Shown in pieces: positions 1 through 55,909 of a stretch of 55,909 bases of DNA; the first letter of the stretch is position 1; each line of letters opens with the position of its first letter. The notes beneath the pieces were generated by a model that searched no databases, was not told where the DNA came from, and was given only the letters and a program-made list of their open reading frames with translations. Source of the stretch: a virus; IMG/VR virus record IMGVR_UViG_3300030106_002604, positions 1 to 55,909 of that record; one strand, given 5' to 3'. The translations under genes were made by a program, and so were the position numbers.

Positions 1-141
1 ATCCAAGTAGCATCACCCTGCATCCATCCTTTCTCTCCAGCTGTATTTTTAAACTCAAGGCATATCGAATCAGCACGTTTCTTTCCTTTAACGTCAACGC
101 CTAGTGTTTCATCTGGACCATGCCAAAAGTCTACGTGCCTA
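1..141. repeat. Terminal direct repeat, left copy (circle overlap)
   Basis: Positions 1-141 recur at 55769-55909 with a single mismatch (T at 78, C at 55846). The repeat lies inside a protein-coding gene that reads continuously across the joined ends. It is therefore most likely an assembly overlap of a circular or circularly permuted genome, not a functional terminal repeat. The mismatch is synonymous in the gene (Lys AAA versus AAG), which suggests two population variants. Confidence 0.95.
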
Positions 142-266
142 TACCTGTCTGTTTTATAGTCTGTTTTTATTGCATCAGGATGTATGCGAAGCCACCTCTC
201 CTCTGAAAGCTGACCGTTATCCCAAGAATCTTTTAGCTTAGACTTTCTTACTTTCAGAATACTCAT
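1..266 (-). CDS. Junction-spanning PD-(D/E)XK nuclease-like protein, N-terminal part
   Basis: The start is the ATG at 266-264, overlapping the preceding gene by 29 bases. The frame stays open to position 1 and continues without a break in the copy at the right end. Closing the circle gives a 192-residue protein. The visible N-terminal half has GVDVKGKKRAD followed by CLEFKN, with acidic and lysine residues spaced as in the PD-(D/E)XK nuclease fold. I infer a nuclease from this; no specific family was recognised. It follows a T7 endonuclease I-like gene, which suits a role in recombination or DNA processing. The truncation here is only the contig end. Confidence 0.7.
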   Translation of the reverse strand, partial: MSILKVRKSKLKDSWDNGQLSEERWLRIHPDAIKTDYKTDRYRHVDFWHGPDETLGVDVKGKKRADSICLEFKNTAGEKGWMQGDATW

Positions 267-459
267 CTAGTGATTCTTTAATAATAGATAACTCTTCATT
301 AATAACATTAGACACAGCCTCAATAGAAGATTCTATTATACTGTGGTCAATGATAGGCTGTCCATCTTCATCATGAAGGGACTCATATAAGTCATCTAGT
401 ATTTTGTGAGATCTATCACAAGCTAAATGATAATAAAAAGATAGTTTAGATTTCTCCAT
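238..459 (-). CDS. Small acidic hypothetical protein
   Basis: A 73-residue acidic protein of unknown function, mostly predicted helical, with no signal peptide or membrane segment. Its start overlaps the 3' end of the endonuclease I-like gene by 14 bases, and its own 3' end overlaps the next gene by 29 bases, so it sits in a translationally coupled run between two nuclease-like genes. I did not recognise a family. The tight overlaps and the absence of a better frame support it as real. Confidence 0.65.
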   Translation of the reverse strand: MEKSKLSFYYHLACDRSHKILDDLYESLHDEDGQPIIDHSIIESSIEAVSNVINEELSIIKESLDEYSESKKV

Positions 460-898
460 CTTTAATTGATTGTATTATTTCTTGAATGCATTGATCAACC
501 TGACCTTTATTCTTTGCTAAAAATACAATGTAATTATCCTTCAATCCAACTAAATGTCGTAAAAAAAGTTTCCACCTCATTGGAAAGTCATGATGTGATG
601 GTAGATAACCTTTTGTTTCTATAATCCAGTTATGTTTCTTACCCATAAAGTCTGGAGTATATTTTATAGGAAGCACTACGGATCCCGTCCTATCCGTCAT
701 GTGCTTCTTTTTGGTTGTCATTTTAAAGTACTTGTTAGGGAATCTAAATTTTGGCATGAGCTCAAAACTTGTTTGCTCATAGTCGAAAGCTATCCCGTAT
801 TCTTTTAACTGGTCAGCGCAATACTTTTCAATAGAACTAGCGTACTTACCTAATTTTTTTTTGCTTTTAGCAGGACGCTTTCTTTTATTTCGCTTCAT
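446..898 (-). CDS. Phage endonuclease I-like Holliday junction resolvase
   Basis: A 150-residue basic protein. The N-terminal 20 residues are almost all Lys/Arg and could contact DNA. The centre has YTPDF followed by IIETKGY (roughly residues 80-100). This is the PD-(D/E)XK core as arranged in phage T7 endonuclease I (Phage_endo_I family), which resolves branched DNA and helps degrade host DNA. The length matches T7 gp3 (149 residues). It lies directly downstream of the primase-helicase, as in T7-like replication modules. I am fairly sure of the fold; activity on four-way junctions is inferred from the family. Confidence 0.8.
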   Translation of the reverse strand: MKRNKRKRPAKSKKKLGKYASSIEKYCADQLKEYGIAFDYEQTSFELMPKFRFPNKYFKMTTKKKHMTDRTGSVVLPIKYTPDFMGKKHNWIIETKGYLPSHHDFPMRWKLFLRHLVGLKDNYIVFLAKNKGQVDQCIQEIIQSIKDGEI

Positions 899-922
899 AT
901 AACGAAGTTACTATACAAAATC

Positions 923-2737
923 TCACTTGTCAAGTAAAAAATTAAAATTCATTGTAACAGCGTTATCTGAGTTAATATCAATAGGTTGGAACAGACTACG
1001 TGAACTAATCCATGAAGTAAACCCAGTGTGATCTATCCCCATAGTCAGTCGATATGGCTCTTCAATAGGCGTTGGCATGCCACCCGTCTCAGTCTCTCTA
1101 ACTTTCCTAACGTGTAACTCACTCATTTTGCGTGTGTTATGGTCAGGTGATTGAACCTTTCGATGAATTGTAAGGAAGCAATCTGCTCTGTTTACGAACT
1201 TTCCGCCACCCTCTGTATCTTCTGCATAAGGTGCAACAGGTAGTCCATCAGGTCCTTTTCTTCTTTGAGCTTCTGTAACTGCGTGCATGTTTAGCCACAC
1301 TGCTACATTGTTTGCATTGCTAAATGTAAGAAACTCACTAGCAGCTTCATAGTGATAGTCATGTGTACTTATGTTACTTTTACCCATGTCTAACCTAAGA
1401 CTATTGTATGGATCAATAAATATAGCATCGACAGGTTTTTGCTTCATTATCTTTTCCATAAATATTAGTAGGTCTGAGTAGCTATACACCTGATTGTTGC
1501 TTATAACAGTGAAGTGTTCTTCTACCCACTTGTAAGCTTTCTTTCTTTGAGCGTAAGTCATGTCTGCTACTTTTCTGTTAACAGCGAACTGCATCAAGCT
1601 CATCTTAACTGATGCGGTTTTATTCTCTGAAGAATATATAACCCACTTCCAGTTGTGTCGTATTGCAGCATTGACTATGAGGTATAGAGCTGTCGTTGTT
1701 TTACCTACATTACTATGACCATTGATAATAAGAAACTCTTTCTTGTATCTAAAATATTCATCAAGATTTACATCACCTGTATCTAAACCTATATCAACAT
1801 TACCCTGAGCAAAATCATCTATCCACCTGAAGTCTTCATCGTCAGAAGATATGAATGACATGTCTCCATCATTGATAAGTATCTGTCTTTGAGCAGCTTT
1901 TTCGTTCTCAATAACCTCACGTATAGGCATCATCTTGCCTTTTTCTATGCCGTCTCTGATAGCTGTCTTAGCAGACTCCTCAGAGTCTATGTCACGTTTA
2001 GTTATCTCTCTGAATAAAACTCTTACAACTTCATCCTCCTCCATTCTACCAGCAGCGATATATCCACCACATAACTTAGAGGCCTTTATCAAAGTGTTAT
2101 GCTTTTCTCCGTCTTCACAGTTACGTATCATGCGAGCCGCAAGGTTCAGCTTCATGTAATCTGTGTACTCGTATGCATCATTCGTTGTTGTTTGGGCTTC
2201 AGCAAACTCACTAGAAAACGCACCAAACTTTTTGTAATCATCCTTAATAACTATGTCAGGATCGTGAGATTCAAAGCATGCACGAGATTCGTTTATACCA
2301 GATTCATCTAGCTCAAGTCCATATTGCTTATAAAAGTATGTTCGTAATGCTCTGAAGTGATCTCTATGCCTTTCTGGATTTGTTATTTGAACGAGCGCTT
2401 TGATCCCGTCACCAGACGGAGATATCCAGCAAGCATATACGTAATCGTCAGTACTAAGGGCAGTCTTGACCGTATCAACTTCAACGTGATCAAAGTCCAG
2501 AACAATGTATCCAGAGTGTTCAAACAGCGCCTCGTCAGATCGTTTAGAAAACTCACCACTAAACAATACAACTGGGAGAGACAGCTTTTTATCCTTATGA
2601 CCATCTCGTACCTGAGATATTATCGAACCAGACTTCCCCGCTTGAATCCTGTTCAGAGCTGTTTCCATTTGTATGTGATGAGGATTCTCCTTCTCGTACA
2701 CATTTTTGAATATCGTTACTTTCATTGTCGTTTGCAA
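923..2737 (-). CDS. Replicative primase-helicase with VirE-N-like N terminus
   Basis: A 604-residue protein with two parts. Residues about 5-130 (TIFKNV, the SGYIVLDFDH stretch, then ISPSGDGIKALV) match the BT4734/VirE N-terminal domain common in Bacteroidota primases and mobile elements. The C-terminal part is a RecA-like ATPase: Walker A GHSNVGKTT at about residue 340 and a Walker B-like stretch ending IDPYNS at about 445, followed by a conserved MHA. This arrangement fits a DnaB/gp4-type replicative helicase with an attached primase-like region. The 5' end overlaps the Nmad1 gene by 143 bases. The N-terminal domain starts right at MKVTIF, so the overlap looks genuine. Confidence 0.82.
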   Translation of the reverse strand: MQTTMKVTIFKNVYEKENPHHIQMETALNRIQAGKSGSIISQVRDGHKDKKLSLPVVLFSGEFSKRSDEALFEHSGYIVLDFDHVEVDTVKTALSTDDYVYACWISPSGDGIKALVQITNPERHRDHFRALRTYFYKQYGLELDESGINESRACFESHDPDIVIKDDYKKFGAFSSEFAEAQTTTNDAYEYTDYMKLNLAARMIRNCEDGEKHNTLIKASKLCGGYIAAGRMEEDEVVRVLFREITKRDIDSEESAKTAIRDGIEKGKMMPIREVIENEKAAQRQILINDGDMSFISSDDEDFRWIDDFAQGNVDIGLDTGDVNLDEYFRYKKEFLIINGHSNVGKTTTALYLIVNAAIRHNWKWVIYSSENKTASVKMSLMQFAVNRKVADMTYAQRKKAYKWVEEHFTVISNNQVYSYSDLLIFMEKIMKQKPVDAIFIDPYNSLRLDMGKSNISTHDYHYEAASEFLTFSNANNVAVWLNMHAVTEAQRRKGPDGLPVAPYAEDTEGGGKFVNRADCFLTIHRKVQSPDHNTRKMSELHVRKVRETETGGMPTPIEEPYRLTMGIDHTGFTSWISSRSLFQPIDINSDNAVTMNFNFLLDK

Positions 2738-2978
2738 TCATTAATAGGACCATGTATCCAGCACAGTCCAATAGTGTATCCTCTGTCTCATCATTGAGAC
2801 CTACATTAGCTATTCTTTTTAGCTTATCGTCAAGTCTTATCCTTATAGCTTCGGATGCTTTGAGGGAAGAAAAAATGCCTACAGGGTTCAAAGCTGAATC
2901 CCCGTAAGCATCGTTCTTCTGTATAAGCAAGTCCTCAATCTCTTGACATTTTAATTTTATTTTTTCCTTTGTGTTCAT
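2595..2978 (-). CDS. Nucleotide modification associated domain 1 (Nmad1/DUF1599) protein
   Basis: A 127-residue protein. Residues about 15-85 show KNDAYGDSALNP, then IRIRLDDKLKRI, then EDTLLDCAGYMVLL, the signature of the Nmad1 (DUF1599) family. That family is found in phages near DNA-base modification and nucleotide metabolism genes; its exact chemistry is not established. Residues about 85-127 form a Ser/Glu/Asn-rich tail that is probably disordered. This tail is encoded in the 143 bases that also encode the N terminus of the primase-helicase in another frame. No hypermodification enzyme such as a thymidylate synthase homologue is visible nearby. Confidence 0.8.
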   Translation of the reverse strand: MNTKEKIKLKCQEIEDLLIQKNDAYGDSALNPVGIFSSLKASEAIRIRLDDKLKRIANVGLNDETEDTLLDCAGYMVLLMIANDNESNDIQKCVREGESSSHTNGNSSEQDSSGEVWFDNISGTRWS

Positions 2979-3210
2979 CTGTTGTTACTTGAGATCGTGA
3001 TAACTCCACACTCTCCAATATCTCACGTATGATAACCTCTTTATTCTTTGCCTTTGGTGTAAAGTATTTATCACGTAGGCGGTGCATAGTTCTGTCATCG
3101 TAGCGCATGATATCGGATGGTGTGTCGAATACAGTGACTATCCACTCTCTACGCTCGTGTACAACCTTCCGTTTCTTGAAGGCGACACGAACATGAGAGT
3201 GTTTAATCAT
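2935..3210 (-). CDS. Hypothetical basic protein
   Basis: A 91-residue basic protein, Lys/Arg-rich at both ends, with a predicted mixed alpha/beta middle (REWIVTVFDTPSDIMRYDD). The start at 3210 gives a four-base gap after the SSB-like gene's stop. An upstream ATG at 3231 would overlap that gene by 17 bases and is less likely. The 3' end overlaps the Nmad1 gene by 44 bases. Position between an SSB-like protein and the Nmad1/primase genes suggests a part in replication. The family was not recognised. Confidence 0.6.
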   Translation of the reverse strand: MIKHSHVRVAFKKRKVVHERREWIVTVFDTPSDIMRYDDRTMHRLRDKYFTPKAKNKEVIIREILESVELSRSQVTTDEHKGKNKIKMSRD

Positions 3211-3214
3211 GGGT

Positions 3215-3517
3215 TTAGAATGGCATGTCATCTACCGTCTCAGTAGCCGCCTGTTTTGCAGCTCTTTTCTCCTTAGCAGCAGCGCTGTTAGGATCATAGC
3301 ATCGGCAACAAGGCTTACCATTTTTTGACATAAACTGTGTCAGATAGATGTTACCTCCCTGACCTTGTTCATTACGCTGTGTAGCGTACTTGTCGATCAT
3401 TTCTTTGAGCTCATGATCTTTGAAGCGGACGCTCCAGCTCATCAACTCTCCTGCCTCATTGTAACGAGGCTCCTCAGCGTACCCAACTAGCACGCTATCG
3501 TATTTAACTTCACTCAT
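3215..3517 (-). CDS. Small SSB-like protein with DDMPF acidic tip
   Basis: A 100-residue protein ending in VDDMPF. This matches the acidic-hydrophobic tip of bacterial and T7-type single-stranded DNA binding proteins, which docks replication and recombination partners. The upstream part (about residues 5-70) has alternating beta-like segments and a Gly/Gln-rich turn; residues 70-95 form an Ala/Lys-rich linker. It is shorter than E. coli SSB (178 residues), and I cannot confirm an OB fold. Its neighbours are a recombination exonuclease and an annealing protein upstream and primase-helicase genes downstream, which fits an SSB role. Start ATG 3517 follows a 104-base intergenic gap. Confidence 0.6.
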   Translation of the reverse strand: MSEVKYDSVLVGYAEEPRYNEAGELMSWSVRFKDHELKEMIDKYATQRNEQGQGGNIYLTQFMSKNGKPCCRCYDPNSAAAKEKRAAKQAATETVDDMPF

Positions 3518-3621
3518 ATGAAATAAATTAAAGGTTAAAAAATAACTACGTTAAAAGGTAGTTGTAAATAATGTGGTCAAATGTAAAAAATAAAACCACG
3601 TAAAACAAAATTTTCAATGTT
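3518..3621 (-). promoter_or_regulatory. Intergenic gap with hairpins and possible promoter
   Basis: On the minus strand this gap holds a 6-bp inverted repeat (AACTAC...GTAGTT, about 3542-3561) followed by a T-run, and a GTGGT...ACCAC pair further upstream. TTTG followed after 17 bases by TACCTTTT resembles the Bacteroidota promoter with short spacing. It may be a weak terminator for the exonuclease unit, a promoter for the SSB-like gene, or both. Confidence 0.35.
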
Positions 3622-4383
3622 TTATACTGTGAATTCTGCATAATAATTTTGTGTTGGAGCTCCTTCTGTCAACCACTTACGTATGTTAGCTAGAGCTTCA
3701 TTGAACTTCATTTCTCCTCTGAATAGAGTTTCATCAGAGCACTTTACTAAGGCTGGGTAGAATGGGTATGCTTTTTCTTGCACAACCCAGTAGTAATCCT
3801 TGATCCCAAACACTTGTGTATATATGTAGGCTTGGATGTCATAACACCAGCTGTTTACGTCATAGCGAAACTTATCTATGCTACGTGATGACTTGCTGTC
3901 TGTTATAAAACCATCCCCCAAGCAGTCAAGGAATCCTCTGACGGGTACGCCGTCAATCTCTTCATTAAATTCTACTTGATACTCTCCAGATAGATAGCTA
4001 CTAAGTAGACCGCAAGCTTCAAGCCTGCCGATCATCTCAACCGCTTTCTTCCAGTCTTCTTGTGTGACGAGCGTCTTACCCTCATTCTCCTTAGCAATCT
4101 CTGTCTTCCATTCTCGGTAGCGTTTAGTATTCCTAGGATATTTACCACCAATATCGGCGACAATATCGCCGTCATCCAAACGATAAAATTGATCATCTAA
4201 TTTTTCTGGTTCAAACAACATCATGTCGTAAAGGCTACCAAATGTCAAGGCATCTGATTCTTTCTTTAGCTGACCCCTCATGTACATTTCCCAAAGACGC
4301 ATATCTCCAAGAGCGTACTTGATAGACGAGTAAGAAAGGTGTCCCTTACCTACATATTCTGTTAACTGTTGTCTCAATGTCAT
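3622..4383 (-). CDS. RecE/lambda-exo-like PD-(D/E)XK exonuclease
   Basis: A 253-residue protein. Residues about 15-60 (LSYSSIKYAL...LTFGSLYDMMLF) are the usual N-terminal segment of phage RecE-type exonucleases (DUF3799/YqaJ-like). The nuclease core is GFLDCLGDGFITDSKSS (about residues 148-168), giving the D...D-x-K pattern for metal binding. A conserved YDIQAYIY helix follows. Such enzymes degrade one strand from DNA ends and hand the 3' overhang to an annealing partner. The gene overlaps the preceding annealing-protein candidate by four bases (ATGA), which supports a two-component recombination system. Confidence 0.82.
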   Translation of the reverse strand: MTLRQQLTEYVGKGHLSYSSIKYALGDMRLWEMYMRGQLKKESDALTFGSLYDMMLFEPEKLDDQFYRLDDGDIVADIGGKYPRNTKRYREWKTEIAKENEGKTLVTQEDWKKAVEMIGRLEACGLLSSYLSGEYQVEFNEEIDGVPVRGFLDCLGDGFITDSKSSRSIDKFRYDVNSWCYDIQAYIYTQVFGIKDYYWVVQEKAYPFYPALVKCSDETLFRGEMKFNEALANIRKWLTEGAPTQNYYAEFTV

Positions 4384-4898
4384 CTTACAAACTTCTTGAG
4401 TCCAGCTACTTGTTTTTCAGTGAGTTGCTCACCATACTTAGATACTACAGAGTCAAATGCCTTATGCTTATCTGTCGATGTCTTGATGTAACCGACTGCC
4501 TTGTCCATGATATTCTCTACACGTGCAGATGAATCTGCAGACTGCTTCGCAATAGCATCATTTACTTCATTTGCTGATGCAATAGAGGTATCAATACCAA
4601 TCCCCATCATTGCTAATGCTCTACCAATAGCTGATGTTTCACAGTTTTCTACATAGCTAGTCTTGTTGATATGACTACCAGACTTCTCTTCATGTGCGTG
4701 TCCTGTAGCAATTACACGCTGATCTGTGTCAGCTATGATGCATTTACATACACACATTTCTGAATCCAACGCTGTGAACTCTGTTGATATTGTCCAGTTT
4801 TTGTACTCATCTTCTTGACGGAAGAACTTGATACGCTCGTTTACTTCGACGTATTGTTTGCCACGTATGTTCGTGGTCTTAAACTTATACTTACTCAT
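4380..4898 (-). CDS. Putative single-strand annealing protein (ERF/Sak-like)
   Basis: A 172-residue protein. The core is ISTEFTALD...GHAHEEKSG...ENCETSAIGRALAMMGIG followed by DTSIASANEV (about residues 35-115). This signature recurs in phage single-strand annealing/ERF-like proteins encoded beside RecE-type exonucleases. The C-terminal 50 residues are helical and charged. Coupling by ATGA to the exonuclease gene is the strongest contextual support. The exact superfamily (ERF or Rad52/Sak) cannot be fixed by eye. Confidence 0.68.
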   Translation of the reverse strand: MSKYKFKTTNIRGKQYVEVNERIKFFRQEDEYKNWTISTEFTALDSEMCVCKCIIADTDQRVIATGHAHEEKSGSHINKTSYVENCETSAIGRALAMMGIGIDTSIASANEVNDAIAKQSADSSARVENIMDKAVGYIKTSTDKHKAFDSVVSKYGEQLTEKQVAGLKKFVR

Positions 4899-4933
4899 TA
4901 TACATTAAATTATATTGTTTACAAATTTACTTA

Positions 4934-5329
4934 TTAAAAATATTCTAAGCAAGAAATTTCTCGCTTAATCTTGAGATACATGCCAAGACTCTGCATCATC
5001 TTGACTGCGCCTGCTTTCATACCGTAAGCTGCTCGCTCGTAGTCTACCTTAAAGGTCTGCTCTGATCCGAGTAGCTCTTCGATCAACTCCTCACCCGCAT
5101 AGCTTGATGCAAGTTCTGTGAGTAGTTCGTCCATTGTGGAATCGGTTACCTCTATAAATATCTTTATGATATCCTCTGGTGTCCATTTCTTCCACTCATC
5201 GTACCCAAACTTCTGTATGTCTATCTTGCACAGATTACCTGCACAATCTACTATGTCGAAGTCATCATCATCTTCACAATCATCCATAAAGATGTCTATG
5301 TATCGTAGTGCTTCCTCGTCTGTAATCAA
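4934..5329 (-). CDS. Acidic hypothetical protein, TTG start
   Basis: A 131-residue, strongly acidic, helical protein (DDCEDDDDFDIVD near the N terminus) of unknown function. I chose the TTG at 5329-5327 because it overlaps the TGA of the preceding small gene by two bases, which allows translational coupling, and because in-frame ATG codons come only later. Its acidity suggests a DNA mimic or a binder of a basic partner (speculative). The family was not recognised. Confidence 0.6.
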   Translation of the reverse strand: MITDEEALRYIDIFMDDCEDDDDFDIVDCAGNLCKIDIQKFGYDEWKKWTPEDIIKIFIEVTDSTMDELLTELASSYAGEELIEELLGSEQTFKVDYERAAYGMKAGAVKMMQSLGMYLKIKREISCLEYF

Positions 5330-5499
5330 AATCCAAAGTTTTTACATTGATGATAAAAAGGATCTAAAATCTCTGGTCTATAATAAAGGTTTGTATCCTC
5401 ATATTCTCTAACAAACAGCTTGATAAGGTGCATAGCATCTACATGTTTAGGTGTGAGGTGCATGCTTGGTGGTATTAAATGTTCTGTTGTTTTACTCAT
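5326..5499 (-). CDS. Small hypothetical protein (57 aa)
   Basis: ATG at 5499-5497 to TGA at 5328-5326. It begins MSKTTEHLIPPSMHL and ends CKNFGF. The start overlaps the preceding microprotein by ATGA and the stop overlaps the next gene's TTG start, so it is a link in a coupled chain. No domain was recognised. Confidence 0.5.
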   Translation of the reverse strand: MSKTTEHLIPPSMHLTPKHVDAMHLIKLFVREYEDTNLYYRPEILDPFYHQCKNFGF

Positions 5500-5573
5500 G
5501 GTTTATTGTTTTGATAGGTTAAATAAAATGCTGTTACTATATAGAATAGTGCAACTGGTATTAGTATTGTCAT
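5496..5573 (-). CDS. Single-pass membrane microprotein (25 aa)
   Basis: ATG at 5573-5571, 25 residues, TGA overlapping the next ATG (ATGA). The sequence starts MTILIPVALFYIVTAFYL, an unbroken hydrophobic helix long enough to cross a membrane once, and ends with a short polar tail. Size and hydrophobicity resemble small phage membrane effectors, but no family was recognised. The coupled overlap is the main evidence that it is translated. Confidence 0.45.
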   Translation of the reverse strand: MTILIPVALFYIVTAFYLTYQNNKP

Positions 5574-5591
5574 GTGAATTTGTATGTTTGA

Positions 5592-5861
5592 TTATTTTTT
5601 GGTAGAATTTAGTAGATCTCCAACAGCCCATCCAGCTTCTAGGTCGTCTAACCATATCTTTTTTTCTTTTTTAAGAAAATCCCAAGCAAACTCTATAAAG
5701 CTGTCCTCATTTAGGGAACTTCCTTCAAGTTTCCACCACTTGTCAAATAGTTTATTGCAATGTTCGTATGGAGCGTTTTGTATATCAAAGGAAAAATTGC
5801 ATTGATAAGCTTGAGTGAACCAGAAATAAGCTTTGTCAGTTTTGTCAAATCGTATTTTCAT
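5592..5861 (-). CDS. Hypothetical protein rich in aromatics (89 aa)
   Basis: An 89-residue soluble protein with many Trp/Phe/Tyr residues (AYFWFTQAYQCNFSF, KWWKLEG) and an acidic C-terminal half. No membrane segment or known domain. It is the first gene after the tRNA-like element at 5895-5988, so a processing event there would leave it with a leader of about 34 bases. Confidence 0.55.
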   Translation of the reverse strand: MKIRFDKTDKAYFWFTQAYQCNFSFDIQNAPYEHCNKLFDKWWKLEGSSLNEDSFIEFAWDFLKKEKKIWLDDLEAGWAVGDLLNSTKK

Positions 5862-5894
5862 TATGTGAATTTATTCATGTTAATTAAATTTAGT

Positions 5895-5988
5895 GTGAGC
5901 AAGAGGAATCGAACCTCAATGCATAACCAATAAAAGCAGTCAATCGGGTAGGGGCATCACACCCTAGCGGATCTTGCCAGACGCTCAC
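5895..5988 (-). tRNA. Divergent type II tRNA-like structure, anticodon not assignable
   Basis: Read on the minus strand, 94 nt fold with a 7-bp acceptor stem (GTGAGCG with TGCTCAC), a T-arm with canonical loop TTCGATT, a 4-5-bp D-like arm and a possible 5-bp variable arm (CCGAT with ATTGG). The anticodon arm is irregular: TAGGG/CCCTA closes an 8-nt loop, or GGGTG/TACCC closes a 9-nt loop, so no anticodon is safe. The D loop lacks the usual GG, and no CCA is encoded. It may be a decayed tRNA or a tRNA mimic. It sits between two small genes of the leftward operon. Confidence 0.45.
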
Positions 5989-5999
5989 TAGGTATGTCG

Positions 6000-6182
6000 T
6001 TACATACCAATCAATATCTCAAACGCTTTATCCATTGCATAGGTGCGTTGCTGTGTTATCGTGCCGCACACTTGTGGTGTCGGTAACATTATGTGTGTTG
6101 ATTCTAACGTGTAGAAATCTTCATGTCTTTGTATAGCATTAGCTATTTGTCTTTGGTGGTATAGTCTTTCTTGTGTAGTCAT
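6000..6182 (-). CDS. Small hypothetical protein (60 aa)
   Basis: A 60-residue soluble protein beginning MTTQERLYHQRQIANAIQ, helical at its N terminus. No domain was recognised. It lies just upstream of the tRNA-like element, ending 12 bases before it. It belongs to the run of very small leftward genes. Confidence 0.5.
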   Translation of the reverse strand: MTTQERLYHQRQIANAIQRHEDFYTLESTHIMLPTPQVCGTITQQRTYAMDKAFEILIGM

Positions 6183-6214
6183 GGTGTGTTATTTTACTTT
6201 CATATATCCAACGC

Positions 6215-6451
6215 TTAGTCTTCGACTGACGTTCCTGTTTCGGTGTTATCATAGGCATCATCCTTTGGAACTTCACTATGCTTTGCTTTATGTAAATCAT
6301 TTAGTTGAAGTTGTAGTTGCTCTGCTATAATGCGCCAATGCATTGCTGATTTTAACAGACTCGACTTTGTATTTGCTTTTAGGGCAGACTTAATCTGTTC
6401 TTTTGTCCACCCTTCTAGTGGGTTAAATTCTTGTTCGTTACTCATACTCAT
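6215..6451 (-). CDS. Small hypothetical helical protein (78 aa)
   Basis: A 78-residue protein. The core (EGWTKEQIKSALKANTKSS, then ISMHWRIIAEQLQ-like helix) looks like a short helix pair, and the C terminus is acidic. The start overlaps the preceding gene by 14 bases. Function unknown. Confidence 0.5.
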   Translation of the reverse strand: MSMSNEQEFNPLEGWTKEQIKSALKANTKSSLLKSAMHWRIIAEQLQLQLNDLHKAKHSEVPKDDAYDNTETGTSVED

Positions 6452-6632
6452 CTGCTTTTATACCCCATAACATATCACGTGGCATCTCATCGAATACCAC
6501 CATGCTACCTTTATGCATTTCGCTAGGGGAGTTTTGTACTATTGTTTGTGCTTCTTCTCTTGTTAGAGAATGGTATAGGATATCCTTATCAAAGTTATCT
6601 CTATACACTCGGTATACTGCGTAATTTTTCAT
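6438..6632 (-). CDS. Small hypothetical protein (64 aa)
   Basis: A 64-residue protein starting MKNYAVYRVYRDNFDKD and ending with an acidic DEYE. It looks like a small alpha/beta domain. It overlaps both neighbours (32 bases upstream, 14 downstream), which supports a coupled micro-operon. The family was not recognised. Confidence 0.5.
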   Translation of the reverse strand: MKNYAVYRVYRDNFDKDILYHSLTREEAQTIVQNSPSEMHKGSMVVFDEMPRDMLWGIKADEYE

Positions 6633-6801
6633 CGTTTGTTATTTCTTTTATTGCGTCAATTAACATATCTCTAGCGTGTGTCGGATCGGATAGCACCGCT
6701 TGTACTAGCCATTCAAATTCATCTGCTAAGTTTTGTCCGTCATATCCTGAACTTAGAATATCAACGTATCTTTCTGCTCGTTTGTGTAGTTCGTAACTCA
6801 T
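6601..6801 (-). CDS. Small hypothetical helical protein (66 aa)
   Basis: A 66-residue, predominantly helical, acidic protein (RAERYVDILSSGYDGQNLAD, then MLIDAIKEI). It overlaps the genes on both sides. No domain was recognised. Confidence 0.5.
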   Translation of the reverse strand: MSYELHKRAERYVDILSSGYDGQNLADEFEWLVQAVLSDPTHARDMLIDAIKEITNDEKLRSIPSV

Positions 6802-6904
6802 TTTGTTTTGGTTTAATTGGTTTTGTAATTAGCTCTGCTAGTTCATGCATACTGAATGATGCGAAACCTGTTTGTGTTTTTGGTTTACGTTGTTTGTCCT
6901 TCAT
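6761..6904 (-). CDS. Small basic hypothetical protein (47 aa)
   Basis: ATG 6904-6902 to TGA 6763-6761. A 47-residue Lys-rich protein starting MKDKQRKPKTQTGF. Its last 14 codons overlap the next gene in another frame. It starts within the 3' end of the preceding small gene. Weak support beyond packing. Confidence 0.4.
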   Translation of the reverse strand: MKDKQRKPKTQTGFASFSMHELAELITKPIKPKQNELRTTQTSRKIR

Positions 6905-7031
6905 ATTTATTAAAATTACTTACTATTATCTCGCACATAGTTCTCAAAGTGCGGTCTGGCATGTCGTCAAAGTGTGTAAGCAAGTCCTCTTGCACTCGCT
7001 CTCTTAGTTCTCGTAGTTGATGTATTGTCAT
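6885..7031 (-). CDS. Small hypothetical helical protein (48 aa)
   Basis: ATG 7031-7029 to TAA 6887-6885. A 48-residue, probably all-helical protein (MTIHQLRELRERVQEDLL, then DRTLRTMCEIIV). The start overlaps the stop of the upstream gene (ATGA-like), and the 3' end overlaps the next. Function unknown. Confidence 0.5.
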   Translation of the reverse strand: MTIHQLRELRERVQEDLLTHFDDMPDRTLRTMCEIIVSNFNKYEGQTT

Positions 7032-7216
7032 ATCATTGTAATGTTTCCGTCTGTGTCTATGTAACCTGCTTCAATTAGGGCTGATGCAGTTCGCCCGTAA
7101 CTACCTTGTAGTGTCCATGCCATGCCATTGCTGATTAGTTCAGCGAATAGTTCTAGCACTCCCGTGTCATCTAAAAGACCACACTCGAAGTCAATTATTT
7201 TGTCTGTTATATTCAT
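7028..7216 (-). CDS. Conserved phage small protein (ELI-GxAWxLQGxYGRTA type)
   Basis: A 62-residue protein with LFAELISNGMAWTLQG then SYGRTASALIEAGYI. This pattern occurs in short conserved hypothetical proteins of many unrelated phages; its function is unknown. The chosen start (ATG 7216-7214) overlaps the preceding stop by ATGA. An in-frame upstream start would overlap that gene by 45 bases and is less likely. Confidence 0.65.
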   Translation of the reverse strand: MNITDKIIDFECGLLDDTGVLELFAELISNGMAWTLQGSYGRTASALIEAGYIDTDGNITMI

Positions 7217-7452
7217 TGGTTTACTTTTGCTTTTACGGTTAGTATTTCTGTGTCGCATTGCTCAAGCTCTGCTTCGCCTAGCGTATCCCATATGTCGTCG
7301 TATAGGTCATATTCAAGCTCTTTCGTGTAGAACTGTCCCAAGTCATCACCTAGCGTTATTCTTTCAACGGCTGATGGCGTTAGGTTGTCAGGTAAAGCTA
7401 CCTCGATTGTTGTGGTGTATGTGCGCACCACTTCTATTTCAAATGTTTTCAT
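7213..7452 (-). CDS. Hypothetical acidic beta-rich protein (79 aa)
   Basis: A 79-residue protein starting MKTFEIEVVRTYTTTIEV, a beta-hairpin-like N terminus, followed by an acidic stretch and a final strand. An upstream in-frame start would add seven residues, but ATG 7452 fits the short gap after the preceding gene. Function unknown. Confidence 0.55.
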   Translation of the reverse strand: MKTFEIEVVRTYTTTIEVALPDNLTPSAVERITLGDDLGQFYTKELEYDLYDDIWDTLGEAELEQCDTEILTVKAKVNQ

Positions 7453-7454
7453 GA

Positions 7455-7580
7455 TTATTGGTTTTTTGTCCATGTTTCGTATGCAAAGTCTATTGCATCG
7501 TTGATTTCTATTGCCTCTTCACGAGTGATTGTGTACCCTTCTATTCGGTACACTTCGATAATGTTATCTATTACGTCCAT
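7455..7580 (-). CDS. Small acidic hypothetical protein (41 aa)
   Basis: ATG 7580-7578 to TAA 7457-7455. A 41-residue, mostly helical protein (MDVIDNIIEVYRIEGYTITR). It is the first gene after a consensus-like promoter at 7620-7651, with an expected leader of about 30-35 bases. Confidence 0.5.
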   Translation of the reverse strand: MDVIDNIIEVYRIEGYTITREEAIEINDAIDFAYETWTKNQ

Positions 7581-7619
7581 GATGTATTAATTGGTTTTCG
7601 ATTGGTTTGAATCGGACTG

Positions 7620-7651
7620 CTAATATACAACAGACTTTTCCAAATTCCAAA
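7620..7651 (-). promoter_or_regulatory. Internal Bacteroidota-type promoter
   Basis: On the minus strand, TTTG (7651-7648) is followed after exactly 20 bases by TATATTAG (7627-7620), six of eight fixed and variable positions agreeing with TAnnTTTG. The spacing matches the host-type promoter at 9513-9544. It would re-initiate transcription for the genes below 7580. A short inverted repeat (about 7662-7678) overlaps the stop of the upstream gene. Confidence 0.5.
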
Positions 7652-7675
7652 TTTATTTTTCTAATAACGTAGTTA

Positions 7676-8011
7676 TTACTTGTATCTATTGACCTTCTTA
7701 GCGTTGTCATCATAGATATTTCTTACCACCATACCTAGATGGTCGGCTACATAGCTAATGTGCTTTGATGTAGTGGGTGAGTGCCACTTGGGTGCGACTA
7801 GCGTGCCTACATGCTCCCAACCCCATGCAACGTCAGTATTGTAGCTTTTAACGATGATTTTCCAACCATTTGAGCCACAAAATTCTTTGCGCACAGAAAG
7901 ATTCTGCTTGTACTTTGGTAAATCGACTGATTTCGTATACGGTACACCCCACAAGTGTCCGTCATCACGATACATTTCGTAGTCGTGGTCTGCTTTTTCT
8001 AATAGTCCCAT
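7676..8011 (-). CDS. Hypothetical protein (111 aa)
   Basis: A 111-residue soluble protein, Trp-rich (HLWGVPYTK, then VAWGWEHVG), with SKHISYVADHLGMVV towards the C terminus. No known domain. It lies between two smaller unknown genes of the leftward micro-operon, with a 12-base gap to the downstream neighbour. Confidence 0.6.
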   Translation of the reverse strand: MGLLEKADHDYEMYRDDGHLWGVPYTKSVDLPKYKQNLSVRKEFCGSNGWKIIVKSYNTDVAWGWEHVGTLVAPKWHSPTTSKHISYVADHLGMVVRNIYDDNAKKVNRYK

Positions 8012-8023
8012 GTTTATTGGTTT

Positions 8024-8173
8024 TTAAAAGTTAATATCTAATTTCGCTTGTTCGCAAAATGCGTCTGCTACGAGGTTTGCGCCTTCTGTATCCTCACACC
8101 ATGTGAAGTACTCGTATGCTAGTTCTAGCTCTTCAAAGCTAAAGCCTCTATATGGGTTGAATATTCTACTCAT
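8024..8173 (-). CDS. Small hypothetical protein (49 aa)
   Basis: A 49-residue protein starting MSRIFNPYRGFSFEELELAY, acidic and helical. I preferred the ATG at 8173, ten bases after the preceding stop, over an upstream start at 8206 that would overlap that gene by 23 bases. Function unknown. Confidence 0.5.
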   Translation of the reverse strand: MSRIFNPYRGFSFEELELAYEYFTWCEDTEGANLVADAFCEQAKLDINF

Positions 8174-8183
8174 TATGCGTGGT

Positions 8184-8354
8184 TTAGTGTATGATTGTGT
8201 TATCAAAATCGTGAGTCATAAATTCGATATCCTTTAGCCTAAAGCCTTGTTCATCTATCCACTTTTCAACGTCCTCTATTTGAGCGCCTACTAGGTGTTC
8301 GGGCAGGTTATACTGATGCACCTTACCACTTGCGAAGTCTAAGATTGTAATCAT
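8184..8354 (-). CDS. Small hypothetical protein downstream of the ribozyme (56 aa)
   Basis: A 56-residue acidic protein (MITILDFASGKVHQYNL...). It reads as a small alpha/beta domain with a DVEKWIDEQGF helix. A longer in-frame version starting at 8399 would run through the hammerhead cleavage site, so ATG 8354 is preferred. That ATG lies 26 bases after the predicted cleavage point, leaving a short A/T-rich leader with a 5'-OH end. The family was not recognised. Confidence 0.55.
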   Translation of the reverse strand: MITILDFASGKVHQYNLPEHLVGAQIEDVEKWIDEQGFRLKDIEFMTHDFDNTIIH

Positions 8355-8374
8355 AATGTGTAAATTTTTAAATT

Positions 8375-8504
8375 GACATAGACTACCCTCTGCAAACACC
8401 TTCAGATTTTTTTACACGTTAGGCAAACAGGGATACAAGTGATATGTTTGCGTGTGCTTGTCTGCGTTGGGTAGTTTCGACTAATCGAGTCTCATCAGTA
8501 TGCC
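8375..8504 (-). ncRNA. Type I hammerhead self-cleaving ribozyme
   Basis: All core elements are present on the minus strand in order. Stem I 5' strand GGCATA (8504-8499), then CTGATGA, then stem II GACT-CGATT-AGTC, then GAA, then stem III ACTACCC (8475-8469). A loop of about 80 nt follows, then GGGTAGT (8388-8382), the cleavage nucleotide C (8381), and stem I 3' strand TATGTC (8380-8375). Stem I has 6 bp, stem II 4 and stem III 7. Stem I is open-ended, so it is type I. The stem III loop can form a further hairpin (GCAAAC with GTTTGC, flanked by ACAC/GTGT). Cleavage would fall between 8381 and 8380, just upstream of the next gene. The ribozyme begins at the last base of the upstream stop codon. 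Confidence 0.92.
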
Positions 8505-8929
8505 TATAATAATATTTCTTTCTGGTTTTTACAGTCATAAATTGCGATTTCGCCGCGTTTTTTCGCTATGTCCGTAGCTACGTCTAGGTTATACAGGTGT
8601 TGCACAAGGTCGAAGTATATCTGTCCTTCGTGTACCCATGTGCCTACACCCATGCCTGCCTTGTACAAGTTGCTTGTGTAATCGCCAAGTTTTAGTTGAT
8701 ACTTATCCCATAGCTTTTTGAACGCTTTGAAGTGTGTGCTCACATCAGGGTATGCGCTCCCGTCAACCTCTGCGTACATAGTGGTTGGTTCAGTTAGACC
8801 ACCTACGATGTAACCTTCGGTTGGGTTGGTTTTGCCGTCTGCAAGGCTTGTATACCCACCGTCTATGAGCGTATTGGCGTACGGTATACGCTTCTCGTAT
8901 TCTTTCAGTAAGTTCATAGAATAATTCAT
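8504..8929 (-). CDS. Hypothetical protein (141 aa) upstream of the ribozyme
   Basis: A 141-residue soluble protein, with Gly/Tyr-rich stretches (NTLIDGGYTSLADG, then EGYIVGGLTEPTT) and a helical C-terminal half. Function unknown; no signal peptide. Its TAG stop shares its last base with the first base of hammerhead stem I, so its mRNA would gain a defined 3' end by ribozyme cleavage about 120 nt downstream. Confidence 0.6.
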   Translation of the reverse strand: MNYSMNLLKEYEKRIPYANTLIDGGYTSLADGKTNPTEGYIVGGLTEPTTMYAEVDGSAYPDVSTHFKAFKKLWDKYQLKLGDYTSNLYKAGMGVGTWVHEGQIYFDLVQHLYNLDVATDIAKKRGEIAIYDCKNQKEILL

Positions 8930-8962
8930 GATGTATAAAATTTTGGTTTGTAAGAGGGTTTA

Positions 8963-8995
8963 TATACTACTCTCATAAATGAGAGGAGTAGTATA
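8963..8995 (-). other. Strong inverted repeat upstream of the 8504-8929 gene
   Basis: TATACTACT...AGTAGTATA with an inner CTCAT/ATGAG pair and a short bulge forms a stable stem-loop. A smaller perfect repeat, AACCTT-CTA-AAGGTT, follows at 8999-9013. Together with the minihelix at 9016-9060 this makes the 139-base gap almost entirely structured. No T-run follows on the minus strand, so it is more likely an RNA-stability or processing element, or a DNA operator, than an intrinsic terminator. Confidence 0.6.
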
Positions 8996-9015
8996 TTAAA
9001 CCTTCTAAAGGTTAG

Positions 9016-9060
9016 AGCCAAGAGGGGATTCGAACCCCTTCGCACCCTGTGTGCTTGGCT
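9016..9060 (-). ncRNA. tRNA-like acceptor/T-arm minihelix
   Basis: On the minus strand AGCCAAG (9060-9054) pairs perfectly with CTTGGCT (9022-9016), and directly inside the 3' half lies a perfect 5-bp T-stem AGGGG/CCCCT closing the canonical loop TTCGAAT. This is exactly the tRNA top half (7+5 bp, no spacer). The roughly 40 bases of D and anticodon arms are replaced by 14 bases holding a 3-bp hairpin (CAC...GTG). No CCA is encoded. It begins eight bases after the stop of the Lys-rich gene. It may be a tRNA remnant or a minimal RNase P/Z substrate. Confidence 0.65.
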
Positions 9061-9068
9061 TGTGTGTG

Positions 9069-9464
9069 TTACGCCACCTGTGGCGCACCGTCCATGAGCG
9101 CCTTGCAGTAGCGAACAGCATCTTCAACTGAGTAACCTATCGAACGAAGTTCGCTGAATTCAGGTAGCGTATTCACCTCTGCAACGTCTTCGGGTATGAA
9201 GTTCTCAGCTATCGCTGATTGCTTTTGCGCTTGCGCCTCGAGCTTTTGGTTTTTCGAAACCTTTCGCTTTGCCTTGCGCTTTGGCTTGCGCTTTGGTGTA
9301 GGTGCTACTTCTTCGAGGTTAGACACAAAGTTGGCTAAAGTCTCCATAGACTCTGACAGCTCCCTAAGGAGCTTCACAGCGTGTGCCTTGCGCTCTGCTG
9401 TAGGGTTGAACTTCGCTTGATTAAAGGCTTTCTTTGCCTGCTTGATGAGTGTGCTTGTAAGCAT
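9069..9464 (-). CDS. Lys/Arg-rich DNA-binding-like protein, first leftward gene
   Basis: A 131-residue protein. Residues about 1-40 are helical (LIKQAKKAFNQAKFN). A middle tract of about 20 residues is almost only Lys, Arg and Pro (PKRKPKRKAKRK), as in histone H1-like tails. The C-terminal part is acidic and helical (SVEDAVRYCKALMDG). I infer nucleic-acid binding; no family was recognised. ATG 9464 lies about 40 bases after the predicted start of transcription from the 9513-9544 promoter, making this the first leftward gene. Confidence 0.6.
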   Translation of the reverse strand: MLTSTLIKQAKKAFNQAKFNPTAERKAHAVKLLRELSESMETLANFVSNLEEVAPTPKRKPKRKAKRKVSKNQKLEAQAQKQSAIAENFIPEDVAEVNTLPEFSELRSIGYSVEDAVRYCKALMDGAPQVA

Positions 9465-9512
9465 GATGTAAGATTTTTGGTTTGTACCCTTCGATTTTCG
9501 AAAAGCATACCA

Positions 9513-9544
9513 CAAAGATAGGGAAATAAAACACCGATGTCAAA
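9513..9544 (-). promoter_or_regulatory. Consensus Bacteroidota leftward promoter
   Basis: On the minus strand TTTG (9544-9541) is followed after exactly 20 bases by TATCTTTG (9520-9513), a full match to TTTG-N19-21-TAnnTTTG. It would start the leftward operon about 45 bases before ATG 9464. This is the best promoter in the window and implies use of the host primary sigma factor. Confidence 0.85.
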
Positions 9545-9694
9545 TTTTTTAGGGATTAATTTCGTGCGCGATTTCTCCCGCAGGAAGGTTACGAAGTAAC
9601 CCGCGTGGAAACAGGCGAAAATTTGGGCTATGGCGCGAGCGCTTGCGAGTGCATGAGGCGCACATGAGGCGAGGGGATTTTGTACTGATAATTG

Positions 9695-9770
9695 AATTGT
9701 CAATACAAAGCTTAATACTAAGCTACGCTTAGTATTATAATTGTCAATACTAAGTAGGAATTATCAATAG
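9695..9770. repeat. Iteron-like repeats around a palindrome
   Basis: AATTGTCAATAC occurs at 9695-9706 and 9739-9750, and a variant AATTATCAATAG at 9759-9770. The first two flank the 10-bp inverted repeat at 9714-9736. The arrangement fits a protein-binding array such as an origin or operator; no cognate binder is identified. Confidence 0.5.
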
Positions 9771-10177
9771 TAAATCCCCTGAAAGGGGAACGTATATTTA
9801 AAGCAAAGGTTTAGGTAGGTGATTGTCCCACGCTTACAATCATTGCAATACGTGCTGCGTTGTGAAGCTATGCTTTAGGTAGATTTACTTAAGTGACTGG
9901 TTTACAGCAGAGTAAAAAGCTAGAATGTATGCGCAAAACTGCAACTTTGTTGCAGGGGGTGGTCAAAAAAAGTCGTTTCGGGTGCGCTACGCTAGCGTCG
10001 TGTAATATATATAATCCCCATCCTCTACATTTCTGGCATTTTTTTCGAGATTGCCTACAGATCTGCCGAAATCTAGCAGGATTCTACACTTATATCAATC
10101 ACGCTAATTTACTTTAGAGGCCATAACGCTGTGATTTGCAACTTTTTAGATGCTGTTTCTTAAATAATCTCTTTAAT

Positions 10178-10209
10178 CTTGACTTTTAAAAAAAAAGTTT
10201 ATACCTTTA
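10178..10209 (+). promoter_or_regulatory. Rightward promoter for the late arm
   Basis: TTGA (10179-10182), an A-tract and TACCTTTA (10202-10209), seven of eight positions of the TAnnTTTG box, with host-type spacing. It lies about 90 bases before ATG 10299. A possible 18-codon leader ORF (about 10221-10277) follows but is not convincing. Confidence 0.5.
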
Positions 10210-10298
10210 CGGCATCGACAATGAAGATGATAGGCTGTTCAGATGTATTTTTGTATGTACTGAAGAGTCTATTGTAGTTTAAACGCAAGAATAGTTGT

Positions 10299-10592
10299 AT
10301 GCGAGTAAAAAAGAGAGACCCTAAGGTAGGTACTGGGAAGAAACCCAAAGGATCTGGTAGAAGACTCTACACAGACGAGAATCCTAAGGATACTGTCCGC
10401 ATTAAGTTTGCTACACCAGCAGATGCTAGAGCTACTGTTGCTAAAGTTAAGAGAAGTGGGAAACCATTTGCAAGAAAAATACAGATTCTTACTGTAGGAG
10501 AACAGAGAGCAAAGGTGATGAAGAAGAATGAAGTGGTGAATATATTTAAAAAGGGTAAAGACTCTATACGTCGTGAAAGTAAAAAAGAATAA
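10299..10592 (+). CDS. Conserved basic marine-phage protein
   Basis: A 97-residue basic protein beginning MRVKKRDPKVGTGKKPKGSG, then RRLYTDENPKDTV and a C-terminal alpha/beta segment ending in a Lys/Arg-rich tail. The PKGSGRRLYTDENPKDTV stretch recurs in conserved hypothetical proteins of marine phages; function unknown. It is the first rightward gene after the promoter at 10178-10209 and overlaps the next small gene by 20 bases. Confidence 0.7.
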   Translation: MRVKKRDPKVGTGKKPKGSGRRLYTDENPKDTVRIKFATPADARATVAKVKRSGKPFARKIQILTVGEQRAKVMKKNEVVNIFKKGKDSIRRESKKE

Positions 10593-10692
10593 ATTTGTAG
10601 CTAGCGAAATAAAAAAGCTAATGAAGAAGGGTAAGCCTATGAAACAGGCTGTTGCCATAGCTCTGAGCATGTATGAAAGGAAAAATAAATAA
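10573..10692 (+). CDS. Small protein with KKGKPMKQAVAIAL motif (39 aa)
   Basis: GTG start 10573-10575 to TAA 10690-10692. The C-terminal half (KLMKKGKPMKQAVAIALSMY) matches a short motif frequent in small phage proteins, including DUF6496-like ones. An internal ATG could also serve as start. The TATATTTG promoter of the next gene begins four bases after its stop. Function unknown. Confidence 0.6.
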   Translation: MKVKKNKFVASEIKKLMKKGKPMKQAVAIALSMYERKNK

Positions 10693-10695
10693 CCT

Positions 10696-10703
10696 TATAT
10701 TTG
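10696..10703 (+). promoter_or_regulatory. Late promoter box, 4 bases before ATG
   Basis: TATATTTG matches TAnnTTTG. Only four bases (CATC) separate it from ATG 10708, so transcription would begin at about the A of the start codon. There is no TTTG box about 20 bases upstream. Confidence 0.55.
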
Positions 10704-10707
10704 CATC

Positions 10708-11370
10708 ATGCCACACACGCCCGATCATAAAGGACTCTTGAAGACAGATAGATTGTCAGCTTCAGAAAGAAGTAGACTTCGTACCTTGAGGAGAAAGAAA
10801 AAAAGTGGATCTTTATCTGGCAGTCAGCTTGCAGAGCTTAAAGGTTTAAGAAAACAAAGAAGAAAAGCTATAGGTAAAGACTTATTAAAAGCAGGTGCAT
10901 TAGTTGGAGGAGCAGCTTTAGCAGCACCAGCCTTAGCTGGAGGAGCAGCAGCAGCAGCGGGAGGTACAGGTGCAGCAGGTGCAGGAGGTGCAGGAGCAGG
11001 TAAATTACTAGGGTTAGGTAAGTTGGGTAAGTTAGGTAAGGCTATTGAGGGTGCAGATAAGCTAGGTAAAATAGGTAAAGCTGTTGAGGGTGCAGATAAG
11101 CTAGGTAAATTAAAAAAGGCTGTTGATGTTGTAGGCGACGTTAAGGAAGTTGCAGAAGGTGTAAAAGAAGTAACAGGAGCATTAGGTGATGTTAAAGATT
11201 TAGTAGCTCCTAAGCCTTTAATGGAAGATATGATTGGAGAACCACAACCTATACAGCCTACACAGCTACCTCAGATAGACAATACTGTACAAGGTGGTGG
11301 GCTTGCTGGTTTAGCAAATACTTTTAAGTATGGCGGTAGAGTTAGAAAGAAAAAGAAAAAGAAAATATAA
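10708..11370 (+). CDS. Ala/Gly-rich repetitive basic virion protein candidate
   Basis: A 220-residue protein. Residues 1-60 are basic and helical (RSRLRTLRRKKKSG). Residues about 65-100 are an Ala/Gly low-complexity stretch that may be membrane-active. Residues about 100-145 contain tandem repeats of KLGK(L/I)GKA(I/V)EGAD. The tail is Pro-rich and ends KYGGRVRKKKKKKI. It resembles small internal virion proteins of podoviruses in composition, but no family was recognised. It carries the GG-Lys/Arg motif shared with several small late proteins. It abuts the next gene by one base (TAATG). Confidence 0.6.
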   Translation: MPHTPDHKGLLKTDRLSASERSRLRTLRRKKKSGSLSGSQLAELKGLRKQRRKAIGKDLLKAGALVGGAALAAPALAGGAAAAAGGTGAAGAGGAGAGKLLGLGKLGKLGKAIEGADKLGKIGKAVEGADKLGKLKKAVDVVGDVKEVAEGVKEVTGALGDVKDLVAPKPLMEDMIGEPQPIQPTQLPQIDNTVQGGGLAGLANTFKYGGRVRKKKKKKI

Positions 11371-11801
11371 TGGCAACATTAAACGTAACCATAACAGAAG
11401 ACTTAACATTAAGTGGTCAAACAATAGGGAGTAGTAATACAGCTTCTTATAGTGTCACATCTGTCGATCATAGAATTATTACATGCACTGTAACAGAACA
11501 AACAGTTCTTTTGTTTAATAGTGCTGATGCAGCTGGAACAATAAAAGATGCAACTCTTAAATACTTAAGACTTACAAACCTAGATACTACAAACTTTATA
11601 GTTATAAGAGTAAAAGGAAACAGCGAAGAATACTTTCAAAAGGTTCCTGCAGGATCTAGCTTTTTGTTAACTGACAGTCAAATGGACGCTAATGCTACAG
11701 GAGGACAGAGTTTATCACTAGCCAATATAGATGAAATATCTATTGATGCAGATTCAGCTTCTGTAGATGTAGAAGTTTATGCAGCGTCAGACCCATCATA
11801 A
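11370..11801 (+). CDS. Small beta-rich virion protein candidate
   Basis: A 143-residue Thr/Ser/Val-rich protein with alternating strands (MATLNVTITEDLTLSG...), no signal peptide. Composition and layout resemble the small beta-sandwich proteins at 28462, 28860 and 29278, so I infer a virion decoration or spike component. It is coupled to the gene before it by TAATG. Confidence 0.6.
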   Translation: MATLNVTITEDLTLSGQTIGSSNTASYSVTSVDHRIITCTVTEQTVLLFNSADAAGTIKDATLKYLRLTNLDTTNFIVIRVKGNSEEYFQKVPAGSSFLLTDSQMDANATGGQSLSLANIDEISIDADSASVDVEVYAASDPS

Positions 11802-11810
11802 TTATATAAT

Positions 11811-13490
11811 ATGAAAATAAAAAAATTCGGACACGGGGGAATGATGAGCGACAACGGTAAGCTCGCTATCATGATTAAAAGATTTCTAAGCGGAGGAAAA
11901 CTCTATAGGCATGGTGGTGAGTTTCATAACGCTCAAGGACAACCTACTAACGAAAAAGGAGAGCGTATACCAGATGATCCGCTTGTAGCAGTTGCATCTG
12001 ATGCGGAACGTAGATCTGGAGCAGCTGGTGATGATGGTTCTGCACAAACAGGTAGGATAAGAGGGGGAACAACACGACCTGAGCAACAAACAGGTAGCAC
12101 TATAGCTACTCCAGAGCAAGCTGAATTAATGACTCAAGGAACAGGTGAAGGAACTGTGGCATCTTTTAATACAGAGCCTATATCTCCAGACATGTCTCAA
12201 GATCAGTTTGAACTAGCTATGCAGTCTCCGTTTGTTGCTGAACAGTTTAAAGGAATGGATATCCAAACTCCACAGCAGCTTGCAGAAGCTTACGAAGGTT
12301 TTAAATCTCAGGCAACTTCAGCCATCAGAGAAAACGAGGAAGGAGTTGCTAATGCTGCAAGAGAGCTTGCTAAGACTAATGAGAACTTTAGAATAAAATT
12401 AGAAACCTTAGGTGACAACCCAACAGATAAAGAAATAGCTGATTTAATGATACAGCAAAATACTGATGGCTTGCTTGGTGATCTACACGGAGCAGTTGTT
12501 GATCAGTTCTTACCTGCAACGCAACTTAACGCATTTTATTTCCCCCGCTATCAAGAAGTAGGTAAACGCTTTGTAACCGAGACTACTATTAATGGTCAAA
12601 AAGTAGCTGCAGATAAACCTATTTTTACTAGCATACAGGATAAAGGAATAAAGACTAAAGCTGGGATGGAAAAACTTTTCCAAGATGCAACCGACGCTGG
12701 AGTAGACTTAACAAAAAACATAGCTGCAACAGAGGATTTTTTAAGAACTTGGTTTACAGATTCAGCCAATGAAGAATTTATTTCAACTGCACAAGGCGTT
12801 GAAAGAATGATTACGGGAGGAACTGGTATAAACGATATAAAACGTCCAGAGTTTATTAAGACGATGTTTATGGATGCCATGAAGAAAGAGAATTCAACAG
12901 TTCCAACATTTGACCAAATGGGTGAATACCGTCAACTCATAAAGCTCAGGGGTCAGGAGGCAGCCGATGCATTTGCTGAAAGGGAAGGTTTTGATCCAAC
13001 TCGTCAATTGGGTAAAAGTGAAAATTTCAAAGTTATTAAGAACGGAGATAAAACTAAACAAGATACTGAGGCAGCTTTGCAATCTAGATCGGATCAAGCA
13101 GAAGAAAAAGCAAGGGAGAGATACAGAAGTATGAATCCTAATTTCGATGCTCGAATGACCGAAATGGAACAGATAGAGGCTTATAACGAAAAGGAAGGCA
13201 CAAACTTTAGGAGCTATTCTGCCATGATGGAGGATATGCAAAGAAAAACTAAAGATGCTTTTCAAGAGAGAAAGAGAGAGGGGATGGAGAATATTAAGGA
13301 AGAGAGGAGACAAGAATTCTTAGACGAGTATTTTAAAAGTAGAGGAATAAACCGTACAGAGGCTACTGAATTTCAATTGGCGTTAGCAGATAGGGCTTTT
13401 GAAAGATCATTTGGTCAGGGCGGAATGAGAGTTCTTAAACGTGCAGGTAAATCTCCTATAGGTGCGTTATCTGCATTGTTTAAAAAATAG
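11811..13490 (+). CDS. Late virion-associated protein with N-terminal KxGG motifs
   Basis: A 559-residue hydrophilic protein. The N terminus (MKIKKFGHGGMM, LSGGKLYRHGGEF) repeats the GG-Lys motif of several small late proteins. Residues about 40-110 are disordered and Gly/Thr/Gln-rich. The rest is helical, with a charged coiled-coil-like region at about 420-520. Its size, late position and composition suggest an internal or minor structural protein. No catalytic motif is seen. Its stop is immediately followed by the stop of a convergent minus-strand gene. Confidence 0.6.
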   Translation: MKIKKFGHGGMMSDNGKLAIMIKRFLSGGKLYRHGGEFHNAQGQPTNEKGERIPDDPLVAVASDAERRSGAAGDDGSAQTGRIRGGTTRPEQQTGSTIATPEQAELMTQGTGEGTVASFNTEPISPDMSQDQFELAMQSPFVAEQFKGMDIQTPQQLAEAYEGFKSQATSAIRENEEGVANAARELAKTNENFRIKLETLGDNPTDKEIADLMIQQNTDGLLGDLHGAVVDQFLPATQLNAFYFPRYQEVGKRFVTETTINGQKVAADKPIFTSIQDKGIKTKAGMEKLFQDATDAGVDLTKNIAATEDFLRTWFTDSANEEFISTAQGVERMITGGTGINDIKRPEFIKTMFMDAMKKENSTVPTFDQMGEYRQLIKLRGQEAADAFAEREGFDPTRQLGKSENFKVIKNGDKTKQDTEAALQSRSDQAEEKARERYRSMNPNFDARMTEMEQIEAYNEKEGTNFRSYSAMMEDMQRKTKDAFQERKREGMENIKEERRQEFLDEYFKSRGINRTEATEFQLALADRAFERSFGQGGMRVLKRAGKSPIGALSALFKK

Positions 13491-14078
13491 TTAATTAGAA
13501 CTCCATCCGTGGTACGGCTCGTCAGTAAAGCAGTTGTACATGTATGTGTTTTTCCCATCTATGCTTAACCCGCAGTGCTTTTGACCAGCTTCAAGCTTGA
13601 TGTTTCTTCTTATACCTAAAGTATTTCTGTAGTAAAAGCCCTCACCAATATTAGCAGCTGTTGCACCTAACAACTCTCCAGTTTCTTTATTACGAGCGTA
13701 TACGTGGTATATACCAAACCCATTACATTCAAAGGTCATAATGATTTGACCATCATGCTCCGCAGTTTGAACTCTGTTACTCTCTATTGATCTGGCAATA
13801 AACTCATCATCAATAACTGGGTCGTACCTGTATGATCGACGAACTCTTTCATCGTAAGGGGTTGTCCAGTAGTATGTATTGTCACAATCTGTACAATTAG
13901 GGTCATGAGGAGCATCGTAGTTAGGATCTTTCCAAACCTCCCACATGATTAAAGACCTGTCAACTCCACCTTGATTAAAAGCACAGCTTATAACTACAGT
14001 GCTACCTCTTGTTGGTTCGTCTTGCGCATTTACTGTTATGGATAGTAATGCTGCAGTAAATAAAAATAAATTTCTCAT
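13491..14078 (-). CDS. Secreted protein of unknown function (minus-strand island)
   Basis: A 195-residue protein with a clear signal peptide, MRNLFLFTAALLSITVNAQ, whose NAQ end is typical of Bacteroidota. An upstream ATG would add eight residues and weaken the signal. The mature part has several Cys (CTDCDN, FECNG, KHCG, YNCF) that could form disulfides in the periplasm, and many Tyr/Asp. No domain was recognised. It is opposed to the surrounding late genes and shares a 174-base divergent region with the endolysin candidate, so it may be a separately controlled cargo gene. A possible minus promoter (TTTG-N20-TATACTGA) lies upstream. Confidence 0.65.
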   Translation of the reverse strand: MRNLFLFTAALLSITVNAQDEPTRGSTVVISCAFNQGGVDRSLIMWEVWKDPNYDAPHDPNCTDCDNTYYWTTPYDERVRRSYRYDPVIDDEFIARSIESNRVQTAEHDGQIIMTFECNGFGIYHVYARNKETGELLGATAANIGEGFYYRNTLGIRRNIKLEAGQKHCGLSIDGKNTYMYNCFTDEPYHGWSSN

Positions 14079-14252
14079 AACGTATAAATTAAGGGTTAAC
14101 AAATCAGTCGTATATTTGGACTGCTGATCTCAGTATACGATAAAGTTTTCGTAAAAACAAATTTTGATTGAAAAAAAAATATTTCAACGCTAAGAAAAAA
14201 CGTAAGGAATCATCAGTAGAAGCTGAGAAAATAAGACTGAATAAATTAAAAA
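14079..14252. promoter_or_regulatory. Divergent intergenic region
   Basis: This region lies between the secreted protein (minus) and the endolysin candidate (plus). It holds a plus-strand TATATTTG box (14111-14118), a CGTATA...TATACG inverted repeat (14109-14139) enclosing that box, and on the minus strand TTTG-N20-TATACTGA. A short TTG-started plus-strand frame is present but unconvincing. Confidence 0.45.
14111..14118 (+). promoter_or_regulatory. Late promoter box upstream of the endolysin candidate
   Basis: TATATTTG, the same octamer found before other late genes, 135 bases before ATG 14253. It lies in the left half of the CGTATA...TATACG inverted repeat, so a bound repressor could control it (inference). 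Confidence 0.5.
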
Positions 14253-14771
14253 ATGAAACTAGAAGTAATAAGATTCAACAAAGGGAAAGATTCAACTAAC
14301 GGTATATTATTCGATATAACAGATGGACCACGAAGATTTCTATGCTACACGCTGGAAGACGAAAGTCGCAAGGAAAAGGTTTACGGAGAAACTTGTATAC
14401 CTGAAGGAGAGTATAATATCGGCTTTAGAACTGTGGGTGGATATCACGCCAAGTACAGTAAGAGATTTGCTGACATACACAAAGGTATGCTTCATGTCTT
14501 GGATGTGCCAAACTTTGAATATATTCTTCTTCACTGTGGTAATACTGATGAGGACACTGCGGGATGTTTACTGCTGGGTGACACGCAAGAAAACAACAAC
14601 ACAAAAAAAGACGGTTTTATAGGAAAGAGTACTACTGCCTACAAGCGTGTATACCCGCCTATAGCAAAAGCATTAGAAGACGGAGAGGAGGTAACTATCG
14701 TATATAGAGATTTTGCAGAAAGCCTTATATTGCAACCGTCGGATATAACTGAATTTTTAGGAGAATGTTAG
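14253..14771 (+). CDS. DUF5675-family protein, endolysin candidate
   Basis: A 172-residue protein without a signal peptide. LCYTLEDE...CIPEGEY near residues 30-55 and the LLHCGNTDEDTAGCLLLG segment (about residues 90-110) match the DUF5675 family. These are small phage and bacterial proteins whose conserved His, Asp and Cys residues suggest an L,D-transpeptidase-like or cell-wall hydrolase fold. No other lysozyme was found in the genome, so this is the best endolysin candidate, acting with the 3TM holin at 52709. The stop overlaps the next gene's start by seven bases. Confidence 0.7.
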   Translation: MKLEVIRFNKGKDSTNGILFDITDGPRRFLCYTLEDESRKEKVYGETCIPEGEYNIGFRTVGGYHAKYSKRFADIHKGMLHVLDVPNFEYILLHCGNTDEDTAGCLLLGDTQENNNTKKDGFIGKSTTAYKRVYPPIAKALEDGEEVTIVYRDFAESLILQPSDITEFLGEC

Positions 14772-15526
14772 GATTAGGAACAAGTATATTATCACCATAT
14801 GTAGGAGGTGAAACTCCTTATACAAACACTCACTCTCTTAGTCTTGATGGAGCAGGAACTGGATCAGACGTAGATATGCTCTCTACAAACACTCCACTAC
14901 AATCTCAACTAAGAAACAGCTTTAGTTTTTCCATGTGGGTTAAGCTAGACGAAGGACAACCTTCTCAAAGTAAGTATTTTATTGCTGCTTCATCAGGTAC
15001 GGATATCATAGGTTTTGCAGTTGGAAACACAGGCAAACTTAGCTTTCTTATGATTACATCTGGCGCAGGATCAGTTGGTCGTGCTATAATTAACTCCAAT
15101 GCAGTTGTTTTTAGTTCTGGAGCTAGTGATTGGACTCATTTAGGGGTTGTTACAACTGAAACTGGAGGAACATCAAGCCATAAAATGTATGTTAATGGTC
15201 AAGAAGAAGCTTCAACTTTAAGCTTAGGCTTAAGCGCTGCTCAACACAGTGGATATACCAGCAGCACTAATGTTGCATTTGGTGGGTTCAATACCACAAA
15301 TCCCTCAGGAGGAATTGACGGTTTGATTGATGAGTGTGCATTTTTTGATGATGCCCTTACAGATGCTGAAATGTTGGCTATAGGTGGTGGTGGAGCTCCT
15401 ACAGATATTACGGGGCATGATCACTTATTTCTTTACTACAAGTTGAATAACACCACTACTGATGAAGTAGGAAATAGTAATGGATCGCTTTTAGGTCAAG
15501 CTGCTTTCTCAACCACAACACCTTAA
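14765..15526 (+). CDS. LamG/concanavalin-like fibre or spike protein
   Basis: A 253-residue protein. After a short N terminus (MLGLGTSILSPYVGG), residues about 25-215 show the LamG/Concanavalin A-like jelly-roll pattern: SLSLDGAGT, FSFSMWVKLDEG, WTHLGVVTTE, HKMYVNGQEE and IDGLIDECAFFDDALT. Such domains bind carbohydrate and are common in phage receptor-binding or decoration proteins. The short length suggests a small spike or an adaptor-bound tip. The lone C-terminal HLFLYYKLN is the last strand. Confidence 0.75.
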   Translation: MLGLGTSILSPYVGGETPYTNTHSLSLDGAGTGSDVDMLSTNTPLQSQLRNSFSFSMWVKLDEGQPSQSKYFIAASSGTDIIGFAVGNTGKLSFLMITSGAGSVGRAIINSNAVVFSSGASDWTHLGVVTTETGGTSSHKMYVNGQEEASTLSLGLSAAQHSGYTSSTNVAFGGFNTTNPSGGIDGLIDECAFFDDALTDAEMLAIGGGGAPTDITGHDHLFLYYKLNNTTTDEVGNSNGSLLGQAAFSTTTP

Positions 15527-15528
15527 CG

Positions 15529-15756
15529 ATGGCTATATACACAATACTTACCGAAGAAGAACTTTTGTCTCAAACAGATTCAGATATACAAGATTTTATT
15601 TTAAATAACTTTGCTGACAACGCAGCAAGCCCAAATAGAATCATGCTTAAGTTTGATGATTCTTTACCAGCTAGTTTAAGTTCTTACGATTCTTACACAG
15701 AGTCTGAAGTTCAAGCAATGCAATCAGACTCTAGTAGCGATTGGTATTTAGGTTAA
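15529..15756 (+). CDS. Small acidic hypothetical protein (75 aa)
   Basis: A 75-residue Asp/Ser-rich protein starting two bases after the LamG-like gene. It may be a chaperone or partner of that protein; nothing specific was recognised. Its 3' end overlaps the stop of a convergent minus-strand gene by four bases. Confidence 0.55.
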   Translation: MAIYTILTEEELLSQTDSDIQDFILNNFADNAASPNRIMLKFDDSLPASLSSYDSYTESEVQAMQSDSSSDWYLG

Positions 15757-16175
15757 TTATCAAGCTCCCTATAGAAAGACTGAACTAGCAATCTAGCCTT
15801 TTGTGTCAAGGCATACCTTACTCTATAGTTCATTTTAGTTTCTTCTCTGAAGATGTGGTCTTCAAATGTTTGAGATGGTGTTAACCTTTCAAAGTGTTTG
15901 TAAACGTAGCCCTCTTTTGCTAAAGGAAATACTATTCTTTCGCCAATATGTTTTTTAGAGTAATCGTAATCTTTGCTTGCAAAGTCTAAAGTCCAAAATT
16001 CTAAATCGTATGCCCAAAGCATAAACATAAGTTCTTTTTCAAAAATATCATACCTTCTACAGAACTCGTTTATTTTTCTTTTTAAATTTTTAAGGTAGTT
16101 TCTTTTTACGTATCTTTGGTTTAGTTTAGAAAAATCTCTAAACATTTTTTTCTTTTCTACTCTGCTTTTAGGCAT
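15753..16175 (-). CDS. Putative winged-helix transcriptional regulator (minus-strand island)
   Basis: A 140-residue basic protein. Residues about 40-120 (EKELMFMLWAYDLEFWTLD, then SKKHIGERIVFPLAKEGYVYKHF, then YALTQKARLLVQSF) follow the helix-turn-helix-wing layout of MarR-like regulators: a long helix, a recognition helix ending in LxxEGYV, a beta wing and a C-terminal helix. DNA binding is inferred, not certain. It is transcribed against the late genes from its own TATATTTG box (16198-16191), which overlaps the start codon of the divergent gene. A role in timing late transcription is plausible. Confidence 0.5.
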   Translation of the reverse strand: MPKSRVEKKKMFRDFSKLNQRYVKRNYLKNLKRKINEFCRRYDIFEKELMFMLWAYDLEFWTLDFASKDYDYSKKHIGERIVFPLAKEGYVYKHFERLTPSQTFEDHIFREETKMNYRVRYALTQKARLLVQSFYRELDN

Positions 16176-16190
16176 AAATTAAACTTTCAA

Positions 16191-16198
16191 CAAATATA
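16191..16198 (-). promoter_or_regulatory. Promoter box of the putative regulator
   Basis: On the minus strand TATATTTG spans 16198-16191, 15 bases before ATG 16175. Its first base is the A of the divergent gene's start codon (16198), so occupancy here would affect both genes. Confidence 0.5.
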
Positions 16199-16488
16199 TG
16201 GACGAAACATCCTTTTTCCTAGAGCTTCAAAATAAATACAAAGAGATTGAAGAAATAGTATCTAGATACGAAATGGATAGTAAGTTTGCATGCATTTTAG
16301 TTTCTGGAATATATGATGATCAAGATCAGTATTTTAAAAAGTTTAAGGGCCTGTACAATATTTGTGTTGAAAACAATACAGAGTTAGATCAGTTAGTTGA
16401 TTTTATATATAACACTCATGCCAGCAATAATGATATTGATAGAGGGCTAGACGACTTACTTAACGGAACTGGCATTTCACTTAATTAA
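16198..16488 (+). CDS. Acidic helical hypothetical protein (96 aa)
   Basis: A 96-residue acidic, helical protein (MDETSFFLELQNKYKEIEEI). No known domain. It opens a rightward run that leads to the chaperonin and terminase genes. Confidence 0.6.
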   Translation: MDETSFFLELQNKYKEIEEIVSRYEMDSKFACILVSGIYDDQDQYFKKFKGLYNICVENNTELDQLVDFIYNTHASNNDIDRGLDDLLNGTGISLN

Positions 16489-16489
16489 A

Positions 16490-16726
16490 ATGGAAGGAAT
16501 TATTAGGAAAATTATTATCGGAAGAGATCCGAAAGATGCCATGGCGTATTATATTGGCATGAGAGCAGGTGGAGGTAAGGTATCCACTATACTGCTAGAC
16601 GAGAGACATCTTGCACATTACAATAAAAAAAGATATCTTGTATATATTAATATTGACGATTCACAAGTATTGTGGAAAGCCATTGATGATATGTCATGCA
16701 TAGTTGAATTTGATTTAAACTTTTAA
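16490..16726 (+). CDS. Conserved hypothetical protein (78 aa)
   Basis: A 78-residue protein with IIIGRDPKDAMAYYIGMRAGGG, a pattern I associate with conserved small phage proteins encoded near terminase genes; function unknown. Predicted alpha/beta fold. It has two-base gaps to both neighbours. Confidence 0.6.
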   Translation: MEGIIRKIIIGRDPKDAMAYYIGMRAGGGKVSTILLDERHLAHYNKKRYLVYINIDDSQVLWKAIDDMSCIVEFDLNF

Positions 16727-16727
16727 A

Positions 16728-17321
16728 ATGAAAACCCTAAATTTATTTATCGTAGAGTTAGAGAAAACTCTTAACGATACTATTAAAACTGAATCTGGAT
16801 TAGAGCTATATGTAGATAACAGGTTTGATGAGTTTGAGCATAGAGTGACGGAGGGTCCAGTAGTTTGCGCTCCGATGAAATATAACACAGGAGTTAAGGA
16901 AGGTGACACATTATACTTTCATCACTTGGTAGTAATTAATGAAGGTCAAGCTTTAACTGGATTTGAAAATCATTACCTTATAAGGTACGATGATGTTCAT
17001 ACGGTGAACAATCAAGCTATTGCTTATAAGTGTCAAGAAACAGGCAAAATACACCCTCTTGCAGGATGGTCTTTGCTAAAACCTATAGAACAAAAAGCTG
17101 AGGTCCACTCAGATATTATAGAGGTTATAAACACTGAGGATGAAAAGCTACCCACTAAAGCTGAGGTTGCATTCGACGCCCCTTGGCTTGAAGAGCTTGG
17201 AGTTAAAAAAGGTGATATTGTAGGCTTTGAAAAGAATAGAGATTACCGCATAAAGATAGATGGTCAGGAATACTACCGTACTCGTGCAGAAGATTTGTTA
17301 GGAGTATATGTCGAAGCGTAA
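16728..17321 (+). CDS. Duplicated GroES-like (Cpn10) co-chaperonin
   Basis: A 197-residue protein that reads as two GroES folds. Repeat 1 (about 1-110) has FIVELEKTLNDTIKTESGLEL, a mobile-loop-like segment, then EGDTLYFHHLVV and IRYDDV. Repeat 2 (about 115-197) has WSLLKPIE, a HSDIIEV mobile-loop-like stretch, then LGVKKGDIVGFEKN and DGQEYYRTRAEDLLGVYVEA, which aligns with the C terminus of GroES. Ordinary GroES is about 97 residues. Phage co-chaperonins such as T4 gp31 adapt host GroEL to fold capsid protein. I infer the same role here. It lies just before TerS/TerL. Confidence 0.75.
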   Translation: MKTLNLFIVELEKTLNDTIKTESGLELYVDNRFDEFEHRVTEGPVVCAPMKYNTGVKEGDTLYFHHLVVINEGQALTGFENHYLIRYDDVHTVNNQAIAYKCQETGKIHPLAGWSLLKPIEQKAEVHSDIIEVINTEDEKLPTKAEVAFDAPWLEELGVKKGDIVGFEKNRDYRIKIDGQEYYRTRAEDLLGVYVEA

Positions 17322-17598
17322 ATTTACTACAGTAGAAGCTGCACAAAGGCTCATGAATAGCATGGAGGTTGCTATCAATAATATGATTGACGAAATTAAA
17401 AAGCCTGTTGATCCTGAAATAAATGGTAGTGCAAGAAAAGCAGAACTTCAATCTATAAAGCAAACTGCTACAGATGCTAAAGAACTTCTTGTTGAAAGGC
17501 AAAGACTAGAGCAAATGATTAAGGATTTACAAACAAACGGAGAAATAGAATCTGCCAAAGATTACAGTGGAGGTTTTGCTGAGAGATTTTCTAAATGA
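17308..17598 (+). CDS. Small terminase subunit candidate
   Basis: A 96-residue helical, coiled-coil-like protein (MSKRKFTTVEAAQRLM, then AKELLVERQRLEQMIKDLQ). It overlaps the co-chaperonin gene by 14 bases and the large terminase by four (ATGA). That position and the helical make-up fit a DNA-recognising small terminase, but no family signature is visible. Confidence 0.5.
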   Translation: MSKRKFTTVEAAQRLMNSMEVAINNMIDEIKKPVDPEINGSARKAELQSIKQTATDAKELLVERQRLEQMIKDLQTNGEIESAKDYSGGFAERFSK

Positions 17599-19718
17599 AC
17601 AACTTACTAAACTTAGAAGAGTACAATGAACCTGCTATCAAAATTTGTCCCAACGGTTCGGAAGGTGAGGTTATTGAGCTCGGTGGGATACTCATTTGTC
17701 TTCCCAAAAGGCCCGCTAAAAAACAAATTTTCGGACATCAAAAGTCAAAGTTTATGCAGGTGTGGGAGAGGGTATCTATGCCTGAAGAACTGTCTCGTGT
17801 TAAATCTATGGATGAGTGGGCGGAGATGCCAAGGGAGTTTAGAGAAAAGTTTCGCCCATATATCGAAGAAGAGTTTAGGCGTAGGCGTGAGGGCTTTTGG
17901 TTTTATAATAACGGTACACCTACATATATTACGGGGCGGCATTACATGATGCTACAGTGGACTAAACTAGATGTAGGATACCCATACTTTTTAAATTTTC
18001 AACGTGAAATATTTTTACACATGGCTGCGTGCGAGTCTGATCCTCGTTGTATCGGTCAGCTATATACTAAGTGTCGCCGTTCTGGGTACACTAATATCTG
18101 TGCTTCTGTTCTTGTGGACGAAGCTACACAGGTTAAAGATAAGCTTTTGGGTATACAGTCAAAGACTGGTAAAGACGCTCAGGAAAATATCTTTATGAAA
18201 AAGGTTGTCTACATGTTTAGACACTACCCTTTCTTTTTTAAACCTATACAAGACGGTACGACAAACCCACGTATGGAGCTGGCTTTTCGTGAGCCTTCAA
18301 AACGTATTACAAAAAACAACAAAACATCTCAAACTGGTGAAGCTTTAAACACTGTCATTAACTGGAAGAACACAACTAACAATGCATATGATGGAGAGAA
18401 GCTACACATATTATATTTAGACGAAGCAGGAAAATGGGAAAAACCAACAGACATAAGAGACGCTTGGAGGATACAGAGGACTTGTTTGATCGTAGGGCGA
18501 AGAATCGTAGGAAAGGCTCTAGTAGGAAGCACGGTAAATCCGATGGACAAAGGTGGAAAAGAATACAAGGATCTTTGGATGGATTCGAGTCCGACAGAAA
18601 GGAACTCGAATGGGAGGACTAGATCTGGATTGTACAGGCTGTTCATACCCTCATACGAATCATTAGAAGGTTTTTTTGATAAGCACGGACATCCAGTAAC
18701 AGAGGATCCTACAAAAGTTATAGATGGTTTAGATGGCGATGACATTATTTTTGGAGCCAAGACATATCTTAAAAATGAAAGAGACAGCCTGAAAGGAGAT
18801 CCATCTGAATTAAACGAAGTAACAAGACAGTTTCCTTTTACTGAGGACGAAGCGTTTAGAGATAGTATAGCTGGTAGCCTATTTAACATAGGTCAGATAT
18901 ATGAACAGATACAACACAACGATGACTTGTTTCCTAATCCTATTGTTAAAGGAAACTTTATATGGAAAGATGGAGTAGCTGACACAGAAGTTGTGTTTAA
19001 GCCAGACCCTACTGGAAGATTTAAAATAAGTTGGATGCCGCCCCCAGAGTTAAGAAACATAAAAAAATATGAAAGAGGAAAACTTATACCACCAAATGCA
19101 GAGCTAGGAGTAGGCGGGGTCGACTCGTATGATCTTGATGCCACCGTCGACGGACGAGGATCTAAGGGTGCGCTTCACCTATACAATAAATTTCATATGG
19201 AATACCCATCAAATATGTTTGTATTGGAGTATGCATCCCGTCCACCTCTAGCTAAAATATTTTATGAAGATGTTTTAATGTCTGCTGTTTTTTATGGGTA
19301 TCCTATACTTATAGAGAATAACAAGTATGGTATAGCAAGACACTTTGAATCAAGAGGTTATGATGGATATCTTTTATCTAGACCAAAACATTTATCGTCT
19401 CCAAACTCTAAGGTAAATGTAAAAACAAAAGGAATACCATCTAACTCACAGGATGTTATTCAAGCTCATGCTCATGCTATAGAATCTTATATTCACAACC
19501 ATGTAGGCTTTAATAGAGATACTGGAGATATGGGGAGTATGTATTTTAATAAAACTTTAGAAGACTGGATATCGTTTGACATAAACAACAGAACTAAGTT
19601 TGACTTAACTATAAGTTCTGGTTTAGCTTTACTTGCTGCGCAAAAAGTTAAACAAAAAAAGAAACAAATAAATTTTTCTGAAAAGAAATTTTTCAGGAGA
19701 TATAAACCTATATCTTAA
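17595..19718 (+). CDS. terL: Terminase large subunit
   Basis: A 707-residue protein. The ATPase part includes YITGRHYMMLQW and a Walker A-like TKCRRSGYTN at about residue 160; Walker B LHILYLDEAG lies near residues 270-280. The C-terminal nuclease part begins about residue 500 with GVGGVDSYDLDATV, where the Asp residues would bind metal as in RNase H-like terminase nucleases. It packages DNA into the procapsid through the portal encoded next. The length is somewhat above the common 450-650. Confidence 0.88.
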   Translation: MNNLLNLEEYNEPAIKICPNGSEGEVIELGGILICLPKRPAKKQIFGHQKSKFMQVWERVSMPEELSRVKSMDEWAEMPREFREKFRPYIEEEFRRRREGFWFYNNGTPTYITGRHYMMLQWTKLDVGYPYFLNFQREIFLHMAACESDPRCIGQLYTKCRRSGYTNICASVLVDEATQVKDKLLGIQSKTGKDAQENIFMKKVVYMFRHYPFFFKPIQDGTTNPRMELAFREPSKRITKNNKTSQTGEALNTVINWKNTTNNAYDGEKLHILYLDEAGKWEKPTDIRDAWRIQRTCLIVGRRIVGKALVGSTVNPMDKGGKEYKDLWMDSSPTERNSNGRTRSGLYRLFIPSYESLEGFFDKHGHPVTEDPTKVIDGLDGDDIIFGAKTYLKNERDSLKGDPSELNEVTRQFPFTEDEAFRDSIAGSLFNIGQIYEQIQHNDDLFPNPIVKGNFIWKDGVADTEVVFKPDPTGRFKISWMPPPELRNIKKYERGKLIPPNAELGVGGVDSYDLDATVDGRGSKGALHLYNKFHMEYPSNMFVLEYASRPPLAKIFYEDVLMSAVFYGYPILIENNKYGIARHFESRGYDGYLLSRPKHLSSPNSKVNVKTKGIPSNSQDVIQAHAHAIESYIHNHVGFNRDTGDMGSMYFNKTLEDWISFDINNRTKFDLTISSGLALLAAQKVKQKKKQINFSEKKFFRRYKPIS

Positions 19719-19733
19719 AAACGTGATATTTAG

Positions 19734-19741
19734 TATATTTG
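19734..19741 (+). promoter_or_regulatory. Late promoter box before the portal gene
   Basis: TATATTTG, 18 bases before ATG 19760, between the terminase stop and the portal start. Here the predicted leader is about 13 bases. Confidence 0.5.
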
Positions 19742-19759
19742 CAAAAATAGAAAACCCTG

Positions 19760-22216
19760 ATGTATAATAGTAAGAATAAAAAGTCAGGTTTCCCAGATCC
19801 GCTTGCACCTCAGCAAATGAAGGAATCGGAAGCCTATGGCCTCCAATATGCCAAGGCTATAGAATCACAGTGGGGCAAAAGACACAACTCTAGTTCCATG
19901 ATTAGCAAAAGGAATAAAACTTTTGATAGGAATAGAGATTATTCAAACGGAACTCAAGACACAAACATATACAAACAAATACTAACAAACCTAGATGCCA
20001 ATAATGCAGATGGTAGTTTAGTTAATCTCGATTATACACCAGTTCCTATTCTACCTAAGTTTGCAAGAATAGTTACAAATAAAATACTATCAAGAAATCC
20101 TTACCCAAACTTAGAGGCTGTCGATCCTCTATCTTCATCGGAAAAAAATAAAGAGAAGCAGAGGATAAGAACTCAGGTTGCAATTAAGGATCAATTAATG
20201 AAACTTAAAGAGGATACTGGGGGATTAGTATTAGATGAAGATCCTGAAAACCTGCCAGATACTTTAGAGGAAGCAGATATTTTTCTTGAAACAAATGTTA
20301 AGACTGATGCAGAGATTGCTGCTCAGATTGGAACCAATCTAACTTTAACTTGGAACAACTTTAACGACAATATATTTAGAAGAGCTGTAAAAGATTTAGT
20401 TGATATAGGTATCTGTGTTGTTAGAAGAACAAATGATCCAAGCTACGGTATTAAGACAGACTATATTGATCCTTCTACTTTTGTTCATAGCTATACTGAA
20501 GACCCTAGTTTTTCTGATTTAGTATATGCTGGGCATGTAAAAAACATGACTATATCTGAACTAAAGAGAATAGCTGGAGATACTTTTACAGAAGAACAAT
20601 ATAAAGAGATAGCAAAAGAAGCTGCTAAAAGTAAAAACTACGATACATCTAACTTCTATAACTCAAGATACGATTCTGTAAATAACAGAACAATATATGG
20701 TTATGACGAATACAGGATAGAGGTTCTTGACTTTGAGTTCCTTTCTGTTGACTGTATGCATTTTGAAGAGAAAGAAAATAGATTTGGAAATGTTAACTTC
20801 TTCTACGAAGGATTTAACTACAAAGAAAAAACTGGTGGTGTTTTTGAAAGAAAGCCACACAGGATGGATCTTGTTACTGTATACGGAGGTATGTATATTA
20901 TGGGTGCAGGAAAGTTATTTAACTACGGTCTAAAAAATAACGTACCTAGAAATGTTCATGATATAGGTAGAACAACGATGGGCTACTCTGTTGTTGCTAC
21001 TAACTTCAGAAACATGATGCCTAAATCTATGGTAGACAGCTGTGTTGGATTTGCTGATATGTTGCAGATTACACACCTTAAAATACAGCAGGCCATAGCT
21101 AAAGCAAAACCTGATGGATTGATTATTGACATCGAAGGTTTAGAAAACGTACAGTTAGGAAAGGGTGGTGAGCTTCAACCATTAGAGCTTCATGATATAT
21201 ACGAACAAACTGGTGTCTTCTACTACAGAAGTAAGAACCCAGAGGGAGGCTTTCAAAACCCTCCAGTGCGTGAGATAGGAAACAGCATACGTAATATAAA
21301 CGAACTGATAGGAATCTATAATCACTACTTACGTTTGATAAGAGATACAACAGGAGTTAACGAAGCTATGGATGCTTCTACTCCAAAAGGAGATGCTCTT
21401 GTTGGTGTTAGAGAACAAGCTATAGCTGCAGGAAACAATGCTATATATGATATAACAAATGCTTCCATGATATTGTTTAAGAAGGTTTGTCAAGATATAG
21501 TTAAGTGTTTGCAGATTATACCGCCAGAGTCAGTAATAATGAAGGCTTATAAAAATGCAATAGGAGATTCTAACATGGATGTGTTAAGCTCCTTTGGAGA
21601 TTTGCCTATGTTTAACTTTGGAGTTACTGTTCAAAAAGAAATGGAAGATAAGGAGAAGGCATACCTAGAGCAGAATATACAAATGTCATTACAACAAAAG
21701 GAGCTTGATCTGGAAGACGCAATGGCAATAAGAAACCTAAAGGATATTAATCAAGCAGAAAGACTTTTAGTTGTTAGAAGAAAAAAGAGAATACAGAGAA
21801 TGCAACAGCAAGCTCAACAAAATTCTCAGATGCAGGCGCAACAAGCTCAGCAAGCTGCCGTAGCTGCCTCTCAAGGTAGACAGCAAGAGATGCAAATGGA
21901 AGCTCAGATAGAAGCTCAAAAGATGCAGATGAAGGCTCAGCTAGAAATACAAGTTGCTCAAGCTAGACACGAACTCCAAAAAGAAATAGAAACAATTAAG
22001 GCTCAGGCTACACTAGGATTTAAAACTGACGATCAAGAATTTAAAGAAAAGATCGAAGTACTAAAAGAAGACAGAAAAGACGGCAGGGTTAAAAAGCAAG
22101 CCGCAGAACAGAGTAAACTTATATCTCAGAGAAAAGGTCAGAGAGGAGAACTTGTAGAAGATATACAGGAAGACTCTTCACAAGAATCAATAATAGATGA
22201 CATATTAAGACAGTAA
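19760..22216 (+). CDS. Portal protein
   Basis: An 818-residue protein following TerL. The N-terminal part (KESEAYGLQYAKAIESQW, then RNKTFDRNRDYSNGTQD, then LPKFARIVTNKIL) has the layout of podovirus-like Bacteroidota portals. The centre includes NELIGIYNHYLRLIRDTTGVNEAMD, characteristic of portals that bind the stem region. Residues about 640-760 are a long Gln/Ala-rich coiled coil, probably the barrel or internal tail. It forms the dodecameric DNA gate. The stop overlaps the next ATG by one base. Confidence 0.88.
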   Translation: MYNSKNKKSGFPDPLAPQQMKESEAYGLQYAKAIESQWGKRHNSSSMISKRNKTFDRNRDYSNGTQDTNIYKQILTNLDANNADGSLVNLDYTPVPILPKFARIVTNKILSRNPYPNLEAVDPLSSSEKNKEKQRIRTQVAIKDQLMKLKEDTGGLVLDEDPENLPDTLEEADIFLETNVKTDAEIAAQIGTNLTLTWNNFNDNIFRRAVKDLVDIGICVVRRTNDPSYGIKTDYIDPSTFVHSYTEDPSFSDLVYAGHVKNMTISELKRIAGDTFTEEQYKEIAKEAAKSKNYDTSNFYNSRYDSVNNRTIYGYDEYRIEVLDFEFLSVDCMHFEEKENRFGNVNFFYEGFNYKEKTGGVFERKPHRMDLVTVYGGMYIMGAGKLFNYGLKNNVPRNVHDIGRTTMGYSVVATNFRNMMPKSMVDSCVGFADMLQITHLKIQQAIAKAKPDGLIIDIEGLENVQLGKGGELQPLELHDIYEQTGVFYYRSKNPEGGFQNPPVREIGNSIRNINELIGIYNHYLRLIRDTTGVNEAMDASTPKGDALVGVREQAIAAGNNAIYDITNASMILFKKVCQDIVKCLQIIPPESVIMKAYKNAIGDSNMDVLSSFGDLPMFNFGVTVQKEMEDKEKAYLEQNIQMSLQQKELDLEDAMAIRNLKDINQAERLLVVRRKKRIQRMQQQAQQNSQMQAQQAQQAAVAASQGRQQEMQMEAQIEAQKMQMKAQLEIQVAQARHELQKEIETIKAQATLGFKTDDQEFKEKIEVLKEDRKDGRVKKQAAEQSKLISQRKGQRGELVEDIQEDSSQESIIDDILRQ

Positions 22217-22653
22217 TGGCAAAAGTAAATTTTGATATATCTAAAAAACTAGACATCACTTGTAGAAAAGGTGATTCATTTAGCTTAGAACTTACGTTGA
22301 AAGACTCAAGTGGAAATCTTTTAAATTTACATGGAGACACATTTCACTTTCTTGTAACGGGAACAAATCCACCTTCATTTCCAATAGCAACTGAAGGCCT
22401 TCAGCCGAGCCCTGTTGCGCAGGCAACGATAGCACAAGCTTTAACAGATGATGAAAGCACAACAGCAGATACAGCCACAGGTAAAGTAAAATTTGAACTA
22501 ACGGCAGCACAAATGAAATTTATTCAAGCTGGTTCTTATCAATATGATATTCAGCATGTTGATTCTAGTGATCTTGTTAATGGAGAAGCAAATGCTAGAA
22601 CAATACTTACAGGTAAGTTTATAATTAATAAAGATAGCAGCATACTTGCATAA
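22216..22653 (+). CDS. Beta-sandwich accessory virion protein candidate
   Basis: A 145-residue protein with CRKGDSFSLELTLKDSSGN, then TGKVKFELTAAQMKFI and YQYDIQHVDSS. This is the layout of small Ig-like or jelly-roll modules in phage tail and baseplate proteins (resembling BppU/DUF2479 N-terminal modules). I infer a tail or head accessory role. It is coupled to the portal gene by TAATG. Confidence 0.6.
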   Translation: MAKVNFDISKKLDITCRKGDSFSLELTLKDSSGNLLNLHGDTFHFLVTGTNPPSFPIATEGLQPSPVAQATIAQALTDDESTTADTATGKVKFELTAAQMKFIQAGSYQYDIQHVDSSDLVNGEANARTILTGKFIINKDSSILA

Positions 22654-22655
22654 CA

Positions 22656-22814
22656 ATGTCTACAACGATAACAATAAGCAATAGCAGTTTATCTGTAACC
22701 AAACCATCTGCTATATTATCAAAAGCAACAGCTCCTTCTGCTAATGTTGCTACATCAACAGCTCCTTCTAAAATTAATGTAGAGGTTACTCTTAATTCAA
22801 AATCTTTAACATGA
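22656..22814 (+). CDS. Small Ser/Thr-rich protein (52 aa)
   Basis: ATG 22656-22658 to TGA 22812-22814. It starts MSTTITISNSSLSVTKPSA and stays Ser/Thr/Ala-rich, ending NSKSLT. The stop overlaps the next gene's ATG (ATGA). Low complexity suggests a short beta or fibre-like structural peptide. Function unknown. Confidence 0.5.
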   Translation: MSTTITISNSSLSVTKPSAILSKATAPSANVATSTAPSKINVEVTLNSKSLT

Positions 22815-25288
22815 GATACGTATTATTATTTATATTTTTTTTACCATCTCTTCTCGTTGCTCAACCTAGTTTTGATAGCATACCTCCTATTGAATGTGGA
22901 GTTCAAGGGCTTCAAGGTCAAATAGATTGTTTTCCTTTTGCTCCAAACCAAGGACAGCTTCAAGTTATGTGGGAACCTGTTTCTCCAAACTGCGAGCCAA
23001 TAGGATTTTATAGGGGTGACGATTTAGACAACTTACAGTTTGTACCATATGGTCAGTGGTTTTTCAATAGTTTTTATGGAGGAGTCCCATCTTCACCTGT
23101 ATCTAATGATGAGTATTATTTTATAATAGAATCTCCTAACGGCATTATGGATACTTTAATTTTAGAAAATCCTAACTGCGGTATAGGCTGTCTAGATTCC
23201 TTAGCTACAAACTACAATCCTTTTGCTGGTATAGAAAGTGAGTTTGGAGAGTCTTGTCAATACGGTGAAGTATCAGAGTGCGGAGATCTATTTACACAAA
23301 AAGTATATGTAAGCATTACAGCAGATACATATTCTCAGTGGGAGACAAGCTGGGAGATAGTTACAACAGATAGTATACCAATAGTATTAGCTAGTGAGGA
23401 AGTAGGTTTTTACCAGACAGAGGGGCTTACTGTAACGACAGAATATTGCATACCGCTTGGAGTAGAGTTTACCTTTAATATATATGATACGTTTGGAGAT
23501 GGACTCGCAGGATCTACAACAGGGGGATTTACTGATGGAGATGTTTTAGTTTACACAGAGTGTGGTAACACAATATACAGCATATTGCCATTTGAAGGTC
23601 AGAATCCTGACTACGGATATGAAGCTATCAGTCAACCTAACCTGCTAAACCCATGTCCGCCAGACAATCCGCCATTTGGTTGTTTAGATCCAGACTACTT
23701 AGAGTTTAACTCTCTTGCTACAAACAGTGATTCTAGCTTATGTGTAACTCCTGCAGTCGCTGGATGTCTTAATGAGAACGCATTTAACTACGATCCAGAA
23801 GCAAACATCATGGACTACATCCCTGAGTGTGAATACACGCTTATGCTGTTTGACGGAGGTGGTGACGGATGGGACGGGTCTTACCTAGGTGTTGTTCAGG
23901 ATGGCGAGCCTATTGGTGCATTTACATGCACAGAGGAGCAAGCCTTCTATAATATAACAGTAAGTTCTCAAACACATGTAGAGTTTAAGTTTTACGAAGT
24001 GGAGTTTGGTAGTTTCTTTGGGGAGGGAGGTACAAGCACTGATGTATCACAGTGTGGATTTAAACTAATAAGCCCTAATGGTAATATAGTCTTTGAAAAG
24101 GGAACTAATCCATGGCTGGACCCAATAGATCCTGACGAGCTATACACCCCTTACTTAAGATGTGGCAACTACTGCGAGCCTTACATATACGGATGTACAG
24201 ACGAAGCCGCACAGAACTATGACTCTACTGTTAATACAGAGGATGGTAGTTGTTACTATCAAGCTGGCTGTGCACAAGCTGGTTACTTAGAGTATTACAC
24301 TCAGGGTTATGAAGCTGACTATGATGACGGTAGCTGTGAAACAATAGCTGTTTTTGGCTGTATGGATGAGGATGCCTTTAACTACAACGAAGAAGCAAAT
24401 GTTGACAACGAGGGTTGTGTGCCTGTGGTGCTAGGGTGTATGAATCCTTTAGCATATAATTACCTACCATCTGCTAATGTAGATGATGATAGCTGTATAC
24501 CTTATATATACGGATGTATGGACCCAGCCGCTTACAATTATGATGAGAGTGCAAATATAGATGACGGAGAGTGTGAACCATTTGTATATGGGTGCACTGA
24601 CAATACTATGTTTAATTATAATCCTGCTGCAAATGCCGAATACGACCCTTCTAATTGTGAGCCTTACGTCTATGGTTGCACTGACCCTAGCATGCTTAAC
24701 TATAACTCATCCGCTAACACAGAAGATTTTAGCTGTATTCCTTATATCTATGGTTGCACTGATCCTGATGCCCTTAATTATGATGAACTGGCTAATACAG
24801 ACAACGGCTCGTGTATTGAAGTTTTAATTGATTGTATGGACCCTAATGCATTTAATTACAATGAATTAGCTAACACCTCTGATGAGGAATCTTGTTTGTA
24901 TGATGCAGGCTGTATTACTGGCGCTGGAGAACCATACTGGTTAAACGATGGTTGTTATGCTTGGATTATAGACATCGACCCGTACTGCTGTGAGGTTGCA
25001 TGGGATGAAACGTGCGTAGATCTTTACTCATACTGCGAGCAAGGGTGGCCGCAGGGAGTACTAGAAACAACAAGAGATATAAATGTATATCCTAACCCTG
25101 CAAGTATGATATTAAATGTGCAGGCCCCCGTAGGAGCTGTTACAAGCTTATATAACGCATTTGGTCAGCTTGTAGTGGTTGGGACTATAAATAACATAAT
25201 AGATCTCTCACAGCTTTCTAACGGCGTGTACGAGGTTGTAATACAATATAACGGAATAATTATTAATAAGAAAATTATAAAATCATGA
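22811..25288 (+). CDS. T9SS-sorted surface protein with GCxDPxAxNY repeats
   Basis: An 825-residue protein with three clear parts. First, a signal peptide (MRYVLLFIFFLPSLLVAQ). Second, a Cys-rich body with two GDGW/GDGL modules (IYDTFGDGLAG at about 225; LFDGGGDGWDG at about 350) and about eight repeats of the form GCxDPxAxNYxxxAxxDDGSC (about 475-700), known from flavobacterial secreted proteins. Third, a C-terminal type A sorting domain (about 755-825: NVYPNPAS, LYNAFGQLV, LSNGVYEVVI, KKIIKS), the export and anchoring signal of the type IX secretion system. If expressed it should be exported to the host surface. It sits inside the virion-gene operon, so adhesion, superinfection exclusion or virion decoration are all possible. 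Confidence 0.85.
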   Translation: MRYVLLFIFFLPSLLVAQPSFDSIPPIECGVQGLQGQIDCFPFAPNQGQLQVMWEPVSPNCEPIGFYRGDDLDNLQFVPYGQWFFNSFYGGVPSSPVSNDEYYFIIESPNGIMDTLILENPNCGIGCLDSLATNYNPFAGIESEFGESCQYGEVSECGDLFTQKVYVSITADTYSQWETSWEIVTTDSIPIVLASEEVGFYQTEGLTVTTEYCIPLGVEFTFNIYDTFGDGLAGSTTGGFTDGDVLVYTECGNTIYSILPFEGQNPDYGYEAISQPNLLNPCPPDNPPFGCLDPDYLEFNSLATNSDSSLCVTPAVAGCLNENAFNYDPEANIMDYIPECEYTLMLFDGGGDGWDGSYLGVVQDGEPIGAFTCTEEQAFYNITVSSQTHVEFKFYEVEFGSFFGEGGTSTDVSQCGFKLISPNGNIVFEKGTNPWLDPIDPDELYTPYLRCGNYCEPYIYGCTDEAAQNYDSTVNTEDGSCYYQAGCAQAGYLEYYTQGYEADYDDGSCETIAVFGCMDEDAFNYNEEANVDNEGCVPVVLGCMNPLAYNYLPSANVDDDSCIPYIYGCMDPAAYNYDESANIDDGECEPFVYGCTDNTMFNYNPAANAEYDPSNCEPYVYGCTDPSMLNYNSSANTEDFSCIPYIYGCTDPDALNYDELANTDNGSCIEVLIDCMDPNAFNYNELANTSDEESCLYDAGCITGAGEPYWLNDGCYAWIIDIDPYCCEVAWDETCVDLYSYCEQGWPQGVLETTRDINVYPNPASMILNVQAPVGAVTSLYNAFGQLVVVGTINNIIDLSQLSNGVYEVVIQYNGIIINKKIIKS

Positions 25289-25473
25289 AAGTAAATTGGA
25301 TTAACAGTTGGAACTCTTATAATAAAAAAGAGAAGTATGAGTTAAACTTTAGATTAGGTACAGTAAGTGTGCTTGAAATTTCGTTTTGCCCATGTCCAGC
25401 ATGTAGTAAAAAAAAGAAAGGTGCGTGCCCAAGATTTAGGTTTATGATACTCAACTTTGGATTTGAATTCTAA
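25285..25473 (+). CDS. Small Cys-cluster protein (62 aa)
   Basis: A 62-residue protein with FCPCPACSKKKKGACPRF, four Cys in a C-x-C-x2-C-x7-C arrangement that could bind zinc or form disulfides. No signal peptide. It is coupled by ATGA to the T9SS protein before it and by TAATG to the barrel gene after it. Function unknown. Confidence 0.6.
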   Translation: MKVNWINSWNSYNKKEKYELNFRLGTVSVLEISFCPCPACSKKKKGACPRFRFMILNFGFEF

Positions 25474-26546
25474 TGACACAGAAGAAAGATTTAACTGTAG
25501 TTCTCTATGCTTTCATTATGATTGTGGTCTTTATATTAGGTACATCACTTGAGGCAAAAGGACAAACATTAAAGAAGACATTTAAGTATGCTACATTCTA
25601 CACTGCATTTAGCGGCGGTAACTCTGTGGCTGACGACAACATCTATTCTGTAACGAATGGTTTACAGACTGATATTGTTGAAACTCCATTCGACTATTCT
25701 ATTACAGCTGGTGTTCGTAAGATTGCTAGGTTTGGATATGAAAACAGGGCTAATGTATTCTATGATGGTACAGAAAAGTCTTACAGCGATGCAGCAAACA
25801 TCGGTAAAGTAAAAGGCTTTGAGTTTTTGTTTGAGGCTGACTGGCGCAGACAACAAGGTAGAAACTTTTTAGATCAAGACTATTTCTTACGTTATGTAGC
25901 TAAGAACTGGATAGCCAAGGTTGAGTACCTGCAAGATGGTTTTGCTGATGTGGAATACTTTGAGGGATCTCAAAGATTTAGACTTCACGCAAATGATCGT
26001 CTTAGTTTTAACGTAGGTGTAGCTCAACGTATATCAGAGCCTTACGGTTATAATCCTCTAGAAGAGTGGGTGTTGTCAAACAACAATATACATTACACAA
26101 GCTTAGCTATACAAGAGGGATATACAGTTGATGTGCAAGCAGGAGAATACTTTCAACCAGATGGAACGCTTGTAGCAAACAGTGTTGATGTTTGGGAACA
26201 GATTGTTATACCACAAGTTATCAATGACTACGTATCTAAAAAAAGAAGTGAGTTGCCAAGCGTATGGAACTACTCTTTAGTATTAGGGTATGATTACTAC
26301 AAATACTCTAAAGATTTTTGGTTACACAGCTGGGCTAGTGTAATGCCATATCATATTAAAACTGAAGATGAGTATTCATACTTTCAGACTACCGAAGGAG
26401 GGCAATGGACTGATTATGGATTAGGTCTTATCTTTGGCTGGAGATTAAATAAAAGTCTTGGTGTATTCTTAGAAGGTAAATACAATAAGTATTGGAATCG
26501 AGAATGGCATGACTTTTCTGTCGGACTAAACTATGTAATACTGTAA
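25473..26546 (+). CDS. Outer-membrane beta-barrel candidate
   Basis: A 357-residue protein with an N-terminal signal sequence (VVLYAFIMIVVFILGTS, then EAKGQ). The rest alternates polar and aromatic residues, as in membrane strands (FYTAFSGG, GFEFLFEADWRRQQG, WIAKVEYLQDGF, YGLGLIFGWRLNKSLGVFLEGKY). It ends in FSVGLNYVIL, the hydrophobic last strand typical of BAM substrates. I infer a phage-encoded outer-membrane protein. Alternatively it is a beta-rich virion protein with a hydrophobic N terminus. It belongs to the envelope cassette following the T9SS protein. Confidence 0.65.
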   Translation: MTQKKDLTVVLYAFIMIVVFILGTSLEAKGQTLKKTFKYATFYTAFSGGNSVADDNIYSVTNGLQTDIVETPFDYSITAGVRKIARFGYENRANVFYDGTEKSYSDAANIGKVKGFEFLFEADWRRQQGRNFLDQDYFLRYVAKNWIAKVEYLQDGFADVEYFEGSQRFRLHANDRLSFNVGVAQRISEPYGYNPLEEWVLSNNNIHYTSLAIQEGYTVDVQAGEYFQPDGTLVANSVDVWEQIVIPQVINDYVSKKRSELPSVWNYSLVLGYDYYKYSKDFWLHSWASVMPYHIKTEDEYSYFQTTEGGQWTDYGLGLIFGWRLNKSLGVFLEGKYNKYWNREWHDFSVGLNYVIL

Positions 26547-26830
26547 TGGCTAAACAAATTGGAGAGGATACTAAAGTAACATTAGACCTAAAAACAATAG
26601 GGATGGGTGCGGCTGGGCTTGCAGCCTTAATAGGTATGTACTTTACTTTACAGGCTGATATAGCTTTAGCTAAAGAATTACCAGAACCAGCAGACCCAGA
26701 GATTACACGTATGGAGTTTGATATGAAGGACCAGTTAGTAAGACAGACTATTATGACTACGCAAGAAGATGTATCAGAGCTCAAAGAAGATCTTGACCGC
26801 ATCGAAGAAAAAATAGATAAACTGCAGTGA
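26546..26830 (+). CDS. Single-TM coiled-coil protein, spanin/holin-like candidate
   Basis: A 94-residue protein. One hydrophobic helix (IGMGAAGLAALIGMYFTLQ, about residues 18-36) is followed by a charged coiled coil (TTQEDVSELKEDLDRIEEKI). This layout is seen in phage spanin-like and accessory holin proteins but also in virion scaffolds. The stop overlaps the GTG start of the next gene. Confidence 0.55.
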   Translation: MAKQIGEDTKVTLDLKTIGMGAAGLAALIGMYFTLQADIALAKELPEPADPEITRMEFDMKDQLVRQTIMTTQEDVSELKEDLDRIEEKIDKLQ

Positions 26831-27165
26831 AGAATTTAATCTACATATGTTTGTTCGCATTTATATCTCTTGGTATGAATATACCAGATTTGGGGGTATG
26901 TGTTGTTGAGTTTAACGCAAGCTTTAACTCTGCTAATAGTGTAGATTGGATTGACAAGTTGACCGACTGTGAAGGCAAGAGAGTAGACATAGCTGCTGAG
27001 CCAGCACTACAAAAAGAACATAAGATTGTTGTAGTTCCAACAGTCATTGTATTTAATGATGGGGAGGAGGTAGAAAGATTCCAAGCTAATATTATGATGG
27101 AACTTGAAGCTACACAAGATGAAGTTCAAGAAGCTGTCGATGAAATTATAATGAGTGATTTCTGA
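26827..27165 (+). CDS. Thioredoxin-fold protein lacking the CxxC motif
   Basis: A 112-residue protein with GTG start overlapping the previous stop (GTGA) and a signal-like N terminus (MKNLIYICLFAFISLGMN). VCVVEFNASFNSANSVDW aligns with the thioredoxin segment that normally holds WCGPC, but the Cys pair is missing. The conserved cis-proline segment VVPTVIVFNDGEEV is present. I infer a redox-inactive thioredoxin fold in the periplasm, perhaps a protein-binding adaptor. Two other Cys (in GVCVV and DCEGK) are not arranged as CxxC. Confidence 0.65.
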   Translation: MKNLIYICLFAFISLGMNIPDLGVCVVEFNASFNSANSVDWIDKLTDCEGKRVDIAAEPALQKEHKIVVVPTVIVFNDGEEVERFQANIMMELEATQDEVQEAVDEIIMSDF

Positions 27166-27473
27166 TGGCAAAGAAGAAAGATCCAAGATTAGCAAGAGCA
27201 GGAGTAAGCGGCTACAACAGAGCTAAGCGTACTCCTAATCATCCTACTAAGTCTCATGTTGTTGTGGCTAAAGAGGGAGATAAAATTAAACTAATAAGGT
27301 TTGGACAACAGGGTAAAAAAGTGGGTCAGCTAAAAGGAACTGCAGGAAAAGCAAAGTCTGGTGAGTCTGCAAGAATGAAAGCTAAACGCAAATCATTTAA
27401 AGCAAGGCATCGTAAAAATATAGCAAGAGGTAAAATGTCTGCTGCATGGTGGGCAAATAAAGTAAAGTGGTAA
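27165..27473 (+). CDS. Conserved basic phage protein (DUF6321-like)
   Basis: A 102-residue, very basic protein. The C-terminal half (ESARMKAKRKSFKARHRKN, then RGKMSAAWWANKVKW) matches a motif widespread in small phage proteins (DUF6321-like, KGKMSAAYWANKVKW type). The N-terminal half (KDPRLARAGVSGYNRAKRTP) recurs in the same group. Possibly a DNA-associated virion protein; function not established. Confidence 0.7.
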   Translation: MAKKKDPRLARAGVSGYNRAKRTPNHPTKSHVVVAKEGDKIKLIRFGQQGKKVGQLKGTAGKAKSGESARMKAKRKSFKARHRKNIARGKMSAAWWANKVKW

Positions 27474-27682
27474 TGAAGGTATCTAAGTTTAAAAAGGGTG
27501 GTAAAAATGTAAAAAGCGGAAACTTTTCTGTTCTTAATAAATCTATGTCTATAGACCCGCCTAAAGGTTTTCACTGGATGGAAGAGTCTGGAAGATACTA
27601 CCTTATGAAAGGAGACTATCAACCACACGCAGGGGCTGTGGCAAAGGCTAAATTTAAAATGGCAGATCACCCAAAGAAATAA
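27473..27682 (+). CDS. KGGK-motif small basic protein (69 aa)
   Basis: Starts MKVSKFKKGGKNVKSGN, with later SIDPPKGFHWMEESGRYYLM and a basic tail. ATG 27473 overlaps the previous stop (TAATG); an upstream GTG would add two residues and is unlikely. The N terminus is almost the same as that of the protein at 28210. Function unknown. Confidence 0.6.
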   Translation: MKVSKFKKGGKNVKSGNFSVLNKSMSIDPPKGFHWMEESGRYYLMKGDYQPHAGAVAKAKFKMADHPKK

Positions 27683-27951
27683 TGGCTAAGTCACCAGCGC
27701 AACAAGCAGCAATAGCTATCGCTATGAAGAAAGCAGGCAAGAAACCTAAGTCTGCTAAGAAGGGTATGAAGTTCCCTAGCAAGTATACTGCAGGTAGCTC
27801 TAATGTTGGCAAGAGAAAAAAACTTATGACTGAAATAAGCAACATATATAAAAAGTATAGAGGCACTAAAGCGAAAAGAAAATCAAAAGGTTTTCCTCCA
27901 GCTGTTGCAGCTAGACTAAAACAGCTTATGAAGCAAAGAGATAAAATATAA
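27682..27951 (+). CDS. Small basic protein with SPAQQAAIAIAMK motif (89 aa)
   Basis: An 89-residue, strongly basic protein starting MAKSPAQQAAIAIAMKKAGK, a motif common in small basic phage proteins. The C-terminal part (FPPAVAARLKQLMKQRDK) is helical. Coupled by TAATG to the preceding gene. It may bind DNA or the capsid lumen (inference). Confidence 0.6.
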   Translation: MAKSPAQQAAIAIAMKKAGKKPKSAKKGMKFPSKYTAGSSNVGKRKKLMTEISNIYKKYRGTKAKRKSKGFPPAVAARLKQLMKQRDKI

Positions 27952-27970
27952 ACTTTTTAAAACAATAACT

Positions 27971-28210
27971 ATGGACCACGGAAAAAAGAAAATGATGCAT
28001 GGCGGAAAGCACATGTATGGCGGTAAGATGAAAGTAAAGAAAATGATGAAAGGCGGTAAGATGATGGGCGCTGGATTACTAATGAAAAAAGATAAGCCTA
28101 TGTTTATGGCAGGAGGCAAAGTCTTTAAAGATGGAGGTAAGCTTATGGAAGCTTTACTTAAAAACCCAGAGCAAAGAGCTAGAGCGAAAAGAATACTTGG
28201 AATGAAATAA
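27971..28210 (+). CDS. Met/Gly/Lys-rich protein with multiple GGK motifs (79 aa)
   Basis: A 79-residue protein with seven GGK units in succession (MMHGGKHMYGGKM, MMKGGKM, FMAGGKVFKDGGKLM). It is highly basic and Met-rich. The repeats resemble those at the N terminus of the protein at 11811. The C terminus is a short helical basic segment. Function unknown. Confidence 0.6.
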   Translation: MDHGKKKMMHGGKHMYGGKMKVKKMMKGGKMMGAGLLMKKDKPMFMAGGKVFKDGGKLMEALLKNPEQRARAKRILGMK

Positions 28211-28431
28211 TGAAAGTCAAAAAGTTTAAAAAGGGCGGCAAAAAAGGCGGAGGAATGTCTGGCCTTGATGCCGCTCAAAAACAAGTATACAAGCGTGGCC
28301 TTGCTGCTTACATGAGTTCTGGAAACAGACCTAAAGTATCTCAGCATGCTTGGGCTATGGCTCGTGTGAAAAGTGACTTTGGTAGAAAGGAAGCTGCTAA
28401 GATCAGAGCTGGAAAAGGTAAAAAGAAATAA
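28210..28431 (+). CDS. KGGK-motif small basic protein (73 aa)
   Basis: A 73-residue protein starting MKVKKFKKGGKKGGGMSG, followed by a helical domain with GNRPKVSQHAWAMARVKSDF, a segment seen in small phage proteins of unknown function, and a Lys-rich tail. It ends the run of basic genes; the next gene has its own promoter box. Confidence 0.6.
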   Translation: MKVKKFKKGGKKGGGMSGLDAAQKQVYKRGLAAYMSSGNRPKVSQHAWAMARVKSDFGRKEAAKIRAGKGKKK

Positions 28432-28435
28432 TTCT

Positions 28436-28443
28436 TATATTTG
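28436..28443 (+). promoter_or_regulatory. Late promoter box
   Basis: TATATTTG five bases after the stop of the preceding gene and 18 bases before ATG 28462. It probably starts a transcript for the beta-rich proteins, scaffold and capsid genes. Confidence 0.5.
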
Positions 28444-28461
28444 CAGAAATAACTATAAATC

Positions 28462-28860
28462 ATGGCAACAACAACCGCAACATTAACTTTATCTAGTGCT
28501 GATTTAACAGGAGATGCTTTAGCATTAACTACAACAGCGACGCTAACAAAGGCTGGAACAGTTACTGGACTCGATCAGTTTACTGGTGTAGCTAGACAAA
28601 CATTTACTCAAAACACTATTCTTACTCTAATTGATAAAACTTTGTATGATGCTGATGGAGCTCACAAAGTTTACATTAGAAACACAAGCACAACTCCAAG
28701 TGAGAATATTATTGTAACGATAGAATCTCAAGCTTTAGGAAGGCTTTATGCTGGTGACTGGGTGTTACTACCTTTCAATGGTGAGCAGGATATTAAAATT
28801 ACTCCAAGCGTAAGCACAGCGATGACTATTGAGTACGCTGTAATTTATCAGCAAGTATAA
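28462..28860 (+). CDS. Small beta-rich virion protein candidate (132 aa)
   Basis: A 132-residue Thr-rich protein with repeated strands (MATTTATLTLSSADLTGDAL) and a final EYAVIYQQV strand. It resembles the products of 11370 and 28860 in N terminus, length and composition. Probably a head decoration or tail accessory protein. Coupled by TAATG to the next gene. Confidence 0.6.
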   Translation: MATTTATLTLSSADLTGDALALTTTATLTKAGTVTGLDQFTGVARQTFTQNTILTLIDKTLYDADGAHKVYIRNTSTTPSENIIVTIESQALGRLYAGDWVLLPFNGEQDIKITPSVSTAMTIEYAVIYQQV

Positions 28861-29267
28861 TGGCTACACTCACTGTTGGTTTAAATATAAACTCTCTTGA
28901 TGTATTAAGCACTACGCTTGACTTGTCTTTACAGAAAAGCATAACTGTAGATAGCGGAAACATTATAAGAGCTAAAGTAAAAGGTACAGCAAAGGACACT
29001 AATGACCTAGCTGTATACATAGAAAATCAATGCAGTGAAAGAGCTTATCTTTATCTCAAAAACTTATCTGAAGATTTAGAAGACTACATTTATATACATA
29101 ACGATACTGACACTGGAGAAGTTGCCAAAGTAGGTGGGGGTGAATTTTTATTCCTACCTTTAAATCCAACTAAGAAGTATGAAGCTTATGGAACAAAAGT
29201 TGATCAGCTTATAGAGTATGCTGTATTTGGAAATGATGATTCTACTAATCAATACGGAGGGTCTTAA
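28860..29267 (+). CDS. Small beta-rich virion protein candidate (135 aa)
   Basis: A 135-residue protein (MATLTVGLNINSLDVLSTTL...; IEYAVFGND near the end). The N- and C-terminal strands match those of the preceding protein, so the two look like diverged duplicates. Structural role inferred from position just upstream of scaffold and capsid genes. Confidence 0.6.
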   Translation: MATLTVGLNINSLDVLSTTLDLSLQKSITVDSGNIIRAKVKGTAKDTNDLAVYIENQCSERAYLYLKNLSEDLEDYIYIHNDTDTGEVAKVGGGEFLFLPLNPTKKYEAYGTKVDQLIEYAVFGNDDSTNQYGGS

Positions 29268-29277
29268 TAAATAAAAC

Positions 29278-29655
29278 ATGAACTTACACAATCAATTACC
29301 AAGTAATATATATGTTATTAGTGCAACAACTACTGACGTAAGTGCTACTCCTATAAGAGGAAAGTTTTTTGCAATTAACTGCACGGTGGCTGGAACTGTT
29401 AAAGTAAAGGGTGGTGGTGTATTTCAATATGTAGACGTAAGTGATGCAACTGACGTTCATACAAACTTTATTGATGCAGACACTGGATTAGCTTACACTG
29501 CAGATAGCGACATGAATAGTGACGGTGATGGTTTTTTTCAGACTGTAAGTGGTACTGAAGTTGACCTACCTATGATTGCTGGTCAAACTATATACGGAAG
29601 ATTCGATAGCCTAAAGAGTGATGGAACATTCACTGGCTTTGCGTATGCTGGATAA
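29278..29655 (+). CDS. Small beta-rich virion protein candidate (125 aa)
   Basis: A 125-residue protein, Thr/Asp/Gly-rich (NIYVISATTTDVSATPI, then VEVDLPMIAGQTIYGRF-like end). The layout is similar to phage capsid decoration proteins. No catalytic motif. Confidence 0.55.
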   Translation: MNLHNQLPSNIYVISATTTDVSATPIRGKFFAINCTVAGTVKVKGGGVFQYVDVSDATDVHTNFIDADTGLAYTADSDMNSDGDGFFQTVSGTEVDLPMIAGQTIYGRFDSLKSDGTFTGFAYAG

Positions 29656-29676
29656 TAAAATAATAATTAAAATATA

Positions 29677-30780
29677 ATGGAAGAAAAAGACACTATTGCG
29701 GGTTTCAAAGTATTTGACAACCCCCAAGACTTAGCTGCGTCTATGAACGCACAAGAAGAGAACACAACAAGCGAGGCTCCAGCACAGGAGTCTCAACCTG
29801 TTCAAGAGCCTGTTCAATCTGAACCAACTGTAGAACCTCAATCAGAGCCTACATATACAGAAGAACAGCCTCAAGTAAATACTAATGATCAACAGCAAGT
29901 TGTTCAACAAGATACTGTTGAATATTCTGATGAAGATGTTGAGGGAGCCGTGTTTCAATATTTAAGCGAGAGGCTTGGTAGAGACATAAATTCTTTAGAT
30001 GCTTTTTCAGAACCTCAACAAACCGCTCTCGATGAGAGGGTTGAAGCAATCTCTAGGTTCGTACAAGAAACTGGTAGAGCTCCACAAGACTGGTTTACAT
30101 ACCAGCAGTTAAACACAGCCGAGATGGATGATATGACTGCTATTCGTGTAGATATGGCTGGGCAATACCCTGATCTTTCTAGAGAAGAACTTGACCTTTT
30201 AATTGGAAGCAAATACAAGCTTGATAGAGATCTTCACAGCGAAGAAGAAATCAAGTTGTCTACATTACAAATGAAAATTGATGCTCAATCTGCTAAAGAA
30301 AATATAGAAGAACTGAGACAGGACTTCCAAGCACCAGAGTATGAGAATTCAGGAGTACAAGACATAATAGATGATCAGTGGGTAGCTGAGATGTCAAACG
30401 AAGTTAACCAAATGGAAGGGTTAGAATTTGACCTAGGCAATGGTAAAAGCTTTACGTATGGTATTGATGATAACTACAGATCTCATCTAATTGAAAAAAA
30501 CACTCAGTTAGAAAATTATTTTGATCCTTACGTCCGTGATGACGGTAGTTGGGATTATGATAAGCTGTCATCTCACCGCACCGTTGTTGACAACATTGAT
30601 AAGATTGTTTCGTCTGCTTACAGACAAGGAATCAGCGATGGTCAAAGAGGTGTAGTTAGTAATGCAGCAAACATATCATCTGGGACACCGCAACAGGCTC
30701 CTCAATCAGAGAATCCTCTGCAGTCTCAAATGAAAAATATTTTACGAGGTAATAACTCAAAACTAACTTTTAAAATCTAA
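29677..30780 (+). CDS. Scaffolding protein candidate
   Basis: A 367-residue acidic protein. Residues about 25-80 are Gln/Glu/Pro-rich and disordered; the remainder is mostly helical (DERVEAISRFVQETGRAPQDW, EEEIKLSTLQMKID). It ends with a basic patch (QMKNILRGNNSKLTFKI), as scaffolds do for binding coat protein. Position immediately before the capsid gene supports this. Confidence 0.72.
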   Translation: MEEKDTIAGFKVFDNPQDLAASMNAQEENTTSEAPAQESQPVQEPVQSEPTVEPQSEPTYTEEQPQVNTNDQQQVVQQDTVEYSDEDVEGAVFQYLSERLGRDINSLDAFSEPQQTALDERVEAISRFVQETGRAPQDWFTYQQLNTAEMDDMTAIRVDMAGQYPDLSREELDLLIGSKYKLDRDLHSEEEIKLSTLQMKIDAQSAKENIEELRQDFQAPEYENSGVQDIIDDQWVAEMSNEVNQMEGLEFDLGNGKSFTYGIDDNYRSHLIEKNTQLENYFDPYVRDDGSWDYDKLSSHRTVVDNIDKIVSSAYRQGISDGQRGVVSNAANISSGTPQQAPQSENPLQSQMKNILRGNNSKLTFKI

Positions 30781-30792
30781 AACTAGAAAACA

Positions 30793-32202
30793 ATGGCTAC
30801 TATTGCTGCGGCGGCAGGTGGTGTGGACGGAGCTCCAGCTAACTTGCGATTAACGCCCGAAACTTATACAACTATTGGTACTCTACTAGACCATAACAAG
30901 GATTTTGTAATCCCTGAATTAGTAGAAGTATACGGTGATCAAGGTATCACAGGTATGCTTAAAATGACAGGTGCTATCAACTCTGGTGGTACTTCTGACG
31001 AAGTACGTTACCACGAGGTAGGCCGTCGTCACAGACTTGTAACTGGTGTTACTGACAGTGCTGATGACGATCAAATTACTCTTTCTGTTACTGCTGATTC
31101 AACTGATGGTACTGCTATCGGTCCTAACGATGTGGTTATGGATAGTGCTAACGGTCAGCGCTTCGTTGTTATCTCTGCAGATGGATCTCCAACTGCTGCT
31201 GATGACTACGTATTAATGACTCTTGATGGTGCAGCTGCATCTAACAACTCTACTTCACGTAGCTTTATCGTACTTGGAAACATGTACGGACAAGGTACTG
31301 AGCAGCCAACTCACTTCACTGATGCTGACATTGTTAAGCGTCAGAATCCATTTATGATTGTTAAGGATCGTTTCCAAGTAAACGGATCTCAAGCAACTAA
31401 CATTGGATGGGTTGACATAGGCGGAGGAGAGTTCCGTTGGTTCATGTACGGTGAGCAAGAGGCTCGTAAGCGCTTCGAGGATCGTCGTGAAATGATGATG
31501 CTATTTGCTCAAACAGGAAACGATAACAACAACACTCAAGCTACTTCTGCTATCTACAACGGTAACGCACAGGCGCACGGTGTAGGTTCAGAAGGTTATG
31601 TTTCTGCTGTTGAGAACAGAGGTATCGTTGTTTCTAACGCTAACGCTAACCCACTTGATTCATTTGCTGAGTTGGATGATATCATTCTTGAGTTAGATAA
31701 GAACGGTGCTGTTCCTGAGTACGCTATGTACTTAAATAGAAAGCAGGACCTAGCTATCGACGACATGCTTGCTTCAGGTGTTTCTACTGGTGTTACTGCT
31801 GGTCTAAGTGGACAGTTTGGTGCATTTAACAATGACGCTGATATGGCTGTGAAGCTTGGATTTAAGTCGTTCACTCGTGGTGGATACACTTTCCACAAGC
31901 ATGACTGGAAGCTTCTAAACGATCCAACTCTTCTTGGTGCTACTAATTTCTTACAAGGAGCTATGGTTCCTCTTACACAAGTTGCAGACCCTAAGACAGG
32001 ATATAAGTCTCCTGCTTTATCTATGTACTACAAAGAGGCTAACGGATACTCTCGTGAGATGGAGCACTGGGTAAGTGGTGGTGGAGTCTTAGGACACACT
32101 AACAACGGTGACGCTGGTCGTGACGTTGCTACGTTCCACTACCGTTCAGAGATTTGTCTTGTAACTCGTGCTGCTAACCAACACGTTCTTATCAAAGGAT
32201 AA
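30793..32202 (+). CDS. Major capsid protein
   Basis: A 469-residue protein. The codon choice is visibly cleaner than in its neighbours (for example many CGT arginine codons), as expected for a very highly expressed gene. Segments such as LVEVYGDQGITGMLKMTGA, EVRYHEVGRRHRLVTG, RRFEDRREMMMLFAQ-like and YSREMEHWVSGGGVLGHTN fit the HK97-fold capsid proteins of podovirus-like Bacteroidota phages. It follows the scaffold gene and precedes a short head gene and a terminator. Confidence 0.85.
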   Translation: MATIAAAAGGVDGAPANLRLTPETYTTIGTLLDHNKDFVIPELVEVYGDQGITGMLKMTGAINSGGTSDEVRYHEVGRRHRLVTGVTDSADDDQITLSVTADSTDGTAIGPNDVVMDSANGQRFVVISADGSPTAADDYVLMTLDGAAASNNSTSRSFIVLGNMYGQGTEQPTHFTDADIVKRQNPFMIVKDRFQVNGSQATNIGWVDIGGGEFRWFMYGEQEARKRFEDRREMMMLFAQTGNDNNNTQATSAIYNGNAQAHGVGSEGYVSAVENRGIVVSNANANPLDSFAELDDIILELDKNGAVPEYAMYLNRKQDLAIDDMLASGVSTGVTAGLSGQFGAFNNDADMAVKLGFKSFTRGGYTFHKHDWKLLNDPTLLGATNFLQGAMVPLTQVADPKTGYKSPALSMYYKEANGYSREMEHWVSGGGVLGHTNNGDAGRDVATFHYRSEICLVTRAANQHVLIKG

Positions 32203-32229
32203 TATTAATCTTATAAACAATTAGAAATT

Positions 32230-32625
32230 ATGGCTTTAAAAGGAGAAAAATACTTATACTTTAGAACAGTTACAGCTGCAGGCGATGACGATCAGGGTCA
32301 AGACTCTGTTTGCTACCCATTAAGCAAGTTTGTTGGATTTGAAATGGGTTCATTCGGCGATGCTGATGCAACTGCAGATGAAGATTTGTTTACTATGGTT
32401 TTTGAATCTCTACACAATAACACTGCTGGAGATGATGCAAACTATGACACTATTGCTATTAACATTACAACAGACAACAATGCTAAAGCTGTTTGGCAAG
32501 GTTTGATTGAAGCTTTCAATTTAAGCAAGCAATCTTTCCTAGTTGTAGGTGATGATGTTACTGGTGAATACTTACATTCTGATATTGAATCTGTTGGTGC
32601 AATTACATTGGTTGACGCAGGATAA
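32230..32625 (+). CDS. Head-associated protein following the capsid gene (131 aa)
   Basis: A 131-residue acidic protein (MALKGEKYLYFRTVTAAG). Predicted strands followed by a helix (AKAVWQGLIEAFN). Position between capsid gene and terminator suggests a decoration or head-completion protein made in large amounts. Family not recognised. Confidence 0.6.
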   Translation: MALKGEKYLYFRTVTAAGDDDQGQDSVCYPLSKFVGFEMGSFGDADATADEDLFTMVFESLHNNTAGDDANYDTIAINITTDNNAKAVWQGLIEAFNLSKQSFLVVGDDVTGEYLHSDIESVGAITLVDAG

Positions 32626-32645
32626 TATATCTTACACTACACAAG

Positions 32646-32668
32646 AAAGGGGCTTCGGCCCCTTTTTT
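32646..32668 (+). terminator. Intrinsic terminator with UUCG tetraloop
   Basis: A perfect 8-bp stem AAAGGGGC-TTCG-GCCCCTTT followed by a T-run to 32668. It closes the capsid transcript. A promoter box follows ten bases later. Confidence 0.92.
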
Positions 32669-32677
32669 ATTTGTTCG

Positions 32678-32685
32678 TATATTTG
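32678..32685 (+). promoter_or_regulatory. Late promoter box after the capsid terminator
   Basis: TATATTTG, ten bases after the terminator T-run and 16 bases before ATG 32702. It re-initiates transcription for the 32702-34878 unit. Confidence 0.55.
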
Positions 32686-32701
32686 TGCGTAATTTAGTAC
32701 A

Positions 32702-34009
32702 ATGAAAAAGTTTTTTTTATTCAATAGAGAGTCTTTAAAAAAGACTAGCTCTAGAGCTTCTGATACAGGAGTTGGTCTTAGCACTTTTGCTGTGCCTGCA
32801 GACAACCTATCTTTTATTACAGCAGCTAAAGGAGCTATAAATATTACATTTAGTAATACATCTTTATATGAAGATCACAACCTTTTAGAAGGTGAAGCTA
32901 TAGAAAAGACTAACGTAACAGTATCATGCAACGAAGGTGAAGAGGTTGCATTTATCGAAAACATTCTTTCATTTATTGTTGCTGATAATGCAGCTAGTAT
33001 TATGCGTTTTGATGCGTCAACTGGAAAGTCTTCATTTGATAAGGCTGTCTTGGTTTCTCCTACTGATATACTTGCAAAAGTAAAAACAACTCCAACAGTT
33101 ATGACTACTGGAGAAAGGAGTAAAGGAACAGACTCCACTGAGTTTCAACGATCTATAGGAGATATATTTTTTGGAGAAAACTTACCTACCTTAGATTTTA
33201 ATCATGAGGGTTTAAGTATATACTCAAATAATGATGAAGTAACTTCTTGGAATAACGCAGGGACAAAAGGAGTAACTCACTCTATTGCAGCAAATGTAGG
33301 GGATCCAAGAATGAAGGTTTCTGCTGCAGCAACAGGATTAGCTAAATCTTCTGTACTTATTAGTCTTGATGATTATTTTGTAATTCCTAATTCATTTACA
33401 GCTAAAGAAGATTACACTTTATATGTAGCTTATAAACCATCACCATCGAGTTTCGGTCAGGGAGTTCTTTATGGTGATGATGACGGAGAGACTGTTGGTT
33501 TTTGTTTTGGCAAAACTGTTGAAGACGAAGTAACTGCAGGTATTGGAAAAGCGGCAATGGCAAAAAGCACGTTTAAAGTTCGTCACGATGGTAGAACTGG
33601 AGAAATAGCTTCAGTTAGAACTGATAATGTAAATGAAGATACAATTAGTTACGTATTCCCAGAGAATGCAGATAACAATTCTACCGATGAAACATGTCAT
33701 GTGTTTGTTATACGTAGAGATAAATCTTCTAATATGTACTTACATAACAGATCTGGAGAGCTGGTTGCATTTATCAAGGGGTTTGATATCTCTCAAACTG
33801 CTGGAGGCAAACAAACTGGTGCAGCCAGAATGACTGACGGAGATCTTCTAATTCAACAGCTTGGTAGTGCTAATGAAATGGTTGCAACTTCTGGAACAAA
33901 CTTAAGCTTTAAAGGTCATCTAGCTAGATTTGGAGTAATAGAAAAAGATATTGGACCTGCTGCAGCTTCACAGCTAGCACAGGATCTTTTTAAGTTATAT
34001 AATTTTTAA
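32702..34009 (+). CDS. Structural protein with lectin-like domain
   Basis: A 435-residue protein. Residues about 1-150 are unknown and beta-rich. Residues about 160-435 (LDFNHEGLSIYSNNDEVTSWNN, then YTLYVAYKPSPS, then HVFVIRRDKSSNMYLHN, then GHLARFGVIEKDI) have the LamG/Concanavalin A-like sandwich pattern, usually a carbohydrate-binding module of tail fibres or head fibres. Its own promoter and terminator suggest separate expression control. Confidence 0.68.
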   Translation: MKKFFLFNRESLKKTSSRASDTGVGLSTFAVPADNLSFITAAKGAINITFSNTSLYEDHNLLEGEAIEKTNVTVSCNEGEEVAFIENILSFIVADNAASIMRFDASTGKSSFDKAVLVSPTDILAKVKTTPTVMTTGERSKGTDSTEFQRSIGDIFFGENLPTLDFNHEGLSIYSNNDEVTSWNNAGTKGVTHSIAANVGDPRMKVSAAATGLAKSSVLISLDDYFVIPNSFTAKEDYTLYVAYKPSPSSFGQGVLYGDDDGETVGFCFGKTVEDEVTAGIGKAAMAKSTFKVRHDGRTGEIASVRTDNVNEDTISYVFPENADNNSTDETCHVFVIRRDKSSNMYLHNRSGELVAFIKGFDISQTAGGKQTGAARMTDGDLLIQQLGSANEMVATSGTNLSFKGHLARFGVIEKDIGPAAASQLAQDLFKLYNF

Positions 34010-34020
34010 TTTATTTTAAT

Positions 34021-34878
34021 ATGGAACAAAAAACAAGAAGGGCTCCTGAGCGCCCTACAACTACTGAGTCTGTTGTAGCAGAACCAGTGGTAGCTAAGGA
34101 AACAGTGGTAGAGGTGTCAAAGCCTAAATCAAAAAAAAGAACGATTAAAAGATCGGAAGAAAAGCTTACACACTCTGAGTATGAAATTATTAGAGGTGGA
34201 GGCATTGTATTTATGTTACCTCAAAAAGGTGTAACTATATACGACTCTGAAAAGGATTCTGTAAGAGAGATAAGGTACTGCCCTAACGAGCCGTCTATAT
34301 TTGTTGATGAACAAAGCAACAATGCCTTAAAACAAACTGTAGCTTTTAGAGACGGTAGATTGTTTGTACCAAAAGAAAAGCCAAATCTTAGAAAGTTTTT
34401 AGAGCTTCACCCTGCTAATCAGGCTAATGGAGGTAGCACATTTAGAGTCGTTGACAAAAGAAAAGAAGCAACTGTAGAACTAGAAAAAGAGTTCTTAGTT
34501 TCAGACGCTGTGTCTATCGTAAGAGATAGAGAGATCAATGATCTTCTTCCTATAGCTATGTACTTTGGTGTAAACATAAACTCTCCAGTATCAGAGATTA
34601 GGTACAATCTATTAAGGATTGCAAAGTCTAAGGCTAAAGAATTTTTAGAGTGTCTTGATTCACCTCAAGTTGCTTGTAGATCTACAATTCAACAAGCAAA
34701 AGATTATCAGATACTAAAGATGAAGTCTGACGGAGTATACTGGCATGATTCTAATAAGCTTATAGTGTCTGTTGCTGTAGGGCAAAACGCTCTTGACACC
34801 ATGATTAGATTCTGTTTAACAGAGAAGGGAGCATCCACCCTTTCTCTTATAGAAGAACGACTAGATAAACTGTCATAA
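34021..34878 (+). CDS. Virion protein candidate (285 aa)
   Basis: A 285-residue protein. The N-terminal 45 residues are a disordered Thr/Val/Lys-rich tail. The rest is alpha/beta with FMLPQKGVTIYDSEKD, FVPKEKPNLRKFLELHPAN and a helical C terminus. Similar late-gene proteins occur in related phages between capsid and connector genes; role unknown. Followed directly by a terminator. Confidence 0.6.
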   Translation: MEQKTRRAPERPTTTESVVAEPVVAKETVVEVSKPKSKKRTIKRSEEKLTHSEYEIIRGGGIVFMLPQKGVTIYDSEKDSVREIRYCPNEPSIFVDEQSNNALKQTVAFRDGRLFVPKEKPNLRKFLELHPANQANGGSTFRVVDKRKEATVELEKEFLVSDAVSIVRDREINDLLPIAMYFGVNINSPVSEIRYNLLRIAKSKAKEFLECLDSPQVACRSTIQQAKDYQILKMKSDGVYWHDSNKLIVSVAVGQNALDTMIRFCLTEKGASTLSLIEERLDKLS

Positions 34879-34880
34879 AG

Positions 34881-34905
34881 AAAGGCCCTGAAAGGGGCCT
34901 TTTTT
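34881..34905 (+). terminator. Intrinsic terminator
   Basis: AAAGGCCC (34881-34888) pairs with GGGCCTTT (34895-34902) across a 6-base loop, followed by a T-run. It starts three bases after the stop codon of the preceding gene and is directly followed by a promoter box. Confidence 0.88.
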
Positions 34906-34912
34906 CTTTTTG

Positions 34913-34920
34913 TATATTTG
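34913..34920 (+). promoter_or_regulatory. Late promoter box, 4 bases before ATG
   Basis: TATATTTG ends four bases before ATG 34925 (TATT between). It follows the terminator T-run with almost no spacer. Predicted start of transcription falls at the start codon. Confidence 0.6.
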
Positions 34921-34924
34921 TATT

Positions 34925-35689
34925 ATGATCAGCGTAATAGAAGTATATAATACAGTAAGGGATCTTTGTAACAAAGACCAAAAGGGTTTCGTAACGCCCA
35001 ACGTATTTAACTCTTTTGCAGAGGTAGCACAACAAAACATTTTTTCTGAAATGTTTAAAGAGCTTGTAGCTGCTAAACAACTAAGAAGATCTAACTTTGA
35101 TTCTGAGGGTAAAGACTCTATATACAGAGGAGTGCAAGATGACCTATCTAATTTTGTAGAGCAAGATGTTGTTAACTCAACTTCTTTAGGTCAAACATTT
35201 GCCGACTCAAAGGTATTTAAAAGACCAGACAATACTGCAAGAATTATCTCTATTGTAGTTAATGACTCAGACAGGACTCCAGTTGAACTAATCTTTGATA
35301 CTGATAAGATTACACACATACTTAATAGTAAGCTGTCTGCTCCTACTGCTAGCTACCCTGTAGCTTTAGTGTCTAGACTTATCGAGATATTCCCTACAGA
35401 TATAGATAGTGTGGTTGTTAATTACTACAGACAGCCTGCTGGGCTTTACATAGCATCAATAGGAGGTTTTAGCAGTGGTGATGTAGATAGAGATTCTGGC
35501 CCTAGAATAGTAGCTCAGTCTAACGACATATCTGGATTTATTATACCAGACGTTTTGGCTAGTAGAAACTTCGAGTTACCTGAGCATTATAAAAATGAAC
35601 TTATATCTGAGATTGCTAAAATGATTGGAATTAGATTAAGAGATGATTTTCTAACCAAGTATAGCCTCACACAAACAACTAACGAATAA
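34925..35689 (+). CDS. Head-tail connector/ring protein candidate
   Basis: A 254-residue protein starting MISVIEVYNTVRDLCNKDQK, then FNSFAEVAQQNIFSEMF. This N terminus is typical of a conserved virion protein encoded upstream of the tail-tube genes in Bacteroidota podovirus-like phages. The ATG at 34925 is preferred because the promoter box ends four bases upstream; an earlier in-frame ATG at 34910 lies 5' of that box. Coupled to the next gene by TAATG. Confidence 0.68.
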   Translation: MISVIEVYNTVRDLCNKDQKGFVTPNVFNSFAEVAQQNIFSEMFKELVAAKQLRRSNFDSEGKDSIYRGVQDDLSNFVEQDVVNSTSLGQTFADSKVFKRPDNTARIISIVVNDSDRTPVELIFDTDKITHILNSKLSAPTASYPVALVSRLIEIFPTDIDSVVVNYYRQPAGLYIASIGGFSSGDVDRDSGPRIVAQSNDISGFIIPDVLASRNFELPEHYKNELISEIAKMIGIRLRDDFLTKYSLTQTTNE

Positions 35690-36534
35690 TGGCGTACCAA
35701 GACGTATCTTCTAGCGGAATGAACTATGTTACCTTAAGTCAACTTTTAGGTGACTATAAAATTACTGTGGATACAGATGACTATGGTGCTAATGTATCTG
35801 ACGCAGCATTAAGAAACTTTGCGTTAAGAGGTATCAGAGAGTTTGGTTTTGACGTTACTAGCAGGATAAAGTCTGTTAAGCTAGATATAGATACATCTAA
35901 CAATACCGTTGCTTTGCCTGATGACTATGTGGATCTTTTGAAGATAGGGGTGGTAAGTGATGATGGTGTTTTAAGAACACTAGGGCAAAACAAACATATT
36001 AACTATAGCAGAAAGTTTGAATCAAACTCAAATGATTTTGACAGTCAGGAGGGTCCTTTGAACATTGATGCTAATCTAGTTAAAGACAAAGAAGACGACA
36101 AGACAGCTACAAGTTCTAGTAACGAAAACTATGACTACTATATATTTGAAAACTATCTGTACCAAGGCGGGGTAGGTAGGCTATATGGTGTAGGAGGTGG
36201 AGCTAGAGCTGGTGACTATAGAATAAATTTAGACCAGAACAGAATTGAAATAGATACAAACTCAAACAGCTCTAATGTAGTAATAGAGTATGTATCTGAT
36301 GAGGCTAGATCTACAAACCCAGTTATACATGTGTATGCTGAAGAAGCTTTGCGTTGTTACATACATTACAAGATCTGTGAAAGAAAGTCAACAGTTCCTG
36401 CTAACGAAAAAGCAAGAGCTAGATCTGAATACTACAACGAAAGGAGAAAAGCAAAAGCTAGACTCAACAACTTTAGCAAAACAGAAGCACTAAGAACTAT
36501 TCGCAAGAACTTCAAGTTAGCACCTAAGTATTAA
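35689..36534 (+). CDS. Tail tubular A-like connector protein
   Basis: A 281-residue protein with AALRNFALRGIREFGFDVTSRIK, then LDIDTSNNTVALPDDYVDLLKIG, and AEEALRCYIHYKI towards the end. This order of an N-terminal helical bundle, a beta segment and a C-terminal helix matches gp11/tail tubular A-type adaptors that bind the portal. Position before the giant tail protein agrees. Confidence 0.72.
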   Translation: MAYQDVSSSGMNYVTLSQLLGDYKITVDTDDYGANVSDAALRNFALRGIREFGFDVTSRIKSVKLDIDTSNNTVALPDDYVDLLKIGVVSDDGVLRTLGQNKHINYSRKFESNSNDFDSQEGPLNIDANLVKDKEDDKTATSSSNENYDYYIFENYLYQGGVGRLYGVGGGARAGDYRINLDQNRIEIDTNSNSSNVVIEYVSDEARSTNPVIHVYAEEALRCYIHYKICERKSTVPANEKARARSEYYNERRKAKARLNNFSKTEALRTIRKNFKLAPKY

Positions 36535-39500
36535 TGATTAATAAAGTAGTACCTAGAAAACTTAACCAATCTTCAGACTCAAAGATTAGGAGTAAAGAAG
36601 ATATGATAGATGCTCTTAACGTATCTATATCCTCTGATGAAAGAAACTCAGAGGGTAATGAAGGTGTTATAAAGCCAGTAAAAAGCAATGTGAATATATC
36701 TGGGACAGCTTTTGATTCTGACGGATCTAAGACTGTGTTGGGTAAATTAGAGGATACTAAGAATGATGTAGTGTATTTCTTTGTGCACTGCACTGATCAG
36801 AACAAAAGCGGTGTATACGCATACGATCCTAATAACTACTTTACAGGACACAATCCTGATGAGATTATCGAGTTATTTACAAATGCTGAGTTTAACTTTG
36901 ATCAAACTTCTTTTGTTAAAGGAGACGTAACCTATATACAAACTAAGAGAGAGCACGACGGCGTAGTGTACGAGGACACTCCGCTATTGTTCTTTACTGA
37001 TAATATAAATGAGCCTAGAAAACTAAATGTTTTAAGAGCTTACTACGAAGAGTTTGTTCAAGACTATGTTGTCGGAACTAATTCTATCAAAGATTTTATA
37101 ACAGCTTGCCCAAAGGCTCCATCTTTTCCTATAACTTTTGAGTTTGTAGCAGATGAAAATCTGCCATACAGTGAGTTTAGAAATATTAACGGGTTTCAGT
37201 TTGCTTACCAAATGATTTACAAAGATCAAAATGTAAGCGCTATATCAACTATATCAGAGATAGCTGTACCTCCATCTTATATTACTCATGGGGCTAGTGA
37301 GCTTCCAATGCCTTTAAATCAGCATAATGTTTGCAGGTTAACAATACCTATTGACGATATGTCATTTGAGGTAGAGAAAGTTAAAATATTAGCACGTAGA
37401 GGTAATGATGGTCAGTTTTTTGAAATACAAGAAGTTGACACCACACCAGCTGGCATTACTCTTTTAGGAGTTCCTCCTGACGCTATTTTAGATTTTCTTC
37501 AAAACAACAACCCTTTAAATTTAGGAACTAATACGGAGTTAGTTTTTGATTTTAAAAACGACACAGTAAATAAAATAGTTTCTAGTGAAGATCAGTCAAA
37601 ACAATTCGACACACTTCCTAAACGTGCAGAGGCTCAATCTATTGTAGACAACAGATTATTTTATGGAAACTATGTTGAGGGATTTGACAATGTAGAAACA
37701 GATGCTACTATAACTCCTGTATCTTTTGAAAGAAGTTTAGACTTTACAGACTACGAATTAAAAGTACTTCCAGCTACATGTGCTTCAGAGGTTTTTTCTG
37801 ATACAGCAACTGAAGAACAACTAACAGGTCCTGTGCTTACAAAAGTAAATAAAAACTCTGCATTTGTTTTAGACCCAATAGACATACCTGAGGTTGGAAT
37901 TCAAGCTGGAGATAAAATAAATTTTTCTTTTTCAATAACGCCAAATCAAAACTGGCACGTTTATAATGTTGAGGATGATGAAGATGATGGCAATATTCTT
38001 CATAACACGCGTCAGTTAGGAGATAGATTTAATAAGCCAGAATCTCCTGAAAGCGGTAGTCCGTTTTATGTTGAAGAATTAGGAGCAAACTATGATAAAT
38101 TCTGGCAGTCTAGTATTTCAGATGGTGGTAGCGCTGATCCAGAAGATCAATTTTCCGTTAGAGATACAGATGGTGTATCTAAAAACGATAGCGTCGACTT
38201 TCCTATAACGTGGAAAAGTGCAGATGGTACTTCAAGAGCGGCTACATATGGCACTTGTGTTTCTAATCCTTTAATTATCAAGGGAGGAGAGATAACTATA
38301 TCAATAGTTATTGAAGCTACAACTACTGTATCAAGAACTGGCATAGTTGACTACATAACACATTTAATAACTGGAGCAGATTTACCTGCAGGTTTGTCTT
38401 CAAGTGCGTTCACGGTATTAACAAATAATATAAACAACACTTATACTTTTGATTTAGATCTTGAAAGTGGACAAGAGTTTCCTATGTCTTCACAGTTTGG
38501 AAAACTAATAACTATTTGTGGTGATAAAGTAACTGCTGGTACTTCAGGTAAACAACAAGGCTGTTTTATCGTAGACAAAGCTACTGTTGAAATGGGATTC
38601 TTTAAAGATAATTTATACAACCAGCCCCTTGACACAACCCTCAACGTCAGTAATGGATTTAGAGGAGAGGGTAGCGGATGGGACAATGATTTAGGTGAAC
38701 CTATAAAAAGAAGAATAGGTGTTTACATAAAAAATATAACACAAGCAACTACAAAAACTTGTTTAAGAAGTGTGGTTCCAAACAGTCTTTGGAGAGCATT
38801 TGATTTTAATACAAACCAATTTTTTACTCCTGTTTTAAATCATGGAGCTGGATTACTTCCAGAGGACTCAAGTCAATTTGAAACTCAACAACAATTAATA
38901 GCCGATCAGTTTACTGAATCAGGGCCATTTACAAGGTTTATAGGAAGACTAGAGGGTTTTAATTTTAACGGAGAAGACTCTGAAGGTAGGTCTAGATTTA
39001 GTTGCTTAGACGGTCTTGGTTGTTTAGGTGGGTCAGACGGAGCTCAATTTGATGATCCAAGTGAAGACAACCCGTCTGGCGGGTTTAATGTAGTAGATGG
39101 GCAATTTTCAAACGATAGTGACTATGATCTAACAGACGTAACTTTAGGTTTTGATGGTATTTTTCCTATAATTGGTTCTGGAGGTCAATTACTAGGATCT
39201 GCACAAATGAGAAGAATCGTTGTTTCTAACGCTAACGCTAATGCATTCACAGCTAATACAGGCGCTATAATAGATAACAGTTTTCCAATAATTCCATTTA
39301 TAAGAGAAAATAATATAGGTCTTATACAGGACGCTTCTACTCTTATTTTTACAGGGTTTGTCAATAGAGTTGCATCTATTTTTAATATTACCTTCTTTAC
39401 ACAACTACAATCAGATAGCTCATTTAGATCATTTAAAAGTGGAGCTAGCCATGCGTTTGGTGTAGTGTACTACGACCAAAGAGGTAGATGTAGTAACGTA

Positions 39501-41306
39501 TATCCTATAGGTACAGCACTTTCACCACCATACTACTTGAGACAAAATGATCAGTACGGCAGGGTTGCTATGCAAATACAAATAAACCATGACGCTCCCG
39601 ACTATGCTGAGACATTTCAAATAGTATATGCAGGAAACACATCTGTTTCTGATTTTGTTCAGTACAGTACTGCAGGAGCTTTTGTAGCAACAGATGATAG
39701 TTCAGAAAACAAAGGAAATATATTTGTATCTCTTAATCACTTGCAAGTAAACGATGATGTATCTTATACAGAGGCAAGAGGTAATAGATCTCCAGAGGGT
39801 GCAAGAGATATATACACTTATAAAGAAGGGGATATCCTTAGAGTAATATCATATTATGAATCATCAGACCCTGTTGAAGGTAGAATATTTGTAGATGATA
39901 GTCATGACTTTGAGGTTTTAGACTACAGGGTTCTTGGTGCAGATCCTCAAGAAAATCCTTTGTACGATTCTAACATCACTGATCTTGCTGGGGATTCTTT
40001 TGAAGCGCACAAAGCAAAACAAGGTGCGTTTTTAGTCCTTAAAAACAATCCAACTGCTTTAGGGTTTAATTTTGAGTCAGTAAAAGCTGGTGAGGGAGCT
40101 ATTAATGCTCAATCTCACAACTGGAACAAAAGAACAGTAGTCGAGATATTTTCTCCTAAAGATGTAGCAGAAGAAGATGAATTATTTTTTTATGAGACAT
40201 CTAATGTATTTCCTATATCAGAACACAACAATCAAATAACTATAGATAACGGAGATGTTTGGTGGAGAAAAGTTGCCGTTAATATGCCTAATGTTGCTTT
40301 CGATTTGTCTTCAGGTCTATTTAGCAGTATTATAGGAAACCCTGTATCGGCGGGCGGCGATGGTTCTGAGGCAAACTTTGTTTCTTACTCACTTGAAACT
40401 CAAGCATTTAACGATTCAGTTAGAAATGCAGATGTAACAGGAAAGGGTAAGACTAAAGTTATCGTACCTAATGACCAAGAGGTAAGAAGAACAGCATCAA
40501 TATCCTTTTCAGATAAAAACAATCCAGCGTCTAAGCTGTTTACTATTACATCATTTAACCCTATTAAGGCTCAGTTCAAGGATTTACCTGCAGCACATGG
40601 AAGTATAAATTACTTAGTTGATCAGCAAGACTCGTTGTTTGTTTTGCAGTCTGACAGAAGTTCATCTGTTCCAGTAAACAGAAATATTATTACAACAGCG
40701 TCTAACGATCAGTCTTTAGTAGCAGCATCAAATGTTCTTGGCGTGCAAAGATACTATGCAGGTCAGAATGGGTGTGACGATAACCCAGAGTCTGTATGTG
40801 TCGTGGGAAACAATATATACTTTGCTAACAAAACATCTAGAGAGGTTTATAAATTTAATCCATCTAGTGGTGTTTCTGTTATATCTGAACAGGGAATGAA
40901 GTCTTTCTTTAGACTTTTATTCAAAGAGTTAGAAAATCAAGAGGGGTTGTCTAAGGTTGTCGGTGGATACGATCCTATAAAAGACGAGTTTATACTTAGC
41001 GTCTACAAACTTAATGTAACTGAAGATCAAGAGGTTGTTGAAGATCCACCTGATGTGGGAACTCCAGCAGCTGGAGCTCAAACTTTAGCAGAGGTTTTAG
41101 CTACTGAGGGTATTAGCCTTGAAGAGTTGGCAAGCATATTGTCTGAATTATCTCTTATTTCTAGTGTTGATCAACAAAATTTAAAGAGAGTTAGATTTAA
41201 TTTTAACAATGATAGTGTTGTAGGCAGTGTAGATCTTTTAGCTTTTCTTGCTGTTCTTGAAAGTAATGTAGAAACTAACGATACAAAAGTACAAATTGAA
41301 ATATGA
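36534..41306 (+). CDS. Large tail stabilisation protein (tail tubular B-like)
   Basis: A 1590-residue protein. The N terminus (LNQSSDSKIRSKEDMIDALNVSI, then GVIKPVKSN) and YDPIKDEFILSVY near the C terminus are typical of the long tail-tube or stabilisation proteins of podovirus-like Bacteroidota phages, functionally like T7 gp12. The body is beta-rich and probably includes propeller or Ig-like insertions (about residues 430-900). It forms the tail nozzle. Its stop overlaps the next start by ATGA. Confidence 0.78.
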   Translation: MINKVVPRKLNQSSDSKIRSKEDMIDALNVSISSDERNSEGNEGVIKPVKSNVNISGTAFDSDGSKTVLGKLEDTKNDVVYFFVHCTDQNKSGVYAYDPNNYFTGHNPDEIIELFTNAEFNFDQTSFVKGDVTYIQTKREHDGVVYEDTPLLFFTDNINEPRKLNVLRAYYEEFVQDYVVGTNSIKDFITACPKAPSFPITFEFVADENLPYSEFRNINGFQFAYQMIYKDQNVSAISTISEIAVPPSYITHGASELPMPLNQHNVCRLTIPIDDMSFEVEKVKILARRGNDGQFFEIQEVDTTPAGITLLGVPPDAILDFLQNNNPLNLGTNTELVFDFKNDTVNKIVSSEDQSKQFDTLPKRAEAQSIVDNRLFYGNYVEGFDNVETDATITPVSFERSLDFTDYELKVLPATCASEVFSDTATEEQLTGPVLTKVNKNSAFVLDPIDIPEVGIQAGDKINFSFSITPNQNWHVYNVEDDEDDGNILHNTRQLGDRFNKPESPESGSPFYVEELGANYDKFWQSSISDGGSADPEDQFSVRDTDGVSKNDSVDFPITWKSADGTSRAATYGTCVSNPLIIKGGEITISIVIEATTTVSRTGIVDYITHLITGADLPAGLSSSAFTVLTNNINNTYTFDLDLESGQEFPMSSQFGKLITICGDKVTAGTSGKQQGCFIVDKATVEMGFFKDNLYNQPLDTTLNVSNGFRGEGSGWDNDLGEPIKRRIGVYIKNITQATTKTCLRSVVPNSLWRAFDFNTNQFFTPVLNHGAGLLPEDSSQFETQQQLIADQFTESGPFTRFIGRLEGFNFNGEDSEGRSRFSCLDGLGCLGGSDGAQFDDPSEDNPSGGFNVVDGQFSNDSDYDLTDVTLGFDGIFPIIGSGGQLLGSAQMRRIVVSNANANAFTANTGAIIDNSFPIIPFIRENNIGLIQDASTLIFTGFVNRVASIFNITFFTQLQSDSSFRSFKSGASHAFGVVYYDQRGRCSNVYPIGTALSPPYYLRQNDQYGRVAMQIQINHDAPDYAETFQIVYAGNTSVSDFVQYSTAGAFVATDDSSENKGNIFVSLNHLQVNDDVSYTEARGNRSPEGARDIYTYKEGDILRVISYYESSDPVEGRIFVDDSHDFEVLDYRVLGADPQENPLYDSNITDLAGDSFEAHKAKQGAFLVLKNNPTALGFNFESVKAGEGAINAQSHNWNKRTVVEIFSPKDVAEEDELFFYETSNVFPISEHNNQITIDNGDVWWRKVAVNMPNVAFDLSSGLFSSIIGNPVSAGGDGSEANFVSYSLETQAFNDSVRNADVTGKGKTKVIVPNDQEVRRTASISFSDKNNPASKLFTITSFNPIKAQFKDLPAAHGSINYLVDQQDSLFVLQSDRSSSVPVNRNIITTASNDQSLVAASNVLGVQRYYAGQNGCDDNPESVCVVGNNIYFANKTSREVYKFNPSSGVSVISEQGMKSFFRLLFKELENQEGLSKVVGGYDPIKDEFILSVYKLNVTEDQEVVEDPPDVGTPAAGAQTLAEVLATEGISLEELASILSELSLISSVDQQNLKRVRFNFNNDSVVGSVDLLAFLAVLESNVETNDTKVQIEI

Positions 41307-42169
41307 GGACAATAGCATTTAACAATACAAAAAACTATTGGTCTACAAGATATAGCTTTATAGCTTCTTGTATAGCTTCTATTAAAGATCACATGGTTAC
41401 AGCAAGGGCTAATTCTAGTGATCAGAATATTATATGGAAGCACGATGAATCTGGTAATGGTAACAATAACTTTTATGGGGAACAGTCTACATCTTTAGTA
41501 GGCGTTACTTTTAATGATAATCCTAGCCAGAATAAACAATATAAATCTTTATCTATAGAGAGCTCAGATGCTGTTAATGTACAGGGTATCAATACGTTCA
41601 CTACTAACGGAGGGCCAGCACTAGACAAGTCAGCCGTCGTAAGAAGACTTACAGAGAGAGGTGGAGTTGTGTATGGTAATATAGGTACGGAAAGCAGAAT
41701 AACAAATTCTAATGTTAGATTTTTAGGAATCGTAGAGTCTGTATCAGATCTTACAGATGTTTTTTCTTCAGATGTTATAGAGCAATTGGGGTTTGATGGT
41801 ATTCCAACTGCTAAGTTTATTAAACTAAATAATATAGAGCATAGCGCATATAGCGCATCTAATGTATCTAGACTTTTACAACAAGATCAACTTCAAGAAT
41901 TTGAATTAGATCCAACTGCAGGGCTACCTTTTGGTGGTCCTGATGGAGGTGGTGGTTTCTTTGTCACAATATTTAATGGAGGTGTTATTACTCCTCAACC
42001 ATTTGCACCTGCTGAAGGAACTCCTTTGTTTATAGGGTATGTAGACATCAATGGAGAAGCGCCTAAAGGTCAAATAGCTGACTGTTTTGTTACGTTAGGT
42101 AGTAACGACTTTGAAGTGTTTGCGCTAAATGTTGAATATTCACCAACAGAATTAGACCATAGTAAATAA
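41303..42169 (+). CDS. Tail-associated protein (288 aa)
   Basis: A 288-residue protein starting with NTKNYWSTRYSFIASCIASI and IIWKHDESGNGNNNFYG, a pattern also seen at the C terminus of tail stabilisation proteins. It may be a split-off part or a partner of the preceding 1590-residue protein, to which it is coupled by ATGA. C-terminal half Gly/Pro-rich. Confidence 0.65.
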   Translation: MRTIAFNNTKNYWSTRYSFIASCIASIKDHMVTARANSSDQNIIWKHDESGNGNNNFYGEQSTSLVGVTFNDNPSQNKQYKSLSIESSDAVNVQGINTFTTNGGPALDKSAVVRRLTERGGVVYGNIGTESRITNSNVRFLGIVESVSDLTDVFSSDVIEQLGFDGIPTAKFIKLNNIEHSAYSASNVSRLLQQDQLQEFELDPTAGLPFGGPDGGGGFFVTIFNGGVITPQPFAPAEGTPLFIGYVDINGEAPKGQIADCFVTLGSNDFEVFALNVEYSPTELDHSK

Positions 42170-42177
42170 TATTTTAG

Positions 42178-42185
42178 TATTTTTG
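42178..42185 (+). promoter_or_regulatory. Late promoter box, 4 bases before ATG
   Basis: TATTTTTG matches TAnnTTTG and ends four bases (TAGA) before ATG 42190, the same geometry as at 10696 and 34913. It would drive the internal virion protein genes. Confidence 0.55.
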
Positions 42186-42189
42186 TAGA

Positions 42190-43170
42190 ATGAGTGAAGC
42201 ATTAAAAAAGATTGGAGATTTTTTAAAGTCAGAAGAAGGAAAGAAGGGCATACAAGCTGTTCTTGCAGGTGGTGCGGATTTTTTTGCAAGCAGAGGTGCA
42301 GGAAGAGCAGGACAGGAAAGACTACAAAAAATAGGAAAGAAGCAGAAAAGAGAGGGTAGAAAACTTTATGAGGCTATGCTTGACAAGCTGCGTAAAGACG
42401 ATTTTGTAAGTCAAGCTCAAAGAGATGTTGCTGAAGATACAAAACAAGCTGCTGAGGCATTTATAGATCAAACAAGAAGAAGGGGTGAAGGAACTGCAGC
42501 TGCTACTATAGACGCTCTTAGGGCTGACCCTAGGATGGCAGCGTTAGCTCCAAAACTTGCATCAAGCTTAGAAAGCAGCCTACAGGATGCAGAGCTAGCG
42601 GCTCTAGATAAAAGAACTGCAGCAGATGCTGCTGTTGCTGATTTAGAGCAAGAAGGTAGAGCGTTCCAGAGAAAATTAGATATGGCAGAAATGCAGAGAG
42701 GTGCGTTGGCTGCAGAGTCTGGCAGGCAGACAGAGCTACAAGCGATGCTCAATCAAGCTCAAGCAGGACCTCAAGCTGCTCGGTCAGGATTGCAAACTGC
42801 AATTAGTACTCTTGCTGCTTTAGCTGATCCAAAGGTTGACGATGATAATGATAATGATAATGAACCTACTACTGAAACTACTCCTGAAACTACTTCTGAA
42901 GTTGGTGGACTTTTAGGCTCTTTAAATGAGGTAGATGTACCCGCTGGTGAAGAAGGGATGAAAACAAATGGTGAGTTTAGTCACGACAGAAACCCTAAGG
43001 CTATTATAGATGAAGATACTGGAATAAAAGAAGGGGAAGTTACAGGGGGGGAGCTTATCTTTAACCCTGACCAATCTGAGTCTATGGAGAGTTTTATTGA
43101 AAAAGATGATGCAGAGGGACTTCTTAATTACATGAAAGATCTTCTATCTAAACCACAATTCCAACAATAA
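42190..43170 (+). CDS. Internal virion/ejection protein candidate (326 aa)
   Basis: A 326-residue protein. Residues about 1-205 are Ala/Gln/Arg-rich and helical (KKGIQAVLAGGADFFASRGAG, RRRGEGTAAATIDAL), like gp14-type ejection proteins of podoviruses. The C terminus (MKTNGEFSHDRNPKAIIDED, then GEVTGGELIFNPDQS) is a conserved module found at the ends of related phage proteins. Its place before two larger internal proteins agrees. Coupled by TAATG to the next gene. Confidence 0.68.
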   Translation: MSEALKKIGDFLKSEEGKKGIQAVLAGGADFFASRGAGRAGQERLQKIGKKQKREGRKLYEAMLDKLRKDDFVSQAQRDVAEDTKQAAEAFIDQTRRRGEGTAAATIDALRADPRMAALAPKLASSLESSLQDAELAALDKRTAADAAVADLEQEGRAFQRKLDMAEMQRGALAAESGRQTELQAMLNQAQAGPQAARSGLQTAISTLAALADPKVDDDNDNDNEPTTETTPETTSEVGGLLGSLNEVDVPAGEEGMKTNGEFSHDRNPKAIIDEDTGIKEGEVTGGELIFNPDQSESMESFIEKDDAEGLLNYMKDLLSKPQFQQ

Positions 43171-44816
43171 TGTCTAACGGATTCGTATTTACACAAGGAC
43201 TACCTCAAGCTGGTGGACAAGCACCTGATGCTCAGTCGGGCTTAGGTGACACCATACTACGAGCTGCAGCTTTAGTAGAGAGTAAAAAACAAGAAGCACA
43301 GCGTCAGTTTGAAAGAGCTCAAACTATGCTACGAAATGACTTAAATACGTTAGCTGGATTTGATTTATCTGTCGCAGGAACTGGACAAAGAGCAGACATG
43401 CTTAGACAGCTGGCTGAACAGGCTAGGCAAGACTTAAGAAATGCATCAGACCCTGTTGAAGCTGGAGATATAATTAATAATTTTCAAACTACGTACGATC
43501 GTTTTGTTGAGATAGAAAATAGTGTTGCCGACTCTAGGACAAACTATAATAATATAGCTAAAGCAACTGCAAACGAATTAGTTGCGTTTAATAGTGCGCT
43601 ACCTTATAACCAAGAGTATGCTGTCCCAGACATTAATGCACAGGTTGCTGCAGAAGAAAAATGGAACAATCCATTTAATGATTACAAAGTTGGGGATAAT
43701 GGTGAAATACTTGTACAGGTAGAAGAGGGTGGAGATTTTGTAAATGTTTTTGAAGCAGAAGCTTTACTTGATACATCCATGTTTCAAGTACAAACAAAAG
43801 AAGTAGAGGGTGGAGACTTAGACGAGTGGGCTAAAAGTTCAGCAACAAAAACAAAGATTGGATTTAAAGACGGTACTTGGAATGAGTCTGAAGCTATCAG
43901 GCTATTTGATACTCTTATAGATGACACAGAAACAAAATCTAACAAGTTTGATACTGGTCAATACCACAGACTTCAAGTTCTTAACTCTTTAAAAAGTAGT
44001 GGAAACGACTTATTACTTACTGATGAAGATAAAGCAAACTTCCTTGCAGGAAACTTTGATGCTATAGATGGGGAGACCCTTAATCAAGTGTTAGACTATG
44101 GTAGAAATGAGTTTGTTAGACTCTCTAAGTTTGAAACAAAAGGTGAACAAACACAAGCTGTAGATGACCAACAAGCTCAGCTTGATATGCTGTCTATCTA
44201 TGGTGTAGATGCAGACGGAAGACCTCTCGGTAAACTAACTATTCAAGAAACAAATACTAAAGGTGAGGTTGTAGATATAGCCTTATACACAGCAAAGGAG
44301 CCTATAAAAGTTGAAGGCACTAAATACAGCGATGACGGAGAATATAGAGTTATTGGAGGTGGTGTAAATCTTAACGGAGATCTTATAGCTTCGGTAGAGA
44401 TGACAACAGATAAAATTCTTTACGATGTTGTAGATGCAAACAAAAATGTTCTTGCAACATTTAGTAGTCAAGAAGAAGCCGAGGCGTATAAAAATAGTAA
44501 AGACGACAAAGACTTTCTTTCTGTAGCTATAAAGGAGGACACTGTAACGAAAACAGAAGAGATTGTTGTGTCTCCTTCTGGGTCTGGCGTTAGTAAAGAA
44601 GTGTATGCTCAAATACTGACTCAAGACCCTACACTCTTAAACTTAATGATTAACGAACAAACAACAATTAATCAAAGCATAGTTGCTGCAAGTCTTAAAG
44701 AGGTTGAAAACAAACAAAGCGAAAGTTTACTACCTATTGACAATCCAGATACTCCTTTATTTATGCTTTCTGAAGAAGCTCAGGAGGAAAGAAGACAAAG
44801 AGAACTTAATAAATAA
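43170..44816 (+). CDS. Internal virion protein candidate (548 aa)
   Basis: A 548-residue acidic, mainly helical protein. Residues about 25-130 are coiled-coil-like (VESKKQEAQRQFERAQTML). No enzymatic motif. By order (small, medium, giant) it fits the T7 gp14-gp15-gp16-like set of ejection proteins that leave the capsid with the DNA. Confidence 0.62.
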   Translation: MSNGFVFTQGLPQAGGQAPDAQSGLGDTILRAAALVESKKQEAQRQFERAQTMLRNDLNTLAGFDLSVAGTGQRADMLRQLAEQARQDLRNASDPVEAGDIINNFQTTYDRFVEIENSVADSRTNYNNIAKATANELVAFNSALPYNQEYAVPDINAQVAAEEKWNNPFNDYKVGDNGEILVQVEEGGDFVNVFEAEALLDTSMFQVQTKEVEGGDLDEWAKSSATKTKIGFKDGTWNESEAIRLFDTLIDDTETKSNKFDTGQYHRLQVLNSLKSSGNDLLLTDEDKANFLAGNFDAIDGETLNQVLDYGRNEFVRLSKFETKGEQTQAVDDQQAQLDMLSIYGVDADGRPLGKLTIQETNTKGEVVDIALYTAKEPIKVEGTKYSDDGEYRVIGGGVNLNGDLIASVEMTTDKILYDVVDANKNVLATFSSQEEAEAYKNSKDDKDFLSVAIKEDTVTKTEEIVVSPSGSGVSKEVYAQILTQDPTLLNLMINEQTTINQSIVAASLKEVENKQSESLLPIDNPDTPLFMLSEEAQEERRQRELNK

Positions 44817-44831
44817 AACAACTGCTAAATA

Positions 44832-47800
44832 ATGAACGGAGATCAAAACATAAGTACTTTAGGTACGACTCTAGAACAAACTTATTCAGCGCTAGAAGGC
44901 AAGTATGAGCCACAAAAAATTGTTGAGCTTATGACTTCAGTTGGTTTTGAAGGGCAAGATGTTGTTAATTTTGTTAACAACAAATATGAAGAGGAAAGGA
45001 TTAGACAGTTAGAAGAGCTAGAAAATCAACAGAAACTAATGGAAGAGCAGAGAGCTCTGTACGACTCCTTAAAAAAAAAAGATGGTGCATCAGAACTAGG
45101 TGGGGAACCTTCTGGTTTGCCGCAGGATGGTATGGCGCCTCAAGAAGTTCAGGAGCAGAAAAAACAAGAGGAACAAGCGAAGATTAAAGAGGAAGATGCT
45201 GTAGGTATTTCAGATATTAATGTACCTGAGCTAGTTGCTGACCCAAATGTATTCATTGAAACAGAGGCTATTAGAGGGGAGCTTGACGAACCAAATGTAA
45301 CTCAATTCAAACAAGACCTATATGAAAACAGGTCTGATCTTATTAAAGAATTAGACGATCAACATCAGACAGCTTTTGATGCGGTAGGTATTAATAATTC
45401 TTTAACTGAGTTAAAAAAAATTTCAAATGAAATACTTTCGGGTGATGGAGTTATTGGTCTTCAAGATCCTGAATTTAATAAAGTAACAGAAAATTTAAAA
45501 TACCTTCAGTCTAAAGGTCTTTTAACAGACATACAAATTAGAGACGAAAAGAGCGTTCCAGTTTATAGCGAAGTTAATTTTGAAAATATTATTGAGTCTA
45601 TTGATGCCGCTTTACCTGAAAATATTTCAAACATATCTGGCATTCTTGATAGAGCTAATAACTTTAACGAAAGTATAGGTAGTGAGATAAGATACAAAAC
45701 AGATAGTGATATTGATTTAAACCTATACTTGCAGTCTGCCTTTGATTATAGACAAGCTGAAGAGGAAGATATAGAAAATCAAGTAGCGAGTTTTTTATCT
45801 ACATTTAGTGGAGAAGAAATAGAAGACTATAATAAAGGGACAGCTTTAAAAGTGCCTTTTTTTGGAAAGATTGTTGCTGATGCTATTGATGATATTCGTA
45901 TTAGTTCTGTAGGTGTTGGTCAGTTTCTTGTAAATACATCTAGAGGCATGTATTCAGTTCCTTTTGAAGCAGGAGAAAATGTTGTTTCTGAAATGTTAGG
46001 TGAAAGTTTTGATCGTCTAGAAAGAAGAAAAGAAGAAAGAAGTCGTAGGCAAAGGGAATTGTTTAATATAACAGATGAGTTTGGAGCCCTATCTATGAGA
46101 GAAAAAATTATAGAGGGTTTTGTAAATGATGATATTTCTGCTGGTGAAGTTTTTGCTGGAGTATATACAGACGTTCAAAGAGACGTTGGATCTGCTATTA
46201 AGTCTATAGCTGAATTTTATATAGGTAAGGGAGTCCCTCTTGCGGTAGATGTTGCGGGTAGTAATTATGCTTACAATGAAAAGTACAACCCTCATATTAG
46301 TCACACGGAAAATACAATTACTTCTATATTAAAAGGTGGTGTTGAGATAGCAATGAATAAAGCTCTTACAAGGGTTGGCATTGGTGCTGAAGCAGCTGCA
46401 GGTAAGATAGGATCTAAAATTAAAGGTAGGTTTAGTAAAAAATCTGCGCTAGATAATGCTAAAAAAGAACTTAAAAACTCTGTAAAAAAAGTAAAAAATC
46501 AGAATCTTATTCAGGGTGTTGCTGGAGAGTTTGTAGAAGAGGCTATTGTAGAGCTTACTGGTCAGGTAATTGATAAGTCAGGAGATTTAATTACTGGTAG
46601 AGATGCAAGAGATATAAATATATACGAGATAGTAGATGCTGGTTTATCTGGAGCTATAGGAGGTGCTCCGATAATTGGTATAAGCAATATAGGTCATAGC
46701 AGAAAATTAAAAGAAAGACAAATTTATGTAGAGGCTATAGGCAGGCTGAAGAAGGAGTATAGGGAAGAAACAAACCCTAAATTAAAAGAAGTAAAAAAAC
46801 AAGAACTTATCAAAGCGATGGTAGATATGCAGGTTATATCTACGGAAGAACAAGCTTTATATGATACTTTAAACGAAGAGGAACAGGATACTGTATTAGG
46901 GCTGAATCAAGAGCTATCTAGAATACGAGAGATCGTAGCCAGAGGTAAGTACTGGACAGGAGAGAAAGCAACTAAAGAAGAAATAAAATCTTTAGAAAAA
47001 AGATTTGCTTCTATTCTAAAGCAGAAAAAATCTATTGAAGATGTAGCCATCAAAAGGGCTGAAGATAGAGCGTCAGAAAAAACTGAAGTTGCTCCTGATG
47101 CAACCAATAAAGAAGCATCAGCTAAAACAAAAACAGAAAGTAAAAAGGACGCAGCAGAAAGAGCTAAAACTCCTGCAGCTACAGAAGGTGAACAACTTAG
47201 TTTGTTCGATGATGTAAGCGAGCTTGAGAACTACGACGAAACAAAAGAAACAGAAGTAATACCAGAGCAAAAAACAGAGGAGGTTGAGAAAGAAAGTGTA
47301 GACTCTAAAGAAGAAGTAGAGGGTTCTTCGTTTGATATAAACTCTGAGGACGTAGAAAACATTATAGAAGATACAGAAAATGTAGGAGACGGTAAAGGTA
47401 AAATGAAGTTATCAGTAGCCGCTGCTATAAAAAGATTCTTTACCTCTGACGCTGTTAAGCAGAGAGTTAAAAAGGTAAAGTACTTTAAGACTTACGAGGA
47501 CATGGCTAGCTACAATCCAGAGGTAGCACGTATGATGAAAGAAGCTGAAAAAGATGGTAATGTAGTTGCAGGTTATTTTGATCCTTCTACTGGAACTATT
47601 CTTTTAAATGAATTTAGTGATACCTCTGATATAGCGGAAGAAGTTTTATCTCACGGATTGCTTATAGATGTTATAGGTAAAGAGTCTTCAGAAAGAACTA
47701 GGTTATTTAATGAGTTAAAAAAATTAGCTGAAACAAATAAAAAAGTTGCGCAGCTTATAAAAGATGTTGAAGATAATCCAGTTTATAAAGAGCAAGGTCA

Positions 47801-50800
47801 AGAGGCTATTGAGGAAGAGGCTGTCGGTAAGTTCTTTACACAGTATGCTGCGAATCCAGCTGCTTTTGATAGCCGTGTTAAACGTGCTATTATTGATTTA
47901 TTAAATAAGATATCTCAAGCGTTTGGAGGTCCAGCAAACGCAATCAATAGTGAGGACAGCCTACTTCAAATGGCTAGAAAATATGAAGCAGCATATAGAG
48001 GTGTAGAAACTACAGTTGATGTACAACAAAAGACTGAAGAAGACATAGCTGAAGAGAAGACTGACGAGGGTAGGTTCTCTATAAAAAGAAAAAAAGAATT
48101 TACATATTTAAAAGACACAGAGCTGTTCTATACGGATTCTGAATATAGAATGTCTGAATTTACTGGTGAAGATAGATTGGTTAGCAGTAAGGAAAAGTCT
48201 GTAAAAGTAAATGACTACTTCCACTACAGAAACTTGTGGGCTAAACTTACTGGTAATGGTAAAGAGCTTGGTAGGATGGAGAATGTATTTTTTATTAAGG
48301 ATGGTAAGAGATACAATGTTAAACCACCTAAACCTAAAACAGACAGAGATGGCAATATAATAAACATGCGTACTCAACCCACTATAATTCAAAGAGTTGT
48401 TCAATCTAGGTTGAGGGAAAAGGAGTTATATACTGAGTTGAGACTTCAAGTTATAAGTGCAGAGAATGACATGTTTGATTTATGGGAATCTTCTGGCCTC
48501 TCTAGTTTTACTAATGCTAGCAACTTCAAACCAGACATTGAAGAGGGGTCTATTAAGCCTACACTGGAAAGAAAGTTAGAGGCTGCTGTAATAGCTATGA
48601 AGAATATTCAAGCACTTATAGATATGGGTGTGACAAAAGAAGACTTAGAACCTTTAAGATCAGGTAGATTTGGAGTGATATCTAAAATTGATCACCCTGA
48701 GCTCTTCAATGCTAGTGGTTTAAAAATATTTCCAGACAACACAATAGATGGTGCTGAGCCAACAACAGGCAGATTCTCTATAAAGGAAAGACCAGCAGAT
48801 ATATTAACACCAGCTCAAGAGGATGCTATAAATTCTAGAGAGGGTGCTATGGTTGTTTCTATTACGGCATTTGAAGGCAAGCCTGCGCTAGTTATAGGGT
48901 ATGATTCCTCAAACACAGATCAATCTGGTGTTAGAACATTAGAAGGAACTGCAGATGTAATATCACATAGAAACGCATCAAGTGCTGGAACAAGTGAATC
49001 TCTAATATCAGGACTTATGTCTAAGGAGATAGAGAATAATAAAATGCAAGAAGGAGACTCTGGAACTGTAGTTATTGCTTTTACAACTCAAGGATCAAAA
49101 AGTCTTGCAGGTAATCCTTACATATTTGATCAGGAAGGTAAGAGTCTTGTAGAAACTGTTGCTAATCTAGATCAAAATACTCAATCAAAAGTTATAGAAT
49201 CTATAAATGAAAGTTTAGCAATTAAAAAAGGTGAGAGAACTCAAATAACAACAACTAAAAAAGGAAAGGGTACAGTAAAAAAACTTACACTTAAAAGCAG
49301 AGCTGTTAGAGTTTTACGTCAGTCAAGTGCCATTCGAGACAATGAAGACTTTAGAATTAGAATCATTGATGACAATAGAGCTTACAGAGAGGGAGGTAGA
49401 ACCACTGGAGTTCAGCTAGAAAATATACAGGATTTAAAAACACTAATGTCTGCACTAGCATCTAAGACCTTAGAGGAAGAAACTGATGAAGCTAACGATA
49501 CTTCTTTTCAGTTTAGAACTGAAATTTTAGATGTAATACTAAGTGAAGAAACAAGAAGCATTTTATCAGATGCGGGTGTTACTAGATATAATCAGTCTGT
49601 AGAAAGCATGATTACTGAACAGTATGCAGATAACGAAATAGTAAACTCTAAGTCTGGTGCTATAGTTGCGGTGAAGGAGGTTCCTTTTGTTGTGGGTAAA
49701 AACAGGAGGCCTACGAAGGATAGCATAGTCAGATATGATAGACCTAATCCTAACGAGGCTTTTAGCTACAAACTAAGCAGCCCTCTAATTAAAGAGGCTT
49801 TATCTAAAAAAAACAAAGGAGAAGCACTAGACAGCTTTGAGCAGAAAGCTGGTTTACTCTTATATGTTAAGGAGCAAGCTCTTCTTGAAGATGCCATGAC
49901 CGATGTTAAAAAAGGAGAAAGTGGTCAGGTAGCAAGAGCTGCTACTATGCAGAGATTTGAAACAACTTTAGAAATAACCTCTGAAAATCAAGATACTGGA
50001 AGAGGATCTATAAGAAGAGATCCTAGAATTAAAAGAGTTAGAACAGATGTTGGAGAGTTCAACCTCAAAGACATGAGTAGGTTCCAACAAATAAGAAACT
50101 TCTTTTTAAGAAAGTTTGTAAGAAAGTATGAGAACATATATAGAATACAAGATGAAATAAGAAAAGGTTTAGATGGCTCTTTACCTGAGTCTCAAGACTT
50201 TAGAATGGCTGAAACTTTAATGTATGGTAAAGCTGCTAATGCTTTAGAAAAACTAGAAGAAAGGGTGGATGCCATAACAGCATTAATAAAAGAAAAAAAT
50301 CTTTCTATAGAGGAGGTTGAAAATTACATGTACGCTTTGCACGCAGCTGAACGTAATGCTGTGATACAAGATCGTGATGGTAAGGATGAAGGTAGTGGTA
50401 TGTCTAATGAAGAAGCTAAACAAATTTTAGACGAAGTTGAGGAGTCAGGTAAAACAAACGATATTCAGGAGGTTGTTTCTTTAATTAGAGAGATACAACA
50501 GGATACAAGAGATACAATGGTTAAGTTTGGACTTGAGTCTCAAGAGACTGTAGATGTGTTCCAAAATCAATTTGAGTTTTACGTACCTCTTGGTGGTATA
50601 GCTACTGATCAGCCAGACTCTGCAAAAAATCCATACCCTACTGGTGGGGCTGGAATGCACGTTGAAGGTCAAACATTTAAAAGGGCTGAAGGTAGAAAAA
50701 CAAAAGCGCCTAATATACTAGCACAAATAATATCTCAAAACTCCGCTGTTCACATTAAAGCTAGAACAAACGAAGCTTTACAGCCTTTGTATAATTTGGT

Positions 50801-52709
50801 AAAAAACAATCCAGTAGAAGATTCTAAAGGTAAACCAGTATGGTATATTGTTCAGAAGCCAAAAGAGAAAGACCCTCACGTTGTAGGAGTTAGAGTAGAT
50901 GGAGTTCAAAAGTTTATAAGATTTAAAGATCCTAGTTATGCTGAGGCTCTAAAAGGCATGGGTATGCAGCAAACAAACACATTTGTTAAAATGCTTAGAG
51001 TGCCTAACGCTTGGTTAAGAGCTTCGTTTACATCTCTATCTCCTGAGTTTATTATTACAAACTTTGCTAGAGATATTCAAGCTGCTATTATTAATGCTGC
51101 CGCAGAAACAGACAGAGAGGACAGCAGGATAAACGGTGAGAAAATACACAAAGATTTAAGAAAACTTGTAATGCCAGTTCTTAAGTCTTTAGGTAAACAA
51201 GCAATAGGCAAAGAGGATAAAATGGATCCTGTAATTAGAAGGTATTACAATGAGTTTAAAGAGGATGGTGGTAAAACTGGATGGGCATACACTAAAGATC
51301 TTCAAAGAATAGCTGCAAGTTTAGAAGCAGATTCTAAAGAAAAGTCCAAGATGCAGAATGTGTTTGGAAAACTTAATAACTTTAAGACAGCTATAGAAAA
51401 TATAAATGATTCTGTTGAAAACAGCATACGTTTAGCTGCTTATATAGCTGCTAGACAGGCTGGTGTGTCTAGAGAAAAAGCTGCTGAGTTTGGTAAAAAT
51501 GTTACTGTAAACTTTAATCAGCATGGAGAGTGGGGTCAAACCTTAAATGGCATATATTTATTCTTTAACGCTTCTATACAAGCCACTTCAGTTTTTGCTC
51601 GGAGTATGTTATTCCTTAAACCTAAGGTTGATCCTGAAGGATATCAAAGAAACTTTATAGAAAGAGTTAACGGAGCTCAAAAGATGGCGTTTGGTTTCGC
51701 TGTCTTTGGAGGTATGCTTACTCTACTAAATAGAGCAACGTCTGATGAGGATGAAGATGGAGTTTTATTTTACGATAAAATTCCAGACTACATAAAAGAA
51801 AGGAACATTATTATTATGAGACCTGATGGTAAAAACTATTTTAAGATTCCTTTGCCATATGGCTACAGCTTATTCCATACGGTTGGGGTTACAGCTACCG
51901 AGTATGCTGGTGGAGGTAGAACTTTTGCTGAGTCTACTCTGTTTATGGCTCATTCTTTTATAAATGCGTTTGTACCTATTTCGTTTGGGCAAGCTAAAGA
52001 CTTAACAACAAAAACATTTAAGGCTGCACTCCCAACAGTTACTAAGCCAGCCATGGACATAGCAACGAATACCACTTACTTTGGCTCTCCTGTAACAGGC
52101 GAACAGATATCTTTTAATGAAGTCCCTGAATCTGAGCTAGCGTTTAGATCTCCTAAAGCTGTTCAAGATTTTTTTAAGTGGATGAATGAAGCCACAGGAG
52201 GCTCTCCTGTAGACTCTGGATCTATAGATCTAAACCCTGACAAGGCTTGGTATTATTTAGAATACTTTTTAGGTGGTACTGGCAGGTTTTTACAAAGAGG
52301 TTTAATAACACTGCCATTAAAACTGAAAGCGAAAGCTGAAGATAACGATTATAAGTTTGAGGCAAACGATATAATATTTTTAAGAGCATTGTATGGTGAG
52401 CCTTCTAAATTCTATGATGTAAATAAATACAACGAAAACGCAAGAAAGATTCAGGTGTTGTTTAAAGAGATAAAAGATCCTAGCGTAAGGCCATCTAGTC
52501 CAGCTGAAGGAAGATACAAAAACGTATCTACTCTTGAGCAAGTGAGAAAAGACATAGAGAAAAAGTTAAAGATGCTTAGAGCGGCAGAGAGAGAAGCTAG
52601 AAAGATAGAAGACTTTACTGAAAGAGGAGTAAGGATTCAAGAAATAAGAAATAAAAAGAATAAACTTTACATGCAGTTTAATAAACTGTATGATCAATAC
52701 AGAAAATAA
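44832..52709 (+). CDS. Giant internal virion/polyvalent protein (2625 aa)
   Basis: A 2625-residue protein. Residues 1-130 are charged coiled coil. A zincin-like remnant occurs at about 910-945 (GYFDPSTGTILLNEF, then EEVLSHGL). Linker motifs GRFSIK recur at about 1079 and 1311, with GRGSIR at about 1722 and GRFGVISK at about 1277. Such motifs separate modules in large polyvalent phage proteins. Residues about 2055-2090 (VPNAWLRASFTSLSPEF, then ITNFARDIQAA) match the LPD38-type large polyvalent domain. The helical end resembles gp16-type ejection proteins. I infer a multi-domain protein ejected with DNA; enzymatic activities are unproven. Confidence 0.75.
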   Translation: MNGDQNISTLGTTLEQTYSALEGKYEPQKIVELMTSVGFEGQDVVNFVNNKYEEERIRQLEELENQQKLMEEQRALYDSLKKKDGASELGGEPSGLPQDGMAPQEVQEQKKQEEQAKIKEEDAVGISDINVPELVADPNVFIETEAIRGELDEPNVTQFKQDLYENRSDLIKELDDQHQTAFDAVGINNSLTELKKISNEILSGDGVIGLQDPEFNKVTENLKYLQSKGLLTDIQIRDEKSVPVYSEVNFENIIESIDAALPENISNISGILDRANNFNESIGSEIRYKTDSDIDLNLYLQSAFDYRQAEEEDIENQVASFLSTFSGEEIEDYNKGTALKVPFFGKIVADAIDDIRISSVGVGQFLVNTSRGMYSVPFEAGENVVSEMLGESFDRLERRKEERSRRQRELFNITDEFGALSMREKIIEGFVNDDISAGEVFAGVYTDVQRDVGSAIKSIAEFYIGKGVPLAVDVAGSNYAYNEKYNPHISHTENTITSILKGGVEIAMNKALTRVGIGAEAAAGKIGSKIKGRFSKKSALDNAKKELKNSVKKVKNQNLIQGVAGEFVEEAIVELTGQVIDKSGDLITGRDARDINIYEIVDAGLSGAIGGAPIIGISNIGHSRKLKERQIYVEAIGRLKKEYREETNPKLKEVKKQELIKAMVDMQVISTEEQALYDTLNEEEQDTVLGLNQELSRIREIVARGKYWTGEKATKEEIKSLEKRFASILKQKKSIEDVAIKRAEDRASEKTEVAPDATNKEASAKTKTESKKDAAERAKTPAATEGEQLSLFDDVSELENYDETKETEVIPEQKTEEVEKESVDSKEEVEGSSFDINSEDVENIIEDTENVGDGKGKMKLSVAAAIKRFFTSDAVKQRVKKVKYFKTYEDMASYNPEVARMMKEAEKDGNVVAGYFDPSTGTILLNEFSDTSDIAEEVLSHGLLIDVIGKESSERTRLFNELKKLAETNKKVAQLIKDVEDNPVYKEQGQEAIEEEAVGKFFTQYAANPAAFDSRVKRAIIDLLNKISQAFGGPANAINSEDSLLQMARKYEAAYRGVETTVDVQQKTEEDIAEEKTDEGRFSIKRKKEFTYLKDTELFYTDSEYRMSEFTGEDRLVSSKEKSVKVNDYFHYRNLWAKLTGNGKELGRMENVFFIKDGKRYNVKPPKPKTDRDGNIINMRTQPTIIQRVVQSRLREKELYTELRLQVISAENDMFDLWESSGLSSFTNASNFKPDIEEGSIKPTLERKLEAAVIAMKNIQALIDMGVTKEDLEPLRSGRFGVISKIDHPELFNASGLKIFPDNTIDGAEPTTGRFSIKERPADILTPAQEDAINSREGAMVVSITAFEGKPALVIGYDSSNTDQSGVRTLEGTADVISHRNASSAGTSESLISGLMSKEIENNKMQEGDSGTVVIAFTTQGSKSLAGNPYIFDQEGKSLVETVANLDQNTQSKVIESINESLAIKKGERTQITTTKKGKGTVKKLTLKSRAVRVLRQSSAIRDNEDFRIRIIDDNRAYREGGRTTGVQLENIQDLKTLMSALASKTLEEETDEANDTSFQFRTEILDVILSEETRSILSDAGVTRYNQSVESMITEQYADNEIVNSKSGAIVAVKEVPFVVGKNRRPTKDSIVRYDRPNPNEAFSYKLSSPLIKEALSKKNKGEALDSFEQKAGLLLYVKEQALLEDAMTDVKKGESGQVARAATMQRFETTLEITSENQDTGRGSIRRDPRIKRVRTDVGEFNLKDMSRFQQIRNFFLRKFVRKYENIYRIQDEIRKGLDGSLPESQDFRMAETLMYGKAANALEKLEERVDAITALIKEKNLSIEEVENYMYALHAAERNAVIQDRDGKDEGSGMSNEEAKQILDEVEESGKTNDIQEVVSLIREIQQDTRDTMVKFGLESQETVDVFQNQFEFYVPLGGIATDQPDSAKNPYPTGGAGMHVEGQTFKRAEGRKTKAPNILAQIISQNSAVHIKARTNEALQPLYNLVKNNPVEDSKGKPVWYIVQKPKEKDPHVVGVRVDGVQKFIRFKDPSYAEALKGMGMQQTNTFVKMLRVPNAWLRASFTSLSPEFIITNFARDIQAAIINAAAETDREDSRINGEKIHKDLRKLVMPVLKSLGKQAIGKEDKMDPVIRRYYNEFKEDGGKTGWAYTKDLQRIAASLEADSKEKSKMQNVFGKLNNFKTAIENINDSVENSIRLAAYIAARQAGVSREKAAEFGKNVTVNFNQHGEWGQTLNGIYLFFNASIQATSVFARSMLFLKPKVDPEGYQRNFIERVNGAQKMAFGFAVFGGMLTLLNRATSDEDEDGVLFYDKIPDYIKERNIIIMRPDGKNYFKIPLPYGYSLFHTVGVTATEYAGGGRTFAESTLFMAHSFINAFVPISFGQAKDLTTKTFKAALPTVTKPAMDIATNTTYFGSPVTGEQISFNEVPESELAFRSPKAVQDFFKWMNEATGGSPVDSGSIDLNPDKAWYYLEYFLGGTGRFLQRGLITLPLKLKAKAEDNDYKFEANDIIFLRALYGEPSKFYDVNKYNENARKIQVLFKEIKDPSVRPSSPAEGRYKNVSTLEQVRKDIEKKLKMLRAAEREARKIEDFTERGVRIQEIRNKKNKLYMQFNKLYDQYRK

Positions 52710-53146
52710 TGAGTAAGAAAAAAATTAAAGACACCAAGCTTGGATCTTGGTTAGCAGAAAAAGCACCACAAGTGTTGGGTGTTGTTGGAGATTTACTTCC
52801 AGATAGCGGAGGTTTAGGTGTAGTTAAGAACCTTATAGATAAAGATGATACTGTAGACTCTGGAGAAGCTCAACAGCAGATTGATGCTGAGGTAAGATTT
52901 CAAGAGAATGTAACAGAGCGTTGGAAAGCTGACATGGGTAGCGACGTAAAGTTAGCCAAGCTTATACGCCCTGTTACACTTATATGTTTGATGGCTATGT
53001 TTATGATCACCATGATGATTGACAGCATGGATAATATAGCATTCAATGTTAAAGACTCTTATGTGTCTCTTCTTGAGTTACTTATGCTTACAGCATTTGG
53101 TGCATACTTTGCTGGAAGAACTATCGAGAAGAAGGGGAAGAACTAA
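52709..53146 (+). CDS. 3TM-type holin
   Basis: A 145-residue protein matching the GTA_holin_3TM family. A soluble N-terminal half ends in VTERWKADMGSDVKLAKLIRP, followed by hydrophobic helices (LICLMAMFMITMMI, then LLELLMLTAFGAYFAG) and RTIEKK. It would permeabilise the inner membrane at lysis. It is the last rightward gene and is coupled to the giant protein gene by TAATG. Its 3' end overlaps the convergent DnaA-like gene by 26 bases. Confidence 0.82.
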   Translation: MSKKKIKDTKLGSWLAEKAPQVLGVVGDLLPDSGGLGVVKNLIDKDDTVDSGEAQQQIDAEVRFQENVTERWKADMGSDVKLAKLIRPVTLICLMAMFMITMMIDSMDNIAFNVKDSYVSLLELLMLTAFGAYFAGRTIEKKGKN

Positions 53147-53534
53147 TCCTATCCCTTTCTTCTTTAAGTTGTTGTATTTTTTCCTCATACTGAGATATAC
53201 GCCTGTCTATAACTGATATGTCATAGTCTCTAGCTACGTTGGTCATGTACATTTCACATATACCTTGTGCAGTATTGTACTTCTGAGCGTAACCTTTCCA
53301 ATGAGTCATATTGTTTTCATGGTTTCTAACATAATAACAAACCGTACTTCTGTCTCTACCCAAAACTTTTGATGTGTTTGTGTCAGACATGTAGCCACGT
53401 AGAACAGTTCCAATAGCTGCTCTTACTTGTGTTTGCTCTGGATTTCTTTTATTTGTAGGTTCAATGTTAAGAGCTTTGTAAATTTCTTGGGCAGCTATAG
53501 CTCCCACATTCTGTAGTTGTGTTGACTTTCTCAT
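53121..53534 (-). CDS. DnaA domain IV-like HTH protein
   Basis: A 137-residue protein. SDTNTSKVLGRDRSTVCYYVRNHEN (about residues 50-74) resembles the DnaA C-terminal DNA-binding domain, where a GRDHSTV-type motif reads the DnaA box. The C terminus is a coiled coil (DRRISQYEEKIQQLKEERD). No ATPase part is present. The ATG at 53534 overlaps the RNR stop by ATGA; an upstream start would extend into the RNR gene. It could act at the phage origin or as a regulator (inference). Confidence 0.65.
   Translation of the reverse strand: MRKSTQLQNVGAIAAQEIYKALNIEPTNKRNPEQTQVRAAIGTVLRGYMSDTNTSKVLGRDRSTVCYYVRNHENNMTHWKGYAQKYNTAQGICEMYMTNVARDYDISVIDRRISQYEEKIQQLKEERDRISSSPSSR
53127..53165. terminator. Possible bidirectional terminator at the convergent junction
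   Basis: A purine-rich AAGAAGGGG faces a CCCTTTCTT across about 15 bases, so an imperfect stem-loop with a T-rich flank on the plus strand can form where the two long transcription units meet. The pairing contains a bulge and overlaps both coding ends, so this is tentative. Confidence 0.35.
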
Positions 53535-55420
53535 CGTACTGGGCATGCGCCTCCTGCGCAATCTTGAATTTCTATATCGTTAATATTTAGTGAATTTAAA
53601 GATGTTATAGGTGTAACCTCTTTGACCATCTTATTGTATGTCTTTTTATCAATAGCTTCTAGAGGAGCTTGATCAAAGCCATGATCGTTGTGAAGTAAAA
53701 AGCTGACACTCTTTACGTTAACGTAATTGTTTTCAAGCCATTCTTTAATAGAGTCTAGCTCTTCCTTTCTGTAATAGATAGTTACAGATACAGCATTGTC
53801 ACTCCACTCTTGTTGAAGTCTTTTAATTACTTCTAGTTGATCAATAGCTGACATCTCATCAGCAAGCATTGTACCTTTAGGGAACTTGCATGGAAAACTA
53901 ACAACCACTGTAGAGTGATCTTCAGTACCATCAAAGTTTCTTACGTACTCTATGCCATACCCATTGTTCCTGCAAACGCTGACAAGCTCGCTATCTGCAG
54001 CCATTCTGATTCTTCTAATGTATTGTTGAGCATATGCGGGGTGAGCGCCTGATGTAACGCCAGCAAGTAAACTAAGCGTTCCAGATGGTTTAACTGTTGT
54101 AAGCTTAATAGATCGTGGAAAACCACAACTCTTTGAGTATTCTTTATCATATTCGCGAAGATATAAATAACAATCCGATAACCAAAATCTTTGTTCTTCA
54201 GTAGCTTGAAGGTATCCAGTAACACCAATACCCATCCTCATGTTCTTGTGAACTATATCTTCAGTCTCTTTTAACGAGCATGGTATTGATAAGCTGTGCT
54301 TATTTATTCTATACAATAATGTTGCCACCTTCTTTAACTCTTCATAACTATCTATGTTTGGCAGAAATATCTCTGCAAGACAGCATGTTTCGTAAGGAGC
54401 TAGTGATTGCTCCGCACACGGATTGAATCCCATTACATCTGGATCAGGGTATTGTACTTCACCTATCCTACCCATACGTCTTGATGCTTCTAGGTTTATC
54501 AAACCATATGGCTCTCCATTACCTTCATAGCCTTGCCAGAACTCATCTGGTAATTCATTAACATCAGAACATATAACAGAGTTATTAGACATAGCCCTCC
54601 AGTTAGGTATACCTCCTAAGTCCCAACGCTTTGCACGTAGATATTCTAGGTCATCGTGATCACCCAACGCAATCTGAGCCGACCTTCTTACATTACCTGC
54701 GACAACAATCTTACCTATTATATTCATGATATCTAAGCAGTCTACAGGTCTTAATCTTTTGCCTGATCTTGTGTTTAGAATGGTGTTTATTTCTTTCATA
54801 CCCCAAACTAAATCCTGAGGACCACTAGCTGTACCGCCGAATCCCTTAATCTTAGACCCCTTAGATCTAATTAAATGAGTTGCGAATGTAAAACCCTCAC
54901 CAGTTATAAATGAAGCCTCTAAAACTCTTCTAAGTAGTTCTACCCAACCTTCTCTTGAGTCAGGAACAATAAAGTCAGCATCATTTACATCATCTCTAAC
55001 AACCTTAACTTTCTTTTTTACTTTAGGTAGCTGATAAACATTCTCTCTTTGTATGTTAAATCCTACACCTGATCCTAGCATAAGCATTTCAAATGCCCAT
55101 GTAAACGGTCTAACAGGTTCGTCCACCACTGTGAATGCACAGTTTTGAAGAGAAGGCAAACCTAATTTGTCTACAGTTTTTGTGCCAAGCTGCCAAAGAA
55201 ATCTACCAGCAACAGTTCCTTTAAGTCCCATCATCATATTCCTGATGTCGTCTTCTTGAGATTTAGTAAAGCCGCATCCCAACTGTTTGTCGCATGCAGA
55301 TATTACTCTTTCAATAGTCTCAGGCCATTCCTCTGTCCTGTCTTTTGTCGGGCGAGAATATGTACGCTTGTAAGTAGCGTAGCCAACCTCACCCCAAGGT
55401 ATATCCTTAGGTGTTGTCAT
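53531..55420 (-). CDS. nrdJ: Ribonucleotide reductase, class II (adenosylcobalamin) type
   Basis: A 629-residue catalytic subunit. It has LQNCAFTVVDE (first redox Cys, about residue 92), LMLGSGVGFNIQ, NPCAEQ (active-site Cys and Glu, about 331-336), TVKPSGTLSLLAGVTSGAHPA (phosphate-binding segment), and a C-terminal CAGGACPVR Cys pair for re-reduction. The pattern is closest to monomeric B12-dependent ribonucleoside triphosphate reductases. No small subunit or activase gene is present, which agrees with class II. It supplies deoxynucleotides for phage replication, and would depend on cobalamin in the host. Length is slightly below the 700-residue norm. Confidence 0.85.
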   Translation of the reverse strand: MTTPKDIPWGEVGYATYKRTYSRPTKDRTEEWPETIERVISACDKQLGCGFTKSQEDDIRNMMMGLKGTVAGRFLWQLGTKTVDKLGLPSLQNCAFTVVDEPVRPFTWAFEMLMLGSGVGFNIQRENVYQLPKVKKKVKVVRDDVNDADFIVPDSREGWVELLRRVLEASFITGEGFTFATHLIRSKGSKIKGFGGTASGPQDLVWGMKEINTILNTRSGKRLRPVDCLDIMNIIGKIVVAGNVRRSAQIALGDHDDLEYLRAKRWDLGGIPNWRAMSNNSVICSDVNELPDEFWQGYEGNGEPYGLINLEASRRMGRIGEVQYPDPDVMGFNPCAEQSLAPYETCCLAEIFLPNIDSYEELKKVATLLYRINKHSLSIPCSLKETEDIVHKNMRMGIGVTGYLQATEEQRFWLSDCYLYLREYDKEYSKSCGFPRSIKLTTVKPSGTLSLLAGVTSGAHPAYAQQYIRRIRMAADSELVSVCRNNGYGIEYVRNFDGTEDHSTVVVSFPCKFPKGTMLADEMSAIDQLEVIKRLQQEWSDNAVSVTIYYRKEELDSIKEWLENNYVNVKSVSFLLHNDHGFDQAPLEAIDKKTYNKMVKEVTPITSLNSLNINDIEIQDCAGGACPVR

Positions 55421-55455
55421 TGTTGTAAAAATTTTTGTTTTTAAAAAAAGGGTTG

Positions 55456-55909
55456 CTAAGATAGTTCATAAATCATAATCTCGCCAGTATTTGGGTGATT
55501 ATATTTTACGGAGGTCTTAGCTCCTCCTGACGCTGTTATATCCTCCTCGTTCCAAGGTATATACACCATGCTTGACAGGTCGTCTAAGTCGTGTAAAGTA
55601 ACGCTAGTTATAACATCTTTCTTACCCCACTTAGCTCTAGTGTATAGTTTTTTGTATGCTTTTTTGTAGCTATCTACATAATCTTTAGATATGTTTGATC
55701 TACACCAATCCAAGCATTCTTCTCTATCAAATCTAAAAAAACCACATAGATCTTCTATCTCCATAGCAATCCAAGTAGCATCACCCTGCATCCATCCTTT
55801 CTCTCCAGCTGTATTTTTAAACTCAAGGCATATCGAATCAGCACGCTTCTTTCCTTTAACGTCAACGCCTAGTGTTTCATCTGGACCATGCCAAAAGTCT
55901 ACGTGCCTA
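55456..55909 (-). CDS. Junction-spanning PD-(D/E)XK nuclease-like protein, C-terminal part
   Basis: The remaining part of the gene that starts at 266 on the left end. The frame enters at the contig end and terminates at 55456. The first 47 codons or so duplicate those at positions 1-141. After the nuclease-like core come FRFDREECLDWCRSN, then SYKKAYKKLYTRAKWGKKD, and an acidic/Tyr-rich C terminus (GEIMIYELS). An internal ATG at 55791 exists but would remove the core motif, so it is not the true start. Confidence 0.7.
   Translation of the reverse strand, partial: RHVDFWHGPDETLGVDVKGKKRADSICLEFKNTAGEKGWMQGDATWIAMEIEDLCGFFRFDREECLDWCRSNISKDYVDSYKKAYKKLYTRAKWGKKDVITSVTLHDLDDLSSMVYIPWNEEDITASGGAKTSVKYNHPNTGEIMIYELS
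55769..55909. repeat. Terminal direct repeat, right copy (circle overlap)
   Basis: Matches positions 1-141 except at 55846 (C instead of T at 78). See the left copy. Confidence 0.95.

Follow-up and report, generated by a model that had tools for sequence, protein, structure and literature searches.

A complete type I hammerhead ribozyme predicted between two co-directional phage genes, and its relatives among viral sequences

Type I hammerhead ribozymes were described in phages and prophages in 2011 by Perreault et al., who reported clusters flanking single phage genes and proposed a role in the processing of long phage transcripts (PMC3088659). Arrays of these phage hammerheads cleaved in vitro, one of them also in E. 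coli, and a halovirus hammerhead was located 13 nt upstream of a helicase start codon (PMC3088659). The role of prokaryotic and phage hammerheads is nonetheless an open question in the field (PMC6155905). Here, we analyzed a window of 55,909 nt, i.e., the IMG/VR virus record IMGVR_UViG_3300030106_002604 from position 1 to 55,909, for which an earlier note had proposed a complete type I hammerhead between two co-directional genes, also stating that hammerheads are known in bacterial and phage genomes. At the level of sequence, this proposal is confirmed for positions 8375–8504: the core and stems are complete, homologues covary, and the two flanking cistrons run in the same direction.

Read along the minus strand from 8504 to 8375, the site consists of GGCATA CTGATGA GACT CGATT AGTC GAA ACTACCC, 80 nt, and GGGTAGT C TATGTC, after which the strand continues with AATTTAAAAATTTACACATT and the ATG of the downstream gene. 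All core positions are present (C3 U4 G5 A6 N7 G8 A9, G12 A13 A14, A15.1–U16.1 and C17), as in the CUGANGA ... GAA pattern of type I cores with its A15.1–U16.1 pair and H17 at the cleavage site, and three helices can form, stem I being open at its 5' and 3' ends. The parts are as follows.

8504–8929, minus: upstream gene, 141 aa, phrog_17808, with its TAG stop at 8506–8504.
8375–8504, minus: predicted complete type I hammerhead ribozyme, 130 nt, from the sequence, our own covariance model and covarying homologues.
8499–8504, minus: stem I 5' strand GGCATA, its first base shared with the end of the upstream TAG stop.
8492–8498, minus: catalytic core CUGAUGA, from the sequence.
8479–8491, minus: stem II GACU/AGUC with loop CGAUU, from the sequence; GACC/GGUC in relative L007, a compensatory change.
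8476–8478, minus: core GAA (G12 A13 A14), from the sequence.
8469–8475, minus: stem III 5' strand ACUACCC, beginning with A15.1, from sequence and fold.
8389–8468, minus: predicted structured extension of stem III, 80 nt, from the fold, all pairs also in L007.
8382–8388, minus: stem III 3' strand GGGUAGU, its last base U16.1, from sequence and fold.
8381, minus: cleavage-site base C17, with the predicted cut at 8381/8380, by homology with the hammerhead core.
8375–8380, minus: stem I 3' strand UAUGUC, from the sequence, predicted to become the 5'-OH start of the downstream mRNA.
8355–8380, minus: 26-nt leader of the downstream gene after the predicted cut, including the stem I 3' strand.
8184–8354, minus: downstream gene, 56 aa (MITILDFASGK...), with its ATG at 8354–8352.

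The structural claims of the earlier note held up. The three stems form by exact or wobble pairing, with 6 bp in stem I (including one G.U), 4 bp in stem II and 7 bp in stem III; stem I does begin at 8504, on the last base of the stop codon; and the predicted cut does fall 26 nt before the next start, leaving 8380–8355 as leader ahead of the ATG at 8354. No internal loop was found in the 6-bp stem I, and loop II is CGAUU, compared to the common UNANU. Folded by itself, the window copy has a minimum-energy structure with an alternative pairing at stem II, whereas L007 folds as expected. A family scan of residues 4–56 of the downstream 56-aa protein returned no match.

We evaluated the site with a motif finder that looks for the core and three stems, allows a stem III loop of up to 400 nt, and takes the number of paired bases as its score. 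The window site scored 17, a value reached by none of 200 dinucleotide shuffles of the window, two of which reached 16. Scoring with the Rfam covariance models, which the earlier note had proposed as a check, did not recover it: no family reached its gathering score in a scan of the window, and a permissive scan of the region returned no hammerhead. Across the related loci, compact relatives included, hammerhead models likewise stayed below threshold, the best relative for RF00163 being L028 with 29.1 bits against a threshold of 34. The miss of the window site is likely due to the 80-nt insert combined with membership in this subfamily, since even the compact relatives fail, and the RF00163 gathering score is a search threshold rather than a defining feature of the ribozyme. 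A covariance model built from 24 compact relatives returned the window site as its sole match in the window (E = 5.5e-4), with an alignment restricted to the 5' part because the 80-nt insert breaks it.

Relatives of the upstream gene were identified in eight viral contigs. The same long ribozyme recurs in L007 at a different gene junction, following a short remnant of another gene (MALLEKADHD, then TAG) whose stop codon is completed by the first base of the ribozyme. All 35 structure pairs are kept between the window and L007; one pair in stem II and one in the extension differ at both bases, and one further pair has become G.U. In L003, the ribozyme is compact, a TAAA loop replacing the insert, and L006 carries the same ribozyme as the window up to its contig end. 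L004 encodes the same two neighbor genes without a ribozyme, the stop codon being directly followed by a leader that resembles the one found after the ribozyme in the window; L119 similarly has the downstream gene and no ribozyme. The ribozyme is therefore accessory, and the downstream gene does not need it for expression. We rejected a ribozyme tied to one particular gene, as the neighbors differ between L007 and the window, and from these comparisons the ribozyme moves independently of its neighbor genes.

The 80-nt extension of stem III is itself predicted to fold, with a 3x3 internal loop, a helix GCAGACA (8465–8459)/UGUUUGC (8398–8392), and further helices ACAC (8455–8452)/GUGU (8417–8414) and GCAAACA (8451–8445)/UGUUUGC (8429–8423). 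GCAAACA thus has two possible partners, UGUUUGC at 8429–8423 and at 8398–8392. Compared to shuffles, the extension has the better fold (z = -2.3 and -3.0), and L007 preserves all its pairs while differing by one compensatory and one wobble change; coming from two sequences, this is supportive of the predicted structure and short of conclusive. In the permissive Rfam scan, no RNA family matched the 80 nt and no riboswitch was found in the region. A pattern search of the viral collection detected the extension at full length in one other contig only. A further contig contains it cut off at the contig end, and the other long stem III extensions among relatives differ from it in sequence. Overall, stem III loops are short in most relatives, and about 1/15 of the hammerheads in the group exceed 50 unpaired nt between the two arms of stem III. 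The long stem III is therefore the uncommon feature of the window copy, as the earlier note had suggested; the operon context, which it had also called unusual, is instead the rule (see below). The extension would most likely represent a structured, possibly idle lengthening of the arm most tolerant of insertion.

Beyond these close relatives, hammerheads of this kind form a larger group. A first search pattern, in which the core, three inner stem I pairs and the first stem II pair were fixed and most other stem positions left free, matched 33 stretches in the viral collection. In 31 of 32 distinct first-pattern matches, a count that includes the chance match L045, none of the three free stem II pairs is missing, and 28 of the 32 have all four tested stem III pairs. 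L045, from Thermodesulfovibrio, was the sole match to the ribozyme pattern among GTDB genomes, and was set aside as a chance match lacking the free stem II pairs. Using a different stem I sequence, a second pattern matched 62 stretches, and 69 of the 72 distinct matches of the second scan form all three free stem II pairs. In 24 aligned relatives, each of the 12 tested pairs is formed throughout and 9 of them are changed on both sides; the finder that chose these sequences demands paired stems, which fixes part of the percentage paired in advance but not the double changes. Covariation across the 24 relatives was 0.620, compared to 0.156 for shuffles and ≤0.059 for slid versions of the alignment. 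Compensatory changes among related phages, whose absence together with a background covariance-model score the earlier note would have counted against a ribozyme, were found both between the window and L007 and in the 24 aligned relatives. Pattern scans and motif finder together yielded 141 distinct hammerheads in 89 sequences.

The position of these hammerheads relative to genes is strongly constrained. A sense-strand ATG gene starts within 150 nt downstream of 130 of the 141, with a median leader of 26 nt, compared to 18 hammerheads with an ATG gene within the same distance on the antisense strand. Counting only starts located 18–32 nt away, the contrast is 95 on the sense strand to 0 on the antisense strand. 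Among hammerheads to which an upstream gene could be assigned, the stop codon most often has its end at stem I position 0, 1 or 4 (70 cases), and stem I of the GTAATA class contains the TAA. Leaders in L046 contain a Shine-Dalgarno-like AGGAGG, those of the window and its relatives being A-rich and without AGGAGG. According to our own model, the 22-kb record of L046 contains 14 hammerheads, that of L080 10, and that of L100 6. The 14 of L046 (record G042, 8350–14672) lie on one strand within 6.3 kb, many of them directly before an AGGAGG and the start of a small gene.

Loop II type was associated with the base immediately 3' of stem I: this base is A in 83/83 unique combinations with a UNANU-type loop II, and is not A in 23/33 unique combinations with other loop II types. 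A natural reading of this tie would be a tertiary contact, and the p-value of the tie is inflated by the relatedness of the sequences. In type I hammerheads, rapid cleavage at low Mg depends on such a contact between stem I and loop II. We also scanned 100 proteins, i.e., the upstream gene of the window and 99 genes following a hammerhead in relatives. Five were assigned to phrog_17808 and four to phrog_11100, the rest being scattered, so that the neighbor genes have no common function among the proteins scanned. The phrog_17808 family, upstream of the ribozyme in the window, is also found downstream of hammerheads in relatives, for 4 of these 99 genes.

When compact ribozymes were used as BLAST queries, matches in cultured phages were mostly short chance matches and were rejected, the exceptions being Elemovirus and, once the loci themselves were read, Pelagibacter phage Jormungand, an uncultured Pelagivirus, and Methylophilales phage MEP301. 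Elemovirus includes Flavobacterium phages, to whose terminase the large terminase of the window is 43% identical. Nine Elemovirus records matched a compact-ribozyme query, and the surrounding hammerhead locus was found in 68 of 68 Elemovirus records recovered, all from cultured isolates. In these phages, which infect Flavobacterium sp. BAL314, the ribozyme lies at a matching junction, starts on the last base of a TAG, is followed by an ATG gene, and has one A.A mismatch in stem III. Stem II was read in five isolates: it is GACU/AGUC in elemoA 7-9A, GGUU/AACC in elemoA 15-9B, elemoC 13-1C and elemoB 14-3B, and GACU/AACC, with two mismatches, in elemoF 6-3D. The GACU/AGUC and GGUU/AACC groups share a nearly identical background, and the elemoF 6-3D mismatch may indicate that ribozyme activity is dispensable. 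In four of five Elemovirus records (L110, L114–L117), an annotated 108-nt antisense ORF covers the hammerhead and is likely a gene-caller artefact.

Among loci L107, L108 and L112, the hammerheads of the uncultured Pelagivirus and of Jormungand precede a MarR-like gene and an integrase, and that of MEP301 directly follows a TAG stop. Separately, Alteromonas phage vB_AmeP_PT11-V19 (L113:704–767) contains a type II hammerhead-like sequence, GCC GAAA ... GTC TACCATG ... CATGGTA CTGATGA GGC, upstream of its phage RNA polymerase gene.

In the window, a DnaB-like primase/helicase and an exonuclease VIII-like protein are among the products of the minus-strand genes between 238 and 9515, as expected for an early replication operon. 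Upstream of this operon, at 9544–9513, is a Bacteroidetes-type promoter, TTTG-N-TATCTTTG; the pattern recurs elsewhere in the window and is weak evidence alone. Promoter form and terminase relatives together point to a host among the Bacteroidota. Two further features were observed on this strand. A tRNA-like minihelix is located at 9016–9060, in the gap between the operon's first and second genes, with acceptor AGCCAAG/CTTGGCT, a small hairpin, and T arm GGGGTTCGAATCCCC. It is also present in L001, L004, L005, L007 and L008, with paired changes in the acceptor in L007 and in the T arm in L004. Its best Rfam match was mascRNA, below threshold, and ARAGORN detected no tRNA; this minihelix is possibly a second RNA-processing site, for RNase P/Z. 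The other feature, a T-arm-like GAGGTTCGATTCCTC at about 5903–5917, is found shortly upstream of the gene starting at 5861 and also occurs in L001, and the stretch around it folds no better than shuffles.

Taken together, we favor, with a probability of roughly 0.85, a type I hammerhead that would cut an early polycistronic transcript in cis between two genes. The RNA would fold co-transcriptionally and cut itself after C8381. The upstream mRNA would then terminate in the folded stem II/III structure, carrying a 2',3'-cyclic phosphate, and the downstream mRNA would start from a 5'-OH, with a clean leader of 26 nt. In bacteria, structure at the 3' end of an mRNA impedes 3' exonucleases, and 5'-monophosphate-dependent decay acts poorly on a 5'-OH end. 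The 3' ribozyme structure would accordingly slow 3' exonucleases on one product and the 5'-OH would resist 5'-monophosphate-dependent decay on the other, and the likely benefit would be that translation and decay of the two neighbor genes are uncoupled. The conserved catalytic core and the compensatory changes argue for selection for activity. They make it very improbable that the site is a chance or decayed, inactive hammerhead-like sequence, as the sub-threshold Rfam scores and the two of 200 shuffles within one paired base of its score might otherwise suggest. The same evidence weighs against a recombination linker or selfish insert, i.e., a module that spreads between gene junctions and persists since cutting at a boundary is harmless. 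The same ribozyme at two non-orthologous junctions in close relatives, the empty site between the same neighbors in L004, and the L007 copy following a truncated copy of another gene would all be compatible with such a module; however, neither the tight leader length nor the orientation is expected of a neutral insert, and no attached transposase or repeat was seen, making this reading unlikely overall.

Somewhat less probable still is a natural aptazyme, akin to the ligand or protein sensor raised in the earlier note, in which the extension would bind a metabolite or protein, or switch between folds, and so control cleavage and downstream expression. Better folding than shuffles, the pairs kept between the window and L007, and the two possible partners of GCAAACA would suit such a device, but most relatives have short stem III loops, L003 is compact and lacks the extension, and no Rfam riboswitch matched in the region. 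Moreover, only one other viral contig carries the full-length extension and another a version cut by the contig end, other long extensions are unlike it in sequence, and the kept pairs come from two sequences. Returning to cleavage in cis between genes, we tentatively extend it to a broader scenario, possible if not the probable one, whereby many phages of uncultured hosts punctuate their early operons with stop-fused hammerheads ahead of one gene after another, up to 14 in one 22-kb contig, yielding separate mRNAs with 20–30-nt 5'-OH leaders, and the enlarged stem III of the window serves as a regulatory arm. The recurrent layout of stop, ribozyme, ~26 nt and ATG, the arrays, and the intact, compensated and mismatched stem II variants of Elemovirus make the question of hammerhead roles directly testable.

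Compared to the phage type I hammerheads described previously (PMC3088659; Rfam RF00163, Hammerhead_1), the window group has the same core and type I topology. It differs in scoring below the RF00163 threshold, in its 6-bp stem I without a detected internal loop, in a loop II that covaries with the base just 3' of stem I, and in the stop codon commonly fused to stem I, to which the window copy adds the 80-nt stem III extension. RAGATH-1 (RF03152) shares the core and a short stem I and was the best weak Rfam match for L018 and L044, although relatives scored 27.7–33.4 bits with this model against a threshold of 56.3 and the window gave no match; the RAGATH-1 model also has its own upstream hairpin, and in an unsystematic look none conserved was noticed in the window group. 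The discontinuous hammerhead of rodent Clec2 mRNA likewise includes a long insertion within one stem, in an mRNA (PMC6155905). That ribozyme, located in a eukaryotic 3' UTR, is however an atypical type III whose helix I is very large, whereas the window hammerhead is a type I between phage cistrons and has its insertion in stem III. Transcript processing by phage hammerheads is thus an idea already known, to which the present data add the strictness of the layout, the arrays, the association of loop II with the 3' flank, and a system in culture.
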